A stretch of DNA of 35,108 nt from NCBI GenBank assembly GCA_018829905.1, contig JAHJST010000015.1, forward strand, positions 1 through 35,108, read 5' to 3'. The DNA comes from Patescibacteria group bacterium (GTDB lineage: Bacteria; Patescibacteriota; Minisyncoccia; RBG-13-40-8-A). Shown in pieces: positions 1-35,108 of this stretch. Made by a program: the position numbers and the translations under genes. The notes under the pieces were generated by a model. It saw only the letters and a list, made by a program, of their open reading frames with translations. It did not search any database and was not told the origin of the DNA. The number at the start of each line of letters is the position of its first letter. The stretch's first letter is position 1.

Positions 1-484
1 AATTATCAAAAAACTTTTTAATATCACATTTTAGATAATAGAAATTGATTTTATTATTTTTGCTCATTTTTATACAAAAACAGTTTAATCTATTAACTGC
101 TTTATGTGTTCCTTTGTTTTTTCTACAAGAATAAGAATCAAAGATAAAAGATTTATTAAATACTTGTTCTAAATATTTAGCTATTAAATGATGAACTATT
201 CTATCTTTAATTTTGGCTTTATGAATATGTCTTAATTTTGGATCCTGAATAAAAAATGAAGAATAATTAGAATGTTTATATGTTTTATCTTTTAATTCAT
301 AATACAATTGGAATATATTATCTTCTAAATTAAATTCAAATTCTTGAACATCTTTTCTTTTTGATTTTCCTTTTTTAAACTCTTTCCATGATAAGAATAA
401 ATTTTCTAAAGTTATTAAATCATCATAATTATTAACAACTTTATTATTATGACTATTAACAACATTGACATCCCATTGATTCAT
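1..484 (-). CDS. DGR-type reverse transcriptase, N-terminal part (continues beyond the window)
   Basis: An open frame reads leftward from an ATG at 484-482 to the window edge, giving 161 residues; in-frame stops lie just upstream of that ATG. The order of motifs fits a group-II-intron/DGR-like reverse transcriptase: NLFLSWKEFKKGKSKRKD (~28-45), the early RT motif around HIHKAKIKDRIVHHL (~86-100), FDSYSCRKNKGTHKAV (~115-130), and the palm motif YYLKCDIKKFFDN (149-161) with the first catalytic Asp at D154. The YxDD box and thumb would be past the edge. No clear Shine-Dalgarno precedes the start. The first 36 bases overlap, antisense, the start of avd. The role is copying the TR RNA into mutagenised cDNA. 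The identity as the DGR enzyme rests on motifs plus the adjacent TR/VR pair. Confidence 0.92.
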   Translation of the reverse strand, partial: MNQWDVNVVNSHNNKVVNNYDDLITLENLFLSWKEFKKGKSKRKDVQEFEFNLEDNIFQLYYELKDKTYKHSNYSSFFIQDPKLRHIHKAKIKDRIVHHLIAKYLEQVFNKSFIFDSYSCRKNKGTHKAVNRLNCFCIKMSKNNKINFYYLKCDIKKFFDN

Positions 485-811
485 AAATTTTGTGAATTCT
501 ATAAAAAAATATATTTATTATCTTCTAAGATTCCCAAAAAAGATCGTTTTGGAATTTGGTTAAAAATTGAAAATATTTGTTTAAATATTTTCGATTTTCT
601 AATAAATGCTTCTCTAGAATTAAAAATTAACAAACCACCAATATTAAATTCAATCAGAATAAAAACTGAAACCATAAAAAGATTAATTAGAATTGCATAT
701 GAATTAGATATTATTTCAAGAAAAACATACATAGAGCTAGAATCAAATTTACAAGAATCTTCTAAAATGATAAATGGTTGGATAAAGTATTTATCAAAGA
801 AATCCCAATAA
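449..811 (+). CDS. avd: Avd-like accessory variability determinant, four-helix-bundle protein
   Basis: 120 residues, largely helical and basic. The block IPLIHKFCEFYKKIYLLSSK followed by IPKKDRFGIWLKIENICLNI matches the opening two helices of the Avd/S23-like four-helix-bundle family that accompanies DGR reverse transcriptases. Avd proteins form pentameric, positively charged barrels that bind the RT and are needed for mutagenic homing (family knowledge). It sits between TR and RT, as in many DGRs, but on the strand opposite both, and its 5' end overlaps the RT start by 36 bp. No convincing Shine-Dalgarno precedes ATG449. An intrinsic terminator overlaps its last codons. Confidence 0.88.
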   Translation: MTINNIDIPLIHKFCEFYKKIYLLSSKIPKKDRFGIWLKIENICLNIFDFLINASLELKINKPPILNSIRIKTETIKRLIRIAYELDIISRKTYIELESNLQESSKMINGWIKYLSKKSQ

Positions 812-829
812 TATGGGATTTCTTTTTTG
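796..829 (+). terminator. Intrinsic terminator of avd
   Basis: A perfect 12-bp stem (796-807 with 814-825; core aaatccca/tgggattt) with a 6-nt loop, running into a T-rich tract on the plus strand (to 829). The avd stop codon (809-811) lies in the loop. The leftward TR transcript would also meet this hairpin, but on that strand the U-tract is weaker. Confidence 0.75.
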
Positions 830-841
830 TAGAAACTTCTC

Positions 842-958
842 ACGGGCACGCAAATTCGGATTAGCATTATCAGGATGATAGTAATTGACGTTGAACTTGT
901 CATTATCGGAATTCCAGTTCACATTAGGAACATTGCCATCAGAATAACGCGAGCCAGA
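842..958 (-). repeat. DGR template repeat (TR)
   Basis: 117 bp that, read on the minus strand, make 39 codons matching residues 194-232 of the target protein. There are 20 mismatches to VR, all at TR adenines (12 A>G, 5 A>T, 3 A>C) and none at the other 87 bases. The 30 A's lie in 19 codons, ten of them AAY, always at codon position 1 or 2. Past the end at 842 the similarity continues imperfectly for 11 nt (831-841 vs 1239-1249) after a 1-nt gap, as expected for an IMH/IMH* type boundary. At the other end similarity stops abruptly near 958/959. The TR is probably part of a non-coding RNA; the open frame running through it is a by-product of its origin. Confidence 0.95.
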
Positions 959-986
959 TACTTTGTCTGATTCCACCTGTTTCACC

Positions 987-1008
987 AATAATCTTTATCA
1001 AGATTATT
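987..1008. other. Inverted repeat just upstream of TR
   Basis: Perfect 9-bp arms, aataatctt and aagattatt, separated by 4 nt, about 28 bp upstream of TR in the direction of TR transcription. There is no U-tract on either strand, so it does not look like a terminator. It may be a structural element of the TR RNA or an operator; function unknown. Confidence 0.5.
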
Positions 1009-1129
1009 TGAGTTAACCAGCTCTTTGCTGAAATTTTTTATGAAGCAATTATTTTAATAATGTCTTCACCAAAATCAAACAAGCAGTTTCTTAGTTTATT
1101 GGCAAATCGCTATCTTAAATTTAAGACCG

Positions 1130-1159
1130 ATTATATTAGCCAACCTAATTTTAACACAA
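1130..1159 (-). promoter_or_regulatory. Possible promoter for the TR RNA
   Basis: On the minus strand, a perfect TATAAT (1135-1130) with a poor -35 (TTGTGT, 1159-1154) 18 bp upstream. It lies after the target terminator and would start a transcript running through TR toward the hairpin at 825-796. The -35 is weak and chance occurrence in AT-rich DNA is possible. Confidence 0.35.
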
Positions 1160-1169
1160 ATTTAAAAAA

Positions 1170-1205
1170 ATATATAAAAAAGGGGTTCGGACAAGGCCGA
1201 ACCCC
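1170..1205 (-). terminator. GC-rich hairpin / terminator after the DGR target gene
   Basis: A perfect 9-bp stem, ggggttcgg (1182-1190) and ccgaacccc (1197-1205), with a 6-nt loop. On the minus strand it is followed by TTTTTTATATATTTTTTT. It starts 27 nt after the target stop codon. It reads as a strong intrinsic terminator. DGRs of the BPP-1 type also need a GC-rich hairpin downstream of VR for homing, so this element could serve both purposes (inference). Confidence 0.8.
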
Positions 1206-1232
1206 GAAGAATTTAAGAAAAAAGTTACAAGA

Positions 1233-1946
1233 CTAAAAAGAAACTACTCTACGGGCACGCAAAAGCGGAGAAGCACAACCAGGACGAAAGTAAATGACGC
1301 TGAACTCGTCATCATCGGAACTCCAGCCCACACTAGGAACATGGCCACCAGAACAACGCGAGCCAGAGCAAAGAGTCCAACTTTTCATATCAAGATGTTT
1401 TTTAAACCTCCAAAGAATAAAATCACCAAGAAGAATTCTTTCTTTTAAGGTTCCTGTGTTAATGCCTTTTTCTTTAATCTGATCTGCTGAAAGATTTTTG
1501 AGTGTTTCATCTTGATTTGCTTCCAAATTTGCACGAAAACGGACAATATAAGGATCTTTTTTGGAATCTCTACCAAAAGACAGATCAAGAACATCATCGA
1601 GTGATTCTTTTGTCCATTTCCATCTTCCAGATAATTTCTTTCCCCCACTAAATGCTCGTTCTGTGGAGAAATTTTCTGGGCTACACGCAAACCAAGAAAA
1701 ATCATTATCGTCCGCTTTTGGAATCGAAACTCCTGCAAAATCAACTTTTAAATTATGAACTTTGAAAAAGAACTTTTCCCAATCATTAAGAATGATTGAG
1801 TAGTCTAGGCCCTCAAAAGGATTCAATCCTTTTAAAAACCTTTCCAATTGTTTTGGCGTCTTTGATCCATCTCGAAGTTTAAGATTCAAATCCGCCAACA
1901 TGCCAAGCACACTACCCGGCACATCACCGACCATATCCTTTTTCAT
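1233..1946 (-). CDS. DGR target protein with C-terminal variable lectin-type region
   Basis: 237 residues. Residues 1-~165 form a non-variable domain I cannot assign, with features seen in CPR DGR targets (LNLKLRDGSKTPKQLERFLK near 20-39; NLSADQIKEK ~151-160). Residues ~166-237 are the variable module: WTLCSGSR (190-197) leads into VR (194-232), and the protein ends LRARRVVSF, the framework expected of a C-type-lectin/formylglycine-generating-enzyme-like fold. Sixteen residues differ from the TR-encoded version. There is no signal peptide or membrane segment, so its location is unclear. The start is well set: AAGGAGG (1953-1959) lies 6 nt before ATG1946, and a strong promoter is upstream. Base composition is visibly less AT-rich than in neighbouring genes, with CGT/CGC arginine codons in the variable module. 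Confidence 0.9.
   Translation of the reverse strand: MKKDMVGDVPGSVLGMLADLNLKLRDGSKTPKQLERFLKGLNPFEGLDYSIILNDWEKFFFKVHNLKVDFAGVSIPKADDNDFSWFACSPENFSTERAFSGGKKLSGRWKWTKESLDDVLDLSFGRDSKKDPYIVRFRANLEANQDETLKNLSADQIKEKGINTGTLKERILLGDFILWRFKKHLDMKSWTLCSGSRCSGGHVPSVGWSSDDDEFSVIYFRPGCASPLLRARRVVSF
1251..1367 (-). repeat. DGR variable repeat (VR)
   Basis: 117 bp aligned base for base with TR 842-958 and encoding residues 194-232 of the target. The invariant framework includes SGSR, VP, W208 and LRAR. Substituted residues are 198, 200, 202, 205, 207, 209, 212, 214, 216, 218, 220, 221, 223, 224, 226 and 228. The GC-rich stretch ACGGGCACGC (1251-1260, plus strand) is identical in TR and would be the initiation side of mutagenic homing. 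Confidence 0.95.
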
Positions 1947-1970
1947 GGTCAGCCTCCTTGATTAAATTTA

Positions 1971-1985
1971 TTCTCTTATAGAGAA
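1971..1985. promoter_or_regulatory. Short dyad at the target-gene transcription start
   Basis: Arms ttctct (1971-1976) and agagaa (1980-1985) with a 3-nt loop, placed at the first transcribed bases expected from the promoter at 1995-2023. It could be an operator or a 5' UTR hairpin; no direct evidence for either. Confidence 0.3.
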
Positions 1986-1994
1986 CATATAATT

Positions 1995-2023
1995 AGTATA
2001 GCAAATAATTAATTCTTTGTCAA
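1995..2023 (-). promoter_or_regulatory. Near-consensus sigma-70-type promoter of the DGR target gene
   Basis: On the minus strand: TTGACA (2023-2018), a 17-bp spacer, TATACT (2000-1995). The predicted start is near 1988, giving a leader of about 40 nt with a strong Shine-Dalgarno. The -35 lies inside the last codons of map. This is the best promoter in the window and implies that the target is expressed independently of the ribosomal operon. Confidence 0.8.
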
Positions 2024-2755
2024 TATTATCCCACCATCTTTTCCAACAGCAATAGTATGCTCAAAATGAGCAGACAAAGAATTATCACGAGTTTTATAAC
2101 AAAAACCATCTTTATCTTTTTCAACCAACCAATCACCCATAACAACCATTGGCTCTATAGCTAAAACCATTCCTTGTTTTAATTCAATTCCTTTTCCTCC
2201 TTCTGCATAATTTAAAACCTGAGGATCTTCATGAACGTTTTTGCCAACACCATGACCAACTAATTCACGAACAACATTAAAACCATTTTTTTCAACATGC
2301 TTTTGAATAACTGCGCCAATATCTCTTAAGTAATTTCCTTGTTTTAATTGTTCTATACTCATTTCTAAAGCTTCTTGAGTAATACCAACTAATTTTTTTA
2401 CTTTTTTGTCTGGATTTCCAACAATAACAGTTAAAGCCATGTCAGTACAATATCCTTTGTATCTAATGCCTAGGTCTAAACCAACAATATCTTTGTCTTT
2501 AATAATTCTATTTCCAGGAACACCATGAACTATTTGTTCGTTTATAGAAACACATAAAGATTTAGGAAATCCCATATATCCTTTAAAAGAAGGTTTTGCT
2601 CCATACTTAAAAACAAGATCTTCTGCGATCTTGTTCAAATAATTAGTAGTATTTCCAACCTTAACTTCTTGAGCAACCTTTTTTAAAATCTTAGCTAGAA
2701 TCTTACCACCTTTTTTCATTATTTCTATTTCTTTTTTAGAATATATTCTTATCAT
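2009..2755 (-). CDS. map: Methionine aminopeptidase type I
   Basis: 248 residues, the normal length for a bacterial type I enzyme that removes the initiator Met from nascent proteins. The five metal ligands are visible: D94 (LDLG), D105 (CTDMALT), H168 (GHGVGKNVHEDP), E201 (AIEPMV) and E232 (FEHTIAV), plus the substrate-binding H77 (VHG). It starts inside the adk stop (ATGA, 4-bp overlap), so it is translationally coupled. It is the last gene of the ribosomal cluster; the usual next genes (infA, rpmJ, rpsM) are absent here. Confidence 0.97.
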   Translation of the reverse strand: MIRIYSKKEIEIMKKGGKILAKILKKVAQEVKVGNTTNYLNKIAEDLVFKYGAKPSFKGYMGFPKSLCVSINEQIVHGVPGNRIIKDKDIVGLDLGIRYKGYCTDMALTVIVGNPDKKVKKLVGITQEALEMSIEQLKQGNYLRDIGAVIQKHVEKNGFNVVRELVGHGVGKNVHEDPQVLNYAEGGKGIELKQGMVLAIEPMVVMGDWLVEKDKDGFCYKTRDNSLSAHFEHTIAVGKDGGIILTKN

Positions 2756-3324
2756 TTAATTTTGCTTAAAATCTCTTTAAAAACATTTTCTATTGATTGT
2801 TCTCCATTAATCTTTGTAACTTTTATTCCTTTTTTCTTTAAATAATTTATAGCAGGAATAACATTTTTCTTATACCAAGCTAATCTCATTTTTATTTCTT
2901 TTTCATTATCATCATTTCTTTTTCTTTTTATTAATCTTTTAATTGATTCTTCATAAGAAATATCAATTACAAAAACCTGCGTATTTTTTACTCTATCTAT
3001 AAACTTAAAAAAATCATATAAATTTATAGATTCTTCTATCCTTCTTGGTGATCCATCTAAAAGTATTCCTTGATTTTCTTTTAAATTAAATAAAACATCA
3101 TTAATCCATAAAGCTGCAGCAATTTCATCTATTACTAGTCCACCAGAAGTTAAAACTTTTTTAATTTTCTTACCAGCAATTGTGTTTTTTTTAGCCAAAT
3201 TCCTTAAAAGATCTCCTGTATAAACATAATAAAGACTTTTAAATTTTTTTAATAAAAGTTTAGATTGAGTCCCTTTTCCAGATCCAGCTGGACCTATTAA
3301 AATAAAGTTTTTAGAATCCTTCAT
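2752..3324 (-). CDS. adk: Adenylate kinase
   Basis: 190 residues; interconverts ATP + AMP and 2 ADP. The P-loop GPAGSGKGT is at 11-19, the AMP-binding TGDLLR at ~36-41, and DGSPRR at 90-95 (usual DGFPR, with Phe replaced by Ser). The LID is the short form without zinc cysteines (KRKRNDDN ~134-140). It overlaps secY by 14 bp and map by 4 bp, the standard secY-adk-map order. Confidence 0.95.
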   Translation of the reverse strand: MKDSKNFILIGPAGSGKGTQSKLLLKKFKSLYYVYTGDLLRNLAKKNTIAGKKIKKVLTSGGLVIDEIAAALWINDVLFNLKENQGILLDGSPRRIEESINLYDFFKFIDRVKNTQVFVIDISYEESIKRLIKRKRNDDNEKEIKMRLAWYKKNVIPAINYLKKKGIKVTKINGEQSIENVFKEILSKIK

Positions 3325-4585
3325 AATCTCTCATTGTTAATTGTGATTCTACTTGTTTCATTGTTTCTAAGACAACAGAAACAACAATCAACACAGCTGT
3401 GCCACCAATAGCCATAGAAGCCATTCCAGTGACTGATTGCATAACCAATGGCAAAACAGCAATCAAACCCAAAAATATTGCACCAGCTAAGGTAATCCTG
3501 TTTAAAATCTTATAAAAAAATCCAGCTGTATTTTCACCAGGACGAATACCTGGAACAAAACCGCCTTGCTTTTGAATGTTTTCAGCAATAGCTTTTGGGT
3601 CAAAAGTAACAGCAGTATAGAAAAAAGTAAAAGCAACGACTAAAACAAAATATACTAATCCATATAAAAGCAAATTATCATTAAAAGCAACTAACATTCC
3701 TCCTATCTTACCAACAAATCCAGAAGAATTAACCAAAAAATTACCAATCATTCCAGGCAAAAGCATAATGGATAAAGCAAATATAATTGGAATAACACCA
3801 GCCTGATTAACCCTTAGTGGTAAATGAGTAGAAAATCCACCATACATTCTTCTTCCCCTAACTCTTTTAGCATAGGCAACAGGAACATTTCTTTGACCCT
3901 CAGAAACAATTACAACACCAGCAACAACTAAAATAGCAACAACTAAAAATCCAATATATGTAGGCAATTGAGAAGGATCATAAGTTACAATAACTTGCCT
4001 TATAGAGGCAGGAATTCCAGCAATAATACCAGCAAAAATTAAAAGCGAAATACCATTACCAATGCCTTTTTCAGATATTAATTCGCCTAACCACATTAAA
4101 AATATAGCGCCACCAGTAATTACAATTATTCCAGTAACCATTGCAAAAGGAGACATAAAACTAATAACGCCCTGCCCACCCAATAATTTAATCATAGAAT
4201 AAGCTTGTAATACAGCCAAAGGAATGGTTAGTATTCTTCCATATTGATTAAATTTCTTTTTTCCTTCTGGACCTGATTCATGATAAAGCTCTTTAAACTT
4301 AGGAAATATCATTGTTAATAACTGTAGAATAATCGTTGCAGTAATATATGGACCCAAACCAAGCATAACAATAGAAAAATTACTCATTGCTCCACCAGTA
4401 AATATATTAATCAAACCAAATAATTGATTTCCTTCAAAAAAAGCCTTGAGTTGTTCTGTGTCAACTCCAGGCACGGGAATATTAGCAGCTAATCTAAAAA
4501 CTACCAATAAAAGTAAAACAAAAATTATTTTGTTCCTTAGTTCTTTGATTTTGAATAATAATAAGACTTTATTAAACCATTTCAT
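3311..4585 (-). CDS. secY: Preprotein translocase channel subunit SecY
   Basis: 424 residues with ten predicted membrane segments. It forms the protein-conducting channel of the Sec translocon. Recognisable blocks are FRLAANIPVPGVD after TM1, the plug region GGAMSNFSI, GIGNGISLLIFAGI, the cytoplasmic loop RRMYGGFSTHLPLRVNQAGV, and the C5 loop FNPK-like TFDPKAIAENIQKQGGFVPG. It lies 2 nt after rplO and overlaps adk by 14 bp. It would be needed for export of the pilins and the Fn3/PKD protein at the other end of this window. Confidence 0.97.
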   Translation of the reverse strand: MKWFNKVLLLFKIKELRNKIIFVLLLLVVFRLAANIPVPGVDTEQLKAFFEGNQLFGLINIFTGGAMSNFSIVMLGLGPYITATIILQLLTMIFPKFKELYHESGPEGKKKFNQYGRILTIPLAVLQAYSMIKLLGGQGVISFMSPFAMVTGIIVITGGAIFLMWLGELISEKGIGNGISLLIFAGIIAGIPASIRQVIVTYDPSQLPTYIGFLVVAILVVAGVVIVSEGQRNVPVAYAKRVRGRRMYGGFSTHLPLRVNQAGVIPIIFALSIMLLPGMIGNFLVNSSGFVGKIGGMLVAFNDNLLLYGLVYFVLVVAFTFFYTAVTFDPKAIAENIQKQGGFVPGIRPGENTAGFFYKILNRITLAGAIFLGLIAVLPLVMQSVTGMASMAIGGTAVLIVVSVVLETMKQVESQLTMRDYEGF

Positions 4586-4587
4586 AT

Positions 4588-5115
4588 TTATTTTTTAACA
4601 ATCTTTTTTTTCTCAACAGATTTTTTTACTTCCTTTTTTTCAACTTTCTTAACTTCTTGTTTTTCCTTAACATGCTTTTTACCTTTTCTTTTCTTAACAG
4701 GCTTTTGTTTAATTTCAATTCCTAAAGCTTTTGCAACAGATTTAGAAACTAAACAATCTTTAATTTCAAGTTTTTTAGAAATTTTACCATCTCCTAATAT
4801 TTTAACACCTTTTTTATCCAATTTACCAATTAATCCTTTATTAAATAATGTTTTTGGACTAATTAAATCCCCATCTTTAAAATTCTTTTCTAAATCTTTT
4901 AAATTAACAATTTGAGGTTTTGGACCTGCTTTAAATTTATATCCTCTTTTTTTAGGAATCTTTTTAATAAAATCACGTAATTCTGGTCTCATTTTTCTAC
5001 CAGCTCTTGATTTTTGTCCTTTATTGCCACGACCAGAATAAGTACCGCGCTTGCCACCACGACCAACACGTTTTTTCTTTTTGCTCTTTTTAATTCTTAA
5101 ATCGTGTAATTGCAT
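4588..5115 (-). CDS. rplO: Ribosomal protein L15 (uL15) with lysine-rich tail
   Basis: 175 residues. The N-terminus has the L15 signature (KKRVGRGGKRGTYSGRGNKG, ~14-33) that threads through 23S rRNA. It is about 25-30 residues longer than usual because of a very basic C-terminal tail made of KK/EKK repeats. It overlaps the rpsE stop by one base (TAATG). In most bacteria rpmD (L30) lies between rpsE and rplO; here there is no room for it. Confidence 0.96.
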   Translation of the reverse strand: MQLHDLRIKKSKKKKRVGRGGKRGTYSGRGNKGQKSRAGRKMRPELRDFIKKIPKKRGYKFKAGPKPQIVNLKDLEKNFKDGDLISPKTLFNKGLIGKLDKKGVKILGDGKISKKLEIKDCLVSKSVAKALGIEIKQKPVKKRKGKKHVKEKQEVKKVEKKEVKKSVEKKKIVKK

Positions 5116-5636
5116 TATTCTAATAAATCTAAAGCTTTTAATGTGGCCCTAGCATTATTTAATTTATTATTAGTCCTACCAATTATCTTGGCAGTAATAT
5201 TTTCAATACCAGCTAAATTACAAATAGTTCTAACTGTTCCACCAGCAATAACGCCCCTACCTCTAGCAGCTGGTTTTAACATTACTCTTGCAGCACCATA
5301 CTTAGCTTCTACCTTAAAAGATATAGAACCATTTTTAGTTATTAAAATCTTAATCAAATCCTTTTTAGCTTGTTTAACCGCCTTTTCCACTGCAATGCTT
5401 ACATCCTTGCCTCCAGACACTCCAACGCCTACTCTACCATTTTTATCACCAATAACAACTACAGCGCGAAAACTAAATCTACGACCACCAGCTACCATTC
5501 TAGCAGTTCTAGTTACATCTAAAAGCTTTTGATCAAATTCTTGCTTTTCTTTAACAAAAGGCTTTCTTTGAAATCTTGGTTTTTCAAAAACCTTTTTTTT
5601 AGAATCTTCTTTTTTTATTTCTTTTTTATCTTCCAT
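5115..5636 (-). CDS. rpsE: Ribosomal protein S5 (uS5)
   Basis: 173 residues. The double-stranded-RNA-binding S5 domain starts near residue 34 (FDQKLLDVTRTARMVAGGRR) and continues into VVVIGDKNGRVGVGVSGGKD. The C-terminal domain has the PAARGRGVIAGGTVRTICNLAGI block. A charged extension of roughly 30 residues precedes the core. It lies 4 nt after rplR and runs straight into rplO. Confidence 0.97.
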   Translation of the reverse strand: MEDKKEIKKEDSKKKVFEKPRFQRKPFVKEKQEFDQKLLDVTRTARMVAGGRRFSFRAVVVIGDKNGRVGVGVSGGKDVSIAVEKAVKQAKKDLIKILITKNGSISFKVEAKYGAARVMLKPAARGRGVIAGGTVRTICNLAGIENITAKIIGRTNNKLNNARATLKALDLLE

Positions 5637-5640
5637 AATT

Positions 5641-5937
5641 TTAAAATTTTAATCCTGCTTCTCTAGCAGAATCAGCTAAATCCTTAATACGACCATGATA
5701 TCTAAATCCTGCTCTATCAAAAACAATTTTGGAAATCTTTTTCTCAATTGCTTTTTCTGCAACTGATTTACCAACCTTTTTAGGATCATCTCCCTTAGAT
5801 GAAGCTATGGTAATTCCCTTATCATCATCAATTAATTGAGCATAAATATGTTTATTAGATCTAAAAACACAAAGACGAGGAACTTTAGAAGTACCTTTAA
5901 TTTTTCCTCTTATTCTTTTGTGTCTTTGAATTCTCAT
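5641..5937 (-). CDS. rplR: Ribosomal protein L18 (uL18), short form
   Basis: 98 residues, shorter than the common ~115-120 because the basic N-terminal arm is reduced. The 5S-rRNA-binding core is clear: [20 protein letters not shown] (19-38), then [25 protein letters not shown] at the C-terminus. It starts at ATG5937, 3 nt after rplF. Confidence 0.96.
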
Positions 5938-5940
5938 ATA

Positions 5941-6471
5941 TTATTCAGAACCTGCTGCTTTTTTGCCGGTTTTTCTTCTAATTATCTCGTTTTCATAACG
6001 AATACCTTTTCCTTTGTATGGTTCAGGTTTTCTTTTAGACCTTATGTCAGCAGCAACTTGACCAACTAATTGTTTATTAATACCAGAAATAGTAATTGTG
6101 TTTTTTTCAATTTTAAATTCAATTCCATGAGGAGCTTCGATCTCAATAGGATGAGAATATCCTAAACTTAAAACTAATTTTTTTCCTTGAAGAATAGCCT
6201 TATAACCAACACCTTCATAAATTAGTTTTTTTTCAAATCCATCAGAAACACCTTTAATTAAATTAAAAATCAATGATCTCATTGTTCCCCAAATAGCAGA
6301 ATTGTTATTATTTTTTAAAATAATTTCTTTATCTTTAATTTCAACAGAAACATCAGGATGAATTGTTTCTTGCAACTCACCTCTTGGTCCCTTAACTAAA
6401 ATCAAATTATCATTGATTTTTACATCAATATTGTCTGGGATAATAATTGGTTGTTTTCCTATTCTAGACAT
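5941..6471 (-). CDS. rplF: Ribosomal protein L6 (uL6)
   Basis: 176 residues from ATG6471. A longer frame opens 19 codons upstream inside rpsH, but L6 proteins start MSRIGKxPI, so the internal Met is the better start; it falls 1 nt after the rpsH stop. Two L6 repeats are present, with the C-terminal signature QLVGQVAADIRSKRKPEPYK and GKGIRYENE, which contacts the sarcin-ricin loop region. Confidence 0.95.
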   Translation of the reverse strand: MSRIGKQPIIIPDNIDVKINDNLILVKGPRGELQETIHPDVSVEIKDKEIILKNNNNSAIWGTMRSLIFNLIKGVSDGFEKKLIYEGVGYKAILQGKKLVLSLGYSHPIEIEAPHGIEFKIEKNTITISGINKQLVGQVAADIRSKRKPEPYKGKGIRYENEIIRRKTGKKAAGSE

Positions 6472-6472
6472 A

Positions 6473-6847
6473 TTAATAAATTTTACACAAAACTTCTCCT
6501 CCAATATTTTTTCTTTTAGCTTCGCCAAGTGTCATTAATCCTTGAGAAGTTGATAAGATTATTAAACCACGTTCTTTTGAAAGCTTATTTAATTCTTTAT
6601 TGCTTGCATAAATTCTTTGTCCTGGTTTGCTTATTCTTTTCAAATTTAACTTATTCTTTCCTAAACTAACTTCTATTTCTCTTTTAATTCCTCTTCCTTT
6701 TTTAGTAACTCCAGCTAAAAATCCTTGCTTTTCTAAAATTTCAACTAAAGCATATTTAATTTTAGAAAAAGAAAAACTTACAGTTTTATGATCAACTGCT
6801 TGTGCATTACGAATTCTTGTTAACATGTCGGATATTGGATCTACCAT
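6473..6847 (-). CDS. rpsH: Ribosomal protein S8 (uS8)
   Basis: 124 residues. The S8 landmarks are [16 protein letters not shown] at the N-terminus, [14 protein letters not shown] mid-protein, and [20 protein letters not shown] near the C-terminus, which binds helix 21 of 16S rRNA. It overlaps rpsN by 7 bp. Confidence 0.97.
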
Positions 6848-7026
6848 GAAGATTTTGTAATACCAGGTATTTCACCTTTATTAGCCATTTCTCTGAAACA
6901 AATTCTACATAAACCAAATTTTCTCATATAGCCATGTCTTCGACCACATTTAAAACATCTTCTCTCTTTTCTAGTAGAGAATTTTGGTTTTTTGTTTGCC
7001 TTTGCTATTTCAGATTTTCTAGCCAT
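6841..7026 (-). CDS. rpsN: Ribosomal protein S14, zinc-binding (type Z) form
   Basis: 61 residues, the short zinc-dependent form. The two CxxC pairs are in [20 protein letters not shown] (~24-43), followed by [18 protein letters not shown]. It overlaps rplE by 8 bp and rpsH by 7 bp. Confidence 0.97.
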
Positions 7027-7564
7027 GTTTTATAGGGAAACCTAATAAATTAAATAATTCTAATGATTCTTCTTTTGACTTAGAGTCAGTTACAATGCTT
7101 ACTTCCAAGCCAAAGTTTTTCTTGATTTTTTCTTGAGATATCTCAGGAAAAATTATACACTCTTTTATTCCAATATTCAAATTTCCTGATTGATCAACGC
7201 ATGAAAGATTTAATCCTCTAAAATCTCTTGTTCTTGGAAGAACAATATTTACTAATCGTGAAAGAAAATCATACATACGATAACCTCTTAGTGTAACTTT
7301 TAAACCAAGAGTCATTCCTTGTCTAATTTTAAATCCAGCAATTGCTTTTTTTGCTTGTCTTGGTGCTGGTTTTTGTCCAGTAATTAATGCTAAATTCTTA
7401 GCAATGTCTTCTAAAATATTTTTATCTTTAGAAATATCAACATTAATACCAATATTAACTACTGTCTTTTTAATTTTGGGCACAGATAATATATTTGTAT
7501 ATCCAAATTTTTCTTTCATTTTTGGAACAACTTCTTCTATGTATTTTTTCTTTAAATTATTCAT
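7019..7564 (-). CDS. rplE: Ribosomal protein L5 (uL5)
   Basis: 181 residues, the normal size for this 5S-rRNA-binding protein. Signatures include [37 protein letters not shown] and [10 protein letters not shown], with the C-terminal [11 protein letters not shown] close to the bacterial consensus. It overlaps rplX by 4 bp. Confidence 0.97.
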
Positions 7565-7878
7565 TCTATTTCTTGTTTACATTTTTTACATGTCCTTACT
7601 TTTTTTTCTTTACCTTTTTTAACTAAAGTATATCCAACTCTTGTAGGTTTTTTACACTTAGGACAAATTAATTTTGCATTAGAAATATTAAAAGCACGAG
7701 GAACTTCTACTTTTTGTCCTTTTTCGCCTGATCTTTTAGGTTTAACATGTTTTTTAACAATATTAATATTTTCAACCATTATTTTTTTTGCTTCAGGAAA
7801 AACTTGAACAACTTTACCTGTTTTTTTCTTGTCTTTTCCTGAAATAACTAAAATTGTATCTCCGCTTTTAATTTTCAT
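7561..7878 (-). CDS. rplX: Ribosomal protein L24 (uL24) with C-terminal CxxC pairs
   Basis: 105 residues. The N-terminal KOW motif ([23 protein letters not shown]) initiates 50S assembly. The C-terminal half has CPKC (~72-75) and CKKC (~97-100) separated by about 20 residues, suggesting a zinc ribbon of the type found in many bacterial L24 proteins. It overlaps rplN by 4 bp and rplE by 4 bp. Confidence 0.96.
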
Positions 7879-8240
7879 AATACTTCTTTAGCTAAAGAAA
7901 CTATTTTAACAAATCCTCTAGCTTTTAATTCTCTTGGAATTGGTCCAAAAATTCTATTACCTCTAGGAATAAATCCATCAACAATTACTGCTGCATTTTC
8001 ACTAAAGCTAATATATGAACCGTCTTCACGACGCAAAGGTTTTTTCTGACGAACAATTACAGCTTTAATAATATCTTTTTTCTTAACAGTTTTTCTTGGT
8101 TCAGCTACTTTAACAGAAGCAACAACAATATCTCCAACACGAGCATATCTTCTTTTGCTTCCCCCAAGTACTTTAATAACTCTGATGTGCTTAGCACCAG
8201 TATTATCAACTACTTTTAAATTTGTTCCAAATTGTATCAT
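7875..8240 (-). CDS. rplN: Ribosomal protein L14 (uL14)
   Basis: 121 residues, the canonical length. It begins [20 protein letters not shown] and includes the signature around [26 protein letters not shown], ending [11 protein letters not shown]. It sits at the subunit interface. It overlaps rplX by 4 bp and lies 1 nt from rpsQ. Confidence 0.97.
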
Positions 8241-8241
8241 T

Positions 8242-8472
8242 TTATTTCACAATCCAATTCTTATCTTTTGAAATAGGCTTAGATTCAATAATTTCAACTT
8301 TATCACCTTTTTTATACTTATTCTCTGGATCATGTGCTTTATACTTCTTAGCTGTCTTGTATCTCCTCTTATACCTAGGATGTTCTTTTATTGTTTCAAC
8401 ACTAATAACAATGGTTTTATCCATTTTATCAGAAACAACAATACCTTTTAATGTTCTTTTATTCTTTTCCAT
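8242..8472 (-). CDS. rpsQ: Ribosomal protein S17 (uS17)
   Basis: 76 residues. The OB-fold starts [20 protein letters not shown] and has the family signature [20 protein letters not shown]. It overlaps rpmC by 14 bp. Confidence 0.97.
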
Positions 8473-8647
8473 TGTTTAATAAAGTTAATATTTTAGCTAT
8501 ATCTTTTTTAACTTGATGAACTTCTTTAATATTTTTTACTTTTCCACCAGCTAAATTAAATCTTAATTCTCTAAGCTTGTCCCTTAAATCAATAAGGGTT
8601 CTTTTTAATTCTGAATCTGATTTTTGTCTTAATTCTCTAATTTTCAT
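8459..8647 (-). CDS. rpmC: Ribosomal protein L29 (uL29)
   Basis: 62 residues, two helices. [20 protein letters not shown] is the typical start, and [20 protein letters not shown] the family core. L29 lies near the nascent-chain exit. It overlaps rplP by 4 bp and rpsQ by 14 bp. Confidence 0.96.
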
Positions 8648-9054
8648 CTTTTTACAAATTTAGTTTTAACAGGTAATTTATGCGCAGCTCTTCTCATTGC
8701 TTCACGAGCTATTTCTTCTGTTACACCATCCATTTCAAACATAATACGACCAGATGCAACAGGAACAGCATAATGATCTATGCTTCCCTTACCACCACCC
8801 ATAGGAACTTCAGCTCCTTTAGTAGTAATTGGTTTGTCTGGAAAAATTTTAATCCAAATCTTACCACCTCTTTGAACATATCTAGTCATTGATCTACGAG
8901 CAGCTTCTATTTGTCTAGAGGTTATCCAGGCTGACCCTTGAGCTTTTAGTCCAAAACTTCCGAATTTAATTTCGGAGCCAGACTTAGTAATCTTTCTGTC
9001 TCTTCTACGTCCTTTCATCCATTTTCTATGTTTTACTTTTTTTGGCTGTAACAT
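8644..9054 (-). CDS. rplP: Ribosomal protein L16 (uL16)
   Basis: 136 residues, full length. [17 protein letters not shown] opens the protein; the signature blocks are [20 protein letters not shown] and [20 protein letters not shown]. It organises the A-site tRNA binding region of the 50S subunit. It lies 2 nt after rpsC. Confidence 0.97.
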
Positions 9055-9056
9055 AT

Positions 9057-9704
9057 TTATTCAAAAGTTTCTCCTTTATAAATCCAGACCTTAACGCCAA
9101 TAACACCATAAGTAGTATTAGCATTAACCTGAGCATAATCAATATTAGCTCTAATTGTTTGAAGAGGTAATTTGCCTTCTTTTAACCACTCTGTTCTAGC
9201 CATTTCTGCACCATTTAAACGACCAGCAACAGAAACTTTAATTCCCATTGCTTCTTGATTTTGCATTACCTTGCTAATTGTTTGTTTTAAAACTCTTCTA
9301 AAAGGCATTCTTCTTTCTAATTGTTCAACTACGCCTTGAGCAACAATATTAGCATAAATATCTCCTTTGCGTATTTCTTCAACATCTAATTTAATAGTTA
9401 TGCCTTTAATTTTTCCTTTAAATACTTTTTTAATTAATTCTTTTTTCAAATCTTGTATTCCAGCACCGCTTCTACCAATAATTATTCCTGGTCTAGCTGC
9501 TCTAATAACAATCTGAACAGAATTAGCTGATCTTCTAATTATTACTTCATCAAGAGCAGCTTGTTTAAGTTTTTTAGTTATAAAATCTCTAATATAATAA
9601 TCTTGTTCTAGATTATCTTTAAAATTCTTTTTACCAAACCATTGTGATTTCCAATCACCAATGTTTTTTATACGAAATATTTTTGGATGTACGTTATGAC
9701 TCAT
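9057..9704 (-). CDS. rpsC: Ribosomal protein S3 (uS3)
   Basis: 215 residues. The KH domain with the GxxG-type loop is in [20 protein letters not shown]; the C-terminal domain carries [19 protein letters not shown], the basic region lining the mRNA entry tunnel, then [17 protein letters not shown]. It begins with the usual [12 protein letters not shown]. It is 2 nt after rplV. Confidence 0.97.
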
Positions 9705-9706
9705 AA

Positions 9707-10201
9707 TTAAAATGACTTACGTCTAAATATTTTTTTAGCTAAACTTTTAGATTTTTTATGTTGTTTAATCTCTTTGGGAGCTTTTTCAATAACTTGCTTT
9801 TTCTTTTCTTCAATCTTAACAGGCTCAACAACTTTTTTTTCTTGTTTTTTCTTTTCAATTTTAACACCCTCTTTAACTCCTAGAATTAAATCTATATGAC
9901 TAGTTCTTTTTAAAACCTCAAAAGCTCTTCCTCTAGAAACTGGTTTCCATCTTTTAAAGGGAGGGCCTTCATGAACCATAATTGATTTAATAAACAAAGA
10001 ATCTTTTTCTAAATTATATGTATTTTTAGCATTAGCAAAAGCAGAATTTAATAATTTTAAAACTGGCTCAGCAGCTCTTTTATTTAAAAACTTAAGTTGT
10101 GTTTCTGCTTCTTTAACATCTAAGCCACGTATTAAATCAGCAACCAATCTTACTTTACGTGGTGCATTTCTTAAATATTTAGCTTTTGCTTTAATTTCCA
10201 T
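9707..10201 (-). CDS. rplV: Ribosomal protein L22 (uL22) with lysine-rich tail
   Basis: 164 residues against about 110-115 usual. The L22 core (1-~110) contains KAKYLRNAPRKVRLVADLIR and VHEGPPFKRWKPVSRGRAF, the latter part of the exit-tunnel hairpin region. The remaining ~50 residues are a low-complexity K/E-rich tail ending KSLAKKIFRRKSF. Such basic tails recur in this cluster (L15, L23). Confidence 0.95.
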   Translation of the reverse strand: MEIKAKAKYLRNAPRKVRLVADLIRGLDVKEAETQLKFLNKRAAEPVLKLLNSAFANAKNTYNLEKDSLFIKSIMVHEGPPFKRWKPVSRGRAFEVLKRTSHIDLILGVKEGVKIEKKKQEKKVVEPVKIEEKKKQVIEKAPKEIKQHKKSKSLAKKIFRRKSF

Positions 10202-10202
10202 A

Positions 10203-10499
10203 TTATTTATTATCCTTAGCCTTTTGTTCTATTTCTTTTTGTATTTTACCACCATGTCTTACAAACTTACGTGTAGCAGCAAATTCACCTAATTTATGAC
10301 CAACCATATCTTCGGTAATAAATACAGGAATATGAATCTTACCATTGTGAACTCCAAAAGTAAATCCAACCATTTCTGGAGAAACAGAAGATGAACGAGC
10401 CCAGGTTTTAATAACAACCTTATCGCTTTGTTTTAATTTAGAAACTTTAATTAAAAGCTTTTCATCAATATATGGACCTTTTTTTAGTGATCTGCTCAT
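10203..10499 (-). CDS. rpsS: Ribosomal protein S19 (uS19)
   Basis: 98 residues. [16 protein letters not shown] is the canonical start, with [24 protein letters not shown] and [10 protein letters not shown] giving the family signature at the 30S head. It overlaps rplB by 4 bp. Confidence 0.97.
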
Positions 10500-11332
10500 C
10501 TTTTTCCTTTACGTCGTTTAATTATAAATTTATTTGAATATTTTTTAGGTCTACGAGTCTTAACACCATAAGCTTGTTTTCCCCAGGGAGTTTTAGGACC
10601 CAAACGAAGACTAATTCCAGACCTACCTTCACCACCACCATGCGGATGATCAACTGGATTCATAGCAGATCCTCTAACTGTTGGTCTTTTCCCTTTCCAA
10701 CGAGATCTACCTGCCTTACCTATGTTTTCAAACATATGTTCTTGATTGCTTAAAGCGCCAATACTAGCCATTGATTTTATTGGAATCATTCTAACTTCTC
10801 CAGAAGGCAAAGATATTTGTGCATGATTGCCTTCAACAGACATTATTTGAGCTGAATTACCAGCAGATCTTACTATTTTACCACCATGACCAGGAATTAA
10901 TTCAATATTATATACAAATGTTCCTGAAGGAATATTTTTTAACATCATTCTATTGCCTGGTTTTAAAGGAGTTTTTTCATTAGTAATAATTTCATTTCCA
11001 ACTTTTAATTCTTGAGGAGCTAAAATATATCTTTTTTCACCATCAATATAATTTATTAAAGCTATAAAACAAGTTCTATTAGGATCATATTCAATAGAAA
11101 TAACTCTTCCTGGAATTCCAAATTTTTGTCTTTTAAAATCAATTACTCTGTATTTTTTCTTATGACCACCACCTCTGTGTCTTACGGTAATTGTGCCTTC
11201 TTTAGAACGACCAGCTCTTGATTTTTTTGTTTTTAAAAGTTTTTTAAAAGGCTTGGCTTTTTTAGTAAGCTGTTTATCACTTGCTTTTGTCATATTTCTA
11301 CGACCTGGACTTGTTGGTTTATATATTTTCAT
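10496..11332 (-). CDS. rplB: Ribosomal protein L2 (uL2)
   Basis: 278 residues, full length. It has [20 protein letters not shown] at the start of the core and the C-terminal signature [20 protein letters not shown] including the conserved His at the peptidyl-transferase-proximal loop. It is 1 nt after rplW. Confidence 0.98.
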
Positions 11333-11333
11333 A

Positions 11334-11753
11334 TTAATGTGGCATTATTTCAATTTTTTGTCCTTGTTCTAAAGTAACAATTGCTTTTTTATAACCCGTC
11401 TTAGTTCCTTTTTTGCCTCTTAACATTCTTGTTTTTGATTTAATGTTAATAATATTAACATCTTTAACCTTTACTGCATAATGGTTTTGAATAGCATTTT
11501 TAGCTTGAATCTTATTAACTCCAGGATAAACTTTAAAAACATACTTACCTTGATCAGATAAAAAAGTAGATTTTTCACTAATATGTGGCTCTTTAAGAAT
11601 TCTATAAACATCTCCTTTTTTCTTTTTAGGAGTTATGGAAGTCTTTTTGAATTCTTTTTTATCAATAATCTTTTTTTCAACCTTTTTAGGTTCTTCAATC
11701 TTAGATTCAACCTTTTTAGGTTTTTTTCTTAAAAAATCAAATAGAGCTGACAT
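11334..11753 (-). CDS. rplW: Ribosomal protein L23 (uL23) with N-terminal extension
   Basis: 139 residues. The L23 domain begins near residue 50 (ILKEPHISEKSTFLSDQGKYVFKV) and includes the rRNA-binding loop with KSKTRMLRGKKGTKTGYKKA. The first ~45 residues are a K/E-rich extension. L23 marks the exit-tunnel docking site for trigger factor and SRP. It overlaps rplD by 17 bp. Confidence 0.96.
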   Translation of the reverse strand: MSALFDFLRKKPKKVESKIEEPKKVEKKIIDKKEFKKTSITPKKKKGDVYRILKEPHISEKSTFLSDQGKYVFKVYPGVNKIQAKNAIQNHYAVKVKDVNIINIKSKTRMLRGKKGTKTGYKKAIVTLEQGQKIEIMPH

Positions 11754-12372
11754 ATGTTTCTTTAATTTTTTTAATTGATTCTTGAGATAATATTAAATAT
11801 TTAAATGAAAGTAAATCTATTACGTTTAAACTATTAATACCTATTGTTTTTAAATAAGGAAGATTTTTACTTGCTCTAATTACATTTTTATTAGAACTAA
11901 TAATTAATGCATTAGGCTTTTTAATTATTTTCTTAATAAATAAATCGATTGTTTTGGTCTTTCCTTTTTCTAATTCTAATTTGTCTACAACAATTAATTC
12001 TTTATCTCTAAACTTAGAAGAAAAAACCATAAGTAATGCTTTTCTTTTAGCCTTTTTATTTATTTTTTTATCAAAATTTCTTTCATTTCTTGGACCAAAT
12101 GTTACTCCACCACCAATCCATATTGGAGAACGAGTAGATCCATGACGAGCACGACCAGTTCCTTTTTGACGCCAAGGCTTTCTACCACCACCTCTAACCT
12201 CAGATCTATCTTTTGTGTGAGCATAAGGAATACGATTGCTAGATTTTTGAGATATAACAGCTTGATAAATTAAATCATGCTTAATTTCTAAACCAAAAAT
12301 CTCAGCAGGCAGCTTAATCTCACCAACCTTTTCACCCTGCATGTTTATTGTTTTTGCGTTTAAACTTGACAT
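11737..12372 (-). CDS. rplD: Ribosomal protein L4 (uL4)
   Basis: 211 residues. The exit-tunnel loop is evident (RSEVRGGGRKPWRQKGTGRA, then RHGSTRSPIWIGGGVTFGP), and the C-terminal part keeps the Rossmann-like fold pattern. The gene is separated from rplC by a 441-bp gap that holds a plus-strand gene, which is unusual. A TATAAT on the minus strand (12398-12393) lies about 20 nt upstream but lacks a good -35, so read-through from rplC or a weak local promoter would have to supply transcription. Confidence 0.96.
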   Translation of the reverse strand: MSSLNAKTINMQGEKVGEIKLPAEIFGLEIKHDLIYQAVISQKSSNRIPYAHTKDRSEVRGGGRKPWRQKGTGRARHGSTRSPIWIGGGVTFGPRNERNFDKKINKKAKRKALLMVFSSKFRDKELIVVDKLELEKGKTKTIDLFIKKIIKKPNALIISSNKNVIRASKNLPYLKTIGINSLNVIDLLSFKYLILSQESIKKIKETYVSSI

Positions 12373-12394
12373 GTTTAATTTTATGTATTAGTAT
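12366..12394 (+). promoter_or_regulatory. Promoter of the plus-strand gene between rplC and rplD
   Basis: TTGACA (12366-12371), a 17-bp spacer, TAGTAT (12389-12394); an alternative -10, TATTAT, is at 12392-12397. The -35 overlaps the rplD start codon (12370-12372) on the other strand, so polymerase binding here could interfere with rplD expression. Confidence 0.5.
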
Positions 12395-12421
12395 TATATA
12401 AAATAAGTTTAGGAGGTTATT

Positions 12422-12772
12422 ATGATATTTATTGCAATTTTTTGGGGTTTAATGATTTTGGTTATTCTAATAATGACGGGATCAGTAAGTATAGAAGAAC
12501 AAAGAGAAAAAAAGAAAAGAATTATTAGAGAAGCAAAAACCAGACAAATACATAAACTTTTTTCTGGACAAATAGAACCTATGATTGAAGAGGCTATAAA
12601 AACTGATAATACAGATCGATTAGAAGAAATAATGGGAATTAATAATTATATTATACTTTTAGAATCTAGGTTGTTAGATCATGGAAACACAGAAAAAGAA
12701 ACAGAAAGAGTCAAGAAAGAAATATCTAAAACAGAAAAAAGAATTTTGCGTATTCAAGAACAAAACATTTAA
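12422..12772 (+). CDS. Small membrane-anchored coiled-coil protein, unknown function
   Basis: 116 residues. An N-terminal hydrophobic segment (~2-19, MIFIAIFWGLMILVILIM) is followed by a strongly charged helical region rich in E/K/R (25-116) with a heptad-like pattern, so probably a single-pass membrane protein with a cytoplasmic coiled coil. I do not recognise the family. Expression signals are good: AGGAGG (12411-12416) 5 nt before the ATG, a TTGACA-type promoter upstream, and a clean intrinsic terminator at 12789-12814. It is encoded against the direction of the ribosomal operon, between rplC and rplD, where no gene is expected. Confidence 0.8.
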   Translation: MIFIAIFWGLMILVILIMTGSVSIEEQREKKKRIIREAKTRQIHKLFSGQIEPMIEEAIKTDNTDRLEEIMGINNYIILLESRLLDHGNTEKETERVKKEISKTEKRILRIQEQNI

Positions 12773-12788
12773 TTAAAATGGAACATAT

Positions 12789-12814
12789 GAGGAGCTTAAC
12801 GGCTCCTCTTTTTT
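12789..12814 (+). terminator. Intrinsic terminator of the plus-strand gene
   Basis: A perfect 7-bp GC-rich stem, gaggagc (12789-12795) and gctcctc (12802-12808), with a 6-nt loop and TTTTTT (12809-12814) on the plus strand. On the minus strand no U-tract follows the hairpin, so rplC transcription could read through toward rplD. The T-run abuts the rplC stop codon. Confidence 0.85.
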
Positions 12815-13389
12815 CATGACTTTATCTCAACCAATCCATTAATTGGGCCAGGAATAGCACCTTTAATAGAAATCAAATTACTTTTTTCATTAATAGAAAT
12901 TACTTTAAGACTTTTAACGCTTACTCTTTCATGGCCAAGATGACCAGCCATTTTTTTACCTTTAAATACCTTTTCTGGAAAAGCTGATCCAATAGAACCA
13001 GGCGCTCTTAAAACGTGTCTATGTCCATGAGAAGCAGGTCCGCCGCTAAATCCATGTCTTTTTACAACTCCTTGAAATCCTTTTCCTTTGGAAATAGCAG
13101 AAACCTTAACCTTATCATCAACCTTAAAAGAATCAACCTTAATCTTATCTTTTACTTTAAAATCTGTTTTATCTAGTCTAAACTCTCTTAAATGTTTATA
13201 TGATTTACCTTTTAAAGATTTTTTTTCTTTAGCTTTTTCAAAACCAATTTGAACGGCTGTATAACCATCTTTTTCTGCTTTTATTTGAGTAACAAAACAA
13301 GGACCAGCTTTAACAACGGTTACTGGAACGATTTTCCCATTAATAAATATCTGTGTCATTCCTAATTTTCTACCTAGAATAAAATTCAT
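12814..13389 (-). CDS. rplC: Ribosomal protein L3 (uL3)
   Basis: 191 residues from ATG13389. A frame opens 21 codons earlier, but L3 proteins start close to the ILGRKLGMTQIF motif, so the internal Met is preferred; no clear Shine-Dalgarno supports either start. The core signature (GFQGVVKRHGFSGGPASHGH, then HVLRAPGSIGSAFPEKVFKGKKMAGHLG) is complete. It initiates 50S assembly near the peptidyl transferase centre. Confidence 0.94.
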   Translation of the reverse strand: MNFILGRKLGMTQIFINGKIVPVTVVKAGPCFVTQIKAEKDGYTAVQIGFEKAKEKKSLKGKSYKHLREFRLDKTDFKVKDKIKVDSFKVDDKVKVSAISKGKGFQGVVKRHGFSGGPASHGHRHVLRAPGSIGSAFPEKVFKGKKMAGHLGHERVSVKSLKVISINEKSNLISIKGAIPGPINGLVEIKS

Positions 13390-13398
13390 ATAATTTAA

Positions 13399-13417
13399 AA
13401 CCAGGACTAGCCTGGCT
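13399..13417 (-). promoter_or_regulatory. Leader hairpin immediately upstream of rplC
   Basis: On the minus strand AGCCAGG (13417-13411), a 5-nt loop, CCTGGTT (13405-13399), followed by TTTAAATTAT and the rplC ATG 10 nt on. The stem is 7 bp with one G-U pair and has a short U-run. It lies in a 98-bp rpsJ-rplC gap that also has the palindrome GACTTAAGTC (13430-13439). It could be an attenuator or a translational control site. Confidence 0.45.
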
Positions 13418-13487
13418 TTAATAATGCCTGACTTAAGTCCAATGTTATACAATTGGATTTGAAAAAATAATTCGCATAATTAAATGC

Positions 13488-13829
13488 CTACATTTTGATT
13501 TCAATATCTACACCAGCAGGCAAATTTAGGTTCATTAAGGCATCAATAATTTTTGGTACAGGATTTAAAATATCAATCAATCTTTTATGGGTTCTCATTT
13601 CATACTGTTCTCTAGCTTTTTTATGAACAAAACTAGATCTAGCAACAGTATATTTTTCAATCCTGGTTGGTAATGGTACAGGACCAATTACCTCAGCACC
13701 ATATCTCTCAGCTGTCTCAATAATTTGACGGGCTGATTGATCTACGATCTTATGATCAAATGCTTTAATTTTTATCCTAAGACGCTGCTTTATTTTGTCG
13801 TCTTCAATTTCTTTCTTTTTTTCTACCAT
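13488..13829 (-). CDS. rpsJ: Ribosomal protein S10 (uS10)
   Basis: 113 residues. After a ~12-residue charged N-terminus comes the full S10 fold: [40 protein letters not shown] and [20 protein letters not shown]. It also acts as NusE in transcription antitermination in well-studied bacteria. It follows tuf, joining the str and S10 operons. A large inverted repeat precedes its start codon. Confidence 0.97.
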
Positions 13830-13835
13830 GATTAT

Positions 13836-13872
13836 ACAAATATATTCGAATTTTTAATCCGAATATATTTGT
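13836..13872 (-). promoter_or_regulatory. Large inverted repeat in the tuf-rpsJ gap
   Basis: Perfect 13-bp arms, acaaatatattcg (13836-13848) and cgaatatatttgt (13860-13872), with an 11-nt loop. It occupies most of the 61-bp gap and ends 6 nt before the rpsJ ATG on the minus strand. There is no U-tract after it on that strand, so a simple terminator is unlikely. In RNA it would sit over the ribosome-loading site of rpsJ. It may be a regulatory leader, an RNA processing site or a DNA operator. Confidence 0.6.
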
Positions 13873-13890
13873 TTTAATATCATCATTATC

Positions 13891-15087
13891 TTATTTAATA
13901 ATCTTAGTTACAACTCCTGCACCAACTGTTTTACCACCTTCTCTAATAGCAAATCTTTGTTTTTCTTCTAAGGCAATTGGATCAATCAATTTAACAGTTG
14001 CTTTTACTGTATCGCCAGGCATAACCATTTCAGTTCCCTCTGGTAAAGCAATTACTTCACCAGTAACATCAGTTGTACGAATATAGAACTGAGGTTTGTA
14101 ACTCTTAAAGAATGGGGTGTGACGACCACCTTCTTCTTTGGTTAAAACATATATTTCACCCTCAAATTCAGTATGAGGAGTAACAGATCCAGGCTTTGCA
14201 ATAACCTGGCCTCTTTGAACATCTTCTTTTTTAACGCCTCTTAAAAGAATACCAGCATTATCACCAGCTTGTCCTTCATCTAAAGATTTGTTAAACATTT
14301 CAACGCCAGTTACAACAGTTTTTTGAGTATCTTTTAAGCCAATAATTTCAACTTCTTCATTTACCTTAACAATACCTCTTTCAATCTTTCCAGTTACAAC
14401 AGTACCTCTTCCTTCAATTGAAAAGATATCTTCAATAGGCATTAAAAAGGGTTTGTCAGTCTCTCTTTTTGGTTCTGGAATAAATTCATCAACAGATTTT
14501 ATAAGATCAAAAATACATTTTGCATCTTCAGAATCTGGAGAGCTTGCTTCTAATGCCTTTAAAGCAGAACCTTTAATTACTGGAGTTTTTTCACCATCAA
14601 ATTCATATTTAGTTAAAAGCTCTCTAATTTCAGCTTCAACTAAATCGATTAATTCAGAATCATCTACTTGATCAGTCTTATTAAGGAATACAACAATAGA
14701 TGGAACACCAACTTGTCTAGCCAAAAGAATGTGTTCTCTGGTCTGTGGCATAGGGCCATCAGCAGCAGAAACAACTAAAATTGCTCCATCCATTTGAGCT
14801 GCTCCTGTGATCATATTTTTAATATAGTCAGCATGACCTGGTGCATCAATGTGAGCATAGTGTCTTTTTTCACTTTCATATTCAACGTGTGCCAAAGCAA
14901 TAGTAATTCCACGCTCTCTTTCTTCTGGGGCACTATCGATTTGATCAACGTTTTTGCTTGAAGCTGTAAAACCTTTTGCAGCCAATTGTTTAAGAATAGC
15001 TGCAGTTAAAGTTGTTTTTCCATGATCAACATGGCCAATAGTGCCAATATTGACATGTGGTTTTGTTCTTTCAAATTTTTCTGCCAT
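13891..15087 (-). CDS. tuf: Elongation factor Tu
   Basis: 398 residues, full length, three domains. It delivers aminoacyl-tRNA to the ribosome. G motifs: GHVDHGKT (18-25), DAPGH (81-85; Ala82 replaces the common Cys), NKTD (136-139). The switch I region reads [20 protein letters not shown]. Domain 3 retains [21 protein letters not shown] 127-bp gap with a possible promoter separates it from fusA, allowing extra tuf expression. No Shine-Dalgarno is visible before the ATG. Confidence 0.98.
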
Positions 15088-15176
15088 ATTTTTAGATTAA
15101 AGCAACAGGAGAAAAGAAACATACAATATTTCTTAAATACTGCTACCTTTACCCTTAATTATTATTTCTTAATATA

Positions 15177-15205
15177 AGTTTAAAGGAAATTTAATTATCA
15201 GTCAA
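15177..15205 (-). promoter_or_regulatory. Possible tuf promoter in the fusA-tuf gap
   Basis: On the minus strand: TTGACT (15205-15200), a 17-bp spacer, TAAACT (15182-15177). The -35 differs from consensus at one position, the -10 at two. It would give a leader of about 80 nt. Tuf often has a secondary promoter because it is needed in excess. Confidence 0.5.
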
Positions 15206-15214
15206 GTGAATTAA

Positions 15215-17305
15215 CTAATTTTTCCCTTCAATAACCTTTTGAGCTACATTTGCAGGAACTTTCTCATAATGATCAAATTCCATTGTAAATGATCCTCTAC
15301 CCTGAGACATAGAACGAATCTGTGTGGCATAACCAAACATTTCAGCCAAAGGAACTAAAGCATCAATAACCTTAATATTGTTTCTGTCTTCCATTTTTTC
15401 AATCCTAGCTCTCTTAGAATTTAAATCACCAGTAATATCTCCTAAAAAGTCCTCAGAAATTATTACTTCAACTTTCATAATTGGTTCTAATAATACTAAC
15501 TTAGCTCTTTTAGCTGCAGCTTGGAATGCCATGGATCCAGCAATCTTAAATGCGGATTCAGAAGAGTCTACATCATGAAAAGAACCATCATAAAGGGTTG
15601 TTTTAAAATCAACAACTGGATAACCAGCTAAAACACCTTTAGTTGCTGCTTCTTTAATACCTTTTTCAATAGCTGGAATATATTCTGCAGGAATAATTCC
15701 ACCTTTAATTTTATCTATAAATTCAAATCCTTCACCTCTTTCTTTTGGTTCAATTTTTAACCAAACATGACCATATTGACCACGACCACCACTTTGACGA
15801 ATATATTTTCCTTCAGCCTCTGCCTCTCCATTGACTGTTTCTTTATAAGCTACTTGTGGACGACCAATATTAGCTTCTACTTTAAATTCTCTTTTCATTC
15901 TATCAACAATAATTTCTAAATGAAGCTCTCCCATACCAGAAATTATTGTTTGACCAGTTTCTTCATCTGTTCTTAATTTAAATGTTGGATCCTCATCAGA
16001 TAAACGTTTTAAAGCTAACCCCATTTTTTCTTGATCAGCTTTTGTTTTTGGTTCAATTGAAATGTATATAACAGGATCTGGAAAATCAATTTTTTCTAAA
16101 AGAATTGGATGTTCTGGATCACAAAGAGTATCACCAGTAGTTGTTCCTTTTAAGCCAACTATAGCACCAATTTCACCAGCATAAATTTCTTTTACCTCTT
16201 CTCTATGATTAGCATGCATTCTAACAATACGACCAATTCTTTCTCTTTTTCCATTAGATGAATTTAAAATGTATGATCCTGCTTCTAATTTTCCAGAATA
16301 AACCCTAAAATATGTTAAATTACCAACAAAAGGATCAGTTGCAACCTTAAAAGCCAAAGAAGAAAAAGGCACATCTTCAGAAGTAGAACGAGTAATTTTT
16401 TCTCCTGTTTTTGGATCTTCTCCTTCAACTGGGGGTAATTCTCCAGGAGAAGGAAGATAATTAAGAACTGCATCTAATATTGTTTCTACAATAACGCCAC
16501 GACCATCTCCTGCTAAAATAGGAAAAAAATCACCTTTTAATGTAGATTGTCTAATTGCTTTAACAAATTCATCTTCAGAAATTTCTTCACCTAAAAGATA
16601 TTTTTCCATTAAAGCATCGTCTGATTCAACAACTCTTTCTAAAAGTTCATGTCTAAATTTTTCTGCTTTTTCTTTTAAGTCTTCAGGAATTTCTCCTTCA
16701 TTTAATTCTTTATCTTTAAAATCAGAATAAGTATATGTTTTCATTTTAACAAGGTCAATAATACCAATAATATCTTTTTCAAAACCAATAGGTATTTGAA
16801 TTGGATAAGCATTAGCACTTAATCTTTCACGAATAGAATCTAGAGATTTATAGAAATCACCACCTGTTTGATTTATCTTATTAATAAAACACATTCTAGG
16901 CAGTTCAAATCCATCAGCTTGTCTCCAAACAGTTTCTGATTGTGGCTCTACGCCCATTTTACCGTCGAAAATAACAACAGCGCCATCTAATACTCTTAGA
17001 GAACGCTGTACTTCTACAGTAAAATCTATATGACCAGGTGTGTCAATAATATTAATACGATGCTTTTCACCCTTATAATGCTTTGGGCTCCAAAAAGAAG
17101 TTGTAGCAGCAGAAGTAATAGTAATACCTCTTTCTCTTTCTTGTTCCATCCAATCCATTTGAGTATCACCTTGATGAACTGTTCCAATTTTATGTGTTTT
17201 TCCTGTTAAATACAAAATACCTTCAGTAACTGTTGTTTTACCTGCGTCAATATGGGCAATAAACCCAATGTTTCTAACTTTTTCAATTGGATATTCTCTA
17301 GGCAT
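15215..17305 (-). CDS. fusA: Elongation factor G
   Basis: 696 residues from ATG17305 ([20 protein letters not shown]); a frame opening 9 codons earlier overlaps rpsG and is less likely. It drives translocation on the ribosome. G1 AHIDAGKTT (17-25), DTPGH (88-92) and the domain IV/V blocks ([28 protein letters not shown]) are present. Odd: the G4 motif reads NKIN (142-145) where NKMD is usual; the codon at 16871-16873 is AAT. That Asp normally recognises guanine. It lies 1 nt after rpsG. Confidence 0.97.
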
Positions 17306-17306
17306 A

Positions 17307-17777
17307 TTACCAAGCAAAGTGAGCAAAAGCACGATTAGCCTCAGCTACTTTATGAGTTTCTTGTTTTTTCTTAACCGCATCTCCTTCATTATTAAATGCA
17401 TCAATTAATTCTTGAGCTAATTTTTCAGCCATTGATTTTCCTTTTTTCTTCATAGCAGCTCTAATTATCCAACGCATTGCTAAAGCTTCTTTTCTGTCTC
17501 CCCTTACTTCGTAAGGAACTTGATAATTAGCTCCACCAACCCTTCTTGATTTTACCTCTAAAGAAGGAGATGTGTTTAAAATAGCTTTTTCAACAATTTC
17601 TAAGACTTCTTCTTTTTTTAAACTTTTTTTAGCTATATCAAGAGCAGTATAAAAAATATTTTGAGCAATTGATTTTTTGCCGCTTTTCATAATATTATTA
17701 ATAAATTTAGCAATTAACTCACTATTGTGCTTTGGGTCTGGAGCTATTTGCTTTTTAATTGCTTTTTTTCTTCTCAT
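17307..17777 (-). CDS. rpsG: Ribosomal protein S7 (uS7)
   Basis: 156 residues, the usual length. It has [20 protein letters not shown] at the start, then [20 protein letters not shown] and the C-terminal [15 protein letters not shown]. It nucleates assembly of the 30S head. It overlaps rpsL by 4 bp and abuts fusA. Confidence 0.97.
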
Positions 17778-18244
17778 GATTCTTTTAGCTCTTCAACTGG
17801 AGCAGACTTTTCTGCTTTAGTAGCCTTAGAAATACCACTACCTTTTTTAGCACCATATTTTGACCTTTGTTGTTTTCTTCCTGAAACACCTTCTGTATCT
17901 AAAACACCACGAACAACATGATAACGAACACCTGGTAAATCTTTAACCCTTCCGCCTCTAATTACAACAACAGAGTGTTCTTGCAAATTATGTCCTTCAC
18001 CAGGAATATATGCTGTTACTTCCATTCCATTTGTTAATCTAACTCTAGCTACTTTACGCAAAGCTGAATTAGGCTTTTTAGGAGTTGTGGTATAAACCCT
18101 TATACACACCCCTCTTTTAAATGGAGATCTATACCTAGTAGGTTTATTTTTTTTAACATTAAAACCCTTCCTAAGGGCTGGTGCTTTAGGTTTTTTAATA
18201 CCTCTTTTTCTAGGCTTTTTAATTAATTGATGAATTGTAGGCAT
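17774..18244 (-). CDS. rpsL: Ribosomal protein S12 (uS12)
   Basis: 156 residues against about 124-137 usual; the extra ~20 residues are a Lys/Ser/Glu-rich C-terminal tail. The decoding-centre loops are intact: [13 protein letters not shown] (52-64) with K56, and [12 protein letters not shown] (98-109) with K101-D102, so none of the common streptomycin-resistance substitutions is visible. First gene of the merged str-S10-spc cluster, with a good promoter at 18286-18314. Confidence 0.97.
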
Positions 18245-18285
18245 ATATTAAACAAATATTCTCAAGTTTATTGAGTTATGTAAAG

Positions 18286-18314
18286 AGAATAACAATTATT
18301 TAAATGATAGTCAA
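18286..18314 (-). promoter_or_regulatory. Promoter of the rpsL-led ribosomal cluster
   Basis: On the minus strand: TTGACT (18314-18309), a 17-bp spacer, TATTCT (18291-18286). The -35 begins 2 nt past the rpmB stop. The leader of about 35 nt contains a small hairpin, ctcaa/ttgag (18261-18275). This is the most likely start of the str/S10/spc transcript. Confidence 0.65.
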
Positions 18315-18316
18315 TC

Positions 18317-18505
18317 TTATTTTTTCTTATTTATTGCTTTAATACACTTTGTACAAGCTTTTACTCTTTTACCATCATCTAATTTAACCCATTGTAAATT
18401 TGGGTATTTTCTTTTTTTTATAGTCGGGTTATAATTACTTCGTAGCTTCTTTCTTTTTGTAACCATAATCGATTTCTTTTCACAGATTGTACAAACTCTA
18501 GACAT
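18317..18505 (-). CDS. rpmB: Ribosomal protein L28 (bL28)
   Basis: 62 residues. MSRVCTICEKKSIMVTKRKK with CxxC (5-8), the NPTIKKRKYPNLQWV core, and CTKC near the C-terminus fit the zinc-binding, Gram-positive-like L28. It stands upstream of rpsL on the same strand, separated by a 72-bp gap with the rpsL promoter, and is divergent from the M50 protease gene with only 34 bp between. Confidence 0.92.
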   Translation of the reverse strand: MSRVCTICEKKSIMVTKRKKLRSNYNPTIKKRKYPNLQWVKLDDGKRVKACTKCIKAINKKK

Positions 18506-18539
18506 AAAATGAGATTAACACATTAAAAAAAAATAATCA

Positions 18540-19169
18540 ATGGATCCAATAATATTAATTATACAAATAGCAATACTTTTAATGTCAGTTGTTATTCATG
18601 AGGTATCTCATGGTGCAATGGCTAATCATTTGGGCGACCCAACAGCAAAATACGCAGGTCGCTTAACTTTAAATCCAATAAAACATTTAGACATATGGGG
18701 ATCAATAATAATTCCGATTTTTCTTTTAATAGCTTCTAGTCCTTTTTTATTTGGATGGGCAAAACCAGTTCCATATAATCCAAATAATTTAAAAAATCAA
18801 AAATGGGGTCCAGCAATGGTTGCAGGAGCAGGCCCAGGATCTAATATTTTAATAGCATTAGTTTTTGGATTAGCATTAAGATTTATTCCATTTGCTAATA
18901 CAGTGCATACTCAAAGTTTAATTCAAATATTTGTATATATAGTAATTATTAATCTTTTATTGGCTGTATTTAATTTAGTTCCTATTCCTCCATTAGATGG
19001 TTCTAAAATATTGTTTTCAGCATTACCATATAAATATCAAAGACTTTCATTTGAATTAGAGCGTTATGGATTAATCGTTGTATTGTTCTTTATATTCTTT
19101 TTATTTAAATACTTGGTTCCAGTAATATTTTGGTTGTTTAAAATAATTGTTGGAACATCATTGACATAA
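18540..19169 (+). CDS. Site-2 protease family (M50) membrane metalloprotease
   Basis: 209 residues, about five to six hydrophobic segments. The zinc motif HEVSH (20-24) is in the first membrane segment, and the third ligand Asp is in NLVPIPPLDGSKI (145-157, D153). This is the small S2P/M50B form without a PDZ domain, an intramembrane protease that cleaves membrane-bound substrates; its substrate here is unknown. No Shine-Dalgarno is visible, and the promoter would lie within rpmB. Confidence 0.9.
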   Translation: MDPIILIIQIAILLMSVVIHEVSHGAMANHLGDPTAKYAGRLTLNPIKHLDIWGSIIIPIFLLIASSPFLFGWAKPVPYNPNNLKNQKWGPAMVAGAGPGSNILIALVFGLALRFIPFANTVHTQSLIQIFVYIVIINLLLAVFNLVPIPPLDGSKILFSALPYKYQRLSFELERYGLIVVLFFIFFLFKYLVPVIFWLFKIIVGTSLT

Positions 19170-19219
19170 AATATTTGTTATGTTAAATTAAAATTCAAGT
19201 TCTTTTAAGGAGTAATTAA

Positions 19220-19525
19220 ATGGAAAATCAAATTGATGGATCTGGATTCCAAAATGCAGAAATACTTGGAATGATTGAAAAAGCTGGTGGAGCAATATTC
19301 TCCATACCAACAAGCAGGATGACAAAAAAAGAAATCGTGGAATTTTTCATATCAATATCAGATGATATTATTTTAAAAAAATCAGAAAAAATTATTCATG
19401 TTGTAGCTAGAGGTTCAGAAAATGCAAAAAGAGTCTTCATAGAAGTACAAAAAAACGAAAAAACAGCAGGTAAAATAGATATTTCTGTGAATAAAAAAGA
19501 AATAGAAAAAATGCTCAAAACTTAA
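19220..19525 (+). CDS. Conserved-looking small protein of unknown function
   Basis: 101 residues, soluble, no signal peptide. A mixed alpha/beta pattern (SDDIILKKSEKIIHVVARG, then RVFIEVQKNEKTAGKIDISV) and a Lys-rich end. I do not recognise the family. A good Shine-Dalgarno, AAGGAG (19208-19213), 7 nt before the ATG supports it as real. It follows the M50 gene after 50 bp, and its last 11 bases overlap the end of the convergent comEC-like gene; no terminator is visible between them. Confidence 0.7.
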   Translation: MENQIDGSGFQNAEILGMIEKAGGAIFSIPTSRMTKKEIVEFFISISDDIILKKSEKIIHVVARGSENAKRVFIEVQKNEKTAGKIDISVNKKEIEKMLKT

Positions 19526-20336
19526 AATCAACATCCCCTAAAGTCCCAGTAACCAAAACATTGGCCATCCTATCAATAACTTCTTGATGTGGATGGCCAT
19601 ATTTATTATCTTTACCAGCTTGAATAATATACAAAGAAGCATTAACAGCTTTTAAAAATTCCTCATCAGAAGACGACTTGCTACCATGATGAGCAACCTT
19701 TAAAATATCAGCTCTTAAATCTAATCCAGAATTAATTAATTCTTTTTCAACAACCTTCTCAATATCTCCAGTAAATAAGACATCTATATCTTTATAGTTA
19801 AACATGCTAACAATAGAAGAATTATTTACCTTAGAAACCCTTTTACCCAACAAAGACTCAAAAGGATAAAGAATTTTTAAAGATGCATTATTAAATTCTA
19901 TTTCTCCTCCAAGCATACCAATATATATTGGTATATTTTTTTTCTCAATAATACTTAAAAATTCTTCATACTGATTTGTATCTGTTTTAATTCCAGTAAA
20001 TATTATTGCACCAACATCATATCTTTTAATAACTTCTATTATTCCAGTAATATGATCAGATTCTGGATGAGTTAATACAATTAAATCAATATATCTGTCA
20101 TAAAATGCCATGTCTCTGCCAAGTTTTTCTAAAACACTAGAATTGGGCCCGCCATCAATTAATATTTGTTTATCACCTAATTCTATAAAAACACTATCAC
20201 CTTGACCAACATCAAAAAAAGAAATATTTAAATCTTGATTATTTTCATAAAAAACAAAAAACCAAATAAGGATTGTTAATAAAAACAATCCTATTAATAT
20301 ATTTATTTTTGTTTTATTGTTTAATAAATAAATCAT
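19515..20336 (-). CDS. ComEC C-terminal-type metallo-beta-lactamase protein
   Basis: 273 residues. One N-terminal membrane anchor (~11-30) is followed by a metallo-beta-lactamase domain: FFDVGQGDSVFIELGDKQ (~40-57), ILIDGG (58-63), LTHPESDHITG (88-98), FTGDIE and VAHHGSKSSSDEEFL. This matches the domain fused to the C-terminus of ComEC in many bacteria, proposed to degrade the non-transforming DNA strand. Here it is a separate gene 6 nt after the membrane half. The end overlaps a convergent gene by 11 bp. Confidence 0.88.
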   Translation of the reverse strand: MIYLLNNKTKINILIGLFLLTILIWFFVFYENNQDLNISFFDVGQGDSVFIELGDKQILIDGGPNSSVLEKLGRDMAFYDRYIDLIVLTHPESDHITGIIEVIKRYDVGAIIFTGIKTDTNQYEEFLSIIEKKNIPIYIGMLGGEIEFNNASLKILYPFESLLGKRVSKVNNSSIVSMFNYKDIDVLFTGDIEKVVEKELINSGLDLRADILKVAHHGSKSSSDEEFLKAVNASLYIIQAGKDNKYGHPHQEVIDRMANVLVTGTLGDVDFKF

Positions 20337-20342
20337 AAAAAT

Positions 20343-21623
20343 TCAAATCCGGATTAATTTCCGAGTTTTTTTATAACAAACAAACCCAACCAACAATACA
20401 TAATAAAAAATTAAAAAACCAAAATGAACATTAATATTAATAGAAGCAAAAGGAATTTTAGCTAATAACTCAGTTAATCTAACAATATATGTAAAACCAA
20501 AATAAGCTGGCCAAACAAGCACTTTTCCTAAAAAAACAAATACACTTAAATTAAAAATCAAACCAAGCGTCATAATAAAAGGAAGAATAGGAACAACCAA
20601 TAAATTAGCAAGAGGAGATATTAATGAAATTCTACCAAAATTAAAAATTAAAATGGGAAGAGTAGCTATTTGAGCAGCAAAAGTCATAGTAATAATTTGA
20701 ATAATTCCATTTAATTCTTTTTTCTTTAAAATGTTTTCTAAAAAAGAATCAAAAATAGGTTTTAAATAAATTATTCCTAAAACAGCTAAAAATGATAATT
20801 GAAAACCAACATCATAACGCAATAATAAAGGATTAAATATTAACATAATTGTTGCAGCAAAAATAACAATCCTAGCAGATTCACCCAATCTTCCAATCTT
20901 TTGACCTAATAATAGTATAATACCCATAATACCAGCACGAACAGCAGAAGCAGGAGCACCAACCATTATTATAAAAAGGATTAAGATTAAAACAGCAAAC
21001 CAAAATGCTTGACCGCGCCACAAACCTAAGCCAATTAAAATAAACATAATTATTTCCGACAAAATAACTATATGCATCCCAGAAATAGCAACAATATGTC
21101 TAATGCCAATAATATTTAATTTTTCTTTTAAAGAATCACTTATTAAATTTTTATTACCCAAAGTAATTGCTTGTAAAATACTATTTTCAGGAAATGGCAT
21201 AATATTTTCTATTTTCTCTCTAATGCTTTTTTTAAAAGAAAACACAAAAGAGAACATACCAGCTTTATTATCCAAAACTTTAACTTTTGGATAATACATT
21301 ACTGAATTAATTTTATCCTTAGCTAAATATTCTTTATAATTAAAATCTTCAAAAACAGGAGCAACTTTTAATTCTCCATCTATTTCTAAAACATCTCCAT
21401 ATTTATACTCTGGAAATTTAGCAACAGTAATTAAAACTCTAAAAGAATCAGTTTGAACAGTTAATTTTGTATTAGTGTCTCTAATATCTGGTTCTTTAAT
21501 AACCTTTCCAATAAAAATAAGTTCCTTGTCCTCAGACAAAGAACTCATAAATTTAGGAGAGATAAAAAATATAATAACAATGAAGACTAAACAAACAATA
21601 ACTAACGCATTAGAAAGACTCAT
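20343..21623 (-). CDS. comEC: ComEC membrane channel half (DNA uptake)
   Basis: 426 residues. An N-terminal membrane segment, an OB-like soluble domain (FIGKVIKEPDIRDTNTKLTV to MYYPKVKVL), then the competence domain with the signature HIVAISGMHIVIL and further membrane helices (VGAPASAVRAGIMGIILLLG; FQLSFLAVLGIIYL). ComEC carries single-stranded DNA across the inner membrane. The metallo-beta-lactamase part is encoded separately downstream. It starts within the nrdG stop (4-bp overlap), tying competence to the nrd genes. Confidence 0.92.
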   Translation of the reverse strand: MSLSNALVIVCLVFIVIIFFISPKFMSSLSEDKELIFIGKVIKEPDIRDTNTKLTVQTDSFRVLITVAKFPEYKYGDVLEIDGELKVAPVFEDFNYKEYLAKDKINSVMYYPKVKVLDNKAGMFSFVFSFKKSIREKIENIMPFPENSILQAITLGNKNLISDSLKEKLNIIGIRHIVAISGMHIVILSEIIMFILIGLGLWRGQAFWFAVLILILFIIMVGAPASAVRAGIMGIILLLGQKIGRLGESARIVIFAATIMLIFNPLLLRYDVGFQLSFLAVLGIIYLKPIFDSFLENILKKKELNGIIQIITMTFAAQIATLPILIFNFGRISLISPLANLLVVPILPFIMTLGLIFNLSVFVFLGKVLVWPAYFGFTYIVRLTELLAKIPFASININVHFGFLIFYYVLLVGFVCYKKTRKLIRI

Positions 21624-22294
21624 AAGCGCAACTCTACATTATTAATATTTTTTTCTAAGATTTTTTTAAAATTAAAAAATACATCATCAGAATAAGGTTT
21701 AACTTTTTCAAACTTTTTATCTAACACCCTTTCATTTCTAAATTGCTGTAAAACAATTTTTTTACATCCTTTTAACCATTTGCCTATTTTTTCTATATCA
21801 TCTTTATCAACCAATTCAGGAACAACAGTGATTCTAAATTCATAATTTTTTAAACCTTTAATTAAATCAATGCTTTTATTAATTCTATCCAAATCAATAT
21901 TGGCAACCATTTTATACTTTTCTTTACTAGTTTTAATATCCATAGCAACATAGTCAATAATATTAATTAATTCTTTTAATACTTCTGGATTGCTACCATT
22001 GGTGTCTAATTTAACTAAAAATCCCAATTCCTTGATTTTTTTAATAAAATTAAATAAATCAGAAACAATTGTTGGTTCACCGCCAGTAATACATACTCCA
22101 TCTAATAATCCAATTCTATCTTTTAAAAAAGAAAAAAACTCTTTTTCTGAAACAACCTCTTTACCACGAACATCAACTAATTCAGGATTATGACAAAAGC
22201 CACATTTAAAATTGCATCCAATTAAAAAAACCGTGGCAGCGGTTTTGCCCGGATAATCAATTAAACTTAATTTTTGTAAACCACCTATTTTCAT
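21620..22294 (-). CDS. nrdG: Anaerobic ribonucleotide reductase activating enzyme (radical SAM)
   Basis: 224 residues. The [4Fe-4S] motif CNFKCGFC is at C27, C31, C34; GGEPT follows (~TGGEPTIVSDL). Radical SAM enzymes of this type produce the glycyl radical on NrdD. The immediate overlap with nrdD (4 bp) supports that pairing over a pyruvate-formate-lyase activase. The length is larger than the minimal ~155-residue E. coli NrdG and typical of the longer form (NrdG2/TIGR02495-like). Confidence 0.93.
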   Translation of the reverse strand: MKIGGLQKLSLIDYPGKTAATVFLIGCNFKCGFCHNPELVDVRGKEVVSEKEFFSFLKDRIGLLDGVCITGGEPTIVSDLFNFIKKIKELGFLVKLDTNGSNPEVLKELINIIDYVAMDIKTSKEKYKMVANIDLDRINKSIDLIKGLKNYEFRITVVPELVDKDDIEKIGKWLKGCKKIVLQQFRNERVLDKKFEKVKPYSDDVFFNFKKILEKNINNVELRL

Positions 22295-24384
22295 AACTTA
22301 TATGTTTTTCTTTCTTTATATTCTTCTTGTTTGCCCTTATTAAACTGTTGTACGGGCCTAATGTATCCCACAACGCGAGAATAGACCTCACAGGGTTGTT
22401 CTATGGTGCATTTAGGACAATTAAAATGTTCTCCAACAATATATCCATGATGAGGACAAATAGAGAAAGTTGGAGTAATACTAAAATATGGAAGATGGAA
22501 TTTAGTAAATATTTTTTTAACCAAATTCTTAACTGTTTCTGGATCTGATATTTTTTCACCAATAAATCCATGTAAAACAGTGCCACCGCTATATTTTTTT
22601 TGAAGATCATCTTGATTTTTTAAGGATTCAAATAAATCGTCGGTATAACCAACCGGAAGATGAGTAGAATTAGTGTAATATGGCTCAACATCTCCAGCTG
22701 TTATTATATCTGGATATTCTTTCTTGTCCATCCTAGCTAATCTATATGCTGTTCCTTCTGCTGGAGAAGCCTCTAAATTATATAGATTGCCAGTTTCTTT
22801 TTGATATTTAATCATTCTTTCTCTCATAAAGTCTAAAACCTCTTGAGCAAACTTATTTCCTTCTTTGGTGCCTATATTTTTATTCATAAAATTCAACAAA
22901 GATTCATTCATTCCAACCAAGCCAATTGTAGAAAAATGATTACCCCAATAACTTCCTCTCATTTTCTTAACACCATCTAAATAATATTTTGCATAAGGAT
23001 ATAGTCCCTTTTCTGTAAAATTATCAATAGTTTTTCTTTTGATCTCTAAAGATTCTTTTGCTAAATCCATTAATCTACTTAATCTATCAAAAAATTCTTT
23101 TTTGGTTTTAGATAAATAACCAATTCTTGGCATATTAATAGTTACAACGCCAATTGATCCAGTAGATGGAGAAGCGCCAAATAAACCACCACCTCTTTTG
23201 TATAATTCTCGATTGTTTATGCGCAATCTACAACACATGCTTCTAGTATCGTCTGGGCTCATATCGCTATTAACAAAATTAGCAAAATATGGAATACCAT
23301 ATTTTGCAGTCATTTCCCAAATAGGTTTTAATACTTTATTATCCCAATTAAAATCTTTCGTAATATTATATGTTGGAATAGGAAAGGTAAAAACCCTACC
23401 AGAGTCATCTCCTTCGCTCATGATTTCAGCAAATGCTTGATTAAGAATATCCATTTCTTTTTGAAAATCTTTATACTTTTCCTCCTGTGCTTTTCCTTTA
23501 ATTATTACTGGAGAGTTTTTTAAATGCTCAGGAACGACCAAATCCATTGTAATATTAGAAAAAGGGGTCTGAAATCCCACTCTAGTAGGAACATTACAAT
23601 TGTATATAAACTCTTGCATAGCTTGTTTTACTTGCTTGTAATCTAGATTATCATAACGAATAAAAGGAGCTAAAAGAGTATCAAAATTAGAAAAAGCTTG
23701 AGCACCTGCTGTTTCTCCTTGAAGAGTATAAAAAAAGTTAACAGCTTGTCCCAAAGCAACCCTAAAGTGTCCAGCTGGGCCAGTTTCTATTTTTCCAACA
23801 ACACCTCTAAAACCCTTCATTAATAAATCCATTAAATCCCAACCACAACAATACGGTGCTAAATATCCTAAATCATGAATATGAAAACCACCGGAAAAAG
23901 AAATTTCTCTAATCTCTTTAGGATAAATTTTATTTAACCAATATCTTTTAGTAACAAAACTAGAAACATAATCATTTAATCCTTGTAAGGAATAGGTCAT
24001 ATTACTATTTTCATTTACTTGCCAATCTATTTCTTCAATATAGTTACTTATCATATCAACGCTTTCTTTTGTTGCTGATTCCATTTCTCTGATTTTTCTA
24101 CGTTGTTCACGATAAACAATATATGCTTTGGCAGTTTCAGTACGATCTTCTAAAATTAAAACCTCTTCAACAAGGTCTTGTATTTCTTCAACTGATGGAA
24201 TGTGGTTTTTTTTAAATCTTTTGTTTAATAAAACAATAACTCTATCAGAAATCTTTTTAGCAATTCCTCTACCGCCCTTACCAGAAACTGTTAAAGCCTT
24301 AAAAACAGCATCAGTTATTTTTTCCTGATCAAAGTCAACAACGTTTCCATCTCTTTTTTTAATTTTATCAAATTTGTTACTCAT
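22291..24384 (-). CDS. nrdD: Anaerobic (class III) ribonucleoside-triphosphate reductase
   Basis: 697 residues. An N-terminal ATP-cone (~1-95, KIKKRDGNVVDFDQEKITDA) gives allosteric control. The catalytic barrel contains PTRVGFQTPFSNITMD and the C-terminal end has four cysteines for a zinc site (C643, C656, C659, C665) just before the glycyl-radical loop RVVGYIRP (G673). It reduces NTPs to dNTPs and works only without oxygen. It is followed by nrdG (overlap 4 bp). A weak promoter may lie in the 57-bp gap upstream. Confidence 0.97.
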   Translation of the reverse strand: MSNKFDKIKKRDGNVVDFDQEKITDAVFKALTVSGKGGRGIAKKISDRVIVLLNKRFKKNHIPSVEEIQDLVEEVLILEDRTETAKAYIVYREQRRKIREMESATKESVDMISNYIEEIDWQVNENSNMTYSLQGLNDYVSSFVTKRYWLNKIYPKEIREISFSGGFHIHDLGYLAPYCCGWDLMDLLMKGFRGVVGKIETGPAGHFRVALGQAVNFFYTLQGETAGAQAFSNFDTLLAPFIRYDNLDYKQVKQAMQEFIYNCNVPTRVGFQTPFSNITMDLVVPEHLKNSPVIIKGKAQEEKYKDFQKEMDILNQAFAEIMSEGDDSGRVFTFPIPTYNITKDFNWDNKVLKPIWEMTAKYGIPYFANFVNSDMSPDDTRSMCCRLRINNRELYKRGGGLFGASPSTGSIGVVTINMPRIGYLSKTKKEFFDRLSRLMDLAKESLEIKRKTIDNFTEKGLYPYAKYYLDGVKKMRGSYWGNHFSTIGLVGMNESLLNFMNKNIGTKEGNKFAQEVLDFMRERMIKYQKETGNLYNLEASPAEGTAYRLARMDKKEYPDIITAGDVEPYYTNSTHLPVGYTDDLFESLKNQDDLQKKYSGGTVLHGFIGEKISDPETVKNLVKKIFTKFHLPYFSITPTFSICPHHGYIVGEHFNCPKCTIEQPCEVYSRVVGYIRPVQQFNKGKQEEYKERKTYKL

Positions 24385-24410
24385 AAAAAAAATTAACAGG
24401 TTAACTATTA

Positions 24411-24439
24411 ATTTTAAACAATAAAAAAACTTAAAGCAA
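24411..24439 (-). promoter_or_regulatory. Possible nrdD promoter
   Basis: On the minus strand: TTGCTT (24439-24434), a 17-bp spacer, TAAAAT (24416-24411), in the gap between the last pilin-like gene and nrdD. The -35 is poor; without it, nrdDG-comEC would depend on the pilus operon. Confidence 0.35.
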
Positions 24440-24441
24440 AC

Positions 24442-24765
24442 TTAAAAAGAAATCTCTATTGCCCTCCTAATGTCTTGATAACAACCAATAGATTTTATAA
24501 TTGTCTCATTCACTTCAATGCCATAACTACTTCCATTGTCTAAATCAATATCACAAGGAGTAATATTTAAAACCTCACCAATTGTTCTATATTGATAAGT
24601 TGCCCATTCAGCACCAGCTTCTGCTGCATAATATGCAAATAAAGATTTTGGAACGTCTTGAATTAATTTAATTTCTCCAAGAGTTAATTTAGAAACACCA
24701 ATAGCAATGGCTAGTAAAGCAGCCATTATCAATATTGTTAATAATAAAGAAGATGCTTTTTTCAT
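24442..24765 (-). CDS. PilX-like minor pilus assembly protein
   Basis: 107 residues. A hydrophobic N-terminal segment (~5-26) without the G|FTLxE cleavage motif is followed by SLFAYYAAEAGAEWATYQYR, the conserved stretch of PilX/GspK-like minor pilins and related proteins. It is the last pilin-like gene in the run and overlaps the preceding gene by 4 bp. The assignment rests on the helix pattern and its position. Confidence 0.6.
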   Translation of the reverse strand: MKKASSLLLTILIMAALLAIAIGVSKLTLGEIKLIQDVPKSLFAYYAAEAGAEWATYQYRTIGEVLNITPCDIDLDNGSSYGIEVNETIIKSIGCYQDIRRAIEISF

Positions 24766-25250
24766 AAATCTAAGTTTCTTTGAGAAACAGTTGTTTGAAT
24801 TTTTATACTAGCTCTACCTTGTTCTTTTGCGCTATTTTTTTGAACATCCATTACAATTGTTATTTTTGCTTGTAATCCATCTAATTTGCCAACACCAGAA
24901 CCATAAAAGCCTCCTAAAATAAATACATTGTCTGAACTTATTGGACCAGATGTAGTTGAATCTGTTCTTTCTATTTTACCATTTGCATTATTAAATAAAT
25001 AACTAACTGATTCTCCATCTGGCCTAGTAATATTTAAGCTTGAAGAATTAAAACTATTAATTTCACTCATTCTGATTTCTTTAACCATGAAATTCATTAA
25101 AAACCTTGCATTATCTTGTACGTCCTGTAAAGCAATAACCTTTCTTTGGCCGTTTATACCGCTTAAAAATGTAGTTAAAACAACAATAATAACCACCATA
25201 AAAATGGATAATGCTACTAATATTTCTATTAATGTAAATGCTTTTTTCAT
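24762..25250 (-). CDS. Type IV minor pilin (PilW/GspJ-like)
   Basis: 162 residues from ATG25250 (MKKAFTLIEILVALSIFMVV), chosen over a Met 4 codons earlier because it forms an ATGA overlap with the previous stop and gives the usual short prepilin leader. The cleavage site is A5|FTLIE (Ala in place of the usual Gly), with E at position +5 of the mature protein. The C-terminal half is beta-rich. Probably part of the pilus-initiating minor pilin complex. Confidence 0.8.
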   Translation of the reverse strand: MKKAFTLIEILVALSIFMVVIIVVLTTFLSGINGQRKVIALQDVQDNARFLMNFMVKEIRMSEINSFNSSSLNITRPDGESVSYLFNNANGKIERTDSTTSGPISSDNVFILGGFYGSGVGKLDGLQAKITIVMDVQKNSAKEQGRASIKIQTTVSQRNLDL

Positions 25251-25729
25251 TCTATTAACCAATTATATAATCTACTTTCCAATTGAACAGATTTATTTCT
25301 TGCTTTTTCTTGCCAAGTTATTTCACAAACAACTTTTATCTGTTCATTTGATATATGAACAATGCTTATTCTTCTATAAAACGGAGTTCTACTACCAGAA
25401 CTATATTGATATATATTATTACTATTTATTTTTAATGAAGTATTAGAAAAAGACAAAAGACTAACTTGATTATATTGCACCCTGTAATTCCCCTCATCTA
25501 ATCCATCCCTCCAGTTTAATTCACCTCTTTTATCTAAAAGCCAATTAGTATCTCTAATATTTTTAACAATTTCTATTCCTTCTTGAGCAAGATGAATTGC
25601 AATCATTTTATTCTGATTTGATACAATACTAGAAACACTATATGAAATTAAAGAAATCGAAGCAACTATAGCAGTTGTAATAACAGCTACAGAAATAATT
25701 ACTTCCATTAGTGAAAATCCTTTATTCAT
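25247..25729 (-). CDS. Type IV minor pilin (PilV/GspI-like)
   Basis: 160 residues. The prepilin motif is KG|FSLMEVIISVAVI (residues 3-16). AIHLAQEGIEIVKNIRDTNW (~42-61) is the conserved helix of PilV-like proteins. It overlaps its neighbours by 8 and 4 bp. Confidence 0.82.
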   Translation of the reverse strand: MNKGFSLMEVIISVAVITTAIVASISLISYSVSSIVSNQNKMIAIHLAQEGIEIVKNIRDTNWLLDKRGELNWRDGLDEGNYRVQYNQVSLLSFSNTSLKINSNNIYQYSSGSRTPFYRRISIVHISNEQIKVVCEITWQEKARNKSVQLESRLYNWLIE

Positions 25730-26240
25730 ATATGCTTACTTGTCCAGTATTCATTATTGTTATTGTTTTGCAATCCTGTGGACATATTCCATTAGATTTT
25801 TTTATAACAATACTAGCTGATGTACTAGACGGATTAATTGTTGTAAAACCATCAGGAATAGAAAACACAATATTAAGATTATTATTTCCAGAAGAAAGAG
25901 AATCTATTTCTATACCAGATTCTATTAAAACATTTTTAATTAATATATCAGATGGTTGATAAGTATTGTTTCCATTTTTATCTCCAAAAATCAAATATGA
26001 AGAATCAATATCTTTGTCAAAACGTATACCATAAGAATAAGGAACGTCCTGTCCAGAAGACTTAAAACTATTTAAAGCAATATCTTGAGCACTTCTAATG
26101 CTTAAAACAACTTCTTGAGCTGTTCTTTGTAGTTTAGAGCTACTCTCATTTTTTGTCCAATTAGCTACAAGCATAATTGAAATAATTCCTATTACAGCTG
26201 TTACAACCAATACCTCTATTAATGTAAATCCTTTTTTCAT
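25722..26240 (-). CDS. Type IV minor pilin (FimT/GspH-like)
   Basis: 172 residues. Prepilin motif KG|FTLIEVLVVTAVIGIIS (3-20), then ELSSKLQRTAQEVV-like helix and a beta-rich C-terminus with one Cys pair (CPQDC). FimT-like proteins can bind DNA in competence pili, which would fit comEC in the same run (inference). It overlaps the prepilin peptidase gene by 4 bp. Confidence 0.8.
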   Translation of the reverse strand: MKKGFTLIEVLVVTAVIGIISIMLVANWTKNESSSKLQRTAQEVVLSIRSAQDIALNSFKSSGQDVPYSYGIRFDKDIDSSYLIFGDKNGNNTYQPSDILIKNVLIESGIEIDSLSSGNNNLNIVFSIPDGFTTINPSSTSASIVIKKSNGICPQDCKTITIMNTGQVSIYE

Positions 26241-27013
26241 AAAAATAAATTAAAATACCAATTTAATAAAAAATCACCCCATAAAAACGAAGTTAAACAA
26301 GCTCCAGTTAAAAATGGACCAAATGGTATTTCTGATTTTAATCCTTTTTTATTCAAAAAAATTAAAATCAAAGAAATAATAGCACCAATAACAAAAGCTA
26401 AAAATAAAGCAACAAGTAAAAGCTGAATACCAAGAATTAAACCAATAAAAACACCTATTTTAACATCTCCCATTCCCATCCATTTTTCTTTAGAAATTAA
26501 AACAATAATCAAGAAAAAACCACCCCCAATTAAACCAGAAACCAAATAACTAAAAACTAAAGACGGAAACAAACCATTTGAAAATAAAAATAAAAACAAT
26601 ATATATATTAAAGCAATAAATATTGCTGGATAAATTACTTTATCAGCAACTAAATAATGTTTTAAATCATAAACAAAAATTACAATTAAAAAACTAGCAA
26701 AAATAAACCAGAAAAAGGTGATTAATATAGAAAAAATATCTAAATTAAAAGTTTTCAAAGAAATTAAAACAAAAATTAAACCAGTAAAAAATTCAACTAA
26801 AGGATATTGAATAGAAATCTTTTTTTTACATTTTTTACATTTTCCTTTTAAAAGAAAAAATGAAAATAAAGGAATTAATTCGTGCCAATGTAATTTCTTT
26901 TTACAAAAAATACAATGCGACCTTCCTTTTAAGGATTTTTTATTTAGCCTAAATATAACAACATTTAAAAAGCTGCCAATTATTAATCCTAAAATGAAAA
27001 ACAATATATACAT
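26237..27013 (-). CDS. pilD: Prepilin peptidase / N-methyltransferase
   Basis: 258 residues, multiple membrane helices. The N-terminal cytoplasmic domain has two CxxC pairs (C34/C37 and C59/C62) as in bifunctional enzymes; the aspartate protease residues are D116 (VYDLKHYLVAD) and D183 in GMGD (180-183). It cleaves and methylates the prepilins encoded on both sides. A hairpin terminator separates it from the upstream major pilin. Confidence 0.94.
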   Translation of the reverse strand: MYILFFILGLIIGSFLNVVIFRLNKKSLKGRSHCIFCKKKLHWHELIPLFSFFLLKGKCKKCKKKISIQYPLVEFFTGLIFVLISLKTFNLDIFSILITFFWFIFASFLIVIFVYDLKHYLVADKVIYPAIFIALIYILFLFLFSNGLFPSLVFSYLVSGLIGGGFFLIIVLISKEKWMGMGDVKIGVFIGLILGIQLLLVALFLAFVIGAIISLILIFLNKKGLKSEIPFGPFLTGACLTSFLWGDFLLNWYFNLFL

Positions 27014-27016
27014 TTT

Positions 27017-27082
27017 AAAATCAGCTTAACAATCTTCTCTGCCCAAACAAAAAGCTTGGGCAGAATCTGATTATTAAGCTGA
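27017..27082 (-). terminator. Two-part hairpin terminator or attenuator between the major pilin and pilD
   Basis: An inner 9-bp stem (27038-27046 with 27056-27064; gcccaa/ttgggc core) is nested within an outer 9-bp stem (tcagcttaa 27021-27029 with ttaagctga 27074-27082). On the minus strand TTTT follows directly. It starts 11 nt after the pilin stop and ends just before pilD, so it would let the major pilin be made in excess over the downstream genes. Confidence 0.7.
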
Positions 27083-27092
27083 AAATCTATAA

Positions 27093-27548
27093 TTACGGTT
27101 GAATGCAGTAAAAACCACTTGCATCATCACATGTACAACTTTGAGACGTTGCATCTAAGTCTGTGGCAAAAGCACTATTGCTTAAATTTTCTAGCGTAGC
27201 TTTTAATACATAATCAGTACCATCTCCACCATACGCATATAGATAACTTCCAGAATCAGTAGGATCATCAGGAACAACTGTCATATAACCACCACCCTCT
27301 ATAGCAGTAGCCATTGTGTCCCATGTAGCATTGGTACAACCAGTTACTATAGGGTAACCAGCATTGTCATCATAGTACATTTCTAATGCTAAAGCTACTT
27401 GACGCAAATCACCAATCCTACGAACGTCTCTTGCTTTCTCACGAGCAGAATTCAAAGACACCAAAACAATAGTTGCTAAAATACCAATAATAGCAATAAC
27501 AACTAAAAGTTCAATCAAGGTAAAACCTTTTGATTTTTTGTAAAACAT
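27093..27548 (-). CDS. pilA: Type IV major pilin candidate
   Basis: 151 residues. The leader is MFYKKSKG, cleaved before FTLIELLVVIAIIGILATIV; the mature chain has Glu at +5. The N-terminal helix continues into SLNSAREKARDVRRIGDLRQ, a pattern common in Gram-positive and CPR pilins, then a globular domain with a Cys near residue 69 and three close to the C-terminus (CTCDDASGFYC). It has its own upstream gap with a possible promoter and a terminator after it, which points to the most highly expressed pilin of the operon. No Shine-Dalgarno is seen. Confidence 0.88.
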   Translation of the reverse strand: MFYKKSKGFTLIELLVVIAIIGILATIVLVSLNSAREKARDVRRIGDLRQVALALEMYYDDNAGYPIVTGCTNATWDTMATAIEGGGYMTVVPDDPTDSGSYLYAYGGDGTDYVLKATLENLSNSAFATDLDATSQSCTCDDASGFYCIQP

Positions 27549-27595
27549 AATTAATATTTTAATTAAGCCTTATTATCATTCGACCTTTTAGTTTT

Positions 27596-27612
27596 TTAAA
27601 CTACTAGTTTAA
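27596..27612. promoter_or_regulatory. Dyad at the presumed pilA transcription start
   Basis: Perfect 8-bp arms, ttaaacta and tagtttaa, with a 1-nt centre. It overlaps the downstream edge of the candidate pilA -10 box, the position expected of a repressor operator. No regulator is identified. Confidence 0.35.
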
Positions 27613-27640
27613 TTATATCACAAACCAGAAGAAATGTTGT
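27612..27640 (-). promoter_or_regulatory. Possible pilA promoter
   Basis: On the minus strand a perfect TATAAT (27617-27612) and a weak -35, ACAACA (27640-27635), 17 bp apart. The -35 lies within the end of pilC. It would give a leader of about 55-60 nt for the major pilin. Confidence 0.4.
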
Positions 27641-28826
27641 AAATAGGCATTAATATTGAAGAAACCAGAAAACCAACCCCTACACCAAGAACAAGAATCA
27701 TAATCGGTTCAATCAACTGAGTCATATTAGCAACCATTCTGTCAACCTCTTGTCCGTAAAAATTAGCAACTTTTTCTAAAATATTATCTAATTGAGCTGT
27801 TTTCTCACCTACTCCTATCATTTGAGAAACCATTGGGGTTATTTCTTTAGGATGAGCAGAAAAAGAAGAACTAATTGTTTCACCAACCCTAACTCTTTCT
27901 CTTGCATCAAGAACTATTTTCTCATAAACCTTATTGCCCATTACTTTTGCTGTAATATCCAATGCTTGTAAAATTGGAATTCCTCCTTTTAATAAAGTCT
28001 GAAAATTTTCTGCAAATCTAGCTAAATATATTTTTTTAGAAAGATCTTTAAAAATTGGAATTTTTAATTTTAATTTATCAAAGAATAATGCTCCTTGTTC
28101 TGTTTTTTTAAATCTAACTATTAAAATAATTAAACCAATAACACCAAGTACAACCAATAAAATCCACTTTTTTAAAAAATTACTCATTCCTATTAAAATC
28201 TTGGTTGTAATTGGAAGCTCTCCACCTATTTCTATTAACATTGAAGAAAGAGACGGAACAACATAAATCATCATTAAAGTTCCCACAACAAGAAACAAAC
28301 AAAGAATTGCTATTGGATATATAAAAGCACCTTTTACTTTGTGTGTTAAGTTATAATCTCTTTCAGCATGATCAGCTAAATATTTTAAAACATCATGAAG
28401 CTTTCCAGTTGCTTCTCCAGCCTTAATAACATTTATATAAAAAGAAGAAAAAACCTTTTTATGCTTTGCCATTGCCTGAGACAATGGTTCCCCACCTTTA
28501 ATATCTTTTTCTACTTGAAAAATCAAATCTCTAAAAAAAGGATTAGTGGTTTGATCTCCTAAAATCTTTAAAGATTCCAAAGGAGAAACATCTGCTTCAA
28601 AAAGAATAGCAAGCTGTCTATAAAACATTGTTAATTCTTTTGATTTAACTTTTTGAAAAAATTTTAAGGAACGAGCATAAAAAGGAATTCCTGATATTTC
28701 TTGTAAAAAAACTACAAGCAAATCATGGCGTTGAAGCGTTTCAATTGCTGTTTCTCTACTATTAGCTTCAACTGTTCCGGTTTGTATTTCTCCTGTTTTT
28801 GTTCTTGCTTGATAATTAAATTTCAT
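27618..28826 (-). CDS. pilC: Type IV pilus inner-membrane platform protein
   Basis: 402 residues. It begins MKFNYQARTKTGEIQTGTVE as in PilC/GspF proteins and has two T2SSF domains (~65-190 and ~265-390) with three membrane segments (near GAFIYPIAILCLFLVVGTL, WILLVVLGVIGLIILIV and EPIMILVLGVGVGFLVSSIL). It transmits the motion of PilB and PilT to the growing pilus. It is 2 nt after pilT. Confidence 0.95.
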   Translation of the reverse strand: MKFNYQARTKTGEIQTGTVEANSRETAIETLQRHDLLVVFLQEISGIPFYARSLKFFQKVKSKELTMFYRQLAILFEADVSPLESLKILGDQTTNPFFRDLIFQVEKDIKGGEPLSQAMAKHKKVFSSFYINVIKAGEATGKLHDVLKYLADHAERDYNLTHKVKGAFIYPIAILCLFLVVGTLMMIYVVPSLSSMLIEIGGELPITTKILIGMSNFLKKWILLVVLGVIGLIILIVRFKKTEQGALFFDKLKLKIPIFKDLSKKIYLARFAENFQTLLKGGIPILQALDITAKVMGNKVYEKIVLDARERVRVGETISSSFSAHPKEITPMVSQMIGVGEKTAQLDNILEKVANFYGQEVDRMVANMTQLIEPIMILVLGVGVGFLVSSILMPIYNISSGL

Positions 28827-28828
28827 AA

Positions 28829-29902
28829 CTACTTACCTAATAACATTTTTAAATCAGAAGGATTTAATGAATATATTTCAGCATTTTCTAAAGAAATTTC
28901 TCCTTTATGAACAAGATCTGCTAAAGATCTGTTTAAAGAAATCATTTTTTCTTCAGCACTTGTTTCAACAACTAAATCCAATTGATGAATCTTACCCTCT
29001 CTAATTAAATTTCTTACAGCAGCATTAGCTATCATTATTTCTACAGCTGGAATTCTTCCGCCATTTATTCTAGGAATTAATCTTTGAGAAACAACAGCTA
29101 ATAAAGTAGCAGCTAATTGTGTTCTTACTTGATTTTTTGCCTCAGCAGGAAAACTATCAATTATTCTATCAATTGTTTGAGCAGCATTATTAGTGTGAAG
29201 AGTGGCTAAAACTAAATGACCGGTTTCAGCTGCAGTTAAAGCAGTTGAAATTGAATTTAAGTCTCTTAACTCTCCGATAACTAATACATCTGGATCTTGT
29301 CTAAATGATGAACGAAGTGCTCTTTTAAAAGTTTTTGTATCATTTTGAACTTCTCTTTGACTAATAATGCTTTTGTCTTGTTCAAAAACATATTCAATAG
29401 GATCTTCGATTGTAATAATGTTTTTAGTTTGATTATGATTAATGTGATCAACTAAAGCAGCTAATGTTGTTGTTTTTCCATGACCAGTTGGGCCTACGAT
29501 TAAAATAAATCCTTGCGATTGATTAATAAATGATTCAACAACCTGAGGTAATCTTAATTCTTTAATTGTTTGTATTTTTGAAGGGAAAAATCTTAAAGCT
29601 GCTCCCAAACATCCTCTTTGATAAAAAACATTCACTCTAAACCTAGCCTTGTCTTTATAATTATATGAAAAATCAACTTCTTTATATTTAATAAGTCTTG
29701 GTAATTTTTCTTCTGGAACCAATGCTTCTGCAAATCCTTTTGTATTTTCAGCTGTTAAAACAGGGTATTTAGCTAGTTCTATTAAACTGCCATCAATTCT
29801 TAATGTTGGTTTCCTACCAACTGAAAAGTGCAAATCAGAAGCATTCTGCTTTCCTGCTATTTCTAAAAGTTCTTCGAGTTTTAATTGATAATCCTTGGTC
29901 AT
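28829..29902 (-). CDS. pilT: Type IV pilus retraction ATPase
   Basis: 357 residues. N-terminal PAS-like domain with ASDLHFSVGRKPTLRIDG (21-38); Walker A GPTGHGKT (137-144), where His replaces the usual Ser; Walker B DPDVLVIGELRD; HLVLATLHTNNAAQTIDRII. It powers pilus retraction. It overlaps the upstream pilin by 4 bp. PilT versus other GspE-family members is supported by the short N-terminus and length. Confidence 0.94.
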   Translation of the reverse strand: MTKDYQLKLEELLEIAGKQNASDLHFSVGRKPTLRIDGSLIELAKYPVLTAENTKGFAEALVPEEKLPRLIKYKEVDFSYNYKDKARFRVNVFYQRGCLGAALRFFPSKIQTIKELRLPQVVESFINQSQGFILIVGPTGHGKTTTLAALVDHINHNQTKNIITIEDPIEYVFEQDKSIISQREVQNDTKTFKRALRSSFRQDPDVLVIGELRDLNSISTALTAAETGHLVLATLHTNNAAQTIDRIIDSFPAEAKNQVRTQLAATLLAVVSQRLIPRINGGRIPAVEIMIANAAVRNLIREGKIHQLDLVVETSAEEKMISLNRSLADLVHKGEISLENAEIYSLNPSDLKMLLGK

Positions 29903-30297
29903 GGAACAATATAGTTTAATCCTTCACTTTTTCCTAATACAGAATTAGTTTCTAGATAATATTCTAGATAATAATCTGACCCATCTGTGCTTTGATAATA
30001 ATATCTGTAATCACCAGCATTTAATGGGTCAATAGGAATTCCAGATGCTGTTCCAACACTTATTAATGCTGAAGAAAGAGCATCAGATCCAATAATATAT
30101 CCATCAAAAATAGGATAATTATTAGAATCATTATGATACAGATTAAGGGCTGTAGCAATAGTATTAACATCAGAAACTCTTTGGCTGTCTCTAGCCTTTG
30201 CTTTTACGGTTTTAATACTAATAACAATCATTCCAGTTAATAAACCAATAATTGCTATTACCACCAAAAGCTCAACCAATGTAAAACCTTTTCTCAT
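29899..30297 (-). CDS. Second type IV pilin
   Basis: 132 residues. MRKG|FTLVELLVVIAIIGLLTG gives a 4-residue leader, then TVKAKARDSQRVSDVNTIAT and a Tyr-rich globular part (DYRYYYQSTDGSDYYLEYYL) without cysteines. It lies between pilB and pilT with a 26-bp gap upstream and no separate terminator, so it is probably a lower-abundance or alternative pilin. Confidence 0.85.
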   Translation of the reverse strand: MRKGFTLVELLVVIAIIGLLTGMIVISIKTVKAKARDSQRVSDVNTIATALNLYHNDSNNYPIFDGYIIGSDALSSALISVGTASGIPIDPLNAGDYRYYYQSTDGSDYYLEYYLETNSVLGKSEGLNYIVP

Positions 30298-30323
30298 ATG
30301 TTTTAATTATATAATTATTTTAA

Positions 30324-32054
30324 TTATTCTTCTACTGCTTTTTTAACTTCTTCAAAACCAACACTTCCTCTTAATGCTTTAATAATTCCATCTTGCAACA
30401 TTGTTATCATTCCTTGTCTTGCAGCTTCTGCTTTAATTTTACTATCAGAAGGTTGTGTTAATATAATTTCTTCTAATTCTGGAGTCATTGCTATTACTTC
30501 AAAAATACCAATTCTACCCTTTGTTCCTCTTGGACATTCTTTTGATACAATTGGCTCGTAAAGAGAATATGGTTTTTTAATATTATATTTTTCTAGCTCT
30601 TGTTCGCTAAATCCAGAAATTTCTTTTTCTACCATTTTTATTACCTCATCAGATGCTTTAAACTCTTTTTTAATAGGACATAATTTTCTAACTAATCTTT
30701 GTGCAACAATCAAAAGTAAGGTTGGTGGCAATAAATATGGATCAATTCCCATATCTATTAATCTAGGGATAACGCCAAGCGCATCATTTGTATGTAGGGT
30801 GGACAGAACCAAATGACCAGTTAAAGCAGCATGAACAGCTAAAGAAGCAGTTTCTTTGTCTCTGATCTCACCAACCATAATTTTATCTGGATCTTGACGT
30901 AAAATACTTCTTAAACCAGAAGCAAAAGTATAATCTATTTCTGGACGAACCTGAGACTGACTTACTCCTTCAATATAGTATTCTATTGGATCCTCTAAGC
31001 TAATGATGTTTACTCCTTCTTGATTAAGAATATTTAAAATACTATAAAGTGTTGTGCTTTTACCAGAACCAGTAGGACCAGTTACTAAAATTAATCCATT
31101 TGGTTTTTGAATATTCTCTTCAACAAGTTTTAAATTGCGACCATCTAGTCCTAAATCAGATAATTTTCTTAAACCAGCGCTTGGATCTAATATTCTCATT
31201 ACAACTTTTTCTCCAGCATAAGTAGGAAACGTAGAAATACGAAAATCTATTTTTTTCTTATCAATCTGAGTAAAAAATCTTCCATCTTGTGGTTTTCTTG
31301 TTTCATCTATTTTTAATCTAGAAAGAATTTTAATTCTAGAAACAACAGCAGCATGAATATTTATTGGAAGAGTAAGATTTATTTTTAAAACACCATCTAC
31401 TCTAAAACGAACTCTTACTGATTTTTCATTTGGTTCAATATGAATGTCTGATGCTCCCTGTTCAATAGCATTATTAATGATTAAAGCAACAACCTTGCTA
31501 ATAGGAGCTTCTTCAGAAATCTTTTCTGATTTGTCGCTTTTTAAAATAGTTGGTTTCTTTTTTTCTGAATCTATTTCCTTTTTCAATTCTTCTAATACTT
31601 CTTTGACTTCTCCTTTAAAAGTTGAATATGCTTTAATAATTTCTTTAAAATCAATTTGACTAATTAAAAATACCTTTGGACTTAATCCATTTCTATGAGC
31701 AATAAATTTTAAAGCTTCATTAGCATCTATATCATTAGGATTAAGCATTCCTATTTCTAAGTTTTTTTTATCAACATTAAAAGGAACAAAGCCATAGTGC
31801 TGAGCAGCTTCTAATGGAACTAATTTTAAAACCTCTTGTTTTGGTTTGAATCCAGTTAAATCTCTAAAGGTTGTTTTTAATAATTCTGCTTTTAATTGAT
31901 AAAGTTTTTTTTCATCAATTATTTTTTTTTCCAAAAGTATTTCTTCAATATTTTTTTTTGATTCTTCTGATTCTCTTTTAATACTGTCCAGTGCAACTGG
32001 ATCTATTAATTTCTTTTTTATTAATACATCTAAAATTGTTTTTTGCTTAGTCAT
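30324..32054 (-). CDS. pilB: Type IV pilus extension ATPase
   Basis: 576 residues. An N-terminal MshEN-like domain (~1-140) is followed by the secretion ATPase: ASDIHIEPNEKSVRVRFRVD (201-220), Walker A GPTGSGKST (326-334), ISLEDPIEY, Walker B with KIMVGEIRD (391-399), HLVLSTLHTND (414-424). The zinc-binding tetracysteine region between the ATPase motifs and the C-terminus retains only C459 and C507. It overlaps the gene upstream by 8 bp. Confidence 0.95.
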   Translation of the reverse strand: MTKQKTILDVLIKKKLIDPVALDSIKRESEESKKNIEEILLEKKIIDEKKLYQLKAELLKTTFRDLTGFKPKQEVLKLVPLEAAQHYGFVPFNVDKKNLEIGMLNPNDIDANEALKFIAHRNGLSPKVFLISQIDFKEIIKAYSTFKGEVKEVLEELKKEIDSEKKKPTILKSDKSEKISEEAPISKVVALIINNAIEQGASDIHIEPNEKSVRVRFRVDGVLKINLTLPINIHAAVVSRIKILSRLKIDETRKPQDGRFFTQIDKKKIDFRISTFPTYAGEKVVMRILDPSAGLRKLSDLGLDGRNLKLVEENIQKPNGLILVTGPTGSGKSTTLYSILNILNQEGVNIISLEDPIEYYIEGVSQSQVRPEIDYTFASGLRSILRQDPDKIMVGEIRDKETASLAVHAALTGHLVLSTLHTNDALGVIPRLIDMGIDPYLLPPTLLLIVAQRLVRKLCPIKKEFKASDEVIKMVEKEISGFSEQELEKYNIKKPYSLYEPIVSKECPRGTKGRIGIFEVIAMTPELEEIILTQPSDSKIKAEAARQGMITMLQDGIIKALRGSVGFEEVKKAVEE

Positions 32055-32379
32055 ATGGAATAAAAGGATTTATTCTTCCTGCTTCTCCTTTTCTTAGTGG
32101 TATATCACCATATTTTTTAAGAAAAGGTAAAATCTTTTCGTTTAATAATTCTAAATCTATTTTTTCAATTTCCTTTAATTTTCTTTCTAATGATATTAAA
32201 TCTCTTTCTGTATAAACTTTATCAGAATCAGATTCATTAATTTCTTCTTCTGGTCCTTGTGTTTTTTCTCCTGCCCAAAAAGTAGAATACAAAAACACAG
32301 CTGTAATAATTAAAATACCAAATGCAACTATTAATAAAGTTTTTTGTTTTTTTTCTTTTTGTAAGATTTCAATTGCCAT
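32047..32379 (-). CDS. Small pilus-operon membrane protein in the PilP position
   Basis: 110 residues. A single membrane helix (~14-31), an acidic linker (GPEEEINESDSDKVYTERDL), a short helical stretch, and a C-terminus ending RINPFIPYD. It lies between pilO and pilB with one- and eight-base overlaps, where pilP stands in diderm operons. There is no lipoprotein cysteine and no clear PilP fold, so homology to PilP is not shown; it may be a functional replacement. Confidence 0.7.
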   Translation of the reverse strand: MAIEILQKEKKQKTLLIVAFGILIITAVFLYSTFWAGEKTQGPEEEINESDSDKVYTERDLISLERKLKEIEKIDLELLNEKILPFLKKYGDIPLRKGEAGRINPFIPYD

Positions 32380-32930
32380 TATTTTTGAAAATATGCTTTT
32401 AATGATAAATTAAATTCAAAAAATGATGATTCAGAAACAAATTCTACAGAATCAATATCTATTAAACGAATATTATTTTCTACTAATTTAAGAAAGTTTT
32501 TAAATGATGAATAAGTACCAATTAATTTTATTTTAATACTTACTATATTAAAATCTTCTTCTTTTTGTTCTTGACCACGAACAATTTCTGCTTTGCTTTC
32601 TGCAATATTTTTAAAACTAGAAACATCTATGTTTTCTAATATTAAACCGCCTTCAAAGGCCAAAAATTCAATTTGTGTAATTAATTCAGGAATGTCTTCT
32701 TCATCTGGAAAAATATTATCAACTTGATTGATTGTTTCTTGAGAATCATTATATTCATTAATTAATTTTAGTATTTTGTCTGTTAATTCTTGTTTTGATA
32801 TAAATTTTTCTTTTTCTTGCTCAATTTGTTTTCGCAAATCTAAAACATCTTGAACTCCTGGAATATCAAGCAAAACAACAACTCCAATAAAACTTAATAT
32901 TAAAATTATAATAACAATATTCTTAATCAT
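32379..32930 (-). CDS. pilO: Type IV pilus alignment protein PilO-like
   Basis: 183 residues. A membrane helix (~4-22), a coiled coil (LDLRKQIEQEKEKFISKQEL), and a ferredoxin-like domain with FNIVSIKIKLIGTYSSFKNF typical of PilO. It overlaps pilN by 8 bp. It pairs with PilN to link PilM and the platform. Confidence 0.85.
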   Translation of the reverse strand: MIKNIVIIILILSFIGVVVLLDIPGVQDVLDLRKQIEQEKEKFISKQELTDKILKLINEYNDSQETINQVDNIFPDEEDIPELITQIEFLAFEGGLILENIDVSSFKNIAESKAEIVRGQEQKEEDFNIVSIKIKLIGTYSSFKNFLKLVENNIRLIDIDSVEFVSESSFFEFNLSLKAYFQK

Positions 32931-33486
32931 TGATTAATATATTTTTAGAAAAAATTATTTGAAGATTAAAATCAATACCACCTTCACTGCCTAAGCTAAT
33001 ATCAGAAACCTGAACACTTTTTACTGAAGAATCTTCTTGAAAGCTTAACATTTGTTGAGCTAAAATAGTATAAGTTAAGGCATTTCCTGACAAATTAATT
33101 GCTAAATCTGTTTCTAAAAAACCTATTCTTACTTTAGAAAAATATGCTTTTTTTAAAACTAAATTTTCTATTCTTGTAAATAATTCTGACCAGTATAAAT
33201 GATTATTAAATATACTTTCTAATATTTCTAATTTTTTATCTAAATTAACTATTTTTTCCTCTAATTCGGGATTTCTTTTTTGATCTAATATTAATATTTC
33301 TTTTTTAAAATCTTTTAATTCTTTATTTAATGATTTTTTGTAAATAAAAAGTCCACCAAATAAAAGCAGACTCAAAATAAGCAGAATTAAAAATATTCCT
33401 CCTATTTTAGAAAAAATTCCTGAAAACTTTAAAGTTTTCTTCCTATATTCTTTTGGAACTAAGTTTATTTCATTCATATTAATCAT
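32923..33486 (-). CDS. pilN: Type IV pilus alignment protein PilN-like
   Basis: 187 residues. The cytoplasmic N-terminus NEINLVPKEYRKK (5-17) is the short motif that inserts into PilM, followed by a membrane helix (~28-48), a coiled coil and a ferredoxin-like domain. The start could be ATG33486 or the Met 3 codons later (33477), which would leave a 1-nt gap to pilM instead of an 8-bp overlap. Confidence 0.88.
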   Translation of the reverse strand: MINMNEINLVPKEYRKKTLKFSGIFSKIGGIFLILLILSLLLFGGLFIYKKSLNKELKDFKKEILILDQKRNPELEEKIVNLDKKLEILESIFNNHLYWSELFTRIENLVLKKAYFSKVRIGFLETDLAINLSGNALTYTILAQQMLSFQEDSSVKSVQVSDISLGSEGGIDFNLQIIFSKNILIND

Positions 33487-34555
33487 CTCTCATGGCTGCG
33501 CCAGCAGCTACAGAGAATTGAGGACCAATTTCTTTAAGTTTCTGTTGTAATGATGATTTATAAACTACCTTTGCCCAAGGATTAGCAATAATTGTTTTAA
33601 TATTTAATTTTTCTTCAATATATTCTTTTAATCCTGATAGTTGAGCAGAACCACCATTAAGAATAAGTTTTTCTATTTTTCTTCCTGTTTTTTCTTGATA
33701 ACTGTTTACCATTCTTTCAATCTCATTAATTATTTTGTTCATTGGAACGCTTAATAATTCTTTTATTTCTTTTTTCTTTTCTTCTGTATTTTCAAATCCA
33801 TAAGCTAATTTAAATTCTTCAGCTCTTTTAGACCCAATATTTAAACTAATGGCAAGAATTTTTGTCATTTCTGCTCCAGCCACGTCTAAACTATGGCTCA
33901 TTTGAATAATTCCTTTATCAACAATTGTAAAGGAGGTAGCCCTTGCTCCTATATCCAAAATACAAACTGATATCTTATTATCAATTATCAATGATCTTGC
34001 TAAACTAAAGCTTTCTAATTCTAATGCTTTAATTTTTAATTTTAAATCTTCAGCTATTTTAAGATATTTATTAACAACCTCTTTTGGAACAGCAATCAAA
34101 AGAATTCTTTTGCCATTAAAAGAAGGTAAATGACTATTATTTTTTATTGTTCCAGATTCAATTATCTTCCAATCTAAAATAACTTCACTTAATGGAATTG
34201 GAACATATTTTCTTGCTTCAAACTCAATAGCTTGAGCTAATTCTTTTTCTGCCATTTCTGGTAATTCAATAATGCTAACAAAACTTGAGAATACTGGTAT
34301 AGCCATTATTACATCTTTTGTAGAAACTTTTGCCTTTTCAATAAGAACTCTAATCATTTCTCTGGTTACTACTTCTAGAGTTCTTAATGATGTACCTTGA
34401 AATGTTTCATTTAATCTTTCAAGATATCCAAAGGTAGAAAGTTCTCCATAGGTTTCTAATTCAAACCTATTTTCTTCCTTTCTTAATTGTACCACTTTTA
34501 TAGAAGAAGTTCCAATGTCTATACCTAAAATTGATTTGGATTTTTTAGAAAACAT
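33479..34555 (-). CDS. pilM: Type IV pilus actin-like protein PilM
   Basis: 358 residues. Actin/FtsA-type fold: ILGIDIGTSSIKVVQLRKEE (9-28), VIMAIPVFSSFVSIIELPEM, ICILDIGARATSFTIVDKG-like phosphate-2 motif, LILNGGSAQLSGLKEYIEEK. It binds the PilN N-terminus on the cytoplasmic face. It begins 3 nt after the upstream surface-protein gene. Confidence 0.94.
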   Translation of the reverse strand: MFSKKSKSILGIDIGTSSIKVVQLRKEENRFELETYGELSTFGYLERLNETFQGTSLRTLEVVTREMIRVLIEKAKVSTKDVIMAIPVFSSFVSIIELPEMAEKELAQAIEFEARKYVPIPLSEVILDWKIIESGTIKNNSHLPSFNGKRILLIAVPKEVVNKYLKIAEDLKLKIKALELESFSLARSLIIDNKISVCILDIGARATSFTIVDKGIIQMSHSLDVAGAEMTKILAISLNIGSKRAEEFKLAYGFENTEEKKKEIKELLSVPMNKIINEIERMVNSYQEKTGRKIEKLILNGGSAQLSGLKEYIEEKLNIKTIIANPWAKVVYKSSLQQKLKEIGPQFSVAAGAAMRDD

Positions 34556-34558
34556 ATT

Positions 34559-35108
34559 TTAAGGCCTTACCTCTCTCCATAAAGGTATGGTAAAGCTAAT
34601 ATTAATAGTATCTGAATAATCACAAGTATAATTATCTGAATCAGTAACTTGTAATGTAACTACTTTAGGTCCTGAAGAATCAAAACTAATTATTGGATTC
34701 TGTTCTGATGATGTTCCAGCTGTTTCAAACGTCCAAGACCATAAACCACCTGTAGAACCACCATAATATATTGTTTCATCTGTAAATTGTACATTTTCAT
34801 CTGGTACTGGACTGTTTGGTATATGACTAAACCCAGGATCAGGATATGCATGTAATGGTGTTAAATAACTACAAGAAGATGACCATGATGATTCTGCTCC
34901 TTGTGTATCTCTAACTTTTACTCTCCAATAATATACTGTGCTCCAATTAAGACTAATTCCTGTGGTTGGAAATGAATTAGAAATAGAATTTATCCATCCG
35001 CTATCATGTACTAATGAAGAAAAATTAGAATTGTTATCTATCTGTACATTGTATGCTGATTGTAAATCTCCATCTGGATCTGAATAAATCCATGATAATA
35101 TTGGATGT
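34559..35108 (-). CDS. C-terminal part of a surface protein with Fn3-like and PKD-like domains (N-terminus beyond the window)
   Basis: An open frame enters from the right edge (first full codon at 35107-35105) and stops at 34561-34559, giving the last 182 residues. The first ~85 residues look like a fibronectin-type-III fold (SDPDGDLQSAYNVQIDNNSN, then YYWRVKVRDTQGAESSWSS). The rest resembles a PKD domain (ENVQFTDETIYYGGSTGGLW; GPKVVTLQVTDSDNY). No sorting signal is seen at the C-terminus. Its position 3 nt before pilM suggests a pilus-associated or cell-surface adhesin. This is an inference; the start and N-terminal domains cannot be seen. Confidence 0.8.
   Translation of the reverse strand, partial: HPILSWIYSDPDGDLQSAYNVQIDNNSNFSSLVHDSGWINSISNSFPTTGISLNWSTVYYWRVKVRDTQGAESSWSSSCSYLTPLHAYPDPGFSHIPNSPVPDENVQFTDETIYYGGSTGGLWSWTFETAGTSSEQNPIISFDSSGPKVVTLQVTDSDNYTCDYSDTINISFTIPLWREVRP

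Follow-up and report, generated by a model that had tools for sequence, protein, structure and literature searches.

How do cells hold in check the mutagenesis carried out by their own DGRs? Such restraint is poorly understood, and the question is posed afresh by a locus in which the genes of two DGR proteins begin inside each other. The DGR of Bordetella phage BPP-1 is an avd-TR-brt operon: the gene of the accessory variability determinant (Avd), the template repeat (TR) and the reverse transcriptase (RT) gene are codirectional, retrohoming requires Avd, RT and TR each, and the stretch between TR and RT folds and recruits RT-Avd (PMC12875486). The locus considered here lies at the left end of contig C13 in a Patescibacteria genome of 641 kb and 27 contigs; we analysed the entire contig, 35,108 bases, hereafter the window. 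A preliminary description of its sequence pointed to a head-to-head overlap between divergent RT and avd genes and set this layout against the codirectional order of well-known DGRs. It proposed that the two promoters, each within the other gene's coding region, would make transcription of RT and avd mutually exclusive or interfering and so might limit mutagenesis.

Control of another kind is known from contingency loci. In Campylobacter and Neisseria, poly-G tracts give such loci translational phase variation (PMC4965091, PMC5084427).

Here we examine the overlap in the window and in homologous loci of the phylum. We conclude that DGR mutagenesis in this family is quite probably under a stochastic phase-variation switch that is hosted by the head-to-head overlap. 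The overlap would host it in about half of the loci, and the RT gene in another sixth. Among the papers searched, we found no report that joins DGRs with repeat-based phase variation.

A bona fide DGR at the left end of the window

The element lies on the minus strand apart from avd, which is on the plus strand and sits between TR and RT. The 5' part of the RT gene (2..484, minus strand, 161 aa) is truncated where the contig begins, at base 1. It begins at ATG 484, the sole ATG, GTG or TTG before the conserved core, and matches the PHROG reverse transcriptase family (E 1e-44). Although the window RT is cut, the 98% identical copy on contig C4 carries IPLGNLTSQ and YTDD, in keeping with the LGxxxSQ motif and YxDD site of a DGR-type RT. 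The avd gene (449..811, plus strand, 120 aa) begins at ATG 449, with a possible in-frame start at TTG 476. Its product matches Pfam bAvd above the cut-off (E 2e-12, 47.9 bits against 40), PHROG Avd (E 1e-13) and NCBIfam DivGenRetAVD (E 9e-14, under that model's cut-off). The two coding starts thus overlap head to head by 36 bp (449..484), as had been described, and TR (842..958, on the RT strand) is indeed convergent with avd.

The target gene (1233..1946, minus strand) encodes a variable protein of 237 aa that found no match in a Pfam search. AAGGAGG stands ahead of its ATG, the variable repeat (VR; 1251..1367, RT strand) forms its 3' end, and an intrinsic terminator with a 9-bp stem and T6 lies downstream (1182..1205, minus strand). 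Over 117 nt, VR is changed at 20 of the 30 TR adenines and at no other position. With differences confined to TR adenines, a DGR-type RT and an Avd, the window element is a bona fide DGR; the differences themselves may be read as a record of past retrohoming activity only.

How does this element compare with known ones? Like BPP-1 it has an Avd, a TR, an RT and a target gene that ends in a VR; in both, TR and VR differ specifically at adenines, and TR lies upstream of RT on one strand. It departs from BPP-1 in that avd is inverted between TR and RT, the TR-RT spacer is antisense avd, and relatives of the window bear a putative switching repeat. In its phylum, its cellular host and a target without a recognisable domain it resembles the DGRs of Patescibacteria (CPR) that Roux et al. 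2021 place in their clade 2, a paper that makes no mention of Avd, gene orientation, frameshifts or phase variation (PMC8144416).

The genome holds a second DGR on contig C4, with RT from 769 (minus strand), avd at 722-1084 (plus strand), TR at 1268-1130 and VR at 1676-1538. It has the same head-to-head layout, here with a 48-bp overlap. The two RTs are 97-98% identical and the two avds 31% identical. At the DNA level, positions 1-464 of the window are 97% identical to 274-737 of L005; avd, TR and target differ, and the identity of the two cassettes breaks off no more than 16 nt into avd. This breakpoint, at the junction of avd and RT, looks like gene conversion or a module swap. Separate RT 3' ends with YTDD on contigs C16 and C18 point to two RT genes whose near identity broke the contigs. 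A further match, on C24, proved to be a short AT-rich stretch inside an unrelated gene and was dismissed.

Head-to-head avd and RT genes across the phylum

Is the layout peculiar to this genome? RT and PF22296 searches covered one set of 380 genomes from the phylum; the relatives named below are Patescibacteria unless stated. Of 115 RT hits for which an avd was listed no more than 3 kb away, 107 were head to head. We then fetched 140 loci and built an Avd profile of our own, which gave 143 RT loci with avd, 120 of them with a detected TR/VR pair; 135 of the 143 are head to head. In 113 of 114 head-to-head loci TR shares the strand of RT, with a median of 19 nt between the end of TR and the avd stop codon. 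Head-to-head avd and RT genes are the conserved, usual layout of Patescibacteria DGRs, and the contrast with the codirectional order of BPP-1 is real and holds across the phylum.

This conservation excludes an assembly error as the cause of the layout. Nor does a later start abolish the overlap: avd from TTG 476 would still leave 9 bp, RT has no later start, and an alternative start sought in RT and avd of the C4 cassette was found in neither.

In all head-to-head cassettes the TR-to-RT spacer is the antisense of avd (450-811 in the window). One stretch of DNA may thus encode Avd on one strand and an RT-recruiting spacer RNA on the other. A hairpin is common between TR and the avd stop, at 790-842 in the window and at the same place in 113 relatives; the best stem averages 6.7 bp there against 4.2 bp in shuffles, reaches at least 8 bp in 41 of the 113, and averages 4.8 bp in the interval 3' of VR. 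It is possibly an avd terminator or a piece of the TR RNA.

Simple sequence repeats at the junction

In 39 of the 135 head-to-head loci, avd or RT or both lack any in-frame ATG, GTG or TTG. The N-termini of these startless genes are often of low complexity (THTHTH, RERERE, LSLSLS, PPP/GGG). Non-canonical start codons were considered and dropped: nearly all of these loci have an ATG past the repeat in another frame, which points to out-of-phase reading.

A strict simple sequence repeat occupies 71 of 132 head-to-head junctions. The types are G8-13, (GT)6-14, (GA)9-18, (CT)10-23, (ATTG)7 and (CTGTC)7-8; among junction repeats, none has a unit divisible by three. Strict repeats occur at 5.9 per kb in the junctions and at 0.033 per kb elsewhere in the same loci, a 180-fold excess (binomial p 4e-112). 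The relatives therefore have non-triplet repeats in the 5' coding region far over background, as contingency loci do. Shorter tracts such as G7 or (GA)5 stand in six further junctions. Homopolymeric G tracts are commonest (51 of 71), and all 51 read as G along the RT strand, never as C, adding proline to Avd and glycine to RT. Forty-one of the 132 loci, including the six with a short tract, have no strict repeat either here or at the RT site described below; the repeat by itself thus does not account for the layout.

One genome, G183, holds six DGRs (L056, L058, L059, L062, L094 and L097). Four of their junctions carry (GT)n of 6.5 to 12.5 units in differing phases, one carries (GA)n, and one has no repeat.

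Reading frames opened by one phase in three

In 69 of the 71 repeat-bearing loci avd lacks an ATG between the repeat and its core and, if it starts at ATG, must read through the repeat. Exactly one phase of three opens avd in 57 loci; as assembled, 14 are ON and 43 OFF. A single open phase with both states present is again what marks a contingency locus. About half of the junction loci offer RT an ATG of its own beyond the repeat, so that only avd would switch there.

What of the loci in which RT too must read through? Where both genes can be opened, the RT-ON phase is the avd-ON phase in 28 of 28 loci, and where each gene has a single open phase the two coincide in 17 of 17. The 28 are not independent events: a single geometry is common to 15 of the 17 single-phase pairs, and common descent thus contributes to the coincidence.

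OFF loci are not dead: mutations in their VRs affect 56% of TR adenines, nearly as many as the 62% in ON loci.

Repeats inside RT and turnover of the tracts

A repeat lies inside RT in 22 loci. Most are (GA)n near residue 200, directly before the GxPxGNLTSQ motif; two lie near residue 146, and two have only 5 units. Each such locus has a single longest phase, full-length RT is read in one phase of three, and ten are open as assembled. The two sites are mutually exclusive: 20 of the 132 head-to-head loci have an RT-internal repeat, and none has it together with a junction repeat (Fisher p 3e-8).

On a tree of the RT core, built with the repeat sites left out, the repeat site (junction, RT or none) shows at least 39 changes, and the junction unit at least 10. 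One genus has a tract in almost every matched locus, from G8 to G13, with (TTCG)9 in the same slot once. Because relatives were sampled as one genome per species, from draft assemblies, tract lengths are compared between related species and paralogues; orthologues 82% identical have G9, G9 and G8. As a control for repeats in DGR RT loci, though not for layout, we took 80 viral loci, 66 of them with TR/VR. None of the 80 has such a repeat, and our Avd profile found no Avd in them.

The window copy

The window itself departs from most of its relatives. Positions 1-2000, which include avd and RT up to the contig start, contain no simple sequence repeat in either gene, and the C4 sister cassette has none either; in both cassettes avd and RT are in frame. 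The window, C4 and the nearest relative, G001, form one clade on the RT-core tree (SH-aLRT 96). G001 carries G11 in the junction, with RT and avd both out of frame with the ATGs before the tract. When the window is aligned with G001, the homologous RT and avd ATGs are kept and a gap falls where G11 lies. The avd of G001 (locus L023, on its contig C18) has an in-frame mid-gene stop besides its out-of-phase start, and it may be decaying.

A switch cannot be claimed for the window copy, which lacks a repeat. We infer that this copy and its C4 sister are either a derivative locked ON or a form to which the repeat was never added. The overlap of the window copy has the same geometry that lets one repeat act on two genes in relatives, and in most of them the homologous slot holds a putative phase-variation repeat.

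Discussion

The sequence itself shows the layout, the repeats with their locations, the frames and the coinciding phases. The picture is completed by inferred steps: slippage in living cells, failure of translation in copies that are out of phase, and a consequence for mutagenesis. The two coding starts run across one stretch of a few dozen bases, so that one slippery repeat placed there would fall in the sequence for the N-terminal part of Avd and, in roughly half of these loci, in that for RT as well. Slipped-strand mispairing would add or drop units of 1, 2, 4 or 5 nt, moving avd, or avd and RT together, into or out of frame. Mutagenesis would then be ON in some cells and OFF in others, reversibly and stochastically. 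In cassettes without a junction repeat, a repeat in RT near residue 200 would often have the same effect. That BPP-1 retrohoming depends on Avd as well as on RT and TR (PMC12875486) counts in favour of a switch acting on avd and RT. The earlier suggestion that the overlap helps to limit mutagenesis, as a control point, looks correct.

The form of control first suggested fares less well. Promoters within each other's coding regions could lead to polymerase collision, or pairing of the mRNA 5' ends could hold both genes down. The geometry lends itself to this: the 36-bp overlap makes the mRNA 5' ends complementary across both start codons, and transcription from TR to RT would be antisense to the whole of avd. 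A promoter scan gave 11 sites against 6.6 +/- 2.5 in shuffles, however, which is not clearly over chance, and RT, being codirectional with TR, may be transcribed from upstream of TR with no promoter of its own inside avd. Mutual exclusion is likewise at odds with the relatives, in which both genes open in the same phase, as expected of joint rather than exclusive expression. Interference also leaves the repeats unexplained, and we regard it as unlikely.

Could the overlap be a mere by-product of a small genome, with the junction serving as a breakpoint at which cassettes swap RTs? The two cassettes of this genome, with their near-identical RTs, dissimilar avds and identity that stops at the start of avd, fit such modular exchange. 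Compactness and exchange would not account for the 180-fold excess of non-triplet repeats, the mutual exclusion of junction and RT-internal repeats, or frames open in one phase of three, and we think it improbable that they are the whole explanation.

A phase-variation switch presupposes changes in the genome itself. Repeats might instead act through RNA polymerase slippage or ribosomal frameshifting, which would fix a low amount of full-length protein in every cell. The prevalence of G homopolymers and the many copies that are out of frame as assembled would suit this. Units of 2, 4 and 5 nt are atypical substrates for polymerase slippage, yet they occupy the same slot, and tract lengths vary among close relatives; we give this reading a little less credence still. 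Poly-G at read ends is a known artefact of two-colour instruments and every locus comes from a draft assembly, but it is very hard to believe that sequencing or assembly artefacts would recur at a constant place, always with G on the RT strand, in several unrelated units and at a 180-fold local excess, and be absent from all 80 viral loci.

If the repeats do form a phase-variation switch, what kind of switch is it? Its likeness to poly-G contingency loci lies in tracts whose units are not triplets, set in the 5' portion of the coding sequence, with one open phase of three; the differences are that the switched genes here belong to a targeted mutator and that one tract is translatable from both strands by two genes.

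Haemophilus influenzae offers a parallel in its divergent fimbrial genes hifA and hifB, where a tract between them sets the spacing of overlapping promoters. There too a single tract between divergent genes governs both together; here the tract lies within overlapping coding starts and not in a promoter spacer.

Repeats also occur outside the phylum. Two DPANN archaeal loci, L200 (Pacearchaeota, G9) and L201 ((AG)10), carry one at the same place in RT, closed as assembled. It seems likely, if somewhat less so than for the family itself, that across Patescibacteria and at least sporadically in DPANN, DGR hypermutation is a bet-hedging trait governed by a contingency repeat, with the head-to-head tract translated on either strand and RT and Avd switched on or off together by a single slip. 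If so, two classic sources of diversity, phase variation and targeted reverse-transcription mutagenesis, would act in series within one of the largest radiations among bacteria. DGR activity would become predictable from repeat length in any assembly, mutator switching could be measured straight from metagenomic reads, and many CPR RT and avd genes, being out of phase, may have been overlooked or called pseudogenes.

One further archaeal locus, from an Aenigmatarchaeota genome (L197), is arranged differently. Its avd and RT are codirectional, and G10 lies at their junction (2964-2973); two extra G would join the avd and RT frames into one ORF of 493 aa.
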